NCBI GenBank assembly: GCA_902779395.1
Contig: CACZBK010000001.1
Location: forward strand, 211,066 to 275,065
Length of the DNA: 64,000 bases
Origin: an uncultured Lachnospiraceae bacterium
GTDB taxonomy: Bacteria > Bacillota > Clostridia > Lachnospirales > Lachnospiraceae
Reading direction: 5' to 3'
Numbering within the stretch: position 1 is the first letter of the stretch; the number at the start of each line of letters is the position of its first letter. Made by a program: the position numbers and the translations under genes. Shown piece after piece: positions 1 to 64,000 of this stretch. A model generated the notes under the pieces. It made no database searches. It was not told where the DNA came from and saw only the letters and a list, made by a program, of their open reading frames with translations.

Positions 1-439
1 AAAGCAGGGACCTTAGCTGCTCTGCCTGTCCCCGGCCGTTACATACAAGCTCCAGATGATAACTTTTCGACGGATCGCTCATGGAACCTCCGGCCAGAAA
101 AAAACCTCTAAGATATGACCTCTTGCAACAGCTCTGTTTCAAGATCAGTCCGGATACCGCACCGTCCTTAAGCTCCTCATAATGGACGGATTCCAGTATT
201 TCCTTCGCTTCATCCGGTGAGATCGTTCTGTTTTCGTCATGCTGTTCTATGTTATATGTTTTTTTGAGTAATGTAAAGACCTTTTTTCTGAGATGATCGG
301 GATCACCGCTGAAGTCAAGACCATTATCCTTTACAACTCCGGAAACCGCGATACAGGCCGCCATTTCCGCTATACAGCAATGTCTGGATGCAGGAATGAT
401 GTCAGCCATCTCATCCTTGACCATAGAAGAAAAAGACAT
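1..439 (-). CDS. whiA: WhiA-family regulator, N-terminal part (cut by window edge)
   Basis: Translating the minus strand from the ATG at 439 gives about 146 residues that continue past the window edge. The segment contains RHCCIAEMAA near the start, then KKVFTLLKKTYNIE, and CCKRSYLRGFFLAGGS followed by SYHLELVC. This is the LAGLIDADG-like first domain of WhiA, a DNA-binding protein linked to cell division and chromosome segregation in Firmicutes. It starts 13 nt after the rapZ stop, and rapZ-whiA is a classical Firmicutes pair. The C-terminal HTH is outside the window, so completeness cannot be judged. Confidence 0.92.
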   Translation of the reverse strand, partial: MSFSSMVKDEMADIIPASRHCCIAEMAACIAVSGVVKDNGLDFSGDPDHLRKKVFTLLKKTYNIEQHDENRTISPDEAKEILESVHYEELKDGAVSGLILKQSCCKRSYLRGFFLAGGSMSDPSKSYHLELVCNGRGQAEQLRSLL

Positions 440-452
440 TTAAAACACCGCC

Positions 453-1310
453 TTACAGCTTTTCATCACGATGTGAGATCGTGATGCCGTATTTTCCCTG
501 TTTCTTTAGACGCTCATATATCTCGCACGCAAGTGTCACACTCCTGTGCTTTCCTCCGGTACAGCCTATTCCTATCACAAGCTGATGCTTTCCTTCCTTA
601 ATATAGTTAGGGATCAGAAAATGCAGAAGCGAGCATACCTTCTCCAGAAATTCTCCGGCTTCCGGAAAGCTCATCACATAATCATGAACAGGCGCATCGT
701 TTCCGGTCATCAGCTTCAGTTCATCAATATAATACGGATTAGGAAGAAAACGAACATCAAATACAAGATCCGCATCAGCCGGAATACCATATTTAAAGCC
801 AAATGAAAGCACACGTATTATCAGATTGGCGTATTCTCCATCCTGAAGAAAGATCTTATCCAGTTCCTCTTTCAGTACTCTGGTAAGAAGATTTGAAGTA
901 TCAAAGACATAATCTGCCGATTTTTTAACGTTTTTCAGTATATCCCTTTCACGGCTGATACCGCTTTCCAGACTGTCACTGCCCGCAAGAGGATGCACAC
1001 GGCGGCTTTCTTTATAACGTTTGATAAGTACTTTATCGTCCGCATCCATAAAGATTATCTCAAAGGGATATTCTTTCCGGCGCAGCGAAAGTATCGTGCG
1101 TTCAGCCTCATCAAAATCCTGATCTGCACGAACGTCAAGCCCCAGCGCCACCTTGGACACTTCACTGCCCGGTCCCGAAAAGAGTTCTATGAACTTGTCA
1201 ATAAGAGGAACAGGCATATTATCTACGCAATAAAATCCCATATCCTCCAGCATCTTCATAGCGGTCTGCTTGCCGGCACCGCTCATACCCGTAACTATCA
1301 CAAAACGCAT
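453..1310 (-). CDS. rapZ: RapZ/YvcJ-family nucleotide-binding protein
   Basis: The 285-residue protein has the usual length of the RapZ (YvcJ) family. The P-loop GMSGAGKQ is at residues 8-15, followed by EDMGFYCVDNMP, a family signature. The C-terminal half carries IGIGCTGGKHRSV, the conserved region of the RapZ C-terminal domain. In E. coli RapZ is an RNA-binding adaptor controlling glucosamine-6-phosphate synthase; in Firmicutes the homologue binds and hydrolyses nucleotides and its target is less clear. It lies 12 nt after the acyltransferase stop and 13 nt before whiA, so the genes are probably co-transcribed. Confidence 0.95.
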   Translation of the reverse strand: MRFVIVTGMSGAGKQTAMKMLEDMGFYCVDNMPVPLIDKFIELFSGPGSEVSKVALGLDVRADQDFDEAERTILSLRRKEYPFEIIFMDADDKVLIKRYKESRRVHPLAGSDSLESGISRERDILKNVKKSADYVFDTSNLLTRVLKEELDKIFLQDGEYANLIIRVLSFGFKYGIPADADLVFDVRFLPNPYYIDELKLMTGNDAPVHDYVMSFPEAGEFLEKVCSLLHFLIPNYIKEGKHQLVIGIGCTGGKHRSVTLACEIYERLKKQGKYGITISHRDEKL

Positions 1311-1322
1311 CGGCTATTCCCC

Positions 1323-2423
1323 TTAAAGAGTAAGATCCCTGAATCCCGGTATACGACGCAGAAGCCATACCGGCAGATAGCATACCAGATATACTATCAC
1401 GCTCCATAACAATGCGGCAGCGATACGGCCCAGTCCTGTAGGTTCTCCGCAGATGGCCAGCCTGACATTTTCGATCGTCTCGATCCTGCCGTCCAGGAAA
1501 AATCCATGCAACAGGAAAATACCCAGTGAACATCCTCCGAGAGAACCCATGACACGCTCCCAGGCTCTGTGTTCCCTGCGCCTGAATAAAGCTTTGCATA
1601 CTACGAACAGCGTTACACAGTGCAGCATTGTAACCTCACTGTGGTATTCGGGATACATAACATAATCGCCCATCGACACGCCTCTGTTCGACAGGATATA
1701 TGTATTATATATCATCCATATCAGATCAAGAGGAACCAGTATAAGTGCCAGCTTTTTGCACTGATCCACACTCATACGGTGGTGGAAGAAGTATCCCATC
1801 ACGGGATAAATAAAGATAACCTCGGTTATCCACTCGAGTTTCATATTCATATTCAGGCTGTATCTGTCCATAAGTATATATCTGTCTAAAAGCGGCAGTA
1901 TCGAAGAAAGTACAAATACCGCCATGATCAGATATATGAAATCCTCATCACGCATATTCTTGACCATGGGACGCATAAAAGGAAGACAGATCAGAAATCC
2001 CAGCGTAGCATACAGATACCAGAACTGTGTTATACGCTCACGATTATACAGATCGGGGATAAAACGTGTCAGATCGAACTGATCCCTGCCGGCTTTTATA
2101 TCGGTAAGATAATACAGGAATGAAAATATGATCAGGATTATGATCATGCGCAGTATACGTTTTCTCCATACCGTCTTGATCGCCTCATGCATATCCAGCA
2201 GTATAGCCCCGTGTATCATAAGACACAGCCAGAGCGGAAAGCGCACGAACATAGCCACAAACAGGCTCAGATAATACGGAAGCGTGCCCATTTGCAGGTC
2301 TATATATGCATTGACCCCGTCTGAATAGGAAAATATAAGAAAGATTATAGCTATGACCCAGAGTATATCAAAGTACAGCTCTCTCTTTTTTTTTGGTCTG
2401 CGTAGATCACTTGTTTTCATCAA
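1323..2423 (-). CDS. Acyltransferase-3-like membrane protein with a degenerate R-X10-H motif
   Basis: A 366-residue polytopic protein with about ten hydrophobic segments. The order of segments and the motif FWYLYATLGFLICLPFMRP resemble the acyltransferase-3 family, which O-acylates cell-surface sugars. In that family the first helix normally carries R-X10-H, essential for catalysis. Here the aligned positions appear to be W22 and Y33 (context FDILWVIAI and IFSYSDG), so both residues seem to be lost. The gene overlaps the end of murB by 17 nt and precedes rapZ by 12 nt, an unusual insertion in the murB-rapZ-whiA cluster. It may be an inactive acyltransferase relative or have another role. The family call rests on pattern, not on a search. 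Confidence 0.7.
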   Translation of the reverse strand: MMKTSDLRRPKKKRELYFDILWVIAIIFLIFSYSDGVNAYIDLQMGTLPYYLSLFVAMFVRFPLWLCLMIHGAILLDMHEAIKTVWRKRILRMIIILIIFSFLYYLTDIKAGRDQFDLTRFIPDLYNRERITQFWYLYATLGFLICLPFMRPMVKNMRDEDFIYLIMAVFVLSSILPLLDRYILMDRYSLNMNMKLEWITEVIFIYPVMGYFFHHRMSVDQCKKLALILVPLDLIWMIYNTYILSNRGVSMGDYVMYPEYHSEVTMLHCVTLFVVCKALFRRREHRAWERVMGSLGGCSLGIFLLHGFFLDGRIETIENVRLAICGEPTGLGRIAAALLWSVIVYLVCYLPVWLLRRIPGFRDLTL

Positions 2424-3336
2424 AAGCCCCCAGAAGTATTACCTCCGGTTCAAGCATGACCCCAAAGGCCTGCCTGACTTTATCCTGTACTCTGCACATG
2501 AGACGGTATATATCTGTCGCAGTCGCATTTCCTTTATTTATAATGAAACCTGCGTGTTTTTCCGAAACGCAGGCTCCTCCTGCACTCATCCCTTTGCATC
2601 CGGCATCCGATATAAGTTTACCGGCAAAATATCCTTCGGGACGTTTGAACGTGGATCCGGCACTGGGATATTCCAAAGGCTGTTTTTCCCTGCGCTGTGC
2701 ATTAAGTCCGGACGCCTTCTTAAGTATCTCTTCCTTTATCCCGTGAGTAAGCCTTAAGCTGCTCCCCAGTACTATTCCCCGCCTCTTTTTAAGCAGGCTG
2801 TATCTGTATCCGAACTCCATACCCGCATTGTCGATGCTGCATACGCCTTCACCGAAAAAGTAGATACGGACATCACGCACGATATCCTTCATCTCACCGC
2901 CGTAGGCACCGGCATTCATGGTAAGAGCTCCGCCCAGACTGCCGGGTATACCGGATGCAAATTCCATTCCTGAAAGCGAATGCTCTGCCGCTGCTACCGC
3001 GATACGGCTTAAAGCCGCCGCAGAGCCCGCAGTTACGGTATCCGCATCCACACTTATATCATCAAAGCCGTCGCCCAGCTTTATGACGATGCCGTCATAG
3101 CCTTTATCACTGACTAAAAGATTGCTGCCGTTTCCCAAAAGAAACCACTCAAGTTCTTCTTCCTCTATAAGCTTCATAAGCTTAATGAGAATGTCCGTAT
3201 CCTGAGCGGTAACAAAAAACCGCGCCTCTCCGCCTGCGCGGAATGAGCAATGCCTGCTCATGCTCTCATGCTCAAGCACATTGCCCTCTCCGGCGATAAC
3301 AGCCAGTTTCTCTGATAATAATGCAGCTGAAACCAT
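2407..3336 (-). CDS. murB: UDP-N-acetylenolpyruvoylglucosamine reductase MurB
   Basis: The 309-residue protein performs the NADPH-dependent reduction that forms UDP-N-acetylmuramic acid in peptidoglycan synthesis. FAD-binding signatures are visible: LLGNGSNLLVSDKG, then GIPGSLGGALTMNAGAYGGEM. The catalytic region YPSAGSTFKRPEGYFAGKLI contains the serine of the second domain, and the C-terminal EPEVILLG carries the conserved glutamate. Length is normal. It sits 5 nt after the glucokinase stop and overlaps the next gene by 17 nt, as expected in a tight operon. Confidence 0.97.
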   Translation of the reverse strand: MVSAALLSEKLAVIAGEGNVLEHESMSRHCSFRAGGEARFFVTAQDTDILIKLMKLIEEEELEWFLLGNGSNLLVSDKGYDGIVIKLGDGFDDISVDADTVTAGSAAALSRIAVAAAEHSLSGMEFASGIPGSLGGALTMNAGAYGGEMKDIVRDVRIYFFGEGVCSIDNAGMEFGYRYSLLKKRRGIVLGSSLRLTHGIKEEILKKASGLNAQRREKQPLEYPSAGSTFKRPEGYFAGKLISDAGCKGMSAGGACVSEKHAGFIINKGNATATDIYRLMCRVQDKVRQAFGVMLEPEVILLGAFDENK

Positions 3337-3341
3337 TTTTA

Positions 3342-4292
3342 TTACACGATATTCAGATCAAGTACAAGTTTTGCCGCTCCGTATATGCCGGCATCATTTC
3401 CAAGGGTAGCCAGGGCAAAACGAACATCCCTGCTGCCGCGGAAAACATATTTCTTATACTCATCCACTATATAGCCAAACAGCACTTCACCGGCTTTTGA
3501 TACCCCTCCGCCGATAACAAATATCTCAGGATTTACCACGCAGGCTACAGCTGCGAGTCCCTTACCGAGATAACGGCCAAATTCCTTTGCAACCTCTATG
3601 GCTACTGAGTCTCCCGCCTTTACGGCATCAAATACCGCCTTAGCCGAAACATCACCGTTTCGGAGAACGGAAGGTTTATCATCGGCTTCCAGCCTCCTTC
3701 TGGCGAGTCTGGATACACCCGTAGCGGATGCATACTGTTCAAGACATCCGTGATTCCCGCAGCCGCAGGCATCCGGTTCATCATCTGCTATATGTATATG
3801 TCCTATTTCTCCGCCTGCTCCGGTAGCACCTGTAAGTATCTTTCCTTCCACAATGATGCCGCCGCCGACTCCGGTACCCAGGGTCACTGCCACCAGGTTT
3901 TTGTAGCCGCATCCGCCGCCTCTCCACATTTCACCCAGAGCTGCAACATTTGCATCATTACCCGCTTCAACCGGGATCCCTCCAAGAAGCACGGCAAGCT
4001 CTTCCTTAACAGAAAATACATCCCATCCCAGATTGGCTGCCTTATATATCACACCTTTTGCATCGACAGGTCCGGGTACACCTATGCCCACACCGATCAC
4101 GTCATCCTTTTCCATACCCATCTCGGACATCTTTGCCTTAATGGATGCAGCGATATCCGGCAGTATCCTGCTGCCGTTATTTTCCTTGCGAGTAGGTATC
4201 TCCCACTTTTCCTTAACATTACCTTCCGTATCAAAATATCCCATCTTAACGGTGGTGCCTCCAAGGTCCACACCGAAGATCACTTTTGACAT
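3342..4292 (-). CDS. glcK: ROK-family glucokinase
   Basis: A 316-residue cytoplasmic sugar kinase. The N-terminal phosphate-binding motif GVDLGGTTVKMG (residues 7-18), the sugar-binding GNDANVAALGE, and the ROK zinc site CGCGNHGCLEQYAS are all intact. The family phosphorylates glucose with ATP, feeding glycolysis; a few ROK members act on N-acetyl sugars or are regulators, but there is no DNA-binding domain here. It lies 60 nt downstream of hprK, so sugar phosphorylation and the HPr kinase that reads glycolytic state are in one cluster. Confidence 0.93.
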   Translation of the reverse strand: MSKVIFGVDLGGTTVKMGYFDTEGNVKEKWEIPTRKENNGSRILPDIAASIKAKMSEMGMEKDDVIGVGIGVPGPVDAKGVIYKAANLGWDVFSVKEELAVLLGGIPVEAGNDANVAALGEMWRGGGCGYKNLVAVTLGTGVGGGIIVEGKILTGATGAGGEIGHIHIADDEPDACGCGNHGCLEQYASATGVSRLARRRLEADDKPSVLRNGDVSAKAVFDAVKAGDSVAIEVAKEFGRYLGKGLAAVACVVNPEIFVIGGGVSKAGEVLFGYIVDEYKKYVFRGSRDVRFALATLGNDAGIYGAAKLVLDLNIV

Positions 4293-4352
4293 ACTTATTT
4301 CCTCCCTGATCAGGATCTTTAATGCCCCCGATAGCCGGCAGATCCTTTTTAT

Positions 4353-5288
4353 TTACTGTAATTTATCCCTGTTCTCCAGCGCTGCCTGCATACGCTTGTA
4401 AAGCTCCTGGGGCGCATTATATCCCATCTTCTTAAGTCGGTAATTTACTGCTGCAGACTCGCAGATCAGTGCGGTATTACGTCCGGGACGGATGGGGATA
4501 TTATGGCAGACTACCTTATTGCCCAGATATTCGGTATACTCTTCTTCCATGCCCACGCGGTCGTAGTCCTGATCCTTTGACCACTCGGAAAGGCGTATCA
4601 CCAGGTTGATCTCCTGATCTTCCTTAACGCTCTGCACACCAAAGAGCATCTTTACATCAACTATGCCTATGCCTCGTATCTCTATGAAATGCTTCGTAAC
4701 GGCAGGTGCCGTACCTATAAGAGTTTCCTCCGAAACCTTTCTTATCTCAACCACATCATCAGTTACCAGACGATGTCCGCGCTTTATAAGTTCAAGAGCA
4801 CATTCGCTCTTTCCTATGCCGCTTTCGCCGGTGATAAGCACACCTTCACCGAAGATATCCACCAGCACTCCGTGTACTGTCATACAGGGTGCCAGCTTTG
4901 CATTCAGCCATCTGATGACCTCTGCCATGAAAACCGAGGTGCCCTTTGAAGTTGATAAAAGCGGCACTCCGTGCTCTATTGCTATCTGCTTAAACAGGGG
5001 ATCCGGCTGCAGATCCCTGCAGAATACAAAAGCAGGGGTAGATTCGGATAATACCTTCTCGTAGCGCGATCTCTTATCCTCTTCCTTCAGCTGCTCCATG
5101 TATGAATATTCAACAAAACCCACTATCTGCAGACGGGTGGCATCATAATGTTCCAGATACCCTGCCAGCTGGATAGCCGGACGGTTGATATCAGGCTGGG
5201 TGATCCTGATATTACTTATATCTATCTCATCAGTAAGATTAGTGAGCTTCTGCTTGTCGATGAGACGCTGCAGACTGATACTTGCCAT
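4353..5288 (-). CDS. hprK: HPr kinase/phosphorylase
   Basis: The 311-residue protein phosphorylates or dephosphorylates HPr on serine and so drives carbon catabolite repression. Visible are the VHG histidine region near residue 139, the Walker A motif GESGIGKS (154-161), VTDDVVEIR, and the family signature EIRGIGIVDVKMLFG. A good ribosome-binding site (AAGGAGG) precedes the ATG. A sigma-A-like promoter lies just upstream at 5321-5349 and overlaps one arm of a long inverted repeat, which may be an operator. The gene heads the hprK-glcK-murB-rapZ-whiA run. Confidence 0.97.
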   Translation of the reverse strand: MASISLQRLIDKQKLTNLTDEIDISNIRITQPDINRPAIQLAGYLEHYDATRLQIVGFVEYSYMEQLKEEDKRSRYEKVLSESTPAFVFCRDLQPDPLFKQIAIEHGVPLLSTSKGTSVFMAEVIRWLNAKLAPCMTVHGVLVDIFGEGVLITGESGIGKSECALELIKRGHRLVTDDVVEIRKVSEETLIGTAPAVTKHFIEIRGIGIVDVKMLFGVQSVKEDQEINLVIRLSEWSKDQDYDRVGMEEEYTEYLGNKVVCHNIPIRPGRNTALICESAAVNYRLKKMGYNAPQELYKRMQAALENRDKLQ

Positions 5289-5320
5289 GGGTAGTCCTCC
5301 TTAAAACACATTTGGCTAAT

Positions 5321-5349
5321 ATTATACTTCTATTTTGCGGTATTTACAA
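5321..5349 (-). promoter_or_regulatory. Predicted sigma-A promoter of hprK
   Basis: On the minus strand TTGTAA (5349-5344) and TATAAT (5326-5321) are separated by exactly 17 bp. The -10 box is a perfect consensus and the -35 matches four of six. The start codon is about 33 nt downstream of the -10, leaving room for a leader with the visible ribosome-binding site. Confidence 0.7.
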
Positions 5350-5425
5350 CAATAATCCGCATGACCGCCTGCCCGAGAGCCTGTACATATTCTTTATGGC
5401 ATAGCGGCACTGTTGTAAATACTGC
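5337..5425. repeat. 15-bp inverted repeat between uvrC and hprK
   Basis: GCGGTATTTACAACA at 5337-5351 is matched in reverse complement by TGTTGTAAATACTGC at 5411-5425, with a single transition. The arms are 59 bp apart. One arm covers the -35 and part of the spacer of the hprK promoter. It could be a paired operator, or a long hairpin in read-through RNA from uvrC. Confidence 0.75.
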
Positions 5426-5445
5426 CTCCGCTCCCCCCGGTTACC

Positions 5446-7308
5446 TCAGCTGCCGTGAAAGTGCCCGTATACCGCTTCCGCTGAATTCCGTGGCAATCCA
5501 GCCTTCCCGATCAGCTCCTCTACAGAGGCATTTTTTATATCCTCCAGGGAAGAAAAAACTCTCATCAGGGCTTTTCTTCTGGCCGGTCCCACACCCGGGA
5601 TATCATCCAGCACGGAATGTGTCTGCTCCTTTGTACGAAGAGAGCGATGGTACTCTATCGCAAAGCGGTGAACCTCATCCTGTATGCGGGTTAAAAGTTT
5701 AAAAGCTTCGCTGCCCGTATCAATGGGCATCTCCACATTATTGAAATACAGACCTCTGGTACGGTGGTTATCGTCTTTGACCATTCCGCACACCGGGATA
5801 TCCAGCTCAAGCTCCGAAAGGACCTCCAGAGCTATGTTCACCTGGCCCCTTCCGCCATCCATAAGGATGATATCGGGAAACACATCAAAATGTCCGTTCC
5901 CGTTTCCTTCTTCCTTTTCCTTAAGACCATGTGTAAATCGTCTGGTCAGGACTTCACGCATGCTGGCATAGTCATCAGGCCCGCTAACAGTCTTTATCCT
6001 GAACTTCCTGTAATCGCTGCGCTTGGGTTTTCCCTTGTCGTAAACGACCATCGATCCCACATTCTCAAAGCCGGATATGTTCGATATATCATAGGATTCC
6101 ATTCTGTTTAGGCCGCTTACGCCAAGTATGGCTTCCAGCTCTCTCACAGCACCTATGGTACGGCCTTCTTCTTTCTTTATCTTTTCCTTATCCTGTGATA
6201 AGGCTATAGCGGCATTCGAAGCTGCCAGTTCCACCAGCTTTTCCTTCTGTCCTTTCTTTGGCGCCATCAGGTATACCCTGCTGCCTTTCTTTGCGGAAAG
6301 CCACTGCTCGATAAGGTCTTTTTCGCTGCTCTCCTCCTGCAACATTATCTGTCTGGGGATAAAGGGAGTTCCGGCATAAAACTGCTTTACAAAGCCGGAA
6401 AGTATGCTTTCACTGCTCTCTCCCGCACTGTTTTTCATATAAAAATGTTCCCTGCCCACCATTCGTCCGGCGCGGACAAAGAATACCTGCACTACTGCAT
6501 CTTCCTCATCCCTTGCAAGGGCCACTATATCCTTATCCTCCTGGTTCATATCCTCGATCTTCTGCTTCTGGGCTATGCTCTTTACATGCTCCAGAAGATC
6601 CCGATAGCGGGCTGCTTCCTCAAATTCCAGGTTTTCGGAAGCTTCTTCCATCCTCTGCCTGAGTTCTTTAAGAATGGGATTGTATTCGCCGTTCAAAAAC
6701 TTAATGGCCTTTTCCAGCCGGAGCGCATATTCTTCGGGACTTATCTTATCCCTGATGCAGGGCCCGCAGCACTGTCCTATATGATAATTAAGGCAGGGGC
6801 GCTCCTTACCGATATCTTTCGGAAGCGATCTGTTGCAGTCGCGGAGCCCGTATAGCTTATTGATAAGGTCTATGGTCTCCCTGACGGAATATGCACTTGT
6901 AAAGGGACCGAAATAGCGCGCCTTATCCTTTTTCATAAGCCTGGATAAAAATATCCTCGGATAGGTTTCATTTACAGTAACTTTGATATAAGGGTATGTC
7001 TTATCATCTCTGAGCATCGTATTGTATCTGGGACGATGCTCTTTGATCAGATCATTCTCCAGGACCAGGGCTTCCAGTTCACTGTCGGTCACTATATATT
7101 CAAAGCGCGCGATCAGGCTTACCATACGGTCTATCTTGGGACCGCGTCCGATATTTGCACGAAAATAAGACCGCACCCTGTTATTCAGGTTTACGGCCTT
7201 ACCAACATAGATTATCGTATCGTTTATATCCCGCATCAGGTATACCCCGGGGCGGGGGGGAAGCTTCTTAAGCTCCTCCTTTACATCAAAACCCTTTTCC
7301 TCGGACAT
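5446..7308 (-). CDS. uvrC: Excinuclease ABC subunit C
   Basis: The 620-residue protein makes the two incisions in nucleotide excision repair together with UvrAB. The GIY-YIG nuclease domain is at about residues 15-95 (PGVYLMRD, then [18 protein letters not shown]). A UVR motif lies near 205-240, and the RNase H-like second nuclease region includes [11 protein letters not shown] and [12 protein letters not shown]. Helix-hairpin-helix motifs close the protein ([16 protein letters not shown]). Length is standard. It begins 3 nt after the ftsH stop. Confidence 0.97.
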
Positions 7309-7311
7309 GTT

Positions 7312-9600
7312 TTATTCGTTATTATCGCCATCTCCGGGCTGCTTATATGCACGTTTTTTAAACTCATCGGCAAAGGAACTGCCTTCCTTACCGCCTTCAG
7401 CATCCGTTTCATTATTCTGTGAAATGCTTTCTGTTTTTTCGGGCTCCCGGGTCACCTTCTGAAAAGCCGCCCCTGTTTCACTTCCGCTCTCATTCTTAGG
7501 CTCTGCGGGAACATAGGCATCTTTGCTTCCCTCACCCGAAGACTCCGCTTTCTGGTCATCCTTTTGAGGCGCACGGTTCTTTTCACGGCCGCGGGTCACA
7601 GATATTATCTCCTTGCCATCGGGAGTATACTTGGGCTCATCACTCTCATTATTTACGATCACTGCCGCACGATCGCTCCCTTCTTCTTTCTCAGGCAGGG
7701 GAATACCTTTCTCACGGCAGTAGATCTCCATAAATTCACGACCGGAGATAGTCTCCTTCTCATAAAGATAATCCGCTATCTTATTAAGGATCTCACGGTT
7801 CTCGGTGAGCATTCTCTTGGCTTCTTCATAGCTTGTGCGGATAAGTGCTTTTACTTCTTCATCAACCTGTGCCGCGGTCTCATCAGCACAGTTCTGGATA
7901 GTATTTCTGTTTAAGTATTCATCCTGTACGGTCTCAAGCCCCATCATACCGAATGCGCTGCTCATACCGAAGCGGGTAACCATGGCGCGTGCGATACGGG
8001 TTGCCTTTTCTATATCATTGGCAGCACCGGTCGTCACCGTATCAAATACGATATCCTCGGCAGCACGTCCACCCAGCAGGCTTACGAGCTCGGAACGCAG
8101 TTCCTTCTCGGTCTGCATGAACTTCTCTTCTTCAGGATAGCTCAGCACATATCCCAGAGTACCCATGGTACGTGGGATTATCGTTATCTTCTGTACCGGT
8201 TCAGCATTCTTCATAAGAGCGCTGATAAGAGCATGACCTGTTTCATGATAACTCACGATCCTGCGCTCCTGTCTCGAAAGCACACGGTCTTTCTTTTCTT
8301 TACCCACGCTGACAAGCTCAACCGCATCCAGAAGATCCTTCTGGCTCACATATTCACGTCCGCGCTTTACAGCCAGAATGGCTGCTTCGTTTATCATATT
8401 GGCCAGATCGGCACCAACGGCACCAACCGTAGCCAGACCTATCTCATCCAGATTAACGGTCTGATCCATAAGCACATCTTTGGAATGAACTTTAAGGATC
8501 TCGATACGTCCCTTAAGATCAGGCTCTTCCACAATGACACGTCTGTCAAAACGCCCGGGTCTTAACAACGCTTTATCCAGTATCTCAGGCCTGTTGGTAG
8601 CAGCCAGGATTATGATACCCTTCTTGGCATCAAAACCGTCCATTTCGGACAAGAGCTGGTTCAGGGTCTGCTCACGCTCGTCATTGCCTCCGCCATAACG
8701 TGAATCCCTGCTCCGTCCTATCGCATCGATCTCATCGATGAATATGATGCAAGGCGCACTCTTCTCCGCTTCCTTAAACAGATCTCTTACACGGCTTGCA
8801 CCCACACCGACATACATCTCCACAAAATCAGAACCTGCAAGTGAGAAGAAAGGCACACCTGCTTCACCCGCAACGGCCTTTGCCAGCAGGGTCTTACCGG
8901 TTCCGGGAGGTCCTACAAGAAGGGCACCCTTGGGTATCTTCGCACCTATCTTTGAATACTTGACAGGGTTATGAAGAAAATCCACTATCTCGACTAAGGA
9001 TTCCTTAGCTTCATCCTCTCCGGCCACATCCTTAAAGCTTATGCCGGTTTCCTTACCGCCGTACATCTTAGCGTTGCTCTTGCCAACACCGAATATCCCG
9101 CCGCCGCTCCTGTCCATTCTTCTGAATAAGATCCCCATAAAGATCCACAGAAGAGCGATAGGTACTACATAGGTAAGCAGAAAGCTTAAGATCATGCTCC
9201 TGCCATCCTCTATGGTACTCTTAACCTCGATATGTGCATCGAGCATACGATTTGTAACGGTGGTTATATCTTCGGCAAGTCCGGTAAAATAAGTACGTCC
9301 GGGAAGATTCTCCTTTTTGCCTCTTTCCTCTATATTGATATGGTCTCCGTCTATCACTATGGCTTCGATCTTGTTATCGGAAACCATCTTCAGGAAATCA
9401 TTATAACTGATCTCCTCAGCCTGGGAAGATCCCCTTCCGACGATATAACTGATGACCATAAGCGCTACAAGGGTCACCACTATAAATGCCATTATATTGG
9501 GGCCCCTGTTTCCGTTACTTCCGTTATTCTGATTGTTGTTGTTTCCTCCCCCGTGGTTATCCTGATTATCACCCTGGGGATTGTTATTATATTCCTGCAT
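7312..9600 (-). CDS. ftsH: ATP-dependent zinc metalloprotease FtsH
   Basis: The 762-residue membrane AAA protease degrades unassembled or regulatory proteins. An Asn/Gly-rich tail (residues 1-33) precedes TM1 (36-55); an extracytoplasmic segment and TM2 (about 136-158) follow. Walker A GPPGTGKT is at 230-237, Walker [12 protein letters not shown] near 286, the SRH near 335-355, and the zinc site HETGH at 452-456 (HEAGH is commoner, but ligands and catalytic Glu remain). The C-terminal 110 residues are a charged, low-complexity extension longer than in most FtsH proteins. A promoter is visible upstream at 9635-9662. Confidence 0.96.
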
Positions 9601-9634
9601 ATTTATATCGCTCCTAGATAAAAAATCAATATAA

Positions 9635-9662
9635 ATATTATCACATATTCTGTATTTATCAA
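9635..9662 (-). promoter_or_regulatory. Predicted promoter of ftsH
   Basis: On the minus strand TTGATA (9662-9657) and TAATAT (9640-9635) are separated by 16 bp in a very AT-rich gap. The ATG of ftsH is 35 nt further, preceded by TAGGAGC as ribosome-binding site. A second TATAAT-like string exists upstream, so the exact start is uncertain. Confidence 0.5.
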
Positions 9663-9693
9663 AGTATTATACTTTTATTTCACAAAATAAACA

Positions 9694-10788
9694 TCATTTC
9701 ACCAATGTAACTCCGTCTTTTTCAAATAAACTATCATAATCATAAGAATGATACATATTCCAAACCTTATCGCAATAATCATTGTAATTATCTGATGTCA
9801 GTTCGTCATACCCCTCTTTCAGCCAGAGAAGGATCTGAGAATTAACAGCTTCGCTATGATGACTCATATCACGATAATAATTCAGATCACAGATTATTTT
9901 CTCCTCAGTATAAAACGAAAAAACACGTATATTATCATGTGCGGTAAGTAAACTTAAAATATAACGTTCAGCCTTCTGTATTCTGTCCAGTTCACCATTC
10001 CTGTCCAGATAATCATAAAACAGTATGCTATATGGTGTGATATATATATAAAATACAGTATCCGGATGTTCCTCTGTTATCTTTATAACATTTTCATAAA
10101 TATTATCATGTATTCTCGTATACTCCTCATCAGTAATATCTGTATTGCAGCCATATTCCTTTTCAACACGATTATATGTCTGTTGCAGACCTTCCGGACC
10201 ATAAACATAATCATTACTATGATTCATATATGAGTCAAGACTATCTCCGGGTTTCCCTATAATGGTCCGGATGATAACACTCAGAGTAGCTTTAAAGAAC
10301 ACTTCTCTGTTTAATAAATAGCTTATATCATTTATAAGTTTATCATCATAAAGATAAGTGGGGTAATCCTCTGCGGGATAGTCCCTTGAATCCTTACTGT
10401 CAAAAGCTCTGAACAGGTCTATTCCACGTATTACATAACGGATCCCGCTATTATGATCAAAAGCAAATTGAAGCTCCTCGTTTATTTCAAGCTGACTTCC
10501 TCCGCTTAACGGAAGTTTGACCGATCTTACACCAAACAATTCGTCAAATTGCGAAGGTTTGAAATACTCTGTCATAGACGTTCCAACTATCAACGCATCA
10601 TACTCAAAATTCCTGGCAATACCATAATTCTGATAACGCTCATTATTAAGCGGGTAATTCATCACAGGTAAAGGAGCATGAAAATGAAAATATGGATCCA
10701 CCACTATGGTAAGCAGACTGCATCCTAAAATGATCGTCAAAAAAATTCCGATTATTATTCTCATGATTTTTCTGGGATTTGTTTTCAA
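9694..10788 (-). CDS. DltD/SGNH-like extracytoplasmic protein partnering an MBOAT acyltransferase
   Basis: A 364-residue protein with one N-terminal membrane segment (about residues 8-28) and an extracytoplasmic domain. The string IVGTSMTEYFKPSQF resembles block I of SGNH hydrolases (G-S/T-S near the nucleophile), and a late DMSHHSE could hold the Asp/His pair. Such proteins sit beside MBOAT genes in DltBD- and AlgIJX-like acylation pairs. It starts at TTG (10788) with GGGGAGG five bases upstream, 13 nt after the MBOAT stop. Function as the acyl-transfer partner for a surface polymer is inferred; no dltA or dltC is present, so D-alanylation is unlikely. Confidence 0.7.
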   Translation of the reverse strand: MKTNPRKIMRIIIGIFLTIILGCSLLTIVVDPYFHFHAPLPVMNYPLNNERYQNYGIARNFEYDALIVGTSMTEYFKPSQFDELFGVRSVKLPLSGGSQLEINEELQFAFDHNSGIRYVIRGIDLFRAFDSKDSRDYPAEDYPTYLYDDKLINDISYLLNREVFFKATLSVIIRTIIGKPGDSLDSYMNHSNDYVYGPEGLQQTYNRVEKEYGCNTDITDEEYTRIHDNIYENVIKITEEHPDTVFYIYITPYSILFYDYLDRNGELDRIQKAERYILSLLTAHDNIRVFSFYTEEKIICDLNYYRDMSHHSEAVNSQILLWLKEGYDELTSDNYNDYCDKVWNMYHSYDYDSLFEKDGVTLVK

Positions 10789-10801
10789 AGCATCCTCCCC
10801 A

Positions 10802-12250
10802 TTAAAAATTAAAATACAAAAAGGCGCTCACATTTTCAAACGAAAGAACACACCACGCCAGCAGTATACCTGTTCCTATCGCTTTCGGAACAGTTATACT
10901 CCTGTCAGTTCTTCCTTCATAGTTGTTCCTCGAAAAAAATACAATCCCCAATGACAGGATAATATAAATAACCACTATAATGTGATTGAAATAAAAACGA
11001 TATTTACCAACAAACAGGGAACTTATCTCAGGTAACTCAAATGCAGCTGTTATGGTTTCGGGAAGTAACTTTAAACCTCCTTTAAACACTCTGCCAAATA
11101 ATCTGAATGCTGTTTTAAAACTTGGGCTTCTAAAAAATACCCATAAAATATTAACCAAAACAAAAGTAAAAAGAGTTCCTATAACTTGCGGTATCCTGTC
11201 AAAGTACTTTTTTAACACTCTGTACATAACTAACAATAATCCATGACATACACCCCAAAAAACAAAAGTCCAATCTGCTCCATGCCATAAACCGCTCAAA
11301 AAAAAGACGATCATAATATTAATATATGTTCTTACTTTTCCTTTTTTATTACCTCCCAGAGGTATATAAACGTAACGGGTAAAGAAGCGTGTAAGTGTCA
11401 TATGCCATCTGTCCCAAAATTCTTTTATGTTATGCGCTTTATACGGTGAATTAAAATTTGGGGGCAACTCAATATTGAATATCTTTCCAATACCCAAAGC
11501 CATATCACAATAACCGCTAAAATCAAAATACAGCTGTATTGAATATCCAAGTATGGTAAATAATGCTGCCGTGGAGCTTAATGATTTTACCATACCATAT
11601 GCTGTATCTACTGCCACTCCGAATATATCTGCTATTAATACCTTCTTCGCCAGTCCCAATGTAAACAGATAAACACCTTTTGTCAGATTATCATAATTAA
11701 TCTGTCGATTGTCCTTTTTTATAAACTGAGGGATAAATTCATCATGTGAAACTATCGGTCCTGCTATTAACTGCGGAAAAAAAGTAACATAGCAGGCGTA
11801 AGTTATTAGATCATATTCGCCAACCTCTCCCTTATATGTATCTGCTATAAACGAAATCTGTTGAAATGTAAAAAAACTTATTCCTAAAGGAAGAATTATT
11901 TTAAGCAATGTCATATCCTGCTTAAACAAAGTGTTAAAACTGGATATAAAAAAATCCATATACTTAAACCAGGCGAGAATTCCTAGATTTATGATCACAG
12001 CTGTGATCATCATTATTTTTTTCAAACCACATTTATCTATCTTTTTTATCAACCTGTAAAATATGTAATTGATCAGTACGGAAGATAATATGATCGCGAT
12101 ATAGGAGACATTGAAATATGAATAAAACCAAAGCGACATCCCAAGAAGATACACGTTAGCTACGACATCATTTATCCTATTGAACAGAAAATAGCCCGAA
12201 ACACACAAAGGCAAAAAAAAGAGTAAAAATACATACGAATTAAAAAGCAT
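10802..12250 (-). CDS. MBOAT-family O-acyltransferase (AlgI/DltB-like)
   Basis: A 482-residue polytopic membrane protein with about eleven hydrophobic segments. MBOAT landmarks are clear: FDFSGYCDMALGIGK, then FWDRWHMTLTRFF, YIPLGGN, and FFLSGLWHGADWTF, which contains the conserved active-site histidine of the family. These proteins move acyl groups across the membrane onto extracellular polysaccharides. Pairing with the downstream SGNH-like protein suggests O-acetylation of an exopolysaccharide or teichoic-acid-like polymer. No polymer biosynthesis genes are in the window, so the substrate is unknown. Confidence 0.9.
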   Translation of the reverse strand: MLFNSYVFLLFFLPLCVSGYFLFNRINDVVANVYLLGMSLWFYSYFNVSYIAIILSSVLINYIFYRLIKKIDKCGLKKIMMITAVIINLGILAWFKYMDFFISSFNTLFKQDMTLLKIILPLGISFFTFQQISFIADTYKGEVGEYDLITYACYVTFFPQLIAGPIVSHDEFIPQFIKKDNRQINYDNLTKGVYLFTLGLAKKVLIADIFGVAVDTAYGMVKSLSSTAALFTILGYSIQLYFDFSGYCDMALGIGKIFNIELPPNFNSPYKAHNIKEFWDRWHMTLTRFFTRYVYIPLGGNKKGKVRTYINIMIVFFLSGLWHGADWTFVFWGVCHGLLLVMYRVLKKYFDRIPQVIGTLFTFVLVNILWVFFRSPSFKTAFRLFGRVFKGGLKLLPETITAAFELPEISSLFVGKYRFYFNHIIVVIYIILSLGIVFFSRNNYEGRTDRSITVPKAIGTGILLAWCVLSFENVSAFLYFNF

Positions 12251-12346
12251 TTTGTTTCCTCACGTTTTCCCGTCCTTAACGAATAACCCAACCTTCCAGT
12301 AATACAATAAACGATCATCACATGAATAGAAGGCCGTAGACACAAA

Positions 12347-12381
12347 TACCACCCGGGAAAAATGCAGGGCGGTACTTTTTT
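12347..12381. terminator. Hairpin after the nfnAB-DUF1846 operon
   Basis: TACCACCC (12347-12354) pairs with GGGCGGTA (12367-12374) with one mismatch, and a run of six T follows on the plus strand. Minus-strand transcripts from the DUF1846 gene meet the same hairpin with a weaker U-rich tail (TTTGTGT). Since upstream and downstream genes are all minus-strand, the minus orientation is the functional one even though the plus tail looks stronger. Confidence 0.5.
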
Positions 12382-12460
12382 AAGAATTCAGCATACAATA
12401 TGTTAAGCAGTCTATCAACAGAAACCGCTTAGATCAGAATGAACAGATAAAGATTTATAC

Positions 12461-13945
12461 CTATCTGTGATAAAGCTTTTTAGTCTGGTAATTGGGATCA
12501 CTGGTAAGATTGATCCCCAGCTTGCGGAACGTACTCATATCCACATTCGATAAGATGACCGAAGTATGCACTTCCAGGCCTTTAAGCTTCGGAAGCTGCT
12601 GCATTGCAGCTGCGGCAAGCTTATCCGTAGCAGCACATACAGACAGTGCGATGAGCACTTCATCGGTATGCAGTCTGGGATTATGGCTGCCCAGGCTTCC
12701 TACCTTAAGATTCTGTATAGGATCGATCACCTCGGGTGATATGAGCTTAACTTCATCGGGGATATCTGCCAAAGCTTTCAGTGCATTCAAAAGCAGAGCT
12801 GCAGAGGCCCCCAGAAGATCCGTAGTGCGGCCGGTGACTATCTGTCCGTCGGGAAGTTCCATTGCCGCCGCAGGTGCGCCGGTCATCTCAGCTTTCAGAA
12901 GTGCGGCTCCTATGACAGGTCTGTCATCAGTACTTACTCCTGCCTGTTTCATCAGAAGCTCGATCTTCATAACCTCATCGTCACCTGTGCTGCCCTGCCT
13001 TCTGCGGCATAAAGCATCATAATATCTTCGGATTATCTCCTGCTTCGATGCGGCTCTTACGGCTTCATCATCCGTTATTGCCTTTCCGGCCATATTCACA
13101 CCCATGTCGGTGGGTGACTTATACGGGGATGAACCCATTATCTTTTCAAATATGGCGTTGAGCACCGGGAATATCTCCACATCGCGGTTATAATTCACTG
13201 TCTGCTCACCGTATGCTTCCAGATGGAAGGGGTCTATCATATTTACATCATTTAAGTCTGCCGTAGCAGCCTCATATGCAAGGTTCACGGGATGTTTAAG
13301 CGGTATATTCCATATCGGGAAAGTCTCATACTTAGCATACCCTGCCTGTACGCCCCTTTTAAACTCATGATAGAGCTGTGATAAACATGTAGCCATCTTA
13401 CCGCTTCCGGGCCCCGGTGCGGTCACCACTACAAGAGACCGGCTGGTCTCGATATAATCATTACGTCCGTATCCTTCATCACTTACAATATATGCTACAT
13501 TTGCCGGATACCCGGGGATCGGATAATGACGATATACCTTTATCCCCAGATTCTCAAGCTTTTTCTGGTATGCCACAGCTGCAGGCTGTTCTGTAAACTG
13601 TGTCAGCACCACCGATCCCACAAACAATCCGTAATCGCGGAAAGCATCGATAAGGCGCAGCACATCCATGTCATAAGTAATGCCCAGATCGCCGCGCACC
13701 TTATTCTTCTCGATATCGGAAGCGTTGATGGCGATGACTATCTCGGCGTCATCTTTCATAGTGCTTAACATCCTTATCTTGGAATCGGGCTGAAAGCCCG
13801 GCAGCACACGGCTTGCATGAAAATCATCAAACAGCTTGCCGCCGAATTCCAGATACAGCTTGCCGCCGAAGCTCTTTATACGTTCACGTATATGCTCCGA
13901 CTGCAGCTGAAGGTATTTTTCATTATCGAAACCCTGCTTGTACAT
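12461..13945 (-). CDS. DUF1846 family protein
   Basis: The 494-residue protein matches the DUF1846 family in length and in strings such as [20 protein letters not shown] near the N-terminus and [20 protein letters not shown] in the middle. The latter looks like a nucleotide- or phosphate-binding loop. Crystal structures exist for this family but the biochemical role is not established as far as I know. No signal peptide or membrane segment is seen. It lies 27 nt after nfnB with its own ribosome-binding site (AAAGGAAAAGG), so it is likely the last gene of the nfnAB operon. Confidence 0.9.
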
Positions 13946-13972
13946 TTTTGATCCTTTTCCTTTGGAAGGCTT

Positions 13973-15364
13973 TTATTTGGATAAGTACTCGTCGATGGCC
14001 TTAGCTGCGCCCTTGCCTGCACCCATTGCAAGGATAACGGTAGCAGCACCTGTTACGGCATCACCGCCGGCGTATACACCTGTCTTGGTGGTCTTTCCGC
14101 TCTCTTCCTCAGCCACGATGCAGCCGTGCTTTGTAGCTTCCAGGCCCTTAGTGGTAGAAGTGATAAGAGGATTGGGTGAAGTACCAAGGCTCATGATAAC
14201 TGTGTCTACATCTATAACGAACTCGCTGCCTGCTACTTCCACGGGACGGCGGCGTCCGCTCTCATCGGGCTCACCCAGCTCCATGCGGATGCACTTGATG
14301 CCCTTAACCCATCCCTTTTCGTCCTCAAGGATCTCGGTAGGGTTGGTGAGCAGATCAAAGATGATGCCCTCTTCCTTTGCATGATGCACTTCCTCAACAC
14401 GTGCGGGAAGCTCCGCCTCACTGCGGCGGTATACGATATGGACCTCTGCGCCCAGACGGAGTGCGGTACGTGCGGCGTCCATTGCCACATTACCGCCGCC
14501 GACTACAGCCACCTTCTTGCTCTTCATGATGGGAGTGGTGGACTTTTCGTCAAAGGCCTTCATCAGATTGCTTCTTGTCAGGTACTCGTTTGCGGAGAAC
14601 ACGCCGTTTGCGTTTTCACCGGGGATGCCCATGAACTTTGGCAGACCTGCACCGGAACCCACGAATACAGCGTCGAACTTCTCTTCATTGATGAGCTCGT
14701 CAATGGTGATGGACTTGCCGATGACAACGTCCTTCTCGATCTTAACGCCCAGACTCTTTACGTTCTCTATCTCTTTCTCGACTACGGCTTCCTTGGGAAG
14801 ACGGAACTCGGGGATACCGTATACCAGCACGCCGCCTGCTTTGTGCAGTGCCTCAAAGATGGTCACATCATAACCCATCTTTGCCAGATCGCCTGCGCAG
14901 GTAAGACCTGCAGGGCCGGAACCGATAACTGCAACCTTCTTGCCCTTCTTCTTAGTTGCGGGAGTGGGCTTGATGCCGTGCTCTCTTGCCCAGTCTGCTA
15001 CGAAACGCTCCAGCTTGCCGATGGAAACAGGCTCTCCCTTAACGCCGCGTACGCACTTTCCTTCGCACTGGCTCTCCTGGGGGCATACACGTCCGCAGAC
15101 TGCGGGCAGTGCGCTGGATTCGCTTATCACCTTATATGCATTTTCAAAATTGCCTTCTTTAACTTCTGCTATGAAAGCGGGAATATTAATGGAAACGGGG
15201 CAGCCCTGTATGCAGCGCGCATTCTTACAGTTGATGCAGCGTGTAGCCTCTGCCATAGCTTCCTCTTCGTTATATCCAAGGCAAACCTCGGCGAAGTTCT
15301 TTGCTCTTACTGCAGGCTCCTGCTCCCGTACGGGCACCTTCTTTAATACATCTACTTCTATCAT
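13973..15364 (-). CDS. nfnB: NADPH-binding Fe-S flavoprotein, NfnB-like (GltA family)
   Basis: The 463-residue protein resembles the small subunit of glutamate synthase. Two four-cysteine sets lie at residues 43/46/51/55 and 90/94/100/104, suiting two [4Fe-4S] clusters. The FAD site VAVIGSGPAGLTCAGD (about 146-161) and NADPH site VAVVGGGNVAMDAARTALRLG follow. With the FNR-like gene immediately upstream (1 nt gap) this matches the NfnAB arrangement: electron-bifurcating NADH-dependent ferredoxin:NADP oxidoreductase. A true glutamate synthase role is less likely because no large subunit is adjacent. Confidence 0.88.
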   Translation of the reverse strand: MIEVDVLKKVPVREQEPAVRAKNFAEVCLGYNEEEAMAEATRCINCKNARCIQGCPVSINIPAFIAEVKEGNFENAYKVISESSALPAVCGRVCPQESQCEGKCVRGVKGEPVSIGKLERFVADWAREHGIKPTPATKKKGKKVAVIGSGPAGLTCAGDLAKMGYDVTIFEALHKAGGVLVYGIPEFRLPKEAVVEKEIENVKSLGVKIEKDVVIGKSITIDELINEEKFDAVFVGSGAGLPKFMGIPGENANGVFSANEYLTRSNLMKAFDEKSTTPIMKSKKVAVVGGGNVAMDAARTALRLGAEVHIVYRRSEAELPARVEEVHHAKEEGIIFDLLTNPTEILEDEKGWVKGIKCIRMELGEPDESGRRRPVEVAGSEFVIDVDTVIMSLGTSPNPLITSTTKGLEATKHGCIVAEEESGKTTKTGVYAGGDAVTGAATVILAMGAGKGAAKAIDEYLSK

Positions 15365-15365
15365 C

Positions 15366-16205
15366 TCAGATACCCTCCTTTGCCTTTGCTTCCTGATCCC
15401 TGTACATGCCGGAACGTCTCATGGCCTCGTCCCAGTTGACCTTGTGACCGTCAAACTCGGGTCCGTCCACGCAGGCAAACTTCGTCTTGCCCTCAACGCT
15501 GCAGCGGCAGGCGCCGCACATGCCGGTACCGTCTACCATTATGGGGTTCATGGAAACAACTGTATGGATGCCCAGCTTCTCTGTCAGCTGGCATACGAAT
15601 TTCATCATTATCATGGGTCCTATGCTCACGCAGTGGTCGTACTGCTTGCCCTCTGCGGTCACCAGATCCTCAAGGCACTTGGTAACCATACCGGTACGTC
15701 CGTAGGAACCGTCATCGGTGGTTATATAAAGATTCTCTGCCACCTGCTTGAATTCCTCTTCCATAATAAGTATGTCTTTATTCTTCGCTCCGATGATGAC
15801 ATCTGAAGGTACCCCGTGCTCCTTAAGCCATTTTACCTGGGGATATACGGGAGCGGTACCAAGCCCTCCGGCCACGAATACTATCTTCTTTTTCTTTACT
15901 TCTTCTATATCGTCGGTAACAAGATCCGAAGGCTGTCCCAGAGGACCCACGAAATCAGCAAGTTCATCACCGGCTTTCATCTTACTCATTGTAATGGTAC
16001 CTGCACCGATAGTCTGAACCACTATGGTAACGGTTCCCTTTTCCCTGTCGTAATCACAGATGGTAAGAGGAATACGCTCTGCTTCTGCATTGGAACGAAC
16101 GATAACGAACTGTCCGGGCAGGCAGGCTCTGGCCACCATGGGGGCCTCTACCACCATCTGAAAGATGTTTTCGTTCAGAAATTTCATGGAATGGATCTTG
16201 AACAT
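15366..16205 (-). CDS. nfnA: FAD/NAD(H)-binding Fe-S subunit, NfnA-like
   Basis: The 279-residue protein has a ferredoxin-reductase fold: a flavin-binding barrel with RIPLTICDYD, then VFVAGGLGTAPVYPQVKWL for the nucleotide. A C-terminal cluster (MCGACRCSV, then FACVDGPEFDG) provides the cysteines for a [2Fe-2S] centre. It is related to PyrK and sulfide dehydrogenase subunits, but its partner gene and the length point to NfnA, which balances NADH, NADPH and ferredoxin pools in anaerobes. A promoter lies at 16247-16276, so it is the first gene of the operon. Confidence 0.88.
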   Translation of the reverse strand: MFKIHSMKFLNENIFQMVVEAPMVARACLPGQFVIVRSNAEAERIPLTICDYDREKGTVTIVVQTIGAGTITMSKMKAGDELADFVGPLGQPSDLVTDDIEEVKKKKIVFVAGGLGTAPVYPQVKWLKEHGVPSDVIIGAKNKDILIMEEEFKQVAENLYITTDDGSYGRTGMVTKCLEDLVTAEGKQYDHCVSIGPMIMMKFVCQLTEKLGIHTVVSMNPIMVDGTGMCGACRCSVEGKTKFACVDGPEFDGHKVNWDEAMRRSGMYRDQEAKAKEGI

Positions 16206-16246
16206 AATGTATACCTCATCTTTCTATAAATAAAAATACACCCAAT

Positions 16247-16276
16247 ACTATACCACAACAGAATGCTTATTTACAA
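16247..16276 (-). promoter_or_regulatory. Predicted promoter of the nfnAB operon
   Basis: On the minus strand TTGTAA (16276-16271) and TATAGT (16252-16247) are 18 bp apart. The nfnA ATG is about 40 nt downstream of the -10 box and has GATGAGG as ribosome-binding site. It is divergent from the promoter of the GH18 gene, with about 50 bp between the two -35 boxes. Confidence 0.65.
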
Positions 16277-16328
16277 GTATTTTTGTACATCGGATGATCA
16301 CACATAAGCTATCACATTTCGCACAATT

Positions 16329-16357
16329 TTGACACTTATGTCCAAATGTGATATTAT
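16329..16357 (+). promoter_or_regulatory. Consensus promoter of the GH18 operon
   Basis: TTGACA (16329-16334) and TATTAT (16352-16357) are 17 bp apart: a perfect -35 and a five-of-six -10. Transcription should begin near 16364. This decides the start of the next gene: an in-frame TTG at 16329 is part of the -35 box and cannot be a start codon. Confidence 0.85.
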
Positions 16358-16394
16358 GCCTAATAATTTTGTTAAACTCATAAAGGGATATCTG

Positions 16395-18356
16395 ATGGGA
16401 AATAACGGGGATACAAACAGAATACCTGACGACTCTTATTATATGGAAGAAAACGGATCGAGTATTCCATATTCCGATGACGGATATGTCGAAAAGCCAA
16501 AGCCGCGCAGGAAAAAGCGCCGTAAAAAACGCCGCAGACCGGCACAGCGCGCCAATAAGGATGTATTAAAGCGCCTGGGGCAGAGTGTACTCGCCATAAT
16601 CATCGCAGTAGCTCTCATTGCCGTTGTTATCATGGTCGCTTTCGGTGACCGTATAAAAGAAAGCATAGCTAACCGTGAGGAGCTGGGCGGAAGGTGGCTT
16701 TTGTCTCTTTTGTACCCCGAGAAATACTCCTATGGAACGGATCCGGCAAATCTTAAGGATTATTTCCAGCTTTTTAATAATGAAGATGTTGCCATAGTAC
16801 TGCAGGACGAGAAGATCGCCGCTCACGCAAAATACTTTGATGATGCGGTCTATTTTTCCATAGATACTGTCCGTGACCTCTTTACAAAACGTTTCTATGT
16901 GAACACCGAAGAAAACAAGCTCCTTTATTCCACTTCCGATCAGGTGATAAGCAACACCATAGGTGAGAAAACATATCTTATGGACGGACAGACCAAAAGC
17001 TTTGCATTCCCTGTTTCACGCTTCGGAAAAGACGGAACCTTTTATATAGCAGCGGATTACGTCCGTCTGTTTGCTGATTTTGACTTTGATTTCCATACGA
17101 GCGGCGATCATATCAACCGCGTACAGGTATATACCAGATGGGAAGAAGACCGCGTGGCCACCTTAAAAAACGATACCCAGCTGCGTATCCGCGGAGGGAT
17201 CAAGAGCGAAGTCTTAAGAGCTCTTAAAAAGGGTGAAGAGGTAGAGATCCTGGAGACCATGGAAACCTGGAGCAAGGTCAAGACAGATGATGCTTTTATC
17301 GGTTTTGTGGAAAACAAGACCTTAAACGAAGCCACTACGCGTACCCTTCCGGCCGCTGCCGGAGCATATCATCCTGAAAACGACTATAACATGGCGCCTC
17401 CCATCGAGCAGGTAATGGTGGGCTGGCATCAGATATTCGACGCTGATGACGGAAGCGGCATGCTCGCTCTTACAGAATCTGCCACCGGCATGAATGTGGT
17501 AAGCCCCACCTGGTTCTTCTTAAAAGATGAAGAAGGCGCCTATACCCAGATAGCAAGACAGAGCTACGTGGAAAAAGCTCACGAAAAAGGGTATCAGGTC
17601 TGGGCACTTGTGGAAAACATGGAATCTGACTTCGACGAATATGCCCTCTTCTCATCTTCCGAGCGCAGAGCGGCACTGATCCAGAATCTTATCACCGATG
17701 CCTTAAATAACGGTATAGACGGCATCAATATGGACATAGAGCTTACCGATTCACGTCTTTCGAAAACCGGTACCCATTATGTACAGTTTTTACGTGAGTT
17801 AAGCATAGAAACACATAAAAACGGACTGACACTTTCCATTGACGTACCGCCTCCCACGGAGAGCAACAAACCTTTCGATTTTGAAGAGCTCGGATACATC
17901 ATGGATTATGTTGTCATTATGGCATATGATGAACACTATGCCGGTTCCGAAGCCGGAAGTGTAGCTTCCATCGGCTTTGTAGAAAAAGGCTTAAACGACT
18001 GCCTGACTAAATACAGTATCCCCGCTGAAAAGATCGTATGCGGCATGCCTTTCTATACCCGCATCTGGAAGACCGAAGCGGGCAACGTAACATCGGAAGC
18101 CGTAGGCATGGATACGGCATGGGAGTGGGCAAACAACCGCAACCTTGAAGCAAAGTGGCTTGATGATATCTGCCAGTATTACGTGGAGTATCAGGACGGT
18201 ACCGCACTTTATCAGGTATGGCTTGAAGATGAATCGGCATACCATGCCCGTACGGGACTTATGAGAGAAAAAGAAGTAAAAAGTATGGCAGGCTGGAAAC
18301 TGGGACTTGAAGGCTCCGGTATCTGGGATGCGATAAACGGAGATCTGCACCGCTGA
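16395..18356 (+). CDS. Membrane-anchored GH18 glycosidase with SH3-like domain
   Basis: From the ATG at 16395 (AAAGGG 7 nt upstream, downstream of a consensus promoter) the protein has 653 residues. A basic stretch (38-53) precedes one membrane segment (63-83), leaving the rest outside. The middle resembles a copper-amine-oxidase-N-like domain (about 110-235), then a bacterial SH3-like segment (about 250-315). The glycoside hydrolase 18 domain occupies about 330-650 and keeps the catalytic motif D442-G-I-N-M-D-I-E449. Relatives include YaaH-type cell-wall glycosidases; cell-wall muropeptide or GlcNAc polymer cleavage is inferred. Its stop overlaps the next ATG by 1 nt. Confidence 0.88.
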   Translation: MGNNGDTNRIPDDSYYMEENGSSIPYSDDGYVEKPKPRRKKRRKKRRRPAQRANKDVLKRLGQSVLAIIIAVALIAVVIMVAFGDRIKESIANREELGGRWLLSLLYPEKYSYGTDPANLKDYFQLFNNEDVAIVLQDEKIAAHAKYFDDAVYFSIDTVRDLFTKRFYVNTEENKLLYSTSDQVISNTIGEKTYLMDGQTKSFAFPVSRFGKDGTFYIAADYVRLFADFDFDFHTSGDHINRVQVYTRWEEDRVATLKNDTQLRIRGGIKSEVLRALKKGEEVEILETMETWSKVKTDDAFIGFVENKTLNEATTRTLPAAAGAYHPENDYNMAPPIEQVMVGWHQIFDADDGSGMLALTESATGMNVVSPTWFFLKDEEGAYTQIARQSYVEKAHEKGYQVWALVENMESDFDEYALFSSSERRAALIQNLITDALNNGIDGINMDIELTDSRLSKTGTHYVQFLRELSIETHKNGLTLSIDVPPPTESNKPFDFEELGYIMDYVVIMAYDEHYAGSEAGSVASIGFVEKGLNDCLTKYSIPAEKIVCGMPFYTRIWKTEAGNVTSEAVGMDTAWEWANNRNLEAKWLDDICQYYVEYQDGTALYQVWLEDESAYHARTGLMREKEVKSMAGWKLGLEGSGIWDAINGDLHR

Positions 18357-19396
18357 TGGATACTCTGATAATAAATTCAAACGACAAAGCCGGCATGAAA
18401 AAAGCCGGAGACATAATAAAAAGCGGGGGACTGGTGGCTTTTCCCACCGAAACCGTATACGGGCTGGGCGGGGACGCCTTTAACCCTTCTTCCTCAAAAA
18501 AGATATATGCCGCAAAGGGGCGGCCTTCCGATAATCCGCTGATAGTACATATTGCGGAGCTTTCAGCCCTGGATCGCCTGAGCGATAGCATACCTGAAAC
18601 TCTGTATAAACTGGCAGACGCATTCTGGCCCGGCCCCCTTACTATGATAATCAAAAAGCTGGCCTCTGTTCCGGATGAGACTACAGGTGGGCTTGATACC
18701 GTGGCTATCCGTATGCCGCATCATCCTGTGGCACTCGAACTTATCCGTGAAGGCGGCGGGTATATCGCAGCTCCTTCGGCAAACGCATCCGGGCGCCCCA
18801 GCCCCACTCTAGCCTCTCATGTTTCGGAAGATCTGAGCGGCAGGATAGATATGATAATAGACGGCGGTGAAGTGGGCATAGGCATAGAATCCACTATAGT
18901 GGATCTTAGCTCTGATGTCCCCGTCATATTAAGACCCGGTTATGTTACGGAAAAGATGCTTTCGCGGGTTCTTGGTCACGTGGAGACTGACCCGACCCTG
19001 ATGAAAAAAACAGAAGGCGGACGTCCCAAGGCCCCGGGCATGCGCTATCGTCATTACGCTCCCAAAGGGGATATGCAGCTGTTTAAAGGAAGTATTTCCG
19101 AAGTGGCTGATGCCATAAACAGGAAGCTTTCGGCCAGCAGCAGAAAATGCGGGGTATTATGCTGCAATGAGAGTAAAGATCTGTATCATACCGGATATGT
19201 AAGAAGCCTTGGCAGCCGCAATGATATGGACAGTGTGGCTTTAAACATCTACAGGGCTCTTCGTGAATTCGATGATGAAGGTATAGAAGAGATCTACGCA
19301 GAAAGTTTTGATACCGAAGGCTTCGGTCAGGCAGTGATGAACCGGCTGCTTAAAGCCGCCGGATACAATATTATCAATACGGAGGGGACAAAATGA
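18356..19396 (+). CDS. ywlC: Threonylcarbamoyl-AMP synthase, Sua5/YwlC type
   Basis: A 346-residue two-domain protein. The YrdC-like domain (residues 1-205) shows GLVAFPTETVYGLGGDA, KGRPSDNPLIVHI and SANASGRPSPT; the Sua5 C-terminal domain (about 215-340) begins after APGMRYRHYAPKG. The enzyme makes the threonylcarbamoyl-AMP used for the t6A modification of ANN-decoding tRNAs. Length is normal for Sua5. It overlaps the upstream gene by 1 nt and rpiB by 4 nt, indicating translational coupling. Confidence 0.95.
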   Translation: MDTLIINSNDKAGMKKAGDIIKSGGLVAFPTETVYGLGGDAFNPSSSKKIYAAKGRPSDNPLIVHIAELSALDRLSDSIPETLYKLADAFWPGPLTMIIKKLASVPDETTGGLDTVAIRMPHHPVALELIREGGGYIAAPSANASGRPSPTLASHVSEDLSGRIDMIIDGGEVGIGIESTIVDLSSDVPVILRPGYVTEKMLSRVLGHVETDPTLMKKTEGGRPKAPGMRYRHYAPKGDMQLFKGSISEVADAINRKLSASSRKCGVLCCNESKDLYHTGYVRSLGSRNDMDSVALNIYRALREFDDEGIEEIYAESFDTEGFGQAVMNRLLKAAGYNIINTEGTK

Positions 19397-19836
19397 AAAT
19401 AGCAATAGGAAGTGATCACGGGGCTTACGATCTTAAGCAGGATATGATCCCCTGGCTTAAGGAACTTGGATTTGAAGTAGAAGATAAAGGATGCGATTCC
19501 CTTAACTCCTGCGATTATCCCATATATGCCAGAGCTGTGGCTGACGCCGTGGCTGACGGGAGTGTGGATAAGGGCATCGTTCTCTGCACGACAGGTATAG
19601 GTGCGAGCATTGCCGCCAATAAAGTTAAAGGCATAAGATGCGCACTCTGCCATAACGAACATACCGCAGAGATGACACGACTTCATAATGATTCAAATGT
19701 ATTAGCTATGGGTGCTGCAGAGCTTACACCTGTTCTTGCCAAACGCATAGCAAAGATCTGGCTTGATACGGAATTTTCCGGCGAAGAAAAACACGCACGC
19801 CGTATAAGGCTTATCTCAGAGATAGAAAAAGGCTGA
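19393..19836 (+). CDS. rpiB: Ribose-5-phosphate isomerase B
   Basis: A 147-residue protein interconverting ribose-5-phosphate and ribulose-5-phosphate. The signatures IAIGSDHGAYDLK (N-terminus), GIVLCTTGIGASIAANK with the active-site cysteine, and CHNEHTAEMTRLHNDSNVLAMG are all intact. Related LacAB isomerases exist, but no galactose genes are near. It shares an ATGA overlap with sua5. The following deaminase gene lies 24 nt downstream behind a strong ribosome-binding site (CGAGGAGG). Confidence 0.95.
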   Translation: MKIAIGSDHGAYDLKQDMIPWLKELGFEVEDKGCDSLNSCDYPIYARAVADAVADGSVDKGIVLCTTGIGASIAANKVKGIRCALCHNEHTAEMTRLHNDSNVLAMGAAELTPVLAKRIAKIWLDTEFSGEEKHARRIRLISEIEKG

Positions 19837-19860
19837 GATATCTTTCGAGGAGGACATATC

Positions 19861-20343
19861 ATGGGAAAGCGTATAGGTTATATAAGCTGGGATGAATATT
19901 TTATGGGCGTATCCACTCTTTCCGCCCAGCGTTCGAAGGATCCCAACACACAGGTAGGAGCCTGCATAGTAAGCAATGATAACAAGATACTTTCCATGGG
20001 ATATAACGGTTTTCCGAACGGCGTAAGTGATGATGAATTTCCCTGGGAACGGAGTGGCGAAGAACTGGATACCAAGTATCCTTATGTAACTCACAGCGAA
20101 TTAAACGCGATCCTTAATTATCGCGGCGGTTCCTTAGAAGGCACCAAACTGTATGTAACCCTTTTCCCCTGCAATGAATGCGCCAAGGCCATAATACAGG
20201 CAGGGATAAAAACCGTAGTTTATGCTGACGATAAATATGACGGAACTCCTGCAAATACCGCTGCAAAAAGGCTCTTTAACGCAGCAGGTGTCCGTTATTA
20301 CAGATATCAGGCCAGCGGAAAGAAGATAGAGATAGATCTTTAA
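19861..20343 (+). CDS. comEB: Deoxycytidylate deaminase (ComEB-like)
   Basis: A 160-residue cytidine-deaminase-fold enzyme. The zinc site is THSELNAI (the usual motif is HAE; here Ala is Ser, while His and catalytic Glu remain) plus FPCNECAKAI. It would deaminate dCMP to dUMP, supplying thymidylate synthesis. QRSKDPNTQVGACIV near the N-terminus is typical for the dCMP subgroup. It is nested in the sua5-rpiB operon, 1 nt before the next start. Confidence 0.93.
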   Translation: MGKRIGYISWDEYFMGVSTLSAQRSKDPNTQVGACIVSNDNKILSMGYNGFPNGVSDDEFPWERSGEELDTKYPYVTHSELNAILNYRGGSLEGTKLYVTLFPCNECAKAIIQAGIKTVVYADDKYDGTPANTAAKRLFNAAGVRYYRYQASGKKIEIDL

Positions 20344-20344
20344 T

Positions 20345-21559
20345 ATGACAGACAGGCAGGAAGCAAAAAAAAGAAGGCTGATACGCTTTTTTATATGTGC
20401 TCTTCTTCTCTTCTTTATCTGTAATGTCCCGGCCGATGCCACTTCCGATACAAAGGAAAAAATGGAAGAGGCCGAGAAAAAGAAAGAAGAGAAAGAACAG
20501 GAACTGGCTCAGGCACAGCAGGATCTGTCCCGGACCGAAGAAAAACTGGCAGATTTAAAAGTTGTTAAGAGCGACTATCAGGGTGAAATGATGGTCCTTA
20601 ATGAAGAAATGCAGCTTGTGGCCGATCATCTGGCAGTACTCGAGACCAAGATAGATCTTAAACAACTCGAAATAGATACCACCAGAGAAGAACTCGATCA
20701 GGCCACCGCCCGCCGCATAAGCCAGTACGAGAGCATGAAAGCCCGCATACGCTTTTTGTATGAAGGCGGTGCTACCAATTATGTCGAGCTTATGCTTACT
20801 GCGGATAACTTCGCTGATTTCTTAAACTATGCGGAATACATGGACGATCTTCTGACATATGACAGGATGATGCTTGAAGAATACAAGCAGAACGAAGAAG
20901 AGATCACCCGCGCCGGGATCAAGCTGCAGGCTGAAATGGATGAACTTGATGCCCTTAAGGAAGATGTCTTCAAACAGCAGGACCGCGTAAATGAGCTGAT
21001 AGGCCAGACCGCAGTCCGCATAGCAAAAACAGAAGAGTCGATCGAAGAAGCCAATGCACAGGCCGATGCTTTTGAACAGGATGTTAACGAAAAGGTACAG
21101 GAAGTGGCCGATGCCACCGAAGAATACCGAAAGATAAAAGAGAAATATGAAGAAGAGCTCCGTCTCTCCCGGCTGGCTGCCCAGTCAACCTGGAGAAACA
21201 TCTCGGATGTTACCTTTGAAGAAGGCGACCGCTATCTTCTGGCTAATCTTATCTACTGTGAAGCCGGCGGCGAACCCTATGAAGGTCAGGTAGCTGTAGG
21301 AGCAGTTGTAATAAACCGTGTGTTGAGTTCGGTATATCCCGATACCGTTACCGGAGTTATATATCAGCATCACCAGTTCTCACCCGTAGATTACGGTACC
21401 CTTGCCAATGCTCTTAATGTAAACAAAGCTACAGACAGCTGTTACCGTGCTGCGGATGAAGCAATGGCCGGCAGGACCAATGTCGGAAACTGCGTATATT
21501 TCCGTACTCCCATCCCAGGCCTTGAAGGGATCAGGATAGGCGGACATATTTTCTATTGA
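20345..21559 (+). CDS. Secreted coiled-coil cell-wall hydrolase (SleB/CwlJ domain)
   Basis: A 404-residue exported protein. A signal sequence or anchor lies at residues 11-30 after a basic start. Residues 35-270 form a long Lys/Glu/Gln-rich coiled coil similar to PcsB/CwlO N-terminal regions. The C-terminal 110 residues are a hydrolase_2 (SleB/CwlJ) domain with NLIYCEAGGEPYEGQVAVGA and VVINRVLSSVYPDTV; the Glu in YCEAGGE is the likely catalytic residue. It probably cleaves peptidoglycan; whether it works in spore germination or in vegetative growth cannot be told from the sequence. Confidence 0.88.
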   Translation: MTDRQEAKKRRLIRFFICALLLFFICNVPADATSDTKEKMEEAEKKKEEKEQELAQAQQDLSRTEEKLADLKVVKSDYQGEMMVLNEEMQLVADHLAVLETKIDLKQLEIDTTREELDQATARRISQYESMKARIRFLYEGGATNYVELMLTADNFADFLNYAEYMDDLLTYDRMMLEEYKQNEEEITRAGIKLQAEMDELDALKEDVFKQQDRVNELIGQTAVRIAKTEESIEEANAQADAFEQDVNEKVQEVADATEEYRKIKEKYEEELRLSRLAAQSTWRNISDVTFEEGDRYLLANLIYCEAGGEPYEGQVAVGAVVINRVLSSVYPDTVTGVIYQHHQFSPVDYGTLANALNVNKATDSCYRAADEAMAGRTNVGNCVYFRTPIPGLEGIRIGGHIFY

Positions 21560-21599
21560 TACAAATCAGACAAAGGCATACAAAACAGGAGGTAATGTA

Positions 21600-22094
21600 A
21601 TGGAAAACAACTATCCCCTTCTTTACCGCAAACGTCTTATCCCATTAGAGTGCGTTCCCTTAAAGGACGATACGATCCTGAAATGGGATGAAAACATCAT
21701 CCTGACAAAATGGAATGCCTTAAAGCCCAAGAAAGACCTGCACCATGGCTATTCCTGCTATTTTCTTAAGGAAGGCTATAAAGTCAGCAAGTTCTATACA
21801 GCAGACAACAGCCTGCTCTACTGGTACTGTGATATAGTCGACTTTGAGAAGAGCACTGAAGAAGACGCCCTGATCGTTACGGATCTTCTGGCCGATGTTA
21901 TAATATATCCGGACGGTTTCGTAAAGGTCGTAGATATCGATGAGATGGTGACCTGTCTTGATGAAGATCTGATAAGCCTTGAGCAGCTTAAAAACTCACT
22001 TACCCAGTTAGATAAACTGCTCAAGATAATATATGCCGATAAATTCGACACCCTGACTATACATATCGAAGAAGAAGAGAGAAAAAATCCCTGA
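21600..22094 (+). CDS. DUF402 family protein
   Basis: A 164-residue soluble protein. The core LLYWYCDIVDFEK, then LLADVIIYPDGFVKVVDIDE, is the DUF402 signature, with aspartates that bind metal in characterised members. Some DUF402 proteins are nucleoside tri-/diphosphatases, others contribute to RNA cleavage or have unknown roles, so no reaction is assigned. AGGAGG precedes the ATG at good distance. Its stop codon touches the stop codon of the convergent pyrC without any spacer. Confidence 0.85.
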   Translation: MENNYPLLYRKRLIPLECVPLKDDTILKWDENIILTKWNALKPKKDLHHGYSCYFLKEGYKVSKFYTADNSLLYWYCDIVDFEKSTEEDALIVTDLLADVIIYPDGFVKVVDIDEMVTCLDEDLISLEQLKNSLTQLDKLLKIIYADKFDTLTIHIEEEERKNP

Positions 22095-23366
22095 TCAGCC
22101 CTCCGCGGCTTCGTAAGCGATCTCTCCCCTGCAGATGGTATATCTTACTCTGCCTTTAAGCTCCTGCCCTGTGAAGGGAGTATTGGAGGATTTTGATGCA
22201 TAGTTCCCGGCTGTCCATTTCTCTAAAGGATCGTAGATCACTATATCCGCATCCGATCCCTCACTTATTATCCCTGCTTTCAATCCGTACAGACGTGCAG
22301 GATTTAAGCTCATGCATTTTATGAGCTGTTCTTCATTCATATATCCGCCATCCACCAGTACCATATTCGCTAATGCCAGTGCGGTCTCAAGACCTATGAT
22401 GCCGCTGGGTGCTTCCGTTATGCCCTTTGCCTTTTCTTCGGCGCTATGGGGGGCATGATCTGTGGCTATCATCTCTATGGTACCGTCTGCAAGCCCCTGT
22501 ATGATAGCCAGCCTGTCTTCTTCGGTACGCAGAGGCGGGTTCATTTTTGCCATGGTCCCGTACTTAATGGCAGCCTCTTCAGTCAGTGTAAAGTGATGGG
22601 GCGTCGCTTCGGCGTGGATGTTCGAAGCCTTAAGCCTGGCCTTTCTTACCAGCTCTACGCCTTCCCTGGTGCTGATATGCTGTATATCTATATCTGCTCC
22701 GGTCTTAAGCGCCAGTTCTATATCCCTTTCTATCATGGATATCTCGGCCATACGGTCGGCACCGCCTATTCCGTAATGTTCGGACGCTGCGCCTTTATTG
22801 TATCCGGGAGTAGCTATATACTCAGGATCCTCTTCATGAAAGCTTATGGGCATTTTAAGTCCGGCAGCCTGTTCCATGGCCTGCTCTGTAAGCGCTGCAT
22901 TCATTATGGGTTTACCGTCATCCGTAAATCCCACAGCTCCCGCTTCCTTCATAGCCTGCATATCCACAAGACTCTCACCCTTCATCCCGATCGTCACATT
23001 GGCACAGGCGTATACTTTTATCGCTGTTTCCCTGCCCTTATCCAGCATGGATCTTATCACTCCGGGGCTGTCAACTGCGGGTATGGTATTAGCCATCATT
23101 ACCACAGACGTATAACCTCCGGCTGCTGCCGAAGCCGCCCCCGTATAGATATCTTCCTTCCAGGTCTGACCCGGATCCCTGAAGTGTACATGCACATCCA
23201 CAAATCCCGGTGCCACGATACAGCCTCCGGCATCAATGATACGGTCTGCTCCGTCCCTGATACCAGCTGCGATCCGCTCCACCTTTCCATCCTTTATAAG
23301 GATATCCAGAGCGCCGCCCGATCCTGCAGGATTAACCAGTTTTCCATTTTTTATAAGTGTTTTCAT
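22095..23366 (-). CDS. pyrC: Dihydroorotase
   Basis: A 423-residue amidohydrolase of pyrimidine biosynthesis that closes carbamoyl-aspartate to dihydroorotate. The metal site DVHVHFRDPGQTWKED, the later histidines in ISFHEED and DIQHIST, and the catalytic ATDHAPHS are all intact; length fits the class I long form. It follows the Tad locus by 47 nt, but that gap contains its own promoter placed so close to the ATG that the mRNA would have almost no leader and no ribosome-binding site. Confidence 0.96.
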   Translation of the reverse strand: MKTLIKNGKLVNPAGSGGALDILIKDGKVERIAAGIRDGADRIIDAGGCIVAPGFVDVHVHFRDPGQTWKEDIYTGAASAAAGGYTSVVMMANTIPAVDSPGVIRSMLDKGRETAIKVYACANVTIGMKGESLVDMQAMKEAGAVGFTDDGKPIMNAALTEQAMEQAAGLKMPISFHEEDPEYIATPGYNKGAASEHYGIGGADRMAEISMIERDIELALKTGADIDIQHISTREGVELVRKARLKASNIHAEATPHHFTLTEEAAIKYGTMAKMNPPLRTEEDRLAIIQGLADGTIEMIATDHAPHSAEEKAKGITEAPSGIIGLETALALANMVLVDGGYMNEEQLIKCMSLNPARLYGLKAGIISEGSDADIVIYDPLEKWTAGNYASKSSNTPFTGQELKGRVRYTICRGEIAYEAAEG

Positions 23367-23373
23367 GTGATAG

Positions 23374-23402
23374 ATTTTAGCCTAAATATATGCATTTTTC
23401 AA
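23374..23402 (-). promoter_or_regulatory. Promoter of pyrC, predicted to give a leaderless mRNA
   Basis: On the minus strand TTGAAA (23402-23397) and TAAAAT (23379-23374) are 17 bp apart. Only seven bases (CTATCAC) separate the -10 box from the ATG at 23366, so the transcript should start at or next to the start codon. No Shine-Dalgarno sequence can fit. Confidence 0.65.
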
Positions 23403-23413
23403 TATGAAATCCC

Positions 23414-24619
23414 TTAATGATAACTAAACTTCACCCGCCCTATCCCTATCTCATCTTCTTTCTCAAGCATCACCTGCTCCTCTGCTTCAAGCTGTACACC
23501 GTTTATGAATGTCCCGTTTGTTGAGTGGCAATCCTGTATGTACGGGTGTCCGTTCTGCATGAATATCCGGGCATGTATGCGTGATACCGAGTTATCGGCA
23601 AGCGGAAGATCCACACAGTTTTTTACTTTCCCTATGGTAAAAGGAAATTTCTCTATCATGATCTGCCTGCCTTTATTCTTTTCCACCAGCATATTCTTTA
23701 ACGGTTCATCACTCCGGCCCACAAAAACGGTTTTTCCGTAATCATCATCTTCGGTATCGATCACTTCCATATCCTCAAAGGCTTCGGAAAAATCCGGAAC
23801 GCTCAGTACCGGTTCTGCATCCTTCTTGCGATCCTTCTTAGGCGCCTTTTTCTCTGTCTTTTCTTTTTTATCCTTTGTCCTGCTCCCAAAGATGCGTGTA
23901 AATAACCCCTGTCTTCTCTCATTTTCTTCTTCCTCCTCTTCATCGATGATATCTGTATCATTCCCAAACGTATTCATCGGAACTATCGCTTCGTGATCGT
24001 TGTTTACGCTTATGTCCTCAACCATATAAACAGCCTTTGTCCCTGTTGCTTTTTTCACCGGTACTGTCTGATCGGCTATCAGCTTTTCAATATCCCCAAG
24101 AACACAGTTCTCGTTTTTTGCCGCTTTATATAAACGATAGGTCCACATAGCCGATGTAGGATCACTCTGGTCTATATGCTCCATAAGGTATTCCATCAGG
24201 ACCAGAAATCTCTCCTGCATGCCGCTGCCGCTCCATGGCAGGTAGAGTGCACAGGGCTTTAAACTTTCCGGATCAACAAACAGATATTCCGGATCCAGTA
24301 TCAGCGCCCCTTCGCTGAGCATGTATTCCTGGATGGATTTGAAGATTTCGGTAACACCCTGCAAAAGTCTTGCAGCATCGGCTTTTTTGATCTCTTTGTG
24401 ATCAAATATCCTGTTTAACGGCTGCATGGAACTGATCTCAAAATATATCTGCTGCCTGCCCTCGTTCATGCGTCTGACAGCCTTCAGCAAGCCGGGTATG
24501 CTGTTTTCGAGCATCATGATAAGGCGGTAGTCATTTTCATATCCTTCTTTCAGTTCCGCCACAAGATAGTTATGGTCCATGCTCTTTCTGTACTGCAGCT
24601 CAGGTACTTTTAAATCCAT
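23414..24619 (-). CDS. FHA-domain protein of the Tad locus
   Basis: A 401-residue cytoplasmic protein. Residues 1-185 form a conserved-looking domain (probably the type named DUF6382) seen with FHA in Clostridia. A charged low-complexity linker with runs of Glu and Lys covers about 210-285. The C-terminal FHA domain (about 320-400) retains FTIGKVKNCVDLPLADNSVSRIHARI and STNGTFING, the phosphothreonine-binding loops. It is the last gene of the pilus cluster, 3 nt after the TadE-like gene. A role in phosphorylation-dependent assembly or signalling is inferred only. Confidence 0.85.
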   Translation of the reverse strand: MDLKVPELQYRKSMDHNYLVAELKEGYENDYRLIMMLENSIPGLLKAVRRMNEGRQQIYFEISSMQPLNRIFDHKEIKKADAARLLQGVTEIFKSIQEYMLSEGALILDPEYLFVDPESLKPCALYLPWSGSGMQERFLVLMEYLMEHIDQSDPTSAMWTYRLYKAAKNENCVLGDIEKLIADQTVPVKKATGTKAVYMVEDISVNNDHEAIVPMNTFGNDTDIIDEEEEEENERRQGLFTRIFGSRTKDKKEKTEKKAPKKDRKKDAEPVLSVPDFSEAFEDMEVIDTEDDDYGKTVFVGRSDEPLKNMLVEKNKGRQIMIEKFPFTIGKVKNCVDLPLADNSVSRIHARIFMQNGHPYIQDCHSTNGTFINGVQLEAEEQVMLEKEDEIGIGRVKFSYH

Positions 24620-24622
24620 GTC

Positions 24623-25069
24623 TCATCCTCCTGTGATATTATGCCCGGCACGCACTGTCATTGCCTCTTTTAACCTCGGAGACTTTCGTGTGACCTCCAC
24701 TTTCCATTCAAAAGGCTTTATATCTCCGAAATCCGGTAAGACAGGCGCTCTCATCCTGCCTGTATATGTAGCTTTTACATCAGCAAGATCCACACTCACG
24801 TTTAAAGAACCTTCCTCCATCATCACCATACGGGCATTTAAAAGTTCCGCAGCCTTGTCCTTTGCCAGCTTCAATATCTCTTCATTCTCTGCCTCGGCCT
24901 GCCTTGCTGCCTGTATCACTGCTACAGACAGGGCATAATCCGCAGCCGTTCTGTTATAAAGCAGTATACCGCTCCATACTATCAGCATACTTATCGCCAG
25001 ACACAGCGGGATGATCACCACCGCCTCTATCGTCATCATTGCATTTACTCTCTTCATATCATCAAACAC
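24623..25069 (-). CDS. tadE: TadE-like minor pseudopilin
   Basis: A 148-residue protein with a single N-terminal hydrophobic segment after MTIEAVVIIPLCLAISMLIV, the TadE pattern in which a Glu follows a short basic leader. The rest is extracytoplasmic. The start is either GTG at 25069, overlapping the prepilin peptidase by 8 nt, or ATG at 25057. TadE/F proteins are minor subunits or assembly factors of Flp pili. Confidence 0.8.
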   Translation of the reverse strand: MFDDMKRVNAMMTIEAVVIIPLCLAISMLIVWSGILLYNRTAADYALSVAVIQAARQAEAENEEILKLAKDKAAELLNARMVMMEEGSLNVSVDLADVKATYTGRMRAPVLPDFGDIKPFEWKVEVTRKSPRLKEAMTVRAGHNITGG

Positions 25070-25490
25070 CCCCGTTTAAAAATATGCGTAATCTGAATAA
25101 TATAAAACCCGCCAACAAAAATGGTATGAAAGGAAGAGTGTCCTTTTTTCCGGCGTGCCTGAGTGCTATCAGTAATACAGATGCCACAGCCGCCAGCAGC
25201 ATGGAATACATCATCAGTTCCCCACCGTCACGCAGACCATACATAGCTCCCAATACCAGCAGCATCACACCGTCTGCCATTCCCACACAATCACTCAGTT
25301 TTCCGGCTATCAGTAATACAACTCCCGGTATCAATCCTAACAGTATCTCTCCGGCTTCACCAAAATACAGAAATGTCATCACCAGACTCCCCGCTGCAGC
25401 AATGATCAGATATGCCACGGGTACGCTCTTTTTTCTTATATCCATCACACTTCCTCCCAAAAGGATCAGTGCGGTCCATATCTCTTTCAT
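25062..25490 (-). CDS. tadV: A24 prepilin peptidase, first copy (TadV/CpaA-like)
   Basis: A 142-residue polytopic membrane protease with five hydrophobic segments. The two catalytic aspartates are visible as SVMDIRKKSVP (D17) and GMADG (D73). Members of this family cut the leader of Flp-type prepilins. It is the second A24 peptidase in this locus; the other is at 32241-32660. The second motif here is GMADG rather than GGDGK, which may reflect a different substrate. Confidence 0.85.
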   Translation of the reverse strand: MKEIWTALILLGGSVMDIRKKSVPVAYLIIAAAGSLVMTFLYFGEAGEILLGLIPGVVLLIAGKLSDCVGMADGVMLLVLGAMYGLRDGGELMMYSMLLAAVASVLLIALRHAGKKDTLPFIPFLLAGFILFRLRIFLNGGV

Positions 25491-25499
25491 CCGCTCCTC

Positions 25500-26138
25500 C
25501 TACCTGTATGAGACTGCACATCTGCTGCACAGTCTTTTATCACCCACCTGTGAAAGCGGTATCTCATAGACAGTACGTTTCAGTCCGCTGCAGCTTAATG
25601 ATGCATGATAACGATCTCCCTCATCGGTGATGAATACCGTACCGCTGCCTCCTCCGCATTTCTCGCACCTTTTATACTTTCCTCCGCCGTTATTACGCTC
25701 ATTATCTATATTTTTGCTGTCCGCCGGCCTTATCTTAAAATCCAGATGCGTACAGCTGCGGCTCAGATGATATACATTGCCGTTCTCCGCTACATATACT
25801 ATAGGATCTTCCATGCTTCCCTTTTCCTCCCCTGTTCCGCTTCCAAGCTTATATCCTGTCCAGGGATGTGCCCTGGCCCTTATCATGGAAAGCTGTGCGG
25901 GCAGACCGAAAACATTGCATCTCGGTTCAAAACTATAAGGTTCCATAAGATCCACCATGGTATCAAGAGGGGAAAACAGTGCCACGCTTTTTGCTGTACG
26001 GCTTAAGGAAAAATCCCTTTCCATAGTCCCCTGCATCATTTCTAAGATCGATATCAGACTTATGAAAAAAAACATATAGAGCGGTAATACCACCGAAGCT
26101 TCCAGAGTAAGGCTTGCTCTTTCCGGCTTTTTAGCCAT
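25500..26138 (-). CDS. TadE/TadF-like protein with two CHCC (zinc-ribbon-like) repeats
   Basis: Starting at the ATG at 26138 (AAAGGAGG upstream) the protein has 212 residues. An in-frame ATG further upstream lies inside the preceding gene and lacks a good site. Residues 8-40 match a TadE membrane segment (ASLTLEASVVLPLYMFFFIS). Residues 114-207 hold two repeats, each with Y-H-x4-C and C-x2-C: H124/C129/C158/C161 and H178/C183/C204/C207. Metal binding or disulfides are possible. The gene overlaps the TadG-like gene by 8 nt. Confidence 0.75.
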   Translation of the reverse strand: MAKKPERASLTLEASVVLPLYMFFFISLISILEMMQGTMERDFSLSRTAKSVALFSPLDTMVDLMEPYSFEPRCNVFGLPAQLSMIRARAHPWTGYKLGSGTGEEKGSMEDPIVYVAENGNVYHLSRSCTHLDFKIRPADSKNIDNERNNGGGKYKRCEKCGGGSGTVFITDEGDRYHASLSCSGLKRTVYEIPLSQVGDKRLCSRCAVSYR

Positions 26139-27585
26139 ATCGAAACCTCCTTTCCATAAAAAAGCTGTATCCGTATCTGCTCCTGAATACCATCTGCACA
26201 CAGGCTCCGGCTATACAGTTATCCAGACAAAAATCCTCATATCCGTCCACAAGCCTTATGTCCATCTCAACGATATCCATACAGCGCGCTGTCTTAAGAT
26301 CCAGTGGTTCTAAGAACAGTATCATCCGAAGATAGTCCTTGTAATCCTGCCCTTCACCTCCGGCATCCGCGTCAAAATCCATCATAAGGGCCCTCTGGAT
26401 AGTCAGATTCCAATCCTCCTTTTTTTTGATCAGAGGTACCCTGCCTCCGTTAAACAGTCTTTTAAGGTCAAATATAGTCTCTGCATATATCCATGCACAC
26501 TCTATCAGTGCCTGAAAAGCTCCTGCAGCTTCCGGAAGTGCGATCACAAAAGAAAGAGCTTCAGCTATACCTTTAGCTATCTGCTTTTTTTCCTCATCAG
26601 CATAAAATGCCATAATATTAGAACCGCCCCTTATTGCAAAAAGCTCCGCAGCAACAAAATTCAGATTATCCCTGTCATTGTCCTTACCCCCTATCACATA
26701 TTCCGCTTCATAACTTAAACGGCTTCCTTCTTTTAGCTCACGGTAATTACCGCACTTTTCCAGAATATATTCGTTAAACAGTATCTGTTCAGGCAGGCTG
26801 TCATGAGGTTTCCAGTCTTCACACATGCCGTCTCCGTTGATCAGATTTCTTTTAGATGCATAACAGGATAAATCTGCCGATGCTCCCGATATCTCTCCCT
26901 TTATCACCTGCGAAAGAAGAAAACCTTTACTTGCTGCCACCACTTTTGAAGCCGGATCATCTTTTTTAGGCGGTGTCCATGGCTTCTCATTTCCTTCTTC
27001 ATCGTACTCCGGCTCCGGTTTGGGATAGACTATGGCATCCACTTCTCCCTGTGCATTTTGAAGATCGCCGGACACATCCGAATTATGAAATTCTTCTCCT
27101 GCCGAGGTTTCTACCATATCCTGTATATCCGCTATATATGCGATCCCGTATTTTTCAAGCATGTAACTCATGGCCATATATCTGAATACCGCCCCCTTTT
27201 CATCTGTTGCCCGGTTTACCGCTACAGCCTCGGATGATTCAAGACTCAGTCTTGTCAGATCTTTGCATCCGGGTATCAATAATCCTTTATCCGGTTTGAT
27301 ATTGTATTTCAGAAAACCGTCCAGATGATCCAGCATCTTGTCGACAGAACCGCTCCCGCCGTCATACATCGTATCTACAAACAGAAGATCATATCTGTCA
27401 AATAAAGCTTTGTTGTATTCTGCCAGGACAGAGTCCATGGAAAGGTCCGCAGCGCATTCAAGCCGTAGCTTGATAGCATTGACCCTGGCAGATTCCATCA
27501 TTGTGACTATCAGCGGTATAAGGACCGCCATCATCATTGCAAGATATACACTTATCGCACCTTTCCTGTTTTTCATCATTTTCAT
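26131..27585 (-). CDS. TadG-like pilus assembly protein
   Basis: A 484-residue protein with an N-terminal membrane segment right after a short basic start (KNRKGAISVYLAMMMAVLIP), then an ESARVNAIKLRLECAADLSMDS region typical of TadG-like proteins in Clostridia. The remaining 440 residues appear extracytoplasmic and contain an acidic/proline-rich part (about 195-215). A von Willebrand domain, often present in TadG, is not recognisable. It lies 20 nt downstream of the pilin gene. Confidence 0.75.
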   Translation of the reverse strand: MKMMKNRKGAISVYLAMMMAVLIPLIVTMMESARVNAIKLRLECAADLSMDSVLAEYNKALFDRYDLLFVDTMYDGGSGSVDKMLDHLDGFLKYNIKPDKGLLIPGCKDLTRLSLESSEAVAVNRATDEKGAVFRYMAMSYMLEKYGIAYIADIQDMVETSAGEEFHNSDVSGDLQNAQGEVDAIVYPKPEPEYDEEGNEKPWTPPKKDDPASKVVAASKGFLLSQVIKGEISGASADLSCYASKRNLINGDGMCEDWKPHDSLPEQILFNEYILEKCGNYRELKEGSRLSYEAEYVIGGKDNDRDNLNFVAAELFAIRGGSNIMAFYADEEKKQIAKGIAEALSFVIALPEAAGAFQALIECAWIYAETIFDLKRLFNGGRVPLIKKKEDWNLTIQRALMMDFDADAGGEGQDYKDYLRMILFLEPLDLKTARCMDIVEMDIRLVDGYEDFCLDNCIAGACVQMVFRSRYGYSFFMERRFRYG

Positions 27586-27605
27586 GGACTCCTCCTGATC
27601 CCTTA

Positions 27606-27788
27606 TTATTTAGCTACTTCTGCTGATTTTGTTACTATGCTGTCAAAAAGCTCGTTGACTATCTCAGTTATCTGTTTTTTGAATATGAGTACGAGACCGA
27701 CCAGCACCACGATTATCAGTATCACCTCAACGGTACCCATACCGGCATCATCCCTGACATATTCCTTCAGTCCTTTCCAAAGTCCCAT
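27606..27788 (-). CDS. flp: Flp1-type IVb pilin
   Basis: A 60-residue prepilin. A hydrophilic leader of 16 residues ends in Gly; the cleavage motif is G-MGTVE, with the glutamate at position +5 of the mature chain, followed by a hydrophobic stretch VILIIVVLVGLVLIF. The mature subunit would be about 44 residues. This is the probable major fibre subunit, processed by one of the A24 peptidases of the locus. It has a clear AAAGGAGG ribosome-binding site, stronger than its neighbours, as expected for an abundant protein. Confidence 0.9.
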   Translation of the reverse strand: MGLWKGLKEYVRDDAGMGTVEVILIIVVLVGLVLIFKKQITEIVNELFDSIVTKSAEVAK

Positions 27789-27836
27789 CGTTCTACCTCC
27801 TTTCTCCGCTGTATATTTTCCCCCGTCCCCGCTTCC

Positions 27837-29276
27837 TTATATGGAAACAAAAGCCGGCACAATGATCACTACCATAACTATCGCCAGCATCAACACCATG
27901 GGCAGTAAAAGCTTTGTCCCTGCCTCCTCACCCATGCGTCTGGCATTCGCTTTCCTCTCCTGCAGGGCATCTTTACACTCACTTCGCATGGAGCTTAAAA
28001 AGCCTGCGGCACCAAGCCTGGCATTCTGCTCCAGCAATGATACGAGTTTTACATATCTCTGAAGCCTGCATCGTTTTGCAAAATGCTGATATGCTGCCAG
28101 TTCACTCACTCCGCTGTCCATTTCCCTGCAGCTTAAGAGCATCTCCTCATACACATACCGCTTTATACCTTTCTGCTGATACTCCGAAACCATCTTTCTC
28201 CAGGCAACGCGTATACTCATCCCCGCACCTATGTAGAGTGATAATTTGCTTACCATTTCCGGATAGTCCTGTATCAATTGCTCATCCCGTTCTTTTATCT
28301 TTTTATCCAGATCTTTATCCCTTCCCAGATACACAACCGCAACTGCAGCCAGTATCATCACCACCAGTATCCCGGTACTGCTTTTCTTTCTCTCCTGCCA
28401 TGTGACTTTTATCCCTTCCACATCCTCGGGAAGTTTAAAGAGTTCTTCATTTTTGCTTTTATCGGAAGCCTCCGAAAGAGCCGTTTCGATACTCTTTTTT
28501 ATCTTTTCCGCTGCACTGACCTCTTTGGGATATACCATCACGGAAAAGCTGTGTGTCTCATCATGTCCTTCATAAGTTATATGAGCCTCGATCTCACATA
28601 AAGTCCCTTCCGGGGAGATATCTTCCTTTATCTCGCCCATACGGTTAAATACTTCCCTGTTTTTAAAGTCCCATTCCACATAGAACGGATACCCTTTTAT
28701 CTCACTTACGGGATTTAAATCTTCCCTTACCTGATCGGGACCTGTATTTTTCCCCAATAAGGTCTTTTCCAGTTCCTGATAAAATACCGGCATCAGCTCT
28801 CTGATCTCTTCCTCTGTATAGACGCGTTCCAGAACAGACACATCCACGGTATTTACCTGTCCTTCCATTTCCGCATCAAGCTCTACACTGTATTTCCCCC
28901 TGCCGTATTCCCTGCGCATCAGACTTGCGTTTTCACCAAGAAGCGATTCCCCGGACTCACTGTAAGTGATAAGAAGCGTAAAGATCATTCCCACCATCAG
29001 GATAAGAAAACACAATCCGCACTTCTTTACGAACAGTATCCTTGATGACCTTTTTGCGTCTGCTGCCGGTTCAAGCATCCTGAGCCTTTCTTCATTGTGA
29101 GAGAACACTTTTTTCCTAAACCTGCTTCCCCTCAAAAGCCTCTCCATCCATACAGCCATCCGAAAGAAAGGCTTAGTCACCGCAGATGCTTCGCATTCTG
29201 CCGGAACCTCTTCCTTTGCACAGATCAAAGCAAGTATTGTTAACACGACTATTATCGTTGCTGCAAATATGATCAT
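27837..29276 (-). CDS. tadC: TadC-like platform protein with a large extracytoplasmic insertion
   Basis: A 479-residue protein, much longer than usual TadC (about 300). Membrane segments are at about 1-19, 86-106, 301-318 and 455-478. The T2SF-like part runs from about 335 to the end (SLYIGAGMSIRVAWRKM, LQRYVKLVSLLEQNARLG, GTKLLLPMVLMLAIVMV). Between the second and third membrane segments lies a 195-residue soluble domain with no recognised motif. The gene lies between tadB and flp. Confidence 0.8.
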   Translation of the reverse strand: MIIFAATIIVVLTILALICAKEEVPAECEASAVTKPFFRMAVWMERLLRGSRFRKKVFSHNEERLRMLEPAADAKRSSRILFVKKCGLCFLILMVGMIFTLLITYSESGESLLGENASLMRREYGRGKYSVELDAEMEGQVNTVDVSVLERVYTEEEIRELMPVFYQELEKTLLGKNTGPDQVREDLNPVSEIKGYPFYVEWDFKNREVFNRMGEIKEDISPEGTLCEIEAHITYEGHDETHSFSVMVYPKEVSAAEKIKKSIETALSEASDKSKNEELFKLPEDVEGIKVTWQERKKSSTGILVVMILAAVAVVYLGRDKDLDKKIKERDEQLIQDYPEMVSKLSLYIGAGMSIRVAWRKMVSEYQQKGIKRYVYEEMLLSCREMDSGVSELAAYQHFAKRCRLQRYVKLVSLLEQNARLGAAGFLSSMRSECKDALQERKANARRMGEEAGTKLLLPMVLMLAIVMVVIIVPAFVSI

Positions 29277-29301
29277 TTTCCACCTTTCTCCTTTTTCATA
29301 T

Positions 29302-30111
29302 TTAATATGCTATATCCAGTATCTTCTCAGCCAGCAGATATGCCGCAATATATACCGTCAGCATTACGCTCATTACCGCAACTCCGAACACACTGTGGTA
29401 AAGAGGATCAAAAAAGCCGGGAGAAGTAGTATCTATATAGAGGATTATCCCGAAAGGTACCAGATCCATAATCTTCTGCTCCATCTTCTTTGATGAGATC
29501 TGCATCGATATCTCCCGCTCCACCTCGATCCGGTCACTGATAAGATCTGCGGTATTATGCAGTATCGCCGGCAGATCGCCCCCGCTACGCTTAGCTATAC
29601 GGAATACCTCTGCAAAATCCGTTATATCCTGTATATGTGCACGTGCAGCCAGATCATCCAGCGCATCTTCTATATTTTCGTTATTCTTAAGCCTGCGTGC
29701 TATCAGTTTAAGCTCTTTACTTATCATTGCATCACTCCCGTATAAAAGCCTCATATCCTCATAGGAATGCACGAAAGCATTTTCTACGGAATAGCCTGCC
29801 TGAAGCGAAGCTATCACGGCATGCATCATCTCACGAAACTGCAGCATCAGCTCACGTCTTCGTTTCTGCACCATATTCCTGCGCTCCCTTATAAGGATTA
29901 TCAAAAGAAACGGAAGGGCTATAAAGAATGCTGTTATCGAACGATAGAATACGTATGCTATCAGCATTATCAGCGCTAAACCCTTTATCAGAGCAAAAAG
30001 CCACTCTGAAGGACTTAACAGGTATCCGTCATAATCCCGCTGCACGGAGTTTTTCCCGGTGCTCCAGCGTATTTCTTTTTTTAAGGCTCCCAATGATCCT
30101 GCCCTGTTCAT
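29302..30111 (-). CDS. tadB: TadB-like platform protein
   Basis: Starting at the ATG at 30111 (GAGGAGGG 5 nt upstream) the protein has 269 residues. It has membrane segments near residues 40-75 and at the C-terminus, and a T2SF domain with MMHAVIASLQAGYSVENAF and FRIAKRSGGDLPAIL. It forms the inner platform of the pilus motor together with TadC. This start puts 83 nt inside the end of tadA; a GTG near 30043 is an alternative with a poorer site. Confidence 0.83.
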   Translation of the reverse strand: MNRAGSLGALKKEIRWSTGKNSVQRDYDGYLLSPSEWLFALIKGLALIMLIAYVFYRSITAFFIALPFLLIILIRERRNMVQKRRRELMLQFREMMHAVIASLQAGYSVENAFVHSYEDMRLLYGSDAMISKELKLIARRLKNNENIEDALDDLAARAHIQDITDFAEVFRIAKRSGGDLPAILHNTADLISDRIEVEREISMQISSKKMEQKIMDLVPFGIILYIDTTSPGFFDPLYHSVFGVAVMSVMLTVYIAAYLLAEKILDIAY

Positions 30112-31246
30112 CTTCTCCCTCCTCTTCAAATTCATATAAAACAGCTGTTTCTATCACATCATCACGATATTCCAGTATCTCCACTACCTGCAGTACTTTA
30201 CGGCTCTTATCCCTTAGCCTTCCCAGATGTACTATCACGTCTATACCACTCGCAAGCTGTCCTCTTATGGCAGATAACGGAAGATCCATCCCCATAAGTA
30301 TCATCGTCTCCAGGCGCGAAAGCATATCTGCCGCACTGTTTGCATGTCCTGTCGATAACGAGCCGTCGTGTCCCGTGTTCATAGCCTGTACCATATCAAG
30401 AGCTTCGCTTCCCCTGACCTCTCCTACCACGATACGGTCCGGTCTCATCCTCAGGCTGGATCTTATAAGGTCCCTCATGCTTATCTCTTTGCACCCTTCC
30501 ACATTGGCATTACGGGTTTCCAGTCTTACGAGATTGGGGACCCCCTGTATCTGAAGTTCCGCGGAATCTTCGATAGTGATTATACGTTCATCCTTGGGAA
30601 TGAAGTTCGACAAGGCATTCAGAAAGGTTGTCTTTCCCGAACCGGTCCCGCCCGAAATGAATATGTTATATCCGGCCACTACCAGCTGCTTCAGGAAATC
30701 TATGACTTCCCGGGTGATAGCCCCGAAACGTTCAAGATCATCCATCTGTATAGGCTTTTCGGGAAAACGCCTTATCGTCACTATAGGTCCGTTTAAAGCC
30801 ACCGGTGCGAGCACCACATTTACTCTGGACCCGTTTGCAAGTCGTGCGTCCACTATCGGCGACGCTTCATTCACCGTCCGGTTGCAGCTTGCCACTATCT
30901 GCTGTATCACATCTTCCAGTTTTTCTTCGGAGGAAAAACTTTTTTCCCATCTGAACAGCCTGCCGGCTCGTTCCACAAAGATATTATCCTTTCCGTTGAT
31001 CATTATCTCCGTAACCTTCGGATCATCCGTAAGTTCCTGAAGTATATCCAGACGTCTGATGGTATAAAACATATCCTTTGAAAGCTCCTGCTTTTCCAAA
31101 AGACTCAGTCCCAGACTTCTTCCCTGCTCCATGATGGTTTCGTCTATTATCGTTCTTACCTCATCATCACTCAGCTCTTTCTCCATGGAAAAACGGCTCA
31201 TTATGCTGTCTTTAAGCTTTTGTCTTATATCTTCCAAATCCCTCAT
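30029..31246 (-). CDS. tadA: TadA/CpaF-type pilus ATPase
   Basis: A 405-residue cytoplasmic ATPase of the type II/IV secretion superfamily. Walker A FISGGTGSGKTTFLNAL, the Asp box IITIEDSAELQ, Walker B region RPDRIVVGEVRGSEALDM, and the His box STGHANSA are intact. It powers pilus extrusion and possibly retraction. It shares a 4-nt overlap with the TadZ-like gene and a long overlap with tadB. Confidence 0.93.
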   Translation of the reverse strand: MRDLEDIRQKLKDSIMSRFSMEKELSDDEVRTIIDETIMEQGRSLGLSLLEKQELSKDMFYTIRRLDILQELTDDPKVTEIMINGKDNIFVERAGRLFRWEKSFSSEEKLEDVIQQIVASCNRTVNEASPIVDARLANGSRVNVVLAPVALNGPIVTIRRFPEKPIQMDDLERFGAITREVIDFLKQLVVAGYNIFISGGTGSGKTTFLNALSNFIPKDERIITIEDSAELQIQGVPNLVRLETRNANVEGCKEISMRDLIRSSLRMRPDRIVVGEVRGSEALDMVQAMNTGHDGSLSTGHANSAADMLSRLETMILMGMDLPLSAIRGQLASGIDVIVHLGRLRDKSRKVLQVVEILEYRDDVIETAVLYEFEEEGEDEQGRIIGSLKKRNTLEHREKLRAAGL

Positions 31247-32247
31247 TTTTCATCCTCCAGAAGCTTTCTCACATATACCGCAAGGTCGGAATATGGCAGT
31301 TCCTCTATGCTGGACGGGAGTTTCTTTATCCTCGGAAGCTCAAATTTCTGCGACCTGTCAAGGACATCTTCATAATCCAGACTTTTTAAAAGCTCTTCAT
31401 ATTGCTCAATCCTGGATAACGCCATCCCTTCCCTGTCCAGTATCGTATAGATACGATCGCACTGCCTTAACACATTCAAAAGCCCGTGTACCATTTCGGA
31501 AAGGTCCAGTATCACATGATCGTAAGAGCCTATCTCCTTTAAAGTATCGATCAGCATCAGCCAGCTTTCCTCCCTTACCTGACCAAGGTCCACAAAAGAA
31601 AACGCAGGCGATATATAATCCAGTCCGTTTACATTTCCCACCATGCTCTCCAGTTTGTATAGCAGCCTTTCCCTGCCTCCCTGCATGTAATAGACCAGAT
31701 CCGTAAGATCCCTGTCCGATGATCCGTTTAAAAGACCCGGCAGACCGGAAAACGGTTCAAAGTTCAGATAAAGTACACTGCCTTTCTTCGCCAGAAATTG
31801 ACCAAGGAGCAAGGAAACCGAAGTCTGAACCTCCCGGCAAACCGGCGAGAAAACCCCATATACTCTGGTTTTCTTATTACCTGCTGCTTTTACTTCCGTA
31901 CCCTTCGGTGCATAATTTTCCATGATCTCCTGCCTGATCTTTTCACCGGACTGGTACTTCCGTATGTATTCTTCATTCCCTGTGTCATCCTCTGTACCTT
32001 TAAGCAGTATCAGCTGTATCTCTCCATCCTTATCAAGTTCCCTTGCATCTTTGTAAAACCCTTCCGACGCCACTACCAGAGAAAACTTTTTCTTTTTCAT
32101 CTCCTGCCTGAACGCTTCCCTGTCCGTATAGCTGCATACGGTAAACGGGAAAGATTCCCTTCTGGATAAAAGTTCCTGCAGGCGGTAAACATATTCCTCA
32201 TCCCTGTCACACAAAGCCAAAATGCTTTTCATTACTTTCACTACCAC
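31243..32247 (-). CDS. tadZ: TadZ/CpaE-like localisation protein with deviant P-loop
   Basis: A 334-residue protein with a receiver-like N-terminal half (ILALCDRDEEYVYRLQELL, then SLVVASEGF) and a ParA/MinD-like C-terminal half (VYGVFSPVCREVQTSVSLLL, LYLNFEPFSGL, YDHVILDLSE). Position and order match TadZ, which places the pilus machinery. The Walker A region reads SPVCREVQTS where active members have KGGxGKT, so ATP hydrolysis is doubtful. Start choice is unclear: GTG at 32247 or, better spaced from AGGAAG, GTG at 32241. Confidence 0.75.
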   Translation of the reverse strand: MVVKVMKSILALCDRDEEYVYRLQELLSRRESFPFTVCSYTDREAFRQEMKKKKFSLVVASEGFYKDARELDKDGEIQLILLKGTEDDTGNEEYIRKYQSGEKIRQEIMENYAPKGTEVKAAGNKKTRVYGVFSPVCREVQTSVSLLLGQFLAKKGSVLYLNFEPFSGLPGLLNGSSDRDLTDLVYYMQGGRERLLYKLESMVGNVNGLDYISPAFSFVDLGQVREESWLMLIDTLKEIGSYDHVILDLSEMVHGLLNVLRQCDRIYTILDREGMALSRIEQYEELLKSLDYEDVLDRSQKFELPRIKKLPSSIEELPYSDLAVYVRKLLEDEK

Positions 32248-32660
32248 CTTCCTGTCATAACTATCAATGCGGCCAGCAGGATGGGAACGCTGAAATGCAG
32301 ATACGTACGTCCCTTAAAACGCTTTGCGATCATTGCGGGCAGTCCTATCAACAACGCTATCAGGAGAGAAAGCAGCAGAATTTTTATACCCGCATCAAAT
32401 CCCGTCATAGCGGCAAGGGCAGTTAAGAGCTTTCCGTCTCCACCCCGCATGGCCTTTATCATAAACAGCAGAAAGCAGATCCCGAATATCCCTGCTGATG
32501 CTGCTGCAGAAGAAAGCAGTCCCGGAAAGCCGGCCTTTTCATATCCGTGCAAAAGTCCGGCCACCAGTCCCGTTAAAGTTAAAGCATCAGGTATCCTGTC
32601 CGTCCAAAGGTCAGCCGTAACCGTCAGAACGAGCATGCATATCATCATCGCCATCGGCAT
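32241..32660 (-). CDS. A24 prepilin peptidase, second copy
   Basis: From the ATG at 32660 (GGGGAGG nine bases upstream) the protein has 139 residues. It is polytopic and has both catalytic aspartates: TADLWTDRIP (D17) and RGGDGKLL (D75), the canonical GxGD-type site. Its stop overlaps the AGGAAG ribosome-binding site of the TadZ-like gene, so it is the first gene of the Tad operon. Longer in-frame starts exist upstream but lack a good site. Confidence 0.85.
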   Translation of the reverse strand: MPMAMMICMLVLTVTADLWTDRIPDALTLTGLVAGLLHGYEKAGFPGLLSSAAASAGIFGICFLLFMIKAMRGGDGKLLTALAAMTGFDAGIKILLLSLLIALLIGLPAMIAKRFKGRTYLHFSVPILLAALIVMTGRW

Positions 32661-32744
32661 TCCGTATATCCTCCCCATACGAAAAAAACACGCAAAAACA
32701 CAAATAAAGCACAAACACTTACAAAACACATTATTTAGGGAATA

Positions 32745-32821
32745 CTGTTGATCGAACTATCCCTGACTACAGTTGCTAATACTGTACAGGGGGTCAACAG
32801 ACCGCCGCGGCGAAACGCCGC
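32745..32821. promoter_or_regulatory. Structured leader upstream of the Tad operon
   Basis: Nested inverted repeats fall in this 400-bp gap: CTGTTGA (32745-32751) with TCAACAG (32794-32800), enclosing CCCTG (32761-32765) with CAGGG (32787-32791). A third hairpin, GCGGCG-AAA-CGCCGC, lies at 32807-32821. AATACTGT also occurs twice, at 32741 and 32778. On the minus strand these would lie in the 5' leader of the Tad operon. I recognise no known riboswitch class. The AT-rich stretch 32870-32995 shows nothing else except a weak minus-strand promoter-like TTGCAT-N17-TAACAT. Confidence 0.45.
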
Positions 32822-32998
32822 TTCAACTTGAGGGGATGTTATCATGTTTTCCCGCTATATGCAAGGGCTATTTTTCTTATAATCAAAATGCAACCACCCG
32901 GAAAAATTTTTTTCTTCTTAAATAAAAAGCTGATTTTTGAGTCCGAAAAAAATTTTTTCAAGTCACATTATGTAACCTTTGTGCCAATGCCATCTTTG

Positions 32999-33027
32999 TT
33001 GACAATAATTTGGGCACGTCATATAAT
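32999..33027 (+). promoter_or_regulatory. Perfect consensus sigma-A promoter of the sensor-GGDEF gene
   Basis: TTGACA (32999-33004) and TATAAT (33022-33027) are exactly 17 bp apart. Transcription should start near 33034, leaving a leader of about 85-95 nt that contains a perfect 16-bp inverted repeat. Confidence 0.88.
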
Positions 33028-33045
33028 ATATGAGGTGTACTCTTT

Positions 33046-33082
33046 TTACAGTAAGCGCAATAAATCATTGCGCTTACTGTAA
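33046..33082 (+). repeat. Perfect 16-bp inverted repeat in the GGDEF gene leader
   Basis: TTACAGTAAGCGCAAT (33046-33061) is exactly repeated in reverse complement at 33067-33082, with a five-base loop AAATC. It lies about 12 nt after the predicted transcription start and ends about 35 nt before the start codon. No T-run follows, so it is not an intrinsic terminator. Operator or RNA-stability hairpin are the options. Confidence 0.85.
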
Positions 33083-33116
33083 CGCTCAGCGAGGATATAA
33101 CAGATCACGATAAGGA

Positions 33117-35066
33117 TTGAAAGAGATAGTGAACATACAGGGATCCACAGCAAAAAAGGTCAATAAAATAGCCGTTTTTACCAATGGATGGAGCTGTGAG
33201 TTTATAAGCGAAGTTTTTGAGGGTATACGCAAAGAAGCAGAGGCTGACTCTGTAGATATTTTTACGTTTGTTACCTATCTGCTGCCTAATGGTGTTAACA
33301 GTGTAGCACGCAATCAGCTGCAGCTCTTTCATCTTTTTAATCCTTCTGAATTTGACGGTATCATAGTACTTGCCAATACTTTTAATACCCCTGAAGAACT
33401 CACTGCCATCAAGGAGATCATCTCCAAAAGCAGCATACCTGCAGTAACTATAGCTCTGCATCTTCCCGGTGCGGCTCTTATCGGGGCCGATAATTATCGC
33501 GGTGCCTATGAACTCGCCAAACATCTGGTGGAAGAACACGGCTGTAAGGATATCGTTTTCATAAGCGGTTATGAAGGCAATGAAGAATGTACGATCCGCC
33601 AAAAAGCTCTGGAGGATGTGCTTGAAGAACATGGTCTTACTGTCAGGGAAACGGTATTCGGACATTTTGACTTTTATCTTTCTTCACACATCTGTGATGA
33701 CTGGATCAAAGAAGGAAAACCCTTACCGGATGCTTTTGTCTGTGCAAATGATCATATGGCACTCGGTTTTATCTCAAGCCTTTACCAGAACGGTATTGAT
33801 GTTCCCGGAAAAGTTCTGGTCACGGGCTATGACGATATTCTGGATGCGAGATTTTCGTACCCAGCTGTTGCCACGGTAACGAGGCATCTTGATAAACTGG
33901 GTTCGAATGCTTATAAAGAGCTTATCGATCAGATAAATAACCCCGATAGCAGCCGGGAGCTGATGTTTGAATCCCAGTTTATTCCAAACGAAAGCTGCGG
34001 TTGTCATCCTTCCAGATCGACCACAGAGATACGGCAGAAGAAGATGCGCCATTTCTTCCATGAAAACAACGAAACGACAATGGTCGACTTCTTCTTCCAG
34101 GAGATAAGAGTGGCCATGGCTCAGGTCGAGAACAAAGAGATGTTCCACGAGATCGCAAACAGGATACTTGGAAGAAGGGATTTCTTCGGTAAAGATTATT
34201 GTATTATCACTGAGCCGATATTCTTTGAACTTGATGACAATGCCATCCGTCAAGGCAGCCGGTATTTCCACGAAAAAATGGACGTCCTGTACCAGGCATG
34301 CAACGGAAAACCGGCAGAACTTCGTCAGTTTAACAGCTCTGAATTGTATCCGGATTACAAAAAAGAACCCGGAAAATCCAATGTTTATATCTTCTCAGCC
34401 ATGTACGGAAACAATATGTGCGTCGGCTATATGGCACTGAAAAACTATCCCTCCATTATATATGATCAGCGCTTTAAGCGATGGCTGAACAATATGGAGA
34501 GCCTGATGGTGACCGCAAGACAGTATGTATTCGCGCAGAAAGCCAACAAACAGCTTCGTGAAATATACATGAACGATTTCCTCACCGGAATGTATAACCG
34601 TACCGGCTGCGAGGATGTTCTTTACTCCTATATAGAGAACCGGATGGAAAAGGGTGAATATACCACTCTCCTCTTCGCAGACATCAATTTCATGAAAGAT
34701 ATAAACGACGGTTACGGACACTTAAACGGGGACCTTGCGATCAAAGCCACCGCAAAAGCCCTGAAAAGCTCCCTTTCCGATGACTGGCTCTTCGGAAGAT
34801 ACGGAGGGGATGAGTTTATAGCGGTAGGTCCCGGAGGAGAATCTATCGATATAGAAAGCTATCGTAAGGATTTTTCCGAAGCACTTGATAAGATCGCTGA
34901 ACACCTGAAGATAGGTTTCAGCCTTTCCGCAAGTCTGGGCTACTGCCTGATATCTCCGGATGACAACGGATATATCGGTGATTTTATCAGGATAGCCGAT
35001 ATGTCAATGTATGAAGAAAAACAAAAACTTCATGCCGAGCGTGAACGCGAACATAAAAAATCCTAA
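33117..35066 (+). CDS. Diguanylate cyclase with LacI-type ligand-binding sensor
   Basis: A 649-residue cytoplasmic protein without membrane segments. Residues about 15-300 match the periplasmic-binding-like domain of LacI regulators (KIAVFTNGWSCEF, FDGIIVLANTF, GADNYRGAYELAKHLVEEHG, FVCANDHMALGF, TGYDD), but there is no N-terminal HTH. A GAF-like region follows (about 330-470). The GGDEF domain (about 485-645) has RYGGDEF intact at 563-567, so c-di-GMP synthesis is likely; an RxxD inhibitory site is absent. The start is TTG (33117) just after AAGGA, or GTG (33129). It probably makes c-di-GMP in response to an intracellular sugar-like ligand. Confidence 0.88.
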   Translation: MKEIVNIQGSTAKKVNKIAVFTNGWSCEFISEVFEGIRKEAEADSVDIFTFVTYLLPNGVNSVARNQLQLFHLFNPSEFDGIIVLANTFNTPEELTAIKEIISKSSIPAVTIALHLPGAALIGADNYRGAYELAKHLVEEHGCKDIVFISGYEGNEECTIRQKALEDVLEEHGLTVRETVFGHFDFYLSSHICDDWIKEGKPLPDAFVCANDHMALGFISSLYQNGIDVPGKVLVTGYDDILDARFSYPAVATVTRHLDKLGSNAYKELIDQINNPDSSRELMFESQFIPNESCGCHPSRSTTEIRQKKMRHFFHENNETTMVDFFFQEIRVAMAQVENKEMFHEIANRILGRRDFFGKDYCIITEPIFFELDDNAIRQGSRYFHEKMDVLYQACNGKPAELRQFNSSELYPDYKKEPGKSNVYIFSAMYGNNMCVGYMALKNYPSIIYDQRFKRWLNNMESLMVTARQYVFAQKANKQLREIYMNDFLTGMYNRTGCEDVLYSYIENRMEKGEYTTLLFADINFMKDINDGYGHLNGDLAIKATAKALKSSLSDDWLFGRYGGDEFIAVGPGGESIDIESYRKDFSEALDKIAEHLKIGFSLSASLGYCLISPDDNGYIGDFIRIADMSMYEEKQKLHAEREREHKKS

Positions 35067-35114
35067 TGATAAAAACAATATGATCTGCATACCGGACATG
35101 TGATCCGGTACTAA

Positions 35115-35143
35115 AAAAGGCTTCCGCTTACCGGAAGCCTTTT
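35115..35143. terminator. Bidirectional terminator between GGDEF gene and fba
   Basis: AAAAGGCTTCCG (35115-35126) pairs perfectly with CGGAAGCCTTTT (35132-35143) around a five-base loop. The flanking A and T runs give U-tails in both directions, serving the convergent GGDEF (plus) and fba (minus) transcripts. Confidence 0.9.
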
Positions 35144-35165
35144 ATAATACATATTTATATTATGC

Positions 35166-36134
35166 TCAAGCCTTGCCCTCAGAACCAAGAACGTTCTTGA
35201 TCTTATGAGCTACCATATCCTTAACAGCCTGACGAGCGGGCTTTAAGTACTGTCTGGGATCGAAGTGATCGGGATGCTCTGCAAAGTACTTGCGGATATT
35301 ACCGGTCATAGCCAGACGGATATCGGAATCAATGTTGATCTTGCAAACTGCAAGCTCAGCAGCCTTACGAAGCTGCTCTTCAGGGATACCTACTGCATCG
35401 GGCATATTTCCGCCGTACTGGTTCACCATCTTAACGAATTCCTGAGGAACTGAAGATGATCCGTGAAGTACGATAGGGAAACCGGGCAGTCTCTTGATAC
35501 ACTCCTCGAGTACGTCAAAACGCAGCGGAGGGGGAACAAGGATACCGTCTGCATTTCTGGTGCACTGTGCAGCGGTGAACTTGTATGCACCGTGGCTGGT
35601 TCCTATAGCGATAGCAAGTGAATCACATCCGGTCTTGTCAACAAACTCCTCAACCTCTTCGGGACGGGTGTAAGCTTCCTTACCTGACTCAACTACCACT
35701 TCATCCTCGATACCTGCAAGAGTACCAAGCTCAGCCTCAACCACTACTCCGTGAGCATGTGCATACTCAACAACCTGCTTTGTAAGAGCGATATTATCTT
35801 CAAAGCTCTTTGAAGAAGCATCGATCATAACGGAAGTAAATCCGCCATCGATACAATCCTTGCAAAGCTCAAAGGTATCGCCGTGATCCAGATGAAGAGC
35901 AATGGGGATATCGGGATGCTCGATAACAGCAGCCTCAACCAGCTTAACAAGATAGGTGTGATTAGCATAAGCTCTTGCTCCCTTGGAAACCTGAAGGATA
36001 ACAGGGCTCTTAAGCTCATCAGCAGCCTCAGTTATACCCTGAACGATCTCCATGTTGTTCACATTGAATGCACCAATGGCATATCCGCCATTGTAGGCTT
36101 TTTTGAACATTTCAGTCGTAGTAACAAGTGACAT
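35166..36134 (-). CDS. fba: Class II fructose-bisphosphate aldolase
   Basis: A 322-residue zinc-dependent aldolase cleaving fructose-1,6-bisphosphate. Visible are GAFNVNNMEIVQGI, the metal-binding HLDHGDTFE, VEAELGTLAG, and VLHGSSSVP. Codon use looks strongly biased, as for highly expressed glycolytic genes. It stands alone, with its own promoter at 36204-36232 and a perfect terminator. Tagatose-bisphosphate aldolase belongs to the same family, but context favours glycolysis. Confidence 0.95.
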   Translation of the reverse strand: MSLVTTTEMFKKAYNGGYAIGAFNVNNMEIVQGITEAADELKSPVILQVSKGARAYANHTYLVKLVEAAVIEHPDIPIALHLDHGDTFELCKDCIDGGFTSVMIDASSKSFEDNIALTKQVVEYAHAHGVVVEAELGTLAGIEDEVVVESGKEAYTRPEEVEEFVDKTGCDSLAIAIGTSHGAYKFTAAQCTRNADGILVPPPLRFDVLEECIKRLPGFPIVLHGSSSVPQEFVKMVNQYGGNMPDAVGIPEEQLRKAAELAVCKINIDSDIRLAMTGNIRKYFAEHPDHFDPRQYLKPARQAVKDMVAHKIKNVLGSEGKA

Positions 36135-36203
36135 TTTAAAAACCTTCCTTTCTTTGGATTTTTTCCTGTTAACATTAGCGCGCTTAGACGCCTCTAACCA
36201 AGT

Positions 36204-36232
36204 AATATATCACTAAAAGCACATAAAAGCAA
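36204..36232 (-). promoter_or_regulatory. Predicted promoter of fba
   Basis: On the minus strand TTGCTT (36232-36227) and TATATT (36209-36204) are 17 bp apart, about 70 nt before the fba ATG. The -35 box touches the ribosome-binding site of the divergent methylase gene, whose own promoter I cannot place. Confidence 0.6.
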
Positions 36233-36240
36233 GGAAAAAT

Positions 36241-39108
36241 ATGATGTTCGATAGACATAAAGGTTTAAAAATGTTAGATTATTCATGTCCACACATTTTC
36301 GGACGAAATCCTTCAGGAGATCATTCCATGAAAGAAAAGCTTTTCCTTCCGGATAACATCAGAGATGATTTTTCGCTGTGCCATGGAGATACCGCAGCAA
36401 AGCACCTTGTTGCATCACTGTTTGAGGCCCTGAACGAAGATAAGATCTGCGAAAGTACACAGCTTGCAATGAAAGAATGGGCTGTGTTATTCCGGCTTTC
36501 CGAAAACAACGAAGGCCCCAATACCGACATACTCAAAAGGCGGAAAGCGCTGGAGGATATCTTTGCCCGGACTGTCCCGGACAGCAATTCCGAATTTAAA
36601 GCACTCTATGCACTGCAGACAGGCTATTCCATGATCGTGCGGATGATAGCCGTCAAACTGGTACCTGAGATAACATACAAAAAAAAGCGGATCTTATTTA
36701 AGGATCTCTTATCTTTTTCTCATGAAGGACTGAGATCTTTCATGCATGATCTCGAAGAGGGAAAAGATCTGTATCTTTGCGGGATCGGAAATCTGACAGA
36801 AGGCGATTTCTTTTCATGGTATTCGTTTAAGGATCAATGGAATACAGATATTTATGATTCTCTTATCGCCATCATCAGGTGTATAGATGAGTATTCGCCG
36901 GTCACTGACGGATCAGCACTTAACGCCATCGATATATTCAGGGAGTTATACATGGAACTTATGCCAAATGCCGTTAGGCACTCCCTCGGCGAATACTATA
37001 CTCCTTCATGGCTTGCCGATCATGTGGTAAAGAACAGTCTTAAGCAGCTGGATAAAAACTGGACTGCACTTGATCCCTGCTGCGGCAGCGGTGTCTTTAT
37101 CACCCGGCTGATATCTGCAATATACAATGGATCCGGTATCGCACACTCCAAAAGCGTAAAAAAGAAAGAACTCTTAATACGTATAAACAAAAGTGTGAAA
37201 GGAATCGATATCAATCCCATATCTGTCCTGACTGCCCGCGTTACATATTTTATCGCTTTGCTTCCCTTACTGAAGGAAACCGGGATGCAGATAAACATCC
37301 CCGTATATCTTGGTGATTCGGCCGCCCCCGGTATAAAGGAAAATATCAGCGGCATTGAGTGCATCACCATTTTTATAATGGTCCATGACGGCGGATCGCT
37401 TAAGGTAAGCCTTCCTCTCGGATTCGTGTACAGCCCCGGTTTCGAGACCGCGATGCAGGATCTTGAGAAGCTTTACTTTTCAAAAAAATCTAATACTCTC
37501 TTCAGCAGGCTGAAACAGGCCATAGGAAATGAATTCCTTAATGAATCTGTCTGCTCCGAAATAAAACAGTTATGTGATAACCTCATTAAGATGAACAGAC
37601 AGCATAATCCTGTCAACTGGCTCAGGATAATAAAAAACCACATGCTCTCAGCACGTATAAAAAACGTGGATCTTATAACCGGCAATCCCCCATGGGTCAA
37701 ATGGGAACATCTGCCTGAGTATTATTCCGACAGACTAAAAAAACAATGCCACGAAAAACATCTTTTTTCAGGGCATGGTTACATGGGTGCCATACAATTA
37801 AATCTGTGCGCCACAATCGCCAGCATAAGCGCTTCACAGCGTTTATCGGATAAAGGCATACTTTCTTTTCTGATGCCCGGGACACTGCTCACACAGGATT
37901 CATACGACGGTTTCAGAAATTTTTATATTGACTATAAAAGCAATAAACGTTTATATCTCTATAAAATAGATGACTGGAGCAAAGCCGGATCTCCGTTTAT
38001 ATATACCGCGGAAGCATTTGCAACATACTACTATGGTCACCGCCACATTGATTATAAAAAAGGTATCCCGGTAGTATTCTACAAAAAGAAGCGGGCCGTT
38101 CCTGTTGAAGATATAAACAGATCCGACTCCTTTGCGCAAGCTAAAAAGTTTTTTGAAACTTCGGAAGGTAAAGCATTTCAGCTTGGAGGAAAACGAACCG
38201 GTTTTTCGGTTTTCAAAGGAAACGCCGGCATTAATGACTTCTCCCGTATCCTTGGAGAATGCGCATATAAAGCAAGAACTGGTGTGGAATTTACACCGGC
38301 TGAAGTATACCGGCTGTCTTTTATTAAAAATGCACCGGATAATAAAACGGCATACTTTGAAAACTACGAATTACCCTATGCCGTTCATAAAGCAAAAACA
38401 TCGGGTACTTCACTTAAGCTGGAAACAGATTATATATTCCCCATGGTACTCAGTCCCGATATCAGAAAATACAGTCTGGATCACAGCGGTACATACTGCC
38501 TGTTTCCTTACTATCTCGAAGATGGTGCATGTTATCTTTTAGGATCCGAAGAGATGAAAAAAAACGCTCCGGGAATATATGAATTTTTCAGAAAGAACCG
38601 TGATGTACTGAACGCACAGTCAAAACGCAGCATCAGTATGAGACGCGGAAATGAACCTTACGCTCTTTCAAAAGTAGGTCTCTACTCTTTTTATGATCAT
38701 GCAGTTGCTTTCCGCGATAATACCTGTATGTCTGCCGTAGTCCTTTCGGCCCATAAGACCGAATGGGGCGAAACAAAACAGTTCATCTGCGCAAAGCATG
38801 CTCCTTATATCAGCATGGATAAGAACAACGTTCACATAAGCGGGGATGAAGCATACTACATATCAGCTATCCTGAACACGGATATTGTTGAACAATACTA
38901 CAAAGCTACATACAGTGTACGTTCTTACAGCATAAAAAATATCGAGATCTACATACCGAAGTATTCGGAGAAAAACAGATATCATTCGGAATTATCCCTT
39001 CTGTCTCATGAAGCCCATGATACAGAAAGCATTGTTGAAAGAAATCTTATACGTCATAAGATCGAGTCACTTTATATCGAAATGTGCCGGTCAGAGAATC
39101 CGTCTTAA
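36241..39108 (+). CDS. Solitary N6-adenine DNA methylase, Eco57I/type IIG-like
   Basis: A 955-residue protein. A helical N-terminal region (1-245) contains no obvious PD-(D/E)XK motif. LGEYYTPSWLADHVV (about 249) and ALDPCCGSGVF (motif I, about 275-285) start the methyltransferase domain; GIDINPISVLTAR follows near 320. Motif IV is GNPPWVKWE near 480, an NPPW variant found in adenine methylases. Residues about 600-955 would be target recognition. It stands alone, divergent from fba and convergent with rlmD, with no recognisable nuclease, specificity or BREX/DISARM partner next to it. It may be an orphan methylase or a single-chain restriction system. Confidence 0.82.
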   Translation: MMFDRHKGLKMLDYSCPHIFGRNPSGDHSMKEKLFLPDNIRDDFSLCHGDTAAKHLVASLFEALNEDKICESTQLAMKEWAVLFRLSENNEGPNTDILKRRKALEDIFARTVPDSNSEFKALYALQTGYSMIVRMIAVKLVPEITYKKKRILFKDLLSFSHEGLRSFMHDLEEGKDLYLCGIGNLTEGDFFSWYSFKDQWNTDIYDSLIAIIRCIDEYSPVTDGSALNAIDIFRELYMELMPNAVRHSLGEYYTPSWLADHVVKNSLKQLDKNWTALDPCCGSGVFITRLISAIYNGSGIAHSKSVKKKELLIRINKSVKGIDINPISVLTARVTYFIALLPLLKETGMQINIPVYLGDSAAPGIKENISGIECITIFIMVHDGGSLKVSLPLGFVYSPGFETAMQDLEKLYFSKKSNTLFSRLKQAIGNEFLNESVCSEIKQLCDNLIKMNRQHNPVNWLRIIKNHMLSARIKNVDLITGNPPWVKWEHLPEYYSDRLKKQCHEKHLFSGHGYMGAIQLNLCATIASISASQRLSDKGILSFLMPGTLLTQDSYDGFRNFYIDYKSNKRLYLYKIDDWSKAGSPFIYTAEAFATYYYGHRHIDYKKGIPVVFYKKKRAVPVEDINRSDSFAQAKKFFETSEGKAFQLGGKRTGFSVFKGNAGINDFSRILGECAYKARTGVEFTPAEVYRLSFIKNAPDNKTAYFENYELPYAVHKAKTSGTSLKLETDYIFPMVLSPDIRKYSLDHSGTYCLFPYYLEDGACYLLGSEEMKKNAPGIYEFFRKNRDVLNAQSKRSISMRRGNEPYALSKVGLYSFYDHAVAFRDNTCMSAVVLSAHKTEWGETKQFICAKHAPYISMDKNNVHISGDEAYYISAILNTDIVEQYYKATYSVRSYSIKNIEIYIPKYSEKNRYHSELSLLSHEAHDTESIVERNLIRHKIESLYIEMCRSENPS

Positions 39109-39150
39109 TAAAACGATATTCTTCCTGCTTCATATAACGGAACAGAAATC

Positions 39151-40548
39151 TTATCCCCTGGATAATTTAACTACAGTTTCGCAATGAGCGGTCTGGCTGA
39201 ACATATCACATATCGAAAACCGGTCAAGCCTGTAACCGCCTTCAGAAAGGAGCTTAAGATCCCTTGCAAGAGTTGCGGGATCGCAGCTTACATATACAAG
39301 ACGCTGCGGTGAAACTGAAATAATGGCATCGATCACAGGTTTCTCAAGTCCTGCGCGGGGAGGATCCACAATGACCACATCCGGGTGTTCATTACCGGCC
39401 TTTACACGCTCCGGCAGATAATCCTCCGCAGCCGCACAGATAAATTCCACATTATCTATACCGTTAAGCACCGCATTTTCTTTTGCATTTTCAATAGCTT
39501 CCGGAACTATCTCCAGTCCCAGTGCCCTTCCGGCTTTTCCAAGCTTACGGAGCCTGTCTGCTGCGGCAAGTGTGATAGTCCCTATCCCGCAGCATATATC
39601 CCATACGTATTCACCGCCCTTAAGATTGGCATAATCCAGAGCCCTTGTATACAGCTTCTCACACTGCACGGAATTCACCTGATAAAACGACAGCGGCGAT
39701 ATCCTGAAAACGAGTCCCATAAGATGGTCTTCAATATATTCCCGTCCATATAAAACTTCTGTTTCCTTACCAAAGATAACGTTCGTATTAACGGGATTAA
39801 CATTGATACATATACTAACCATCTCAGGGATCTTCTTACAGCTTTCTGTCAGTTCATGTATATGCGGCAGCTTTCGCTTTGAAGCTACCAGGCACAGCTG
39901 AAACTGCCCCGTTGCAAAAGCTTTTCTTATAAAGATATGTCTTATCAGACCTTTTCCGCTCACCTCATCATAAGGCTTTATGCCGTATTCTTCCATCCAG
40001 GCAAGGACAAGCTTTATGATCCCTGCATTTTCCTCAGGCCCTATAAGACAGTCTTCACACGCTATGACCGCATGTGTTCTGGCCGCATAAAACCCGGCAC
40101 ACACTCTGCCTTCACGGTTTTCTGCTACAGGATATGAAGCCTTGTTCCTGTACCTGTACGGAGTATCCATAATTATCGGACTGTCCTTTTTATCGGACAG
40201 CTCATCCCTGTCAAACCCTCCTATGCGTACAAGAGTTTCAAACACCTTGTTCTCCTTATATCCGATCTGTGCCTCATACGACAAATGCATCAGGCTGCAG
40301 CCTCCGCATCTTCCGAATACGGGACACTTCGGATCAGCACGGTCCGGTGAAGCACTGATAACATTGATTATCCGTGCATAGGCGTAATTCTTTTTAACCT
40401 TTGTAACGCCTGCAAGTATAGTATCACCCGTTACCGCGCCTTTTACAAAAAAGGGAAAGCCATCGATCTTTCCGATGCCTTCCCCGTCTGTTCCCATATC
40501 ACTTATCTTAAGTGTTATCTCTTCATTTTTTGCATACAGTTTCTGCAT
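39151..40548 (-). CDS. rlmD: 23S rRNA (uracil-5-)-methyltransferase, RumA/RlmCD type
   Basis: A 465-residue SAM-dependent RNA methylase. A TRAM domain covers residues 5-60; the Fe-S cysteines appear in CPVFGRCGGCSLMHLSY. The methylase fold has YVWDICCGIGTITLAAA, VIVDPPRAGLEKP and the catalytic LVYVSCDPATLARDL. Exact target uracil (U747, U1939 or both) cannot be assigned from sequence. It follows the TIR gene by 10 nt and so probably belongs to the metG-GNAT-TIR transcript. Confidence 0.93.
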   Translation of the reverse strand: MQKLYAKNEEITLKISDMGTDGEGIGKIDGFPFFVKGAVTGDTILAGVTKVKKNYAYARIINVISASPDRADPKCPVFGRCGGCSLMHLSYEAQIGYKENKVFETLVRIGGFDRDELSDKKDSPIIMDTPYRYRNKASYPVAENREGRVCAGFYAARTHAVIACEDCLIGPEENAGIIKLVLAWMEEYGIKPYDEVSGKGLIRHIFIRKAFATGQFQLCLVASKRKLPHIHELTESCKKIPEMVSICINVNPVNTNVIFGKETEVLYGREYIEDHLMGLVFRISPLSFYQVNSVQCEKLYTRALDYANLKGGEYVWDICCGIGTITLAAADRLRKLGKAGRALGLEIVPEAIENAKENAVLNGIDNVEFICAAAEDYLPERVKAGNEHPDVVIVDPPRAGLEKPVIDAIISVSPQRLVYVSCDPATLARDLKLLSEGGYRLDRFSICDMFSQTAHCETVVKLSRG

Positions 40549-40558
40549 TTAAATACCC

Positions 40559-43500
40559 TTAATTGACATTATATCTGTCTTTTTCTTCTTTACTCAGACT
40601 CTCTCCGGGGAACTGGTTTTTTAGCTCCGTAAGCAGCGTATCCACATCTTTATAGTAACAACGTGTCACTCTTCCTTTATTGTACTGTATGAAACTTCTG
40701 TTATCCGAGATATAAGCTATACAAAACGGTACATATGCCTTACACTTGTACCCTTCGGTTTCAAGAAGATACATTCCGTAATCGTCAAAAACAGCCATCT
40801 CACCGTTTCCGGGAGCATTGGTGATATATTTTAACTGAAAAACAGCATCAAAATATCCAAGAAAGTCGCCTTCACGAAGCCCCCATATCTTTACTCTGAG
40901 ATCATCACCCTGCATTATCAGCCTTTCTGAATCCTCGGTAAATTTAAGCAGTATCCTGTCCGACGAAGGTATATTTATTTCTGCAAATACCTTATTGGCA
41001 TTTACATCCATGATCCTGACAACATCATCCATACAGCACATTGCAACAAATCTGCCGTCAGGGCTGACAGTAAGATAATCCTGACTGAAAACTTCAGATA
41101 ACTGCATCAAATGTTCTCCATGATGACCGGTCTCCTTCATAGTTGAAGTATCTACAAAGATCAGATCCTCATCTGCCGGCGAGATAAACAGCGTACTTCC
41201 ATCCTCAGAAGAAACTGCTTTTCCCACTTTATCTTCAACTTCATAGGTACAGACTATACTCCGGTTCACCGTATCCACCAGATATATTTTTTCATAACCT
41301 GCACATGTCGCATATACCCCGTTCGATGTCAGAGTTACTGCATTTAAAAAATCATCTACACCAATATCTTTATATGCGACTTCTTCAACGGTCTGCGCAT
41401 GGGGATCCACAAAGAACAGTCTCTTTTTGGTCACCAAAACTGTCTTATCGACGTAAAATGATACTTCTTCTACATATTCATCAAGATCATCAAGCGCATA
41501 GAGCACTTCTCCGTTATAATCATAAAAACATATATTTTTGCCGGCATAATCACCCATCACATAATATCTGCCATCATTGCAGACTCCGCGGGCTGTAAAG
41601 CCTTTAGCTACAGGTTTCAGATCTTCTGTATCAGAGCTTCTATGGTATCCTATCTCTATGATATCAGTTGAGTACATCGTACGGAGAAGTATACTGCTAT
41701 TACAGATCAGCGCAGCGGAAATACTTTTATTTGTCCTGAAAGTATTATCCAGATAAATGGTACCGTTATCAATATTGACAAATTCTATATTTCCGGTCTC
41801 ATATGCTGCATAAGATATAGGTCCGCTTTCGCTGACCATCACTGACTTTGCATCATCTGCAAGTGTAGTATCGCATATTACCTCTCCCGTTTCTTCATCG
41901 ATATTTATAATATGATTCTCAATTGAAAAGACCAGACTGTCTTTTATGGCACCTCCGCTCTTTTCGGATCCCCGTGCCTGAAGTGCTGTTTGAAAAGTTA
42001 TCTTATTTCTGATGCTCACATCGATCTTGCTGCACCACAGCCGCTCTCCCTGAGGATCAAACAGTTCCACAAATATATCGCCTGTTTCAAAACCGGAACC
42101 AAGATAATCATTCTCGCAGTCTAGTACTGCTATATTTCCTTTTGAAGTTGTACAGATCTGAAATATGTCTATGCCTTTACATGTCACATCTGTCACTTTA
42201 TCTTCATTGAAATCAATGATCGAAAAAGATCCGAGTTCCTGACTGTTAATGATATGCTGACAGACAAATATGCCCTGTTCTGCTGCTATATCGGCTTTTG
42301 ATCCGAAAACAGCCCTGATCCCGTTATTATAGTTATCCAGAGTATGCCCGTCATCCAGATCGATCATCCTTATAAGATCATTGTATACCAGAAACCCTTT
42401 CTCTATATCGGGATAAAAATATGCATATTTTACTGCATCATCTGTTTCTTCTTCCCAAACGATTTTACCTTCATTGTCATATTTGCAGACTGAATCTTTC
42501 CTTCCAACATACACGTAATCTTTATCTGCATCATATCCTGCAGGAGACATCATATAACCGCTATCATTTAAAACGCTTGATATCCGCAGTTCTTCTTTCC
42601 ACGTGTCTGCATTCCATACATGTATATCATTACCGGAGTCTTTCGTAAGCAGCCTGCTTTTGTCATTACTGATCTTCATATTCGTTACGATCTTTTCGTG
42701 ATGAAGGATCTCTCCGAAATCTACAATATCTCCGTTATCATAGGCACGAAGAGCATTTCCAAGTGCATATTCGGCTTCCGGAACATAAGGTCTTTCATTT
42801 CCGTCTGAAGAAAGACCTTCCGCCGCTACCAGCGCTGCATCCCTTCTGTATCCGTCACTGAATATCGACTTCGATAAAGATGCATAAAAACGTGACTGGT
42901 TCTTAAGCTTATCCTGATACTCTTCATAGATATCATCTGCCAGCTTTGTTTTTTCATCAGCAAGAACACTCATCTGTTCCGCAAGTGCCGCCTTATCGTT
43001 TGCAAGCGCCTGCATGTTAGCTGCCATCCTGGCATTATAAATACCGAATAAAATACCGGCTGCCGCTACTGCACCTGCGAGAGCTGATATCTCTATTACA
43101 AGCCTTCTTATAAAGCGTTCACGATGCCTTTGCCTTAGATCATCATAAGAGCATCCCAGTATCGGAGCAGCAAGACGGATGATCTCCGTATTGAACTTCT
43201 TATTTCTCTCCTTTACATCAGTTCCTCTTATATCGGCTGCCAGGGGTTCAACAGGATTCCCCTCATCATCTTCTGTAAGTATCCTGGGAAAACTGTCAGC
43301 CGGTTCTCCATCGATAAGGATGGCAAGCACATGAGAACGGTCATGCAGGCTTATAAAAGTCTCTATCTCCCTCTGTACCCATATCGAACCGGGAGTTTCA
43401 GGAGAGCAGACGACTATCAGATATTCCGACTCTTTTAAAGCCGCAGTTATCTCCTCAGTAAGATCGCTTCCTATGGGAAGTTCTTCCTCATCCCTGAACA

Positions 43501-43639
43501 CGCGGGATATTTTTTTCTTTCCGCTGCTCTTCTGTACCGCCTTGGGTACGGGAAATGTTTCCAGTCCCTTATGAAGCTTTTTTGCTGTCTCCATATCGAG
43601 CGGAGTATGCCTGTAACTGATAAATGCATCGTATTTCAC
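40559..43639 (-). CDS. TIR-domain protein with membrane segment and WD40-like propeller
   Basis: A 1026-residue protein starting at GTG with GAGGTAAAAGAA upstream. The TIR domain (1-165) begins KYDAFISYRH; IWVQREIETF (E91) aligns with the W-x3-E catalytic glutamate of NAD-cleaving TIR domains. One membrane segment (181-203) follows a basic stretch, and a heptad-like coiled coil spans about 205-250. Residues 280-1026 are repeats of beta strands resembling WD40/quinoprotein propellers (IHVWNADTWK, VRIMDVN, VKIWGL). Charge pattern places TIR inside and propeller outside. Signalling or anti-phage defence are both possible. It sits 21 nt after the GNAT gene and 10 nt before rlmD. Confidence 0.82.
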   Translation of the reverse strand: MKYDAFISYRHTPLDMETAKKLHKGLETFPVPKAVQKSSGKKKISRVFRDEEELPIGSDLTEEITAALKESEYLIVVCSPETPGSIWVQREIETFISLHDRSHVLAILIDGEPADSFPRILTEDDEGNPVEPLAADIRGTDVKERNKKFNTEIIRLAAPILGCSYDDLRQRHRERFIRRLVIEISALAGAVAAAGILFGIYNARMAANMQALANDKAALAEQMSVLADEKTKLADDIYEEYQDKLKNQSRFYASLSKSIFSDGYRRDAALVAAEGLSSDGNERPYVPEAEYALGNALRAYDNGDIVDFGEILHHEKIVTNMKISNDKSRLLTKDSGNDIHVWNADTWKEELRISSVLNDSGYMMSPAGYDADKDYVYVGRKDSVCKYDNEGKIVWEEETDDAVKYAYFYPDIEKGFLVYNDLIRMIDLDDGHTLDNYNNGIRAVFGSKADIAAEQGIFVCQHIINSQELGSFSIIDFNEDKVTDVTCKGIDIFQICTTSKGNIAVLDCENDYLGSGFETGDIFVELFDPQGERLWCSKIDVSIRNKITFQTALQARGSEKSGGAIKDSLVFSIENHIINIDEETGEVICDTTLADDAKSVMVSESGPISYAAYETGNIEFVNIDNGTIYLDNTFRTNKSISAALICNSSILLRTMYSTDIIEIGYHRSSDTEDLKPVAKGFTARGVCNDGRYYVMGDYAGKNICFYDYNGEVLYALDDLDEYVEEVSFYVDKTVLVTKKRLFFVDPHAQTVEEVAYKDIGVDDFLNAVTLTSNGVYATCAGYEKIYLVDTVNRSIVCTYEVEDKVGKAVSSEDGSTLFISPADEDLIFVDTSTMKETGHHGEHLMQLSEVFSQDYLTVSPDGRFVAMCCMDDVVRIMDVNANKVFAEINIPSSDRILLKFTEDSERLIMQGDDLRVKIWGLREGDFLGYFDAVFQLKYITNAPGNGEMAVFDDYGMYLLETEGYKCKAYVPFCIAYISDNRSFIQYNKGRVTRCYYKDVDTLLTELKNQFPGESLSKEEKDRYNVN

Positions 43640-43660
43640 TTCTTTTACCTCTTACACTGT

Positions 43661-44215
43661 TTATGATACCTTTTCTCTTTTGATCATAGGTATATATGTG
43701 ATGCCTCTTTCTACACCTTCATCGCCAAAACGTTCGAAACCCAGCGACCTGTAAAAATCTTCTGCTCCCGGTGCCGAAAACACCGTCATGTAATGACCTT
43801 CTGCTCTCTCATACAGAACATCCAATATCTTATCATCTTCATTATCCAGCGGAAGCACATCCCGCTCATAAAGATAATCTTCAATACAGCTAACAAGAGC
43901 ACGGCCAACACCAAGCCCCTGATATGCAGCATCCACAAACAGCAGCGATATATGATTATTCTCACGCAGTCCGGCCAGACCTATTATATCATCTCCGTCT
44001 TTTGCGAGCAGCAGGCGGTATCGTCCGAGCATAAAAGCTTTTCTGAGCATCTCACTGGATATGAACTCTATAAAACTCTCACACCCCTCTTTGGTATAAT
44101 CAGGTGCGTTATAAAGAGAAAAGGTGCGCCAGGCTAAAGCCATGGCGCCCTCCCAATCCTCCGCCGTAGCATGGAGTATGATTATCTCATGATTGTTTTT
44201 CGTTCTCAGATACAT
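43661..44215 (-). CDS. GNAT-family N-acetyltransferase
   Basis: A 184-residue GNAT protein. The acetyl-CoA motif appears as LLFVDAAYQGLGVGRALVSCIEDYL, and FYRSLGFERFGDE near the C-terminus is the second typical element. The acceptor cannot be predicted. Its ATG overlaps the metG stop by one base (TAATG), so it is translationally coupled to metG. Confidence 0.87.
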   Translation of the reverse strand: MYLRTKNNHEIIILHATAEDWEGAMALAWRTFSLYNAPDYTKEGCESFIEFISSEMLRKAFMLGRYRLLLAKDGDDIIGLAGLRENNHISLLFVDAAYQGLGVGRALVSCIEDYLYERDVLPLDNEDDKILDVLYERAEGHYMTVFSAPGAEDFYRSLGFERFGDEGVERGITYIPMIKREKVS

Positions 44216-46272
44216 TAACAGATCTTGCTTCCGGACTTAAGTGCCTTTTCCGGTGTCATAAGGACCACATGATCCCCATCATCTTCTGCACAGAGCAGCA
44301 TGCCCTGACTCTCAAGTCCCGCCATTTTAACGGGTTTTAAGTTGAGAAGGACCATTACCTTCTTCCCGACCATCTCTTCAGGCTTGTAATAAGCCTTGAT
44401 ACCGGAAAGGATCTGCACGGTCTTATCACCCACCTTTACCTGAGAGCAGAGAAGTTTCTTGCTCTTGGGCACTTCTTCGCACTTTAATATCTCACCCACT
44501 GCGAACTGGCATTTTGCAAAATCATCATATTCGATCTCATCTGCCTTCTCCACATGGATGTCGGCTCCGGAAGTCTCTGCAGCTGCATCTATGCCTGCCT
44601 TTGCAAGTCTTGCATCCGCATCAGCCTGCGAGATACGTCCTGCCTTTAACAGATTCTCCACAGCCTTCTTCTCATGTGCACGGAAGTCCTCACGCTGCTT
44701 TGCTTCAACCTCTGCAGCCTTCTTTAATATCTCATCCTTATCAAGTCTTGCAAAGAGGATCTCGGGCTTGTCGGTAACCTTTGTCTCTCCTATCAGACCG
44801 AACTTATCAAGAGTATCAAAGTCTCTGAGATCCGCACCCAGCTGTGTACTTATCTTCTGCGCAGTATCGGGCAGGAAAGGCCTGAGCAGGGAAGTTGCTA
44901 TTATTATCCCTTCTGTCAGATTATAGAGCACGGTTCGCAGTCTGTCGGACTTCGCCTCATCCTTTGCCAGTACCCAGGGCTCGGTCTCATCAATATATTT
45001 ATTAAGTCTCTTGTATACGTTAAATATCTCGGTAAGTGAATCAGCCACATGCAGAGTATCCATGCAATCGGAAACCTTCTTTGCGGCTTCGGTCACAACT
45101 GCCTTAAGATCGTCATCCACTGCTTCCTTTGCACCGGGATCCTTAACCTCACCGCCGAAATATTTATTGCTCATCGCAACGGTACGGTTCACCAGATTGC
45201 CAAGGGTGTTTGCCAGATCGCTGTTGGTACGCTCTGTCATAAGCTCCCAGGTGATGGTGCCGTCATTCTCATACGGCATCTCATGCAGTACGAAGTAACG
45301 CACCGCATCCAGACCGAATATATCGATAAGATCGTCCACGTAGATCACGTTGCCCTTGGATTTGCTCATCTTCTCGCCGCCCTGTAAAAGCCAGGGATGA
45401 CCGAACACCTGCTTCGGCAGGGGCTCGCCCAGTGCCATAAGAAAGATCGGCCAGTAAATGGTATGGAAACGGATTATGTCCTTACCGATAAGATGCAGGT
45501 CCGCAGGCCAGTACTTTTTGTACATATCGCTGCTGTTTCCGTCCGCATCATAGCCTATGCCTGTGATGTAGTTTGAAAGGGCATCCAGCCAAACATACAC
45601 TACGTGCTTATCATCAAAGTCCACGGGTATGCCCCACTTGAACGATGTACGGGATACGCACAGATCCTGAAGGCCCGGCAGGAGGAAGTTATTCATCATC
45701 TCGTTCTTCCTGGATACGGGCTGTATGAATTCGGGATGAGTGTTTATATGCTCGATCAGTCTGTCGGCATATTTGCTCATCTTAAAGAAATATGCTTCCT
45801 CTTTTTCCTCATGAACGTTTCCGCCGCAGACAGGGCACTTGCCCTCCTTAAGCTGGCTCTCGGTGTAGAAAGCCTCGCACTCCGTACAGTACTTGCCTTC
45901 GTAAGCACCTTTGTAGATATCGCCCTGCTCATAGAACTTTTTGAACATCTTCTGTATCTGCTTTTCATGATCGGCATCCGTGGTACGGATAAAACGGTCA
46001 TAATCGGTGCCCATGATATCCCACAGGCGCTTTATCTCGCCTGCCGTGGCATCTACGAATTCCTTAGGGGTTACGCCTTCTTCGATGGCGCGAGTCTCTA
46101 TCTTCTGGCCGTGCTCGTCGCTGCCGGTCTGGAAACGCACGTCATAGCCCTCTGCTTTACGGTAACGGGCGATAGCATCGCCTAAGATTATCTCGTAACA
46201 GTTTCCTATATGCGGCTTGCCCGAGGTATAGGCAATAGCCGTTGTTATGTAATATTTTCCTTTGTTTTCCAT
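44215..46272 (-). CDS. metG: Methionyl-tRNA synthetase with C-terminal tRNA-binding domain
   Basis: A 685-residue class I synthetase. HIGN is in YTSGKPHIGNCYE (residues about 13-25); the zinc knuckle pairs CTECEAF with CPVCGG; the KMSKS loop is GGEKMSKSKGN. A C-terminal OB-fold (about 585-685, YDDFAKCQFAVGEIL, VQILSGIKAYY) is the EMAP-II-like tRNA-binding domain. Between them lies a charged linker. AAAGGAGC precedes the ATG. It heads metG-GNAT-TIR-rlmD. Confidence 0.97.
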   Translation of the reverse strand: MENKGKYYITTAIAYTSGKPHIGNCYEIILGDAIARYRKAEGYDVRFQTGSDEHGQKIETRAIEEGVTPKEFVDATAGEIKRLWDIMGTDYDRFIRTTDADHEKQIQKMFKKFYEQGDIYKGAYEGKYCTECEAFYTESQLKEGKCPVCGGNVHEEKEEAYFFKMSKYADRLIEHINTHPEFIQPVSRKNEMMNNFLLPGLQDLCVSRTSFKWGIPVDFDDKHVVYVWLDALSNYITGIGYDADGNSSDMYKKYWPADLHLIGKDIIRFHTIYWPIFLMALGEPLPKQVFGHPWLLQGGEKMSKSKGNVIYVDDLIDIFGLDAVRYFVLHEMPYENDGTITWELMTERTNSDLANTLGNLVNRTVAMSNKYFGGEVKDPGAKEAVDDDLKAVVTEAAKKVSDCMDTLHVADSLTEIFNVYKRLNKYIDETEPWVLAKDEAKSDRLRTVLYNLTEGIIIATSLLRPFLPDTAQKISTQLGADLRDFDTLDKFGLIGETKVTDKPEILFARLDKDEILKKAAEVEAKQREDFRAHEKKAVENLLKAGRISQADADARLAKAGIDAAAETSGADIHVEKADEIEYDDFAKCQFAVGEILKCEEVPKSKKLLCSQVKVGDKTVQILSGIKAYYKPEEMVGKKVMVLLNLKPVKMAGLESQGMLLCAEDDGDHVVLMTPEKALKSGSKIC

Positions 46273-46321
46273 ATATCTGCTCCTTTATCCGATGTATTTA
46301 AGTCAGGATCTTCAAGAATGT

Positions 46322-47074
46322 TTATTTAAATTCAAGTTCTACCGGGCAGTGGTCGGATCCCATTATATCCGTATGGATCTTTGCATCCACCAGCCGCTCC
46401 TTAAAGCGCTCCGACACCACAAAGTAATCGATGCGCCAGCCTGCATTCCGCGTCCTGGCCTGCATTCGGTAGGACCACCAGGAATATATGTCTGCCTGTT
46501 CCGGATAGAAATAACGGAAACTGTCGATGAATCCGGCATTCAATACCGCACCGAACTTCGCCCTCTCTTCATCCGTAAAACCGGCATTTAAATGATTCGT
46601 CTTCGGATTCTTAAGATCTATCTCCTCATGAGCCACGTTAAGGTCACCGCAATAGATAACGGGCTTCTTCTTATCCAGCTTCCTGATATAAGACAGGAAA
46701 GCATCTTCCCATTCCATGCGGTAATCCAGACGCTTTAAGCCGTCCTGCGAATTGGGCACATACACCGTGATCAGGTAATGATCATCAAATTCCAGCGTGA
46801 TCACACGGCCTTCATGGTCATGCTCCTCTACGCCTATCCCGTATGCCACGCTAAGCGGCTCTTTCTTCGTAAAGATAGCCGTACCCGAATAACCCTTCTT
46901 TTCGGCATAATTCCAATACTGAAAATATCCCGGAAGGTCCATCTCTATCTGCCCTTCCTGCAGCTTGGTCTCCTGCAGACAGAAAGCATCGGCATCCAGC
47001 CCATTAAAAGCCTCTGTAAAATTTTTTCCCATTACGGCACGAAGGCCGTTCACGTTCCACGATATGTATCTCAT
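46322..47074 (-). CDS. exoA: Exodeoxyribonuclease III (AP endonuclease)
   Basis: From the ATG at 47074 the protein has 250 residues, beginning MRYISWNVNGLRA, exactly the family N-terminus. An upstream in-frame TTG at 47110 would add twelve residues but coincides with the -35 box. Catalytic motifs FCLQETKLQ, YCGDLNVAHEEIDL and MGSDHCPVELEF are present. It repairs abasic sites. A promoter with a -10 box only 7 nt before this ATG predicts a leaderless message. Confidence 0.93.
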   Translation of the reverse strand: MRYISWNVNGLRAVMGKNFTEAFNGLDADAFCLQETKLQEGQIEMDLPGYFQYWNYAEKKGYSGTAIFTKKEPLSVAYGIGVEEHDHEGRVITLEFDDHYLITVYVPNSQDGLKRLDYRMEWEDAFLSYIRKLDKKKPVIYCGDLNVAHEEIDLKNPKTNHLNAGFTDEERAKFGAVLNAGFIDSFRYFYPEQADIYSWWSYRMQARTRNAGWRIDYFVVSERFKERLVDAKIHTDIMGSDHCPVELEFK

Positions 47075-47081
47075 AGGGGGC

Positions 47082-47110
47082 ATTATAACACATTCCGTAT
47101 AAAAAGCCAA
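47082..47110 (-). promoter_or_regulatory. Promoter of exoA, predicted to give a leaderless mRNA
   Basis: On the minus strand TTGGCT (47110-47105) and TATAAT (47087-47082) are 17 bp apart. Seven bases (GCCCCCT) separate the -10 box from the ATG at 47074. No Shine-Dalgarno sequence is present. Confidence 0.65.
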
Positions 47111-47116
47111 ATCATC

Positions 47117-47146
47117 AAAAAAGCACCCCGCCTGCGCAGGGTGCTT
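47117..47146 (-). terminator. Terminator after the transketolase genes
   Basis: On the minus strand AAGCACCC (47146-47139) pairs with GGGTGCTT (47128-47121) and is followed by six T. It closes the transketolase transcript just before the exoA promoter. Confidence 0.85.
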
Positions 47147-47160
47147 AAGATAAGTCTTAT

Positions 47161-48099
47161 TTACATCTTCTCTTTGATCTGCTCGTAGAGACCCTTGCCG
47201 TCAAGACGGTATTTAACAAGAAGAGCTCCTGCGCTGCCGCTCTCGCCGAATACATCGTAAACGCCGATGCGGTGAACCTTAACGGGGCACTCCTCAGCAA
47301 GTACTTCGCAGACTGCTGCCCCCAGACCGCCGATCACACTGTGCTCTTCAGCGGTGAATACCTTACCGGTCTTCTGAGCGGTCCTGACCAGTATATCCTT
47401 ATCGATGGGCTTGATGGTGTGGATGTTGATGACATCAGCCTTGATGCCGTCTGCTGCCAGAAGCTCTGCTGCTTCAAGAGCGGAATTCACCATAAGTCCG
47501 GTAGCAACGATACTTACGTCACCGCCTTCCTTAAGCTGTATCCCCTTGCCTATCTCAAATTTATAATCCGGATTATCATTGAAAACAGGTACTCCCGCAC
47601 GGCCTGTACGGAGATAAACGGGACCGTCCAGCTCGCAGGCTGCACGTACGGCTGCCTTTGTTTCCACATCATCAGCGGGGCTGATAACAGTCATGCCGGG
47701 GATCACACGCATAAGAGCTATATCCTCAAGGCACTGGTGGCTCGCACCGTCCTCACCTACAGTGATACCTGCATGTGTAGCACCGATCTTTACATTCAGA
47801 TGGGGATATGCGATGGAATTACGCACCTGCTCATAAGCCCTGCCGCTGGCGAACATTGCGAAGGTTGAAGCCCATACAAGCTTGCCGCAGGTAGCCATGC
47901 CGGCTGCGATAGACATCATATTTCCCTCTGCGATACCGCAGTCTATAAAGCGGTCGGGGAAAGCTTTTTTGAATACGCCTGTCTTGGTAGCTGCCGAAAG
48001 GTCTGCATCAAGCACGACCATATTGGGATACTCTGCACCTATCTCAGCCAGAGCATTTCCGTAACTTTCTCTTGTTGCTATCTTCTTAACATCAGCCAT
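47161..48099 (-). CDS. Transketolase, C-terminal subunit
   Basis: A 312-residue protein equal to the pyrimidine-binding and C-terminal halves of transketolase. It shows SYGNALAEIGAEYPNMVVLDADLS, FIDCGIAEGNMMSIAAGMA with the ThDP-contacting glutamate, and THAGITVGEDGASHQ. With the N-terminal subunit it forms a split transketolase of the non-oxidative pentose phosphate pathway, a common arrangement in Clostridia. Its ATG overlaps the upstream stop by one base. Confidence 0.94.
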   Translation of the reverse strand: MADVKKIATRESYGNALAEIGAEYPNMVVLDADLSAATKTGVFKKAFPDRFIDCGIAEGNMMSIAAGMATCGKLVWASTFAMFASGRAYEQVRNSIAYPHLNVKIGATHAGITVGEDGASHQCLEDIALMRVIPGMTVISPADDVETKAAVRAACELDGPVYLRTGRAGVPVFNDNPDYKFEIGKGIQLKEGGDVSIVATGLMVNSALEAAELLAADGIKADVINIHTIKPIDKDILVRTAQKTGKVFTAEEHSVIGGLGAAVCEVLAEECPVKVHRIGVYDVFGESGSAGALLVKYRLDGKGLYEQIKEKM

Positions 48100-48929
48100 T
48101 ATTTCAAGCCCTCCTCTATCTTATCAAGGTCTGCCATAGCTTTGGCAAACTCATCATCATTGGGCGCCTTGCCGTGCCAGCCTACCTGGCCTTCCATAAA
48201 GGATACTCCCTTGCCTTTTAAGCTGTGTGCGATGATAGCCGTAGGCATACCCTTAGTCTCGCGGGCTTCTTTGAAAGCTGCACGAAGGGCATCGAAATCA
48301 TGGGCATCCACGTTGATCACATGGAAATTGAACGCCTCAAATTTCTTATCGATGGGATAAGGATTGTTAACCTCATCGATGGGACCGTCGATCTGAAGCC
48401 CGTTATTATCAACTATTACTACCAGATTATCAAGCTTCTTTGCTCCTGCGAACATGGAAGCTTCCCATACCTGGCCTTCTTCGATCTCTCCGTCACCAAG
48501 AACCGTATATACACGATAGTCTGCATTATCAAGCTTGCCTGCCATAGCCATTCCGGCTGCTGCGCTGATACCCTGACCAAGAGAACCTGTGCTCATATCA
48601 ACACCGGGGGTGCACTTAAGCGAAGGATGCCCCTGCAGATGAGAGCCCAGTTTACGAAGGGTGGTCAGCTCTTCCTTGGGGAAGAATCCTCTTTCAGCAA
48701 GTGCTGCATAAAGGCCGGGAGCTGTATGTCCCTTACTGAGCACGAAACGGTCGCGCCCCGGATCCTTGGGATTTGAAGGATCGATGTTCATCTCTTCAAA
48801 ATACAGATAGGTAAAAATGTCAGCTGCGGACAAAGACCCGCCCGGGTGTCCGGCGCCGGCTGCATGGGTGCCGATAAGAACGCCCCTGCGCACTTCGTTA
48901 GCATGACGCTTGAGTTCAAGATTATCCAT
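48099..48929 (-). CDS. Transketolase, N-terminal subunit
   Basis: A 276-residue protein with the thiamine-diphosphate site: GHPGGSLSAADI, SKGHTAPGLYAAL, and GDGEIEEGQVWEAS (GDG...N-type motif continuing to VDNNGLQIDG). It is the pyrophosphate-binding half of transketolase. AAGGAGACG precedes its ATG and a TATAAT at 48976-48971 on the minus strand is the likely -10 box, though its -35 box is poor. Confidence 0.94.
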   Translation of the reverse strand: MDNLELKRHANEVRRGVLIGTHAAGAGHPGGSLSAADIFTYLYFEEMNIDPSNPKDPGRDRFVLSKGHTAPGLYAALAERGFFPKEELTTLRKLGSHLQGHPSLKCTPGVDMSTGSLGQGISAAAGMAMAGKLDNADYRVYTVLGDGEIEEGQVWEASMFAGAKKLDNLVVIVDNNGLQIDGPIDEVNNPYPIDKKFEAFNFHVINVDAHDFDALRAAFKEARETKGMPTAIIAHSLKGKGVSFMEGQVGWHGKAPNDDEFAKAMADLDKIEEGLK

Positions 48930-49014
48930 AATCGTCTCCTTATGTATAGGGAATTTACTGCAACTCTGATATTATAACATGAGAAAGCTCAAATTAAAAC
49001 AGGGCATAGTATAT

Positions 49015-49043
49015 AAAAAAAGGGACTGACTTTCATCAATCCC
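49015..49043 (-). terminator. Terminator of the gdpP operon, containing a stop codon
   Basis: On the minus strand GGGATTGA (49043-49036) pairs with TCAGTCCC (49029-49022), allowing one T-G pair, followed by seven T. The TGA stop of the gene at 49036-50178 is the end of the first stem arm. Confidence 0.85.
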
Positions 49044-50178
49044 CTTCATACTCTATGCTCTTCTGGCGGAGCACCTGCGACAGATACCAGGTACCGTCTC
49101 TCTTTAAAAAGATCCATGTGGCATCCGAGCCTTCGTTCTTGGTCTTATATGCCGCCGAATTAAACCTGACTATCAGGTCAAAATAGATATGGCATGATAC
49201 ACAGTCCTCGGAATAAGTAACAAAATCATCGCACTTTTCATTACTGAATTCATAAGTGGTGATACGCTCGGTAGGATAGAAATAAGTCACAACGGACTTG
49301 ACATCCTCTTTGTACTGCGAATCTGGCAGGAGGTATTTATAAACGCCGCCGGTATTCTTTCCTATGAAATGCAGACCGTATGCTTCCATGATGGTGGGTA
49401 TCAGCGCTTCCACTTCGGCAGCTGCATCCTGATAGAACGGAAGGGATGCGCTGTATGTATTTCCGTCCTGCGAAAGGGGCATGGGTTTTCCGTCCCTGTC
49501 GTTTGCCGTAAATACGGGCTCAGTTATGAAACCTTTTACCGCATAGGTCACATAGGAAGGAACATAGTCCAGATACTGCTCTATCACATCCAGGTCTCTG
49601 ATCTCGGTTATCTTCTTATTTCCGTTCTCATCCAGTGCGATATCGCTGTCGTCCAGAGCCTGACCGTTGACCATTACCACACTGCCGTCGGGAACCGTTA
49701 CCTCGTATACGGTATCGCCTATGCTGTATTTGTCCGCATAAAACTTATCGTAACCCCAGAGGTCGAGTTTATGATCGTTCTGGCCCACTACTTTAAGGCT
49801 TACATCCATTACAGGCTGTCCTCCGGCCAGTACGGTATAGCGGGGTACTTCCTTTGTAGCCTCTTTCGACTCCTGCATGGTCACTTCACCTGATGAAAGC
49901 TTCTCCTTCAGCAGGCTCCTGTATTCATTAAGGCCTTCATACTTTGCCTCTGTCACAAGAGTATCCGGACGGATCAGCTCATCAATACGGTTTTCGCTGA
50001 TGGCCGACATTACCTCATCCATTCCGTACTTGGGAAGCGATGCCTCCAGATCCACCAGATATTTTTCCAGCTTATTCCATAAATGGAAGCAGAGAAATAT
50101 CCCGACGATTATGTATACGAGCATGAAAATGCCGTAGACAGGTACTTTTCTGCCGCTTCTGCGCTTCTTCTTAGCCAT
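49036..50178 (-). CDS. Unknown membrane-anchored protein
   Basis: A 380-residue protein I do not recognise. It starts with a basic stretch (KKKRRSGRK), one membrane segment (about 14-33), then an extracytoplasmic part of 345 residues. The middle holds short beta-rich segments such as VYEVTVPDGSVVMVNGQAL; a C-terminal part ending DATWIFLKRDGTWYLSQVL could be an NTF2-like fold. Two cysteines lie close together (EDCVSC). It begins 1 nt after the phosphodiester glycosidase gene and ends the gdpP operon, which suggests a joint envelope role. Confidence 0.7.
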   Translation of the reverse strand: MAKKKRRSGRKVPVYGIFMLVYIIVGIFLCFHLWNKLEKYLVDLEASLPKYGMDEVMSAISENRIDELIRPDTLVTEAKYEGLNEYRSLLKEKLSSGEVTMQESKEATKEVPRYTVLAGGQPVMDVSLKVVGQNDHKLDLWGYDKFYADKYSIGDTVYEVTVPDGSVVMVNGQALDDSDIALDENGNKKITEIRDLDVIEQYLDYVPSYVTYAVKGFITEPVFTANDRDGKPMPLSQDGNTYSASLPFYQDAAAEVEALIPTIMEAYGLHFIGKNTGGVYKYLLPDSQYKEDVKSVVTYFYPTERITTYEFSNEKCDDFVTYSEDCVSCHIYFDLIVRFNSAAYKTKNEGSDATWIFLKRDGTWYLSQVLRQKSIEYEGD

Positions 50179-50179
50179 A

Positions 50180-51850
50180 TCAGTTCCCTCCTCCTACAAG
50201 CCACGCGGTGGGGCAGCGTCTGGGTCCCGTCGGAGAATAGGGATTATTGACTATCTCACCTTCATAACACATCTGCGTAGATGTTCCGCCGTCCAAGCAT
50301 GCAGCATTGACTGCACCGTAATCTTTCATTATATCGATCATATCTTTAAAAGTAGCTCCAAGGCTCGATGCCTGACGTCCGTCGATAACGCAAAGGAGCA
50401 TGACACCGTCGGAACGCTGGCCTATGGCAGTACGGGGATTCTTTCCGCCGCCGTATACTTCGGTATCGGGCACTTCAAGGGATTCACCGTCGATGATCAG
50501 GAACGGCCCTGTCTCATGACGCACATGGCAGCCGTCACGGACACCCATCTCCAATGCTGCCTTAACAGAATAGCCCTTAAGCAGCAGGAGCTTATTCTCA
50601 TTAGTCATGCAGACAAGATTCCAGCCTCCCCCGCCGTTGTTCTCATGGAGACCCTGACCCCGGCTGATAACGCCGCCCACGGGCATGGCCGTATAAGAAT
50701 AACTTCCCATATCCACGAACTCACCGCCGTTAACGCCGCCGATGGCTCCGTACTTTTCACAGAACTGGGGAACCACCCATCCGCTGGTCTGCGCGAACTG
50801 GTCAAGCACACCCAGATACACCGTTGAGGGATCCTGTACTATCATCATATACCCGTGATAGGTAGATCCGAATATCTCCTCCAGCTGGATCGGAGGAACA
50901 TCCTCCTTGGGGGTTTCGTCTATAACTATAAGATCCTTATCGGATACCGTACCTTCTTCAACCTCAGGCATCATATTCTTGGCAAGGATGGCCTCGACCT
51001 CTTCATCCGTCATGAACAGACCGGGCAGCCACTTAAGTGCACTGGTCTCGTGGAAAGTCGATACATACTGTGTGGACATTGCGCTTGAAGGCCCCAGCAG
51101 TATAAGCTTGACTGCACCGTAGCAGAATACTACCAGCATAACAAGTGTGACTAATATGAATACCAGCACGCGCCATATCACACCCCATATGCGTGCGCCA
51201 AGACTGCGTTTCTTCCTTCTTTCAGGCCTTGCGGATACAGGCTCTGCCTTAGTGCTGCGGCCCGAACCGCTCCGCACAGAGCTGTCCCTGCGGTATGATG
51301 AACTCCTGCCTGAAGAACTGCTCCGCCCGGAAGACCTTCTTTCCGATGCCCTGCTCCCTGAAGACCTGCTTTCCGTCACAGGTACCGGTATGCTCCTTCT
51401 GCGGTGCAGATGGATCTCCTCATAGTGAGGATCGTTTAAATAGTCCTCCGGCGAGCCTAGAGACCTGCCGTTCTCATCATATAACTCTTCCTCATCCAGA
51501 TACTCCAGATCACCGTCATCTTCGTATCCTTCTGCGCCTTCATCATAATATCCGCCGTCTTCGTAATACTCCCCGTCTTCATCATAGACTTCTGCCTCAT
51601 CTTCATAAGCGGCATCGTCATCGCCGTAGTATTCCTCTTCCTCAGGGTACTGCTCATCCTCATAATAATACCCGTCGTCTTCATAATACTCCCCGTCATC
51701 AGCGGCTTCGTCGTAGCTTTCTTCGTATTCCTCTTCGTAACCTTCTTCGTAGCCGTCGTCGAGATATTCATCGTCCTCGCTTAAATACCGGTCCTGTTCA
51801 AGGAGCTTTTCTTCGTATTCTTTTTTACTTAATTTCTTTATTGATGCCAT
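50180..51850 (-). CDS. Membrane-anchored phosphodiester glycosidase with acidic tail
   Basis: A 556-residue protein with three parts. Residues 25-130 are extremely rich in Asp, Glu, Tyr and Gly (repeats of EYYEDDGYYYED type); residues 150-215 are Ser/Arg-rich; a membrane segment lies at about 223-246. The extracytoplasmic domain (about 330-556) has GVNGGEFVDMGSYSY, NPRTAIGQRSDG and AACLDGGTSTQM, matching NAGPA-type phosphodiester glycosidases. These remove sugars linked through phosphodiesters, for example in wall polymers. The cytoplasmic tail is unusual. Confidence 0.85.
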   Translation of the reverse strand: MASIKKLSKKEYEEKLLEQDRYLSEDDEYLDDGYEEGYEEEYEESYDEAADDGEYYEDDGYYYEDEQYPEEEEYYGDDDAAYEDEAEVYDEDGEYYEDGGYYDEGAEGYEDDGDLEYLDEEELYDENGRSLGSPEDYLNDPHYEEIHLHRRRSIPVPVTESRSSGSRASERRSSGRSSSSGRSSSYRRDSSVRSGSGRSTKAEPVSARPERRKKRSLGARIWGVIWRVLVFILVTLVMLVVFCYGAVKLILLGPSSAMSTQYVSTFHETSALKWLPGLFMTDEEVEAILAKNMMPEVEEGTVSDKDLIVIDETPKEDVPPIQLEEIFGSTYHGYMMIVQDPSTVYLGVLDQFAQTSGWVVPQFCEKYGAIGGVNGGEFVDMGSYSYTAMPVGGVISRGQGLHENNGGGGWNLVCMTNENKLLLLKGYSVKAALEMGVRDGCHVRHETGPFLIIDGESLEVPDTEVYGGGKNPRTAIGQRSDGVMLLCVIDGRQASSLGATFKDMIDIMKDYGAVNAACLDGGTSTQMCYEGEIVNNPYSPTGPRRCPTAWLVGGGN

Positions 51851-51880
51851 GACGTTCTTTCATGATCCCGTATAAGGATC

Positions 51881-53224
51881 TTATCTGTACTCCATATTCT
51901 TAAATTGTGTAAACTCAGGGATCCATACCAGCTTGACCGTGCCTATGGGACCGCTTCGGTGCTTGGCTATGATTATCTCCGCGATGCCCTTGTCTTCACT
52001 GTCAGCATTATATACTTCATCCCTGTAAATGAACATAACAATATCAGCGTCCTGCTCTATGGCGCCGGATTCACGCAGGTCCGAAAGGACCGGTCTGTGA
52101 TCGGTACGGCTCTCCACACCACGGGACAGCTGTGAAAGGGCAATGATCGGTATGCCCAGTTCTTTTGCCAGAAGCTTAAGACCTCTGGATATCTCCGATA
52201 TCTCCTGCTGCCTTCCGTCATTACGTTTGCTTGAGGAATTCATCAGCTGCAGGTAGTCTATCACTATCAGCTCTATATTATTCTCCGCCTTTATCTTCCT
52301 GGAGATGGAGCTTATCTCGCTCAGTGTCGTAGCGGAATCATTCAGAAACAGCTTTGAATTCGCCAGATTCCCGCCGCTTTCCGTAAGCAGTTCCCAGTCC
52401 GCATCCGTAAGCTGTCCTGTCTTGAATTTCTGGGAATCCACACCGGAATCCATCGACAGGAGCCTGTTCATAAGCTCGTTCTCGCTCATTTCCAATGAGA
52501 ACATAAGAGCCGCTTTCTTCTGCTTCACCACTATATTCTGGAGGATGCTCAGCACAAAGGATGTCTTTCCCATAGCGGGACGTGCTGCCACCAGCACCAG
52601 GTTTCCGTTCTGAAGACCTGCGGTCTTGTGATCCAGATCCGTAAAGCCCGTGGGAAGACCGGTTATACTGCCTGTAGCCCTTGCAGCCTTATCTATGGAT
52701 TCAAGGGAGCTCATGACTATATCCGCCGTGGGAGTGATCCGCCCCACGCTGCGGCGCTGTACCACCTTGAAGACGCTTTTTTCCGTCTTCTCCAGCAGCT
52801 CATTCACATCTTCGCCGTCCCTGTAGCATTCCTCGCTTATACCTTCGGTAACCTTAAGAAGGTCCCGCATAAGCGCTTTATCCGAAACGATCTTCGCGTA
52901 ATGCTTGACATTGGCGGAGGTGGGCACCTTATCGATGATGTCCATGATGAACTGTTCGCTCACCACATCCTCTGGGATGCCCTTTTCCTTGAGCATCTCA
53001 CTGAGTGTCAGCACATCTATCGCAGAACCCTTCTTTCCCAGTTCCAGTATGGCATCATATATATGTCCGTACAGCTCATTATAAAAATAGCTGCCGTCCG
53101 GAAGAAGATCCCTTACTGCACGGATCTCCTTATTGTCGATATAAAGACCGCCCAGAACGGCTTCTTCGGCTTTCTTGCTGTTGGGCTTTACACGGCGGAC
53201 GGTAACATCACTGCCTTCCGCCAT
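51881..53224 (-). CDS. dnaB: Replicative DNA helicase
   Basis: A 447-residue hexameric helicase. The N-terminal domain begins with AEEAVLGGLYIDNKEI; the RecA-like domain has Walker A ARPAMGKTSFVLS, Walker B IELIVIDYLQLM, and LSQLSRGVESRTDHRPVLSDLRESG. It unwinds DNA ahead of the replication fork. Its ATG directly follows the rplI stop with no spacer, the usual gdpP-rplI-dnaB order in Firmicutes. Confidence 0.97.
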   Translation of the reverse strand: MAEGSDVTVRRVKPNSKKAEEAVLGGLYIDNKEIRAVRDLLPDGSYFYNELYGHIYDAILELGKKGSAIDVLTLSEMLKEKGIPEDVVSEQFIMDIIDKVPTSANVKHYAKIVSDKALMRDLLKVTEGISEECYRDGEDVNELLEKTEKSVFKVVQRRSVGRITPTADIVMSSLESIDKAARATGSITGLPTGFTDLDHKTAGLQNGNLVLVAARPAMGKTSFVLSILQNIVVKQKKAALMFSLEMSENELMNRLLSMDSGVDSQKFKTGQLTDADWELLTESGGNLANSKLFLNDSATTLSEISSISRKIKAENNIELIVIDYLQLMNSSSKRNDGRQQEISEISRGLKLLAKELGIPIIALSQLSRGVESRTDHRPVLSDLRESGAIEQDADIVMFIYRDEVYNADSEDKGIAEIIIAKHRSGPIGTVKLVWIPEFTQFKNMEYR

Positions 53225-53674
53225 TTATTTTTCCTCCTCGACCACTACCTTGAGCTCGCCTGTTACCTTGGGATGGAGTTTTATCTGGACGGTATGGATA
53301 CCCGCCGTCTTTATCGCATCCTTAAGCACTATCTTTTTCTTGTCTATGCTCATCGAAAGCTGGCTCTCGGCTGCTGCCGCAATTTCCTTTGAAGTGATGG
53401 AGCCGAAGCTCTTGCCGCCCTCACCCGAGCGTATGGAAAGTTTTACTTCCTTAGTCGAAAGCTCTGCTGCAAACGCCTTTGCCTCTTCAAACTGCTCTTT
53501 GGCGATACGCTCGTCGTTCTGCTTCTTTAACTTTAAATTGTTCATATTTGAAGCAGTGGCTTCCAGGCCCTTCTTCTTACTGAGTATGAAATTACGGGCA
53601 TAGCCGTCGCTTACTTCCACTACTTCACCTGCTTTTCCAAGCGACTTTACATCTTCCGTCAATATGACTTTCAT
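53225..53674 (-). CDS. rplI: 50S ribosomal protein L9
   Basis: A 149-residue protein with the L9 N-terminal signature KVILTEDVKSLGKAGEVVEVSDGYARNF broken here into its parts: MKVILTEDVKSLGKAG, then VSDGYARNFI. A central helix and a C-terminal domain (SIRSGEGGKSFGSITSKEI) follow. Length is normal. Its ATG overlaps the gdpP stop by one base. Confidence 0.97.
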   Translation of the reverse strand: MKVILTEDVKSLGKAGEVVEVSDGYARNFILSKKKGLEATASNMNNLKLKKQNDERIAKEQFEEAKAFAAELSTKEVKLSIRSGEGGKSFGSITSKEIAAAAESQLSMSIDKKKIVLKDAIKTAGIHTVQIKLHPKVTGELKVVVEEEK

Positions 53675-55725
53675 CAGATCTCACCCTCCTGTATCATTGT
53701 ATCCAGTGTATTCTTCACAACTATCACGGCAGCCTCCGCCGTTGTATTCTTAAGCTGTGCGCCGGAGCTGTTGATGTGTCCGCCGCCGCCTAACTTTTCC
53801 ATTATTATCTGTACGTTTACCTCATCGATGGACCTGGCCGATATGAATATCTGCCCCTGGTACTCGGTCATCACGAAGCTGGCCTTTACGCCGTTTATGT
53901 TCAGAAGGTCATTTGCTGCCTGTGCGGCTACGACCGTAGGGCTCTTTAAACCTTCGGACTTACAGTAGCTTATCACATATTCCTTACGGTAAACCTCTGC
54001 ATTCCTTACTGCTTCAGCCTTCGCCATGTAATCGGCGGCATCCTCACGGAACATCTTGCGTACCCTGGTAACATCCGCGCCGTTCCTGCGAAGGAATGCT
54101 GCTGCCTCAAAGGTCCTTACGCCTGTCTTAGTAGTAAAGCTCTGTGTATCCATGACTATGCCCGAATACAGACAGTCCGCAACCACGCCCTTGAACTTGA
54201 CTCCGTTATTTATGTACTGCAGTATCTCCGATACCATCTCACAGGCGGATGACGCATTGGGCTCAACATAGGAAAGCGTTGCATTCTCTATGGTCTCCTG
54301 CCCCTGACGGTGATGATCCAGAACAACTATGGTCTTGCAGCGCTTTAACAGCTCCGGGCATTCCGTGATGGAGGGACGGTTCACATCCACCACCACCACT
54401 GCACAGTTCGCATCCGAAAGCTCCAGCGCCTGCTGGGGAGATACTATCGATCCTTCCTCATATTCGGTATGACCTTTATACAGATCCACAAGCGGCTGAA
54501 GAGAAGGCGTGATCTCATCGAGCACGATATAACAGCTCTTCTGCAGACTCTGTGCCGCAGCCTTTATACCTGCCATCGCACCGAAACTGTCCATATCACC
54601 GTTGCGGTGACCCATTACAAATATACGGTCTCTGGTGGAGATGATCTCCTCCAGCGCCTGAGCCTTGACCCTGGCCCTGACCCTTGTGGTGGTCTCCTTG
54701 GCCTGGCTCTTTCCTCCGTAGTAGCTCAAGTTATCTTTATTCTTGACAACTGCCTGATCGCCGCCGCGTCCAAGTGCAAGGTCTATGGCGTTGCGGGCGA
54801 ACTCACAGTTCTGCGCATAGGTCAGACCGCCTATACCCATACCGATAGATAAAGTAACGGAGATCTCGTTTCCTATGTTGATACCCTTAACATCTTCAAG
54901 AAGCTTGAACTTATCTTCCCTGGCCTGGTTGAGCGCGCTCTTTCTTAAGATAACGAAATACTTATCCTTTTCCATCTTGCGCACTATACCGTCCAGATCG
55001 CCTATATACTGGTTGACCTGCCTGTCGATAAAGGCTCCGAGAAGGCTTCGTCCCACATCTTCAACGCTCTGCAGGGCCTCCTCATAGTTATCGATGTAGA
55101 TATAGCCCACGGTCACGCTCTGGTTATCCAGTTCCTTAAGAGCCAGGTTAAGAGCTGTACGGTCGAAGAGATATACGGCGTACATATAGCCGTCATAGGC
55201 CGCATCCTCCTTGCCCTCCGTAAGCTTGGCCATGTCGTTTAAGGCTATGCGTTTGATCCTCGCACGGTACTCCTTTTCAAAGAATACCAGATCTATCTCC
55301 TTAACCGTATCATCATCCGGGAAAAGCTCACGCTTCATTTCCGGCATAACGGAATGGATGTTCTTATTCTGGAAACGCTCTTTTGAATCCAGCTTCTCGA
55401 ATTCCCTGTTCATCCAGAGGATCCGGCCGCTTTCATCCAGCAGCGCATGAGGCAGCTCCAGCTCTTTTAAGAGCTGCTTCTGGATCTGCCCATACTCAGT
55501 AGCAAAGCTTATAAGCTCGGCATTCATGGCCGGCCTTGCAAATACCAGCATGCAGACCATGGTAAAAACATAAACAGCCACAAATGCTGTGAGTATCACT
55601 CCCGCACGCAGATCAATAAAGTAGATCCACAGATTTACCAGCAGCAGTATCACACCCAGCAGCAAAGGAGCCTGCACATAAGCCCTGAGTTTTCCGTTTA
55701 TCTTGATCTTTATCTTTCCGGACAT
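53674..55725 (-). CDS. gdpP: c-di-AMP phosphodiesterase GdpP/YybT
   Basis: A 683-residue protein. Two membrane segments (about 18-37 and 41-62) precede a PAS-like domain, a degenerate GGDEF domain (GRGGDQAVVK in place of the active motif) and the DHH/DHHA1 phosphodiesterase (VMGHRNGDMDSFGAMAG, VVLDHHRQG, then GGGGHINSSGAQ). It degrades c-di-AMP and so affects potassium, osmotic and cell-wall homeostasis. The ATG follows a -10 box by only 8 nt, so a leaderless mRNA is predicted. Confidence 0.95.
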   Translation of the reverse strand: MSGKIKIKINGKLRAYVQAPLLLGVILLLVNLWIYFIDLRAGVILTAFVAVYVFTMVCMLVFARPAMNAELISFATEYGQIQKQLLKELELPHALLDESGRILWMNREFEKLDSKERFQNKNIHSVMPEMKRELFPDDDTVKEIDLVFFEKEYRARIKRIALNDMAKLTEGKEDAAYDGYMYAVYLFDRTALNLALKELDNQSVTVGYIYIDNYEEALQSVEDVGRSLLGAFIDRQVNQYIGDLDGIVRKMEKDKYFVILRKSALNQAREDKFKLLEDVKGINIGNEISVTLSIGMGIGGLTYAQNCEFARNAIDLALGRGGDQAVVKNKDNLSYYGGKSQAKETTTRVRARVKAQALEEIISTRDRIFVMGHRNGDMDSFGAMAGIKAAAQSLQKSCYIVLDEITPSLQPLVDLYKGHTEYEEGSIVSPQQALELSDANCAVVVVDVNRPSITECPELLKRCKTIVVLDHHRQGQETIENATLSYVEPNASSACEMVSEILQYINNGVKFKGVVADCLYSGIVMDTQSFTTKTGVRTFEAAAFLRRNGADVTRVRKMFREDAADYMAKAEAVRNAEVYRKEYVISYCKSEGLKSPTVVAAQAANDLLNINGVKASFVMTEYQGQIFISARSIDEVNVQIIMEKLGGGGHINSSGAQLKNTTAEAAVIVVKNTLDTMIQEGEI

Positions 55726-55733
55726 ACTGACGT

Positions 55734-55763
55734 ATTATACCACTTATCAAGGCTTCTTGGCAA
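55734..55763 (-). promoter_or_regulatory. Promoter of gdpP, predicted to give a leaderless mRNA
   Basis: On the minus strand TTGCCA (55763-55758) and TATAAT (55739-55734) are 18 bp apart. Eight bases (ACGTCAGT) separate the -10 box from the ATG at 55725, and no ribosome-binding site is present. Confidence 0.65.
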
Positions 55764-55817
55764 GTTTTGTTATTTCGGTGACATAATCTATAAAAACGCT
55801 ATTTTATTATTTATTCC

Positions 55818-55846
55818 TTGATTTTGAATGCCCCTGTCTATATAAT
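55818..55846 (+). promoter_or_regulatory. Strong promoter of the candidate ncRNA
   Basis: TTGATT (55818-55823) and TATAAT (55841-55846) are exactly 17 bp apart. The predicted start is near 55853. It diverges from the gdpP promoter, with about 55 bp between the -35 boxes. Confidence 0.8.
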
Positions 55847-55852
55847 CAGCAC

Positions 55853-56312
55853 CATAAGACATTGCAGAAAATAACATTTCGAAAGGAGATCCTTATATAT
55901 AGAAACTCATTTCTGCGTCTGATTCTTCGGGGCATGACCCCATCATTGATCCAAAATTACGATCACTATTCGTGATCAGAGTCTTACAAGGTCAGTATTC
56001 ATCGGTCAAAATGATCTGAATGTATACGTGTCTGTAATTCTCCCGAACCAATTACTTTTTGATAATACGATTTTTACATTCTGTTATGTCTTATCTGTAT
56101 AAGACCAAAGCAGTCATACCTGATCGCAGGCATTTATGCACGGCAAGGATATTTCACGGACTTCCATTATGGAGACTGCCGCTGCATAATGCCGGGACAT
56201 GCCGGATCCTTCTGTTTATTTAACGACCGGTAAAATGCCTTCTCAGAGTACCCGGAATAATACTTAAATGAACCGGCATGTGATCAGGAAAGGCCGCTGA
56301 GGTCTTTTTTTG
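55853..56312 (+). ncRNA. Candidate large structured non-coding RNA
   Basis: No convincing ORF fills this stretch on either strand. It is bounded by a strong promoter and by an intrinsic terminator at 56289-56311. Perfect complementary pairs include GCAGAAA/TTTCTGC (55864, 55910), GGGG/CCCC (55929, 55938), GATCAC/GTGATC (55961, 55972), GTCTTAT/ATAAGAC (56088, 56099), GCAGTC/GACTGC (56110, 56174) and ATGCCGG/CCGGCAT (56189, 56273). AAAGGAGATCC near 55882 resembles a Shine-Dalgarno sequence but no reading frame follows. I do not recognise RNase P RNA, tmRNA, SRP RNA or 6S RNA in it. A long 5' leader for the next gene is unlikely because of the terminator and the second promoter. Confidence 0.55.
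56289..56311 (+). terminator. Terminator of the candidate ncRNA
   Basis: AAAGGCC (56289-56295) pairs with GGTCTTT (56301-56307), one G-T pair included, around the loop GCTGA, followed by seven T. It ends the 55853 transcript just before the promoter of the next gene. Confidence 0.75.
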
Positions 56313-56321
56313 TAAATTGTA

Positions 56322-56350
56322 TTTACATCTTCTTCCGTATATGATAAAAT
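56322..56350 (+). promoter_or_regulatory. Promoter of the 56403 gene
   Basis: TTTACA (56322-56327) and TAAAAT (56345-56350) are 17 bp apart. The leader would be about 45 nt and ends with GAAAGGAG before the ATG. It matches sigma-A, not the flagellar sigma-D pattern. Confidence 0.7.
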
Positions 56351-56402
56351 GACTATGTATCTGTAAATCGCTACATAACAGCTCAGAAAGGAGTGGTGAG
56401 AC

Positions 56403-57041
56403 ATGAGCGTAAATGGAATTACGGGAAATGTAGCAAGCGTAGCAAGTTCTGCCGCGGCTTATAACTATTCATCGGGGAAACCCGCCTCGAGCGAACTTAA
56501 GACCTCGACGACAGACGTCAATGCAAAGTCTACCGCAGCAAGTGAGGGCGTGATCTTTGAGCACAGCACCGATGCGGCAGCCGAAAAGAAAGCAGCATCC
56601 GAGACAAAAACCTACAAGCAGGATCCCAACCTGATAAGCAAGCTTAAAGCGGATGCGGAGCAGCGCACGGCGCAGCTTCAGAACATTGTTAACCAGCTGT
56701 TATCCAAGCAGGGCAAGACCTTCGATATTGCTACCGGTTCCAATTTAAAGAGTGTCTTTGAAGGGATCGAAGTAGATGCGAAGACACAGGCCCAGGCTCA
56801 GGCCGATATAGCCGAAGACGGCTACTGGGGTGTAAAACAGACATCGGAACGTATCTTTGATTTTGCAAAAGCACTTACCGGCGGTGATCCTTCAAAAATG
56901 GAAGACATGAGAAAAGCATTTGAAAAGGGCTTTAAGCAGGCCACTCAGGCCTGGGGCGATGAGCTTCCTTCCATCAGTCAGGATACTTATGCAGCCGTCC
57001 AGAAGATGTTCGACGATTACGCTAACCAGGAACAGAACTGA
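56403..57041 (+). CDS. Small unknown Ala/Ser-rich protein
   Basis: A 212-residue protein I do not recognise by function. The N-terminus MSVNGITGNVASVASSAA has no signal peptide and is Ser/Ala/Thr-rich to about residue 75; GVIFEHSTD lies near residue 49. The C-terminal half is helical and charged, with LISKLKADAEQRTAQLQNIV and KMEDMRKAFEKGFKQATQAW. Proteins of this general shape recur in Lachnospiraceae as I recall. It has its own promoter and terminator, so it is monocistronic, and a strong AGGAG site, hinting at abundance. Confidence 0.75.
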   Translation: MSVNGITGNVASVASSAAAYNYSSGKPASSELKTSTTDVNAKSTAASEGVIFEHSTDAAAEKKAASETKTYKQDPNLISKLKADAEQRTAQLQNIVNQLLSKQGKTFDIATGSNLKSVFEGIEVDAKTQAQAQADIAEDGYWGVKQTSERIFDFAKALTGGDPSKMEDMRKAFEKGFKQATQAWGDELPSISQDTYAAVQKMFDDYANQEQN

Positions 57042-57057
57042 AAATAAGTAGCAGAAA

Positions 57058-57091
57058 ACCGGTCATGCCAAACGGCATGGCCGGTTTTTTT
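57058..57091 (+). terminator. Terminator of the 56403 gene
   Basis: ACCGGTCATGCC (57058-57069) pairs with GGCATGGCCGGT (57074-57085), with one T-G pair and a four-base loop, followed by seven T. Confidence 0.92.
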
Positions 57092-57111
57092 ATATCGCAA
57101 AGCCGCAAACT

Positions 57112-57142
57112 AAAAAACCGCCCCGGCATCTGCCGGGGCGGT
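57112..57142 (-). terminator. Terminator of the Ig-like surface protein gene
   Basis: On the minus strand ACCGCCCCGGC (57142-57132) pairs perfectly with GCCGGGGCGGT (57127-57117) around a four-base loop, followed by six T. It lies 16 nt after the stop codon. Confidence 0.92.
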
Positions 57143-57157
57143 AAGGGTTAAGCCAGA

Positions 57158-60076
57158 TCAGTTAGTCTTTTCTTTAGCTTTTACCATATTCTTTGCAGTT
57201 ATCTTGATCTTAGCGGTAGTAACGCCTGAGAACTCAGCATTCTTACCCTGGATCACTACAGTCATGGTTCCCTTCTTGGTATTCTTAAGGAGACCTACTA
57301 TCTCGTAATCCTCCTCAGAATAAGCCTTTTTATTAACGCTAAGCATCTTTAACTTGCTTTCGATATCGCTCTTTTCGATAGCCTTGCCGGTATACTCTAT
57401 AGAGCAGTTCTTTGCAAATGATGCCTTAACCTTCTTAGCTGTACCAACAGTAAATGTAAGATCTACACTGCCGATATTCTTATCATTAGTGCCGGCTACC
57501 GTTACAGTTACCGATTCCTTAGCACTAAGCTTACCGGTATTGCTGCAGGTTACTTTCAATGCCTTAGCAGAGATCTTAACACCGTTTCCATCTGTTATGG
57601 TTACGGAAGATGCATTTATCTTCTTTCCGGGTACAACATTTACCGCTACATTTTCATCTGTCAGCTCTAAAGCCTCATAGTCAAATTTAACGGTTGCGGT
57701 TCCGGTGAAGTTTCCGTTACCCTTTAATGTAACTTCAGCAACTCCGTTATCAGCCTTCATCTTCTTTACCTTGAAGTCCTTACCATAGAAGATATCGTTG
57801 TCATTGAAGGTACCGGTGATGGTAGTAAAGCTTATTCCCTTAGCAGCATATACAGCATCAACTGCTTCATATGCATCATTTGCTGTAGGAAGCTGGGCAG
57901 CCTTGATAGAGAAGCTCTTCTTCTTTGTCTTTCCGTCTGAACCGGTTGCAGCTACGGTAGCAGTACCCTTATTTACGTTGTTTGAGAAAGTAAGTACTAC
58001 GGTCTGGCCTTCATTGCTGCTGGTATACTCGCCGTCAGTACCAAGTGTCATGGTTATATCGCCCTTATCGGTCTTAACTACGATGCTCTTAGGATATACA
58101 GCCTCTCCGGTATAAACCAGTCCGGTCTTATCAACCTTCTTGATGCTCTTTACAGAAACTGTTGCAGCTGCTGCATCAGGCTTGTTGATCTTGAAAGTTT
58201 CGGAAGCGATCTCACCGGCGTAATTTCCTTTACCCTTAACAGTAATGGTTCCGTTGCCTTCCTTGTTTTTACCGTACTTAACGGTATAATCTGTCTTTTC
58301 AGCAAGGACGGTATCGCTGTCACAATCAACTACGGTAATTGCAGGCTTGATCTGAGATCCGGTGTAATCATATCCATCCGGATCAAGTCCTTCGATGGCG
58401 ATTCCGGTCATCTCGGGCTTAACGGGATCTACAGGATCTACCTTAGGCTGCTCGCCAACATAGATAGTGAAGTAAACTTCCTCAGTTGCCTCACCGTCGG
58501 TAACAACCAGCTTGTATGCTCCGTTGGAAGAAGCTGCTACGGCACCGCTTACGGTATATACGTTCTCACTTGCAGTTCCGTTAAGGCCCTCAAGAAGGTT
58601 AGCGGATACACCGTTTGCACTTACAAGATTGAAGCTGATGCTGTTCTCACTGAGTACGGCACCGTCTGCGCTTACTGATACAGCATTGAAGCTTACGTTG
58701 ATAGCTTCATTGTTGCTTACGGTTACGGTATAAGCGCTCTCTGCTGTCTTTCCGTCCTTAGCATTAGCATCCACACCGGTAACATTTACGGAAATGCTGT
58801 TCTTGGATACTACGGGATCGGAAGTTTCGGTCTCATCTTCCACAACGATTTTGATGCATACTACCTTGGGATCAACTCCGTCACTGGAGATGGTGAGCCT
58901 GAATAATGCATTTGCAGATGCAGCTGCATTACCGCTGATAGCAAATACGTTTTCACTGATGCTCTCTGCAAGACCAAGATCTGCAAGAGCAATACCATTT
59001 GCGCTTACGAAATTGAAGCTTATGCTGTTCTCGCTGAGTACAGCTTTGTCAGCACTTACTACGTATGCACTGATACTTACATCTACAGCGGAATTGGTAC
59101 TTACGGTAACTGTAAGAGCGTTTTCGGAAGAAGTAGCTTCCTTGGTATTGTCATCAAAACCTTTTGCACTGATAGCGATCTCATTCTTTGAGGGAGTAGG
59201 AGGAACTATAACCTCTTCTTCATCTTCTACGATGATGCTGAAGTAGATAACCTCTTCTGCTCCGTTGAAAGAAGCTGTGAGCTTATAAGACTCATTAACG
59301 GAAACCGCTGAGTCACCGCTGATGGTGATCTTGTTAGTGCTCTCGCTCAGCTTAAATCCATCGGGAACATCCTTCTTTGCACCGTCGTTATCTGTAAGGT
59401 TCCAGCTTACGGTATCAGAAGATACTGTATCTCCGCTTACAACACCGGATTCAAAGCTTAATTCAACTGTTTCATTAAAGCTTACGCTTACACTGCGAGC
59501 CTTAGCTGAGCTGCTTCCGTCTTTACCTGCTACTATGGGATCAAAACCGCGTGCAACGATAGCCTTAACGGTCCAGTCCTCGGGGTCGGGAGCAGGCTCC
59601 TCTGCCTTAGGATTAACTATGATGTCAAAAAAGATGTTCTTATCAGCTGCACCGTTATAAGAAGCGGTGAGTTTGAAAGAAGCATTAGCGGATGCGGTTG
59701 CATTTCCGCTGATAGCAAATGTATTGCCATCTTCCTTTTTTTCAAGACCCGCAGGGAGAACTGCCTCCGAGCCGTCTGCTGCGGTAAGATTCCAGCTTAC
59801 TACTGCATCCGCAGATACGGTATTTCCGCTGAGAACCTTTGTAGTAAAGCTTACGTCAACTGCATCATCCACACTGACAGTATAGCTGAGTGCCTTATCT
59901 TCGGCACTTCCGTCTTTGTCTGTGTCTTCTGCGAAGCCGTTTGCGCTGATCGCTTCTACAGATACCGAGGTCTCTTCGCCATCTGCCAGTACGGGTATAC
60001 TGAATCCTTCAAAAGAAGTAACCAGCATAACCATCGTAAGCAACCAGCTTAATACATTGTTCCACTTACGTTTCAT
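57158..60076 (-). CDS. Secreted repeat protein with Ig-like domains
   Basis: A 972-residue exported protein. A signal peptide covers about residues 1-32 (basic start, hydrophobic core, cut near VLADGEE). Four tandem repeats of about 115-120 residues follow (about 40-500), each with SxxNGF/ARGF/AKGF/NVTGVD at the start and a FxIIV-type end strand. Residues 520-972 are beta-rich units with ITVKGKGNYAGE and VTLKGNGNFTGTATVKF typical of bacterial Ig-like or MBG domains. No LPxTG anchor is seen. Adhesion or surface-layer function is a guess. The end resembles the end of the gene cut at 64000 (ITAKN versus IKVKAK). Confidence 0.83.
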   Translation of the reverse strand: MKRKWNNVLSWLLTMVMLVTSFEGFSIPVLADGEETSVSVEAISANGFAEDTDKDGSAEDKALSYTVSVDDAVDVSFTTKVLSGNTVSADAVVSWNLTAADGSEAVLPAGLEKKEDGNTFAISGNATASANASFKLTASYNGAADKNIFFDIIVNPKAEEPAPDPEDWTVKAIVARGFDPIVAGKDGSSSAKARSVSVSFNETVELSFESGVVSGDTVSSDTVSWNLTDNDGAKKDVPDGFKLSESTNKITISGDSAVSVNESYKLTASFNGAEEVIYFSIIVEDEEEVIVPPTPSKNEIAISAKGFDDNTKEATSSENALTVTVSTNSAVDVSISAYVVSADKAVLSENSISFNFVSANGIALADLGLAESISENVFAISGNAAASANALFRLTISSDGVDPKVVCIKIVVEDETETSDPVVSKNSISVNVTGVDANAKDGKTAESAYTVTVSNNEAINVSFNAVSVSADGAVLSENSISFNLVSANGVSANLLEGLNGTASENVYTVSGAVAASSNGAYKLVVTDGEATEEVYFTIYVGEQPKVDPVDPVKPEMTGIAIEGLDPDGYDYTGSQIKPAITVVDCDSDTVLAEKTDYTVKYGKNKEGNGTITVKGKGNYAGEIASETFKINKPDAAAATVSVKSIKKVDKTGLVYTGEAVYPKSIVVKTDKGDITMTLGTDGEYTSSNEGQTVVLTFSNNVNKGTATVAATGSDGKTKKKSFSIKAAQLPTANDAYEAVDAVYAAKGISFTTITGTFNDNDIFYGKDFKVKKMKADNGVAEVTLKGNGNFTGTATVKFDYEALELTDENVAVNVVPGKKINASSVTITDGNGVKISAKALKVTCSNTGKLSAKESVTVTVAGTNDKNIGSVDLTFTVGTAKKVKASFAKNCSIEYTGKAIEKSDIESKLKMLSVNKKAYSEEDYEIVGLLKNTKKGTMTVVIQGKNAEFSGVTTAKIKITAKNMVKAKEKTN

Positions 60077-60121
60077 TGTTACTTTTTCTCCTTTCCATCT
60101 TTTCGATGATTTGATTTTTTC

Positions 60122-60208
60122 ACTGCTATTTAGTATTTCGAAACTCCGGTCCTAAAAAACGGGGTCGGATGAAAACTTTTTCTGAACCTCCCGATTCTTA
60201 ATAGCAGT
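60122..60208 (-). promoter_or_regulatory. Structured 5' leader of the Ig-like protein gene
   Basis: On the minus strand the transcript should begin about 60210, directly with ACTGCTATT (60208-60200), which pairs perfectly with AATAGCAGT (60130-60122). Inside is CGGGAGG paired partly with CCGACCCCG, followed by six T, resembling a terminator. A long-range stem enclosing a terminator-like hairpin resembles a riboswitch or attenuator. I cannot match it to a known class. Confidence 0.45.
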
Positions 60209-60216
60209 AATGAAGG

Positions 60217-60245
60217 ATTATAGCACTAAAAAATCCCCCCGTAAA
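60217..60245 (-). promoter_or_regulatory. Promoter of the Ig-like protein gene
   Basis: On the minus strand TTTACG (60245-60240) and TATAAT (60222-60217) are 17 bp apart. The leader to the ATG at 60076 is about 134 nt and ends with GGAAAGGAG. Confidence 0.7.
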
Positions 60246-60278
60246 GGGGTGATTTACTTTTCCTGCCCCCGCAAAGGC

Positions 60279-60307
60279 TTGATTTTTTCACCGGCCGGAC
60301 ATACAAT
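60279..60307 (+). promoter_or_regulatory. Promoter of the ldh-radical SAM operon
   Basis: TTGATT (60279-60284) and TACAAT (60302-60307) are exactly 17 bp apart, about 60 nt before the chosen ATG. Confidence 0.72.
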
Positions 60308-60367
60308 ACTATTTATATAAGTAGAAACTCCGTTTTACACATGCCCGATGAAAGGAGAATTACCGGT

Positions 60368-61357
60368 ATGAAACTGTTATTCTATGCAGCAAAGATATAT
60401 GATAAAAAATCTTTCGATCCCGTACTTGAGCGGTACCCGGGGATGGAGATAGATTATATAGACCACGAACTGGAGCCCATTACCGCCGCTCTGGCCGAGG
60501 GCTACGATGCCATATGTGCCTTTGTAAGTGCGGATGTGGGTGCACAGACCCTTACCATATTAAAGGAAAAAGGCGTAAAAGCCGTGCTCATGCGCTGCGC
60601 CGGCTATAACAACGTGGATGTCGAGAAGGCCAAAGAACTGGGTATTTCCGTAAAGATAGTCCCCGGTTATTCCCCCGAAGCCGTGGCCGAGCTGGCCATG
60701 GGTCTGGCACTCTCCGTTAACCGTCGCCTTTATAAGGCATATAACAAGGTACGTGAAAACGATTACAGCCTGCGTGGACTTCGCGGTGTTAACTTCTATC
60801 AGAAGACCGCCGGCATAGTGGGAACCGGAAAGATAGGAGCCGCTATGGCGCGTATCTGCAGAGGCTTTGGCATGAAAGTCATAGGATACGATATGTATCC
60901 CAATCCTGCCCTGGCCGATTTTGTGGAATATGTTTCCCTTGATGAGCTGCTCTCGCGCAGCGACCTTATATCGCTGCACTGCCCGCTTCTTGATTCCACT
61001 TATCACATGATCAATCTGGAAAGCATCAAAAAGATGAAGGACGGAGTGATACTGGTGAACACCTCACGCGGTGCCCTGGTGGATACAGACGAGCTGATAG
61101 AAGGCATACGCCTTAATAAATTCCTGGGCGTAGGCCTTGATGTATATGAGGAAGAAACAGGAAATGTGTACGAAGACCGCTCCGATGAGATAATGGCTCA
61201 CAGCGTGACGGCAAGGCTCCTCTCCTTCCCCAATGTGATGATAACCTCACACCAGGGCTTTTATACCCTGGAAGCCCTGCAGGCTATAGCCGAGACTACC
61301 CTGCAGAATTTCAAGGACGCCTCTGAAGGCGTCACCACAAAAAATGACGTTGCATGA
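60368..61357 (+). CDS. ldhA: D-2-hydroxyacid dehydrogenase (D-lactate dehydrogenase-like)
   Basis: From ATG 60368 (AAAGGAG 10 nt upstream; an earlier in-frame ATG at 60341 has no site) the protein has 329 residues. The NAD site is GIVGTGKIGAAMARICRGFG; the catalytic Arg is in VNTSRGALVDTDEL, the Glu region is DVYEEETG, and the His is in ITSHQGFYT. This is the pattern of fermentative D-lactate dehydrogenases; other D-hydroxyacids are possible. Its stop overlaps the radical SAM start as ATGA. Confidence 0.88.
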   Translation: MKLLFYAAKIYDKKSFDPVLERYPGMEIDYIDHELEPITAALAEGYDAICAFVSADVGAQTLTILKEKGVKAVLMRCAGYNNVDVEKAKELGISVKIVPGYSPEAVAELAMGLALSVNRRLYKAYNKVRENDYSLRGLRGVNFYQKTAGIVGTGKIGAAMARICRGFGMKVIGYDMYPNPALADFVEYVSLDELLSRSDLISLHCPLLDSTYHMINLESIKKMKDGVILVNTSRGALVDTDELIEGIRLNKFLGVGLDVYEEETGNVYEDRSDEIMAHSVTARLLSFPNVMITSHQGFYTLEALQAIAETTLQNFKDASEGVTTKNDVA

Positions 61358-62718
61358 GGATCCTTCTGATAAAACCTGAGACCGTAGGGATCTTCAGTTA
61401 TACCTTTCTTGTGGAACATGAAGCACTGGAAATGGAGTATCTCTACACAGTGTTTACCGAAAGGGGCCACGATGCGGTGATCTACGACCGCAGATATGAC
61501 CTCACTCCTCTTAAAAAGAAGCTCAAAAAAGAAAAACCTGCTGTGGTGTGTATCACCGGATATATCACCCAGCAGGAACTTATGAAGAAGTACTGCCGTA
61601 TCATAAAGAAATATGATCCTGATATCAATATAATACTTGGCGGCTCTAACGTAGAGATAAACTACAAAAACTATTATGACTGCTGCGAAGCCGACTATCT
61701 CTATCACCTTAGCGGCCTGGAGAATATGCTTAAACTGATCGACCATATAGACGGCCGCAGGGAAGCTCCGGAGCTTAAGGACATCCCCGGTATATGCTAT
61801 AAAAACGAAGGAAAATGGACATACAATCCGAAGGTGGTCGAAAGCCCCGAGGATCTGCCTGTCCCCGACCGCAGCTATTTTTATAAGAATAAACACCGCT
61901 TCCGCTACCTTTGTTTTAAACCCCTGGCGCTGATCAAAAATTCCTACAGCTGCCCGGGCAACTGTAATTTCTGCTTCTGTACCAACAGAAACAGCGGCAG
62001 ATACTCCTGCAGGAGCGTGGAAAAGCTGGTGGATGAGATAGCCTCCCTGGACGTGCCTGCCATTCATATAACGGATGATAATTTTTTAACCGACAGGAAA
62101 TATCTCCAAAAATTCGTTGACCTGCTCAAAGAGCGGGATATACATAAGAAATATCTGATCTACGGCAGGGCGGATTTTATCGCCCACAATGAAGATCTGA
62201 TAAAGCAGCTGGCAGAGGTGGGCCTGGCGCTGGTCATGGTGGGGCTGGAAGCCAATAATGATGAGGAACTTGATGCTTATAACAAGCACGTCTCCCTCTC
62301 CGAAAACGAAGAATGCATACGGATACTTTCAGAGAATGATATATACTGTGCCGGGCTTTTCATCGTTCATCAGAAGATGACAAAGGCCGATTTTAAACAT
62401 CTTTACGAATGGATATCCAAAAGGGATATCATCCCCACGGTTTCCATATTCACTCCCATGCAGGGAACCGCCGTATACAAAGAATACGAAGATAAGCTCA
62501 TAACAAAGGATGTCACAAAACAGGATCTGTTCCACTGCCTGCTAAGGCCGGAACATATGAGTGTGCGGGCATTTACCATGGAGTATTACAAGCTCTCCCT
62601 GAAGCTGGCATGGAAGAACCGGAAATCTTCGCTATACAAAGATAATCAGTATTTCTTAAGCGTATTGCATATCCTCAAAGTTCCGTTTATAAAACTGCGC
62701 CGCTTACTTATATTGTAG
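61354..62718 (+). CDS. B12-binding-type radical SAM protein
   Basis: A 454-residue protein. The N-terminal part (1-150) has a Rossmann-like B12-binding arrangement (FTERGHDAVIYDRR, IILGGSNVEI) but lacks an obvious DxHxxG histidine. The radical SAM cysteines are C200xxxC204xxC207 within SYSCPGNCNFCFC. The barrel follows, with HITDDNFLTD and VMVGLEANNDEELDAYNKH. The reaction is unknown; relatives modify lipids, peptides, sugars or hopanoids. It is translationally coupled to ldhA and no terminator separates them. Confidence 0.85.
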   Translation: MRILLIKPETVGIFSYTFLVEHEALEMEYLYTVFTERGHDAVIYDRRYDLTPLKKKLKKEKPAVVCITGYITQQELMKKYCRIIKKYDPDINIILGGSNVEINYKNYYDCCEADYLYHLSGLENMLKLIDHIDGRREAPELKDIPGICYKNEGKWTYNPKVVESPEDLPVPDRSYFYKNKHRFRYLCFKPLALIKNSYSCPGNCNFCFCTNRNSGRYSCRSVEKLVDEIASLDVPAIHITDDNFLTDRKYLQKFVDLLKERDIHKKYLIYGRADFIAHNEDLIKQLAEVGLALVMVGLEANNDEELDAYNKHVSLSENEECIRILSENDIYCAGLFIVHQKMTKADFKHLYEWISKRDIIPTVSIFTPMQGTAVYKEYEDKLITKDVTKQDLFHCLLRPEHMSVRAFTMEYYKLSLKLAWKNRKSSLYKDNQYFLSVLHILKVPFIKLRRLLIL

Positions 62719-62778
62719 TCTGAGCGATCTGTTATTTTCTTTTTATTCACATTAAACTTTTAAAATGCTTTTACACAT

Positions 62779-62807
62779 AAAAGGCTGCCCGCGTAAAGCG
62801 GGCGGCC
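62779..62807 (-). terminator. Terminator of the Rpn-like nuclease gene
   Basis: On the minus strand GGCCGCCCGC (62807-62798) pairs with GCGGGCAGCC (62792-62783), followed by TTTT. It lies about 30 nt after the stop. It differs by one base from the terminator at 63849-63877. Confidence 0.85.
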
Positions 62808-62837
62808 CGGTACGTACGTGATAAACAGTTATACACT

Positions 62838-63695
62838 TTATAGTGATGCTGCGCCTATTTTCTTTGCTATAGCTGTAATCTTCTCGACCGACAGCCCGGT
62901 CCATTTGGAGATATTGCTAACCGGAACATTATCTTTTATCATTTTCTCAGCACTCTCTTCTTGTACGTTTTCTTCTCTTTCCTTCATTTTCGTTTCAACT
63001 TTATCAAAAAACTCCCTTACCAATTCATCCATAGTCCCTTCCTCCTTTAACTCCTTACCAAGTTCCTTGTTCGCTGATAAACATACCGATATCACCGTTC
63101 CTGCGTTTTCCTTTATATTCTCGTTTCTGCTGATTATTGTTGCCTCTGTATATCTTATTATATCTTCACGGTTAATTCTTCCTGACAGCAGCTTTAGCCC
63201 TGCATACTCTCCTTCCGGAAGCCGGGATGAAACGACTATCTGCACCGGGATACTTACCCTGCCCTCTATCTTGTATATCCCTGCATGATCCGATATGATC
63301 ATATATCCCTCCGCTCTGAGCACTTTAAACAGCTCTTTGGGATATCTGTGACGCACTAAAGTCAAGGTTAATTGTTCTATTGGAAGTTCATTTACTTTTC
63401 TGTCAAACCCTTTATATATCAGCCCATATCCCTGGGCTTTATAAAAATCATCTATTGTCAGACCATCTTCCGGCGATTTATACTCAAAGAGATTTACTTT
63501 TTTGAAAAAGCTCCCTATTGGATCCGATAATACTGTATCATCCTCTTTCATCACTATCAGAAAATCCAAACGCAGCGGATCTTCTCCCAACTGTTTTTCC
63601 TGCTCGTAGGATACAGGTGCTTTTGCAAGGTCATATTCCACCTTCATTGCAGCATAAAAACCATAATGATATCTTGTCCTTCCTTCTTCTCCCAT
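62838..63695 (-). CDS. Rpn-like PD-(D/E)XK nuclease-family protein
   Basis: From the ATG at 63695 (GGAGG seven bases upstream) the protein has 285 residues. The core RLDFLIVMK (D44) and NLFEYKSPEDG (E71-x-K73) fits a PD-(D/E)XK nuclease, as in Rpn-type recombination-promoting nucleases that are multicopy in Lachnospiraceae. A charged helical part covers about 195-255, and the end (MIKDNVPVSNISKWTGLSVEKI) looks like a small helix-turn-helix. The promoter at 63760-63788 is a perfect consensus with an SOS-type box in its spacer. The family call is by pattern only. Confidence 0.7.
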   Translation of the reverse strand: MGEEGRTRYHYGFYAAMKVEYDLAKAPVSYEQEKQLGEDPLRLDFLIVMKEDDTVLSDPIGSFFKKVNLFEYKSPEDGLTIDDFYKAQGYGLIYKGFDRKVNELPIEQLTLTLVRHRYPKELFKVLRAEGYMIISDHAGIYKIEGRVSIPVQIVVSSRLPEGEYAGLKLLSGRINREDIIRYTEATIISRNENIKENAGTVISVCLSANKELGKELKEEGTMDELVREFFDKVETKMKEREENVQEESAEKMIKDNVPVSNISKWTGLSVEKITAIAKKIGAASL

Positions 63696-63742
63696 CACAT
63701 ATCCTCCAACATATATTCTAAAGCATGTTTATGCCGGCTTAG

Positions 63743-63766
63743 CTATAATGCTTAACAGCATTATAG
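63743..63766. repeat. 9-bp inverted repeat over the nuclease -10 region
   Basis: CTATAATGC (63743-63751) and GCATTATAG (63758-63766) are perfect reverse complements with a six-base centre. One arm contains the -10 box and the other lies at the RNA 5' end, so it may be a second operator or a start-site hairpin. Confidence 0.7.
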
Positions 63767-63788
63767 AACGTATGTTCGGGTATGTCAA
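63760..63788 (-). promoter_or_regulatory. Perfect consensus promoter of the Rpn-like gene
   Basis: On the minus strand TTGACA (63788-63783) and TATAAT (63765-63760) are exactly 17 bp apart, all twelve bases matching consensus. Transcription should start near 63753, leaving a leader of about 58 nt. Confidence 0.88.
63765..63778 (-). promoter_or_regulatory. LexA/DinR-type SOS box in the promoter spacer
   Basis: The minus strand reads CGAACATACGTTCT. The Firmicutes LexA (DinR) consensus is CGAACRNRYGTTYC, so only the last base differs. It fills the promoter spacer and touches the -10 box, where a bound repressor would exclude RNA polymerase. Confidence 0.7.
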
Positions 63789-63848
63789 TATGGTTTTGGC
63801 ATTGATCAGTATTAGTTTTTATGCATCTTCACATCATTATTATACAGC

Positions 63849-63877
63849 AAAAGGCCGCCCGCGTAAAGCGGGCGGCC
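63849..63877 (-). terminator. Terminator of the gene cut at 64000
   Basis: On the minus strand GGCCGCCCGC (63877-63868) pairs perfectly with GCGGGCGGCC (63862-63853), followed by TTTT. It lies about 75 nt downstream of the TAA at 63953. The space 63699-63848 holds the nuclease promoter and nothing else that I can see. Confidence 0.82.
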
Positions 63878-63952
63878 TCTGTGTTATCTGCAGACCTGCG
63901 GTGCTTTAAGGCTTACGCCTTAAGCCGCGGAATCCTGTTTACATTAGGCTTC

Positions 63953-64000
63953 TTACTTAGCCTTTACCTTGATGGTAACAGCCTTGGTGTATCCATTACC
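63953..64000 (-). CDS. C-terminal end of a surface protein (cut by window edge)
   Basis: The minus strand encodes GNGYTKAVTIKVKAK followed by TAA at 63955-63953. This 15-residue tail resembles the ends of Ig-like repeat proteins such as the one at 57158-60076 (KITAKN region). A TAA stop and a downstream terminator support a true gene end. Nothing more can be said from 48 bases. Confidence 0.6.
   Translation of the reverse strand, partial: GNGYTKAVTIKVKAK

Follow-up and report, generated by a model that had tools for sequence, protein, structure and literature searches.

The window, that is, the whole 64-kb stretch of DNA analysed here from an uncultured Lachnospiraceae bacterium, contains an interval of 677 bases without a credible open reading frame (ORF). 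It is flanked by gdpP (53674-55725, minus strand; GdpP domains) and by a small plus-strand gene (56403-57041) that is divergent from gdpP across the interval and matches no Pfam family. The sequence-only reading had proposed that the interval encodes a large structured non-coding RNA, with a promoter at one end and an intrinsic terminator at the other. We found the promoter motif TTGATT-N17-TATAAT, a hairpin with a U-run at the opposite end (which the terminator scan itself did not list), and a second promoter-like site after the terminator, all as described in that reading (Table 1). The promoter scan returned 6 promoter-like sites in 1.6 kb, as compared to 3.2 expected, and single matches are weak evidence. 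The longest plus-strand ORF in the interval, among those of at least 40 aa, had 54 aa and started from TTG, in agreement with the proposed lack of a coding gene. The six complementary words listed in the reading were also all present: GCAGAAA at 55864, TTTCTGC at 55910, GCAGTC at 56110, GACTGC at 56174, ATGCCGG at 56189 and 56199, and CCGGCAT at 56273.

Table 1. Features of the RNA locus, in window coordinates.
Feature	Position	Strand	Remarks
Promoter	55818..55846	+	TTGATT, 17 nt, TATAAT
RNA	55853..56312	+	about 460 nt; fold z -3.89; in 30/35 genus genomes; no Rfam match at gathering score
P1, 5' strand, CATAAGACATTGCAGAAA	55853..55870	+	own versus cross duplex energy, 30 genomes
Conserved GTCTTAC	55981..55987	+	(G/A)TCTTA(C/T) upstream of arm 1 in 16/16 RNAs compared
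P1, distal 3' strand, ATTCTGTTATGTCTTAT	56078..56094	+	own versus cross test; in predicted fold
P2, 5' strand, AAGACC	56101..56106	+	P2 regions own versus cross, 30 genomes
Stem presenting antisense element, 5' strand	56129..56145	+	predicted fold (z -3.79); region across relatives 0/20000
Arm 1, GCAAGGATATTTCACGGA	56143..56160	+	antisense to rpsF mRNA 5' end (G000:C18, about 12334-12351)
Arm 2, ATTATGG apical loop	56166..56172	+	complementary to CCATAAGG at rpsF Shine-Dalgarno site; moderate support
Stem presenting antisense element, 3' strand	56177..56193	+	predicted fold (z -3.79); region across relatives 0/20000
Conserved CCTTCTCAGA	56238..56247	+	CTTCTCAGA exact in 14/16 RNAs compared
Terminator hairpin, intrinsic, with U-run	56286..56312	+	hairpin at 56286-56310, -10.3 kcal/mol
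P2, 3' strand, GGTCTT	56301..56306	+	also part of terminator hairpin
Second promoter-like site	56322-56350		3' of terminator hairpin; promoter scan

No Rfam 15 family matched at gathering score anywhere in the 64-kb window. The interval itself gave four sub-threshold matches up to E 10, the best of which (E 0.3) was on the other strand. At 12 plus 14 further loci from relatives, three Rfam matches were obtained (Clostridiales-1, group II intron and TwoAYGGAY), none of which was taken to cover the RNA. Thus, no family reached gathering score over the RNA in the window or at the relatives' loci scanned, and the known large RNAs were rejected as candidates on these scans. RNase P, tmRNA, SRP and 6S RNA, whose signatures had been reported as missing, were likewise excluded, by the Rfam scans alone. 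No earlier description of the RNA was found among the literature matches listed, some of which were judged by title and the start of the abstract, most subscription journals lying outside the search.

The plus strand of the RNA folded with -129.4 kcal/mol, and 0 of 100 shuffles were as good. The reverse strand folds equally well (z -3.67), so that the strand cannot be told from folding energy alone. Nine single folds of the 3' domain from relatives were unremarkable (z -1.53 to +1.36). The RNA sequence outside the motifs is highly variable between relatives, which have in common a TAAGAC-like start, a ACCGGAAGGGAG-like element and an AGACC...GGTCT pair. We compared duplex energies of each genome's own strands (own) with those of strands combined between genomes (cross), by permutations that ignore relatedness and so overstate significance. 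Helix P1 scored -30.3 kcal/mol for own as compared with -24.9 for cross, with 0 of 20000 permutations as good in 30 genomes, its 5' segments having been placed by pattern (at least that of G007 wrongly). Helix P2, of the type AGACCGG:CCGGTCT, encloses the 3' domain and gave -40.7 versus -32.0 (0/20000; 30 genomes). Own was no better than the cross median in 4/30 genomes for P1 and in 5/30 for P2. The stem region that presents the antisense element described below showed the same tendency (-17.7 versus -14.6, 0/20000). Pairing in relatives is supported for all three, and on this comparison helices P1 and P2 are conserved. The GCAGAAA/TTTCTGC pairing named in that reading did not hold up (own -22.7, cross -23.7 kcal/mol; 18703/20000 permutations as good, 24 genomes); its 5' strand instead pairs with the more distal partner of P1. 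A switch between this proximal pairing and the distal helix, by eye attractive in several genomes, was dropped, own pairs being no better than cross.

Promoter-like starts also recur in relatives: an exact TATAAT was present in 17/30 RNAs and TTG 17 nt before the -10 box in 23/30, as read by eye, with -10 boxes taken from a preset list that yielded only TTTTTT in G003, G013 and G025 and a misplaced box in G007. In alignments of G020 and G031 with the window, the -35 and -10 boxes are kept although the spacer differs. With P1, P2 and the promoter-like start recurring and no Rfam family matching, the interpretation as a structured non-coding RNA, and not a degraded gene, is supported.

The first clue to a partner of this RNA was a 28-base match (93%) in a related genome (G007), which lies antisense in the leader of an rpsF-ssb-rpsR operon, as read from the ORFs. 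We found that a segment of 13-18 nt in the RNA, called arm 1 here, is antisense to the extreme 5' end of the rpsF-ssb-rpsR mRNA (S6, SSB and S18) of the same genome. In the window's genome the match comprises 18 Watson-Crick pairs, or a run of 19 with one G-U, and the RNA is encoded away from its target, on contig C1 as compared to C18 for rpsF. This genome has exactly two copies of the arm 1 14-mer GGATATTTCACGGA, one in the RNA and one in the rpsF leader. Across the 35 genomes of the genus, the word was matched exactly 31 times, in 18 genomes, of which 13 had two matches each; the reversed control gave 0. Fifteen matches lie antisense in rpsF leaders, 12 in the related RNA and 4 elsewhere, apparently in genes (G002 twice, G010, G031); in eleven genomes the word stands once in the leader and once in the RNA. 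The word search was blind to orientation, and its 12 hits in the RNA all share one orientation relative to the landmarks of the RNA.

A total of 34 rpsF leaders were found in the genus, some lineages having altered 5' ends. In 43 of 49 leaders, a GTGA anchor lies 8 nt past the best -10-like rpsF box, from which the start position was estimated; arm 1 therefore covers about the first transcript bases. By the position of the box, the pairing is thus placed at the extreme mRNA 5' end, as for RNAs of the FasX type. The predicted unpaired fraction was slightly higher for arm 1 (0.47) than for the remainder of the RNA (0.40); strong single-strandedness was rejected as a proof, this value being only slightly above average.

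The RNA was present in 30 of the 35 genus genomes, this genome included. It was not found in G001, G009 and G024, which have the leader only, or in G012, which has neither part, and in G031 it is truncated by a contig end, so that no pair was obtained. A DNA search of 60 related genomes had given syntenic diverged copies in G020 and G031, with 74% and 72% identity over the 5' part. Sixteen of the 30 RNAs were found via the shared word itself, which leans the set towards matching, and 14 via synteny with a GH18-type gene, arm 1 being mostly chosen with the leader in view. A loose pattern, TTCAC-N82-112-CTTCTCAGA, was uninformative, with 25 matches (11 of them known RNAs) versus 41 in the reversed control; it had no match in G001, G009, G012, G024 or G031.

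The RNA lies directly upstream of the GH18-type gene, on the same strand, in 26/30 genus genomes, and the downstream gene differs in the other four (G000, G020, G007 and G030); the same downstream gene in all relatives, as expected for a leader, was thus not observed. A U-run like that of the window is mostly missing in the relatives read. Given this and the position of the RNA in 26/30 genomes, read-through into the GH18 gene is possible. The argument of the sequence-only reading against a leader probably holds at the window locus, with its own promoter, terminator hairpin and second promoter-like site, and is less secure for the relatives. In G028, only about 130-150 bases separate the divergent gdpP and the small gene (L019), leaving no room for the RNA, which is found on another contig upstream of a GH18 gene (L063); the RNA gene therefore differs in place between genomes. 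The GH18 protein itself (L117:913-2772, minus strand, and orthologues) has an SH3_3 domain and a hydrophobic N-terminal stretch and occurs in 32/35 genus genomes. A Clostridiales-1 RNA (RF01699, 116 bits) lies directly downstream of the RNA on the same strand in G007 (L049:1147-1322, minus strand), giving two structured RNAs in a row, and a TwoAYGGAY RNA (RF01731, 91.9 bits) lies about 2 kb upstream of the GH18 gene in the isolate NK4A179 (L174:932-1095, plus strand).

A scan with the GH18 protein extended the comparison to other genera, giving 80 named loci, with upstream sequences labelled Acetatifactor, Blautia, Lachnoclostridium, Roseburia and isolate COE1; assignment to other genera is by these labels and by low GH18 identity. 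The upstream sequences have the same layout, mostly with ATCAC(A/G)G...CTTTTGG replacing the genus word. Twenty-five of the 80 loci were taken on, chosen partly for showing the motif; of these, L231 lacked an S6 match and five belonged to the genus set counted above. Of the remaining 19 pairs, labelled other Lachnospiraceae, 17 fitted the motif used, and two (L214 and L196) did not and were left out of the total of 47 genomes; L214 has a 13-nt antisense run despite not fitting the motif pattern.

Differences between the leaders are mirrored in the RNAs. One A is lost in the leaders of G006, G010, G018, G022 and G032, and the same loss is seen in their RNAs (5/5), which were searched with the shortened word or, for G022, read upstream of the GH18 gene. 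Leaders with CUGUGAAAUAUUCAUG (G008, G016, G019, G023) occur together with RNAs containing CAUGGAUAUUUCACAG, and G005, G011, G015 and G017 each have their own matching leader/RNA variants. A prediction set before the sequences were fetched held for G002, in which leader UCCGUGAAUUAUCC and RNA GGAUGAUUCACGGA form 15 contiguous pairs with 2 G-U. For G014 and G033 it held for the core only (13 contiguous pairs with 1 G-U), and the predicted pairing beyond the core was absent from the fetched sequences. In other genera, GUGAUGAAU, GUGAUAUA or a similar sequence occupies the equivalent leader position and is complementary to the RNA.

A quantitative analysis of arm 1 was carried out with permutations that do not keep relatedness and with a GTGA/TCAC anchor chosen by the analyst. 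In a fixed register, the 390 cells of 30 genus genomes comprised 368 Watson-Crick, 16 G-U, 1 A-C and 5 other combinations, the G-U cells always having G in the RNA and U in the leader. The contiguous run was longer for own than for cross pairs (15.2 versus 10.9; 0/20000 permutations, 30 genomes). With one genome per leader class (9), the difference persisted for the run (14.4 versus 8.6, 1/200000) and for the energy (-26.3 versus -17.3, 5/200000). Own energy did not surpass the median obtained with leaders of other classes in G002, G013 and G021 (3/30), and own run no longer than cross in G011, G014 and G033 (3/30). The 17 pairs from other genera gave -18.4 kcal/mol for own and -12.5 for cross (0/20000); the strand test is weak there, with 191 Watson-Crick, 11 G-U, 7 A-C and 12 other among 221 cells. 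Over 34 distinct leader/RNA pairs (47 genomes), a 15-pair helix was standard in 90.4% of 510 cells, as compared with an average of 71.2% in shuffles (0/500 as high) and at most 51.6% with slid partners. Eleven of the 15 base pairs have changed on both sides, the four invariant pairs being the anchor, and the inner 10 pairs were 97.4% standard. Two of five measures, the count of double changes and that of further pair types, were unexceptional in comparison with shuffles (77 and 28 of 500). Complementarity to the target mRNA is thus kept by compensatory change, as expected of a trans-acting base-pairing RNA. The capacity of arm 1 to pair with the leader is the best-supported feature of the RNA, and these comparisons of sequence are strong evidence that a structured RNA gene has co-evolved with one mRNA, rpsF-ssb-rpsR.

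Just past arm 1 lies a small hairpin (arm 2), whose loop, TTATGG here and TTTTGG in 31/47 RNAs, is complementary to CCATAAGG or CCAAAAGG, located at the Shine-Dalgarno (SD) site of rpsF. The loop fitted its own leader variant in 33/47 (A 30/39, T 2/6, G 1/2) and failed in 14/47, 13 without a match and one with the wrong variant; it follows the leader variant in G000 and G029 (TTATGG) and in G015 (TTCTGG). Own energies were better than cross over the whole set (-13.3 versus -12.0, 0/20000) and within the genus (-11.3 versus -10.4, 74/20000). These data give moderate support to a second, weaker contact, between arm 2 and CCANAAGG at the SD site.

Among nine leader folds examined, the SD is paired with UCCUU-type bases, located downstream of the arm 1 core site, in four (G015, L244, L251, L253) and with the extreme 5' end, where arm 1 would bind, in two (G034, G017); neither pairing occurs in the other three (G000, G016, G018). 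When the first 18 leader bases were blocked in the model, the SD became more open in 29/49 leaders and less open in 3/49. An Rfam scan of leaders L244, L077 and L087 gave no match up to E 1; Rfam may hold no model of the S6:S18 motif.

The best explanation, to which we give a probability of about 0.8, is that the locus encodes a trans-acting base-pairing RNA that clamps the rpsF leader. According to this model, an RNA of about 460 nt would have two domains, of which the 5' domain is enclosed by P1 and the 3' domain by P2, the latter displaying the 13-18 nt antisense arm 1 beside the arm 2 hairpin. Arm 1 would pair in trans with the very start of the rpsF-ssb-rpsR mRNA, and arm 2 would pair with CCANAAGG, covering the upstream half of the SD. 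The two arms would then clamp the leader hairpin from either side, at the expected site of the S6:S18 autoregulatory motif, and displace cis helices holding the SD, so that translation and/or stability of S6, SSB and S18 would be set by the RNA. The 5' domain could sense a signal. We infer transcription of the RNA, its pairing in vivo and an effect on expression from the sequences. Repression, with arm 2 covering the upstream SD half, and activation, by a sealed 5' end as for FasX on ska or by a freed SD, appear about equally likely, and we lean slightly to repression. More tentatively, and with somewhat less than even expectation, we suggest that this RNA, spread over the Lachnospiraceae and made up of a 5' domain that senses and a 3' domain with two antisense parts, adds a trans layer above S6:S18 autoregulation, clamping the rpsF-ssb-rpsR 5' end and SD so that the supply of S6, S18 and SSB follows a second signal.

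The shared word could also be read as a DNA operator, bound by one transcription factor at the start of the rpsF promoter and inside the RNA locus, without RNA pairing. The word lies at about +1 of rpsF, a classic operator position, and 11 genomes have a single copy in the leader and a single one in the RNA. However, the 12 word-found RNA copies all point the same way relative to the RNA landmarks, the RNA copy lies within a hairpin region whose pairing also covaries, changes of the word between lineages are compensatory at 11/15 positions, and the neighbouring loop is complementary to the leader in 33/47 as well. G-U outweighs A-C by 16 to 1 in the genus, though by 11 to 7 in other genera. 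We consider an operator very improbable. Control in the reverse direction, with all or part of the rpsF leader binding and controlling the RNA or the gene downstream of the RNA, would suit the 26/30 genomes with the RNA upstream of the GH18 gene, as that gene's leader. This fits poorly with G000, G020, G007 and G030, which keep the rpsF pairing despite a different downstream gene, and with the terminator hairpin and new promoter-like site that part the RNA from the next gene in the window; we regard it as improbable, if a little less so than the operator.

A closer alternative is that the RNA acts at the 5' end only, in a manner known for sRNAs, arm 1 sealing the rpsF mRNA against 5'-end-dependent decay or freeing the SD, and arm 2 being a mere hairpin. 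That arm 1 pairing begins at about +1, that support for arm 2 is moderate, and that blocking 18 leader bases opens the SD in 29/49 leaders and closes it in 3 in the model are all consistent with this, whereas arm 2 tracks the leader variant in G000, G029 and G015, and within the genus 74/20000 permutations matched its energies. We think this alternative rather unlikely, though distinctly more credible than the other two, and prefer the clamping of the leader by both arms.

Bacterial ribosomal-protein operons are thought to be controlled by their own products acting on cis leaders. If the preferred reading is true, a dedicated trans RNA co-evolving with the start of a ribosomal-protein mRNA would be a different layer of control in abundant gut bacteria. 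In Escherichia coli, the SD lies within the structure of the rpsF_leader and the S6:S18 complex represses rpsF (PMC4647458). The predicted target of the RNA is this same mRNA leader; rpsF_leader, however, is a cis element bound by protein, whereas the present RNA has a gene of its own and would act on the leader in trans. The FasX sRNA of Streptococcus pyogenes (PMC4691137) pairs at the 5' end of ska mRNA, stabilising it, and at the cpa ribosome-binding site (RBS), repressing it. It thus resembles the present RNA as a trans-encoded RNA pairing at an mRNA 5' end or RBS, but in the present case a ribosomal-protein operon is the predicted target, with a pairing that co-varies over many species; the sequence relation was judged by the Rfam scan alone. 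RNAIII of Staphylococcus aureus likewise is a regulatory RNA making loop contacts to mRNA, but acts on several targets (PMC4691137), as compared to the one identified here so far. GOLLD, ROOL and OLE are large ornate bacterial non-coding RNAs (PMC12286853). None of them was among the four Rfam matches up to E 10 in the interval or reached gathering score in the window. The three are not known to be antisense regulators. The RNA would be a base-pairing regulatory RNA in kind, set apart by its apparently dedicated ribosomal-protein target, its size and the depth of its intermolecular covariation. This covariation allows the partner to be predicted in additional genomes and makes the RNA directly testable by compensatory mutation. 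The finding, made in DNA of a rumen bacterium, points to a previously undescribed RNA that would regulate ribosome production in gut bacteria; the link to rpsF was beyond the view of the sequence-only reading, and the RNA is richer than first described.

Apart from the two arms, the genus shows strong conservation of CCTTCTCAGA and GTCTTAC, which may be candidate contacts to another RNA or a protein. The RNA of G032 (L103, about 1295-1410 and 1515-1550) has additional sequence flanking arm 1 on either side and contains a repeated element of the GGGGAGCCCGCGCC type; a similar element lies near the RNA in G018. The extra sequence in G032 resembles a small repeat that was inserted without disrupting arm 1.
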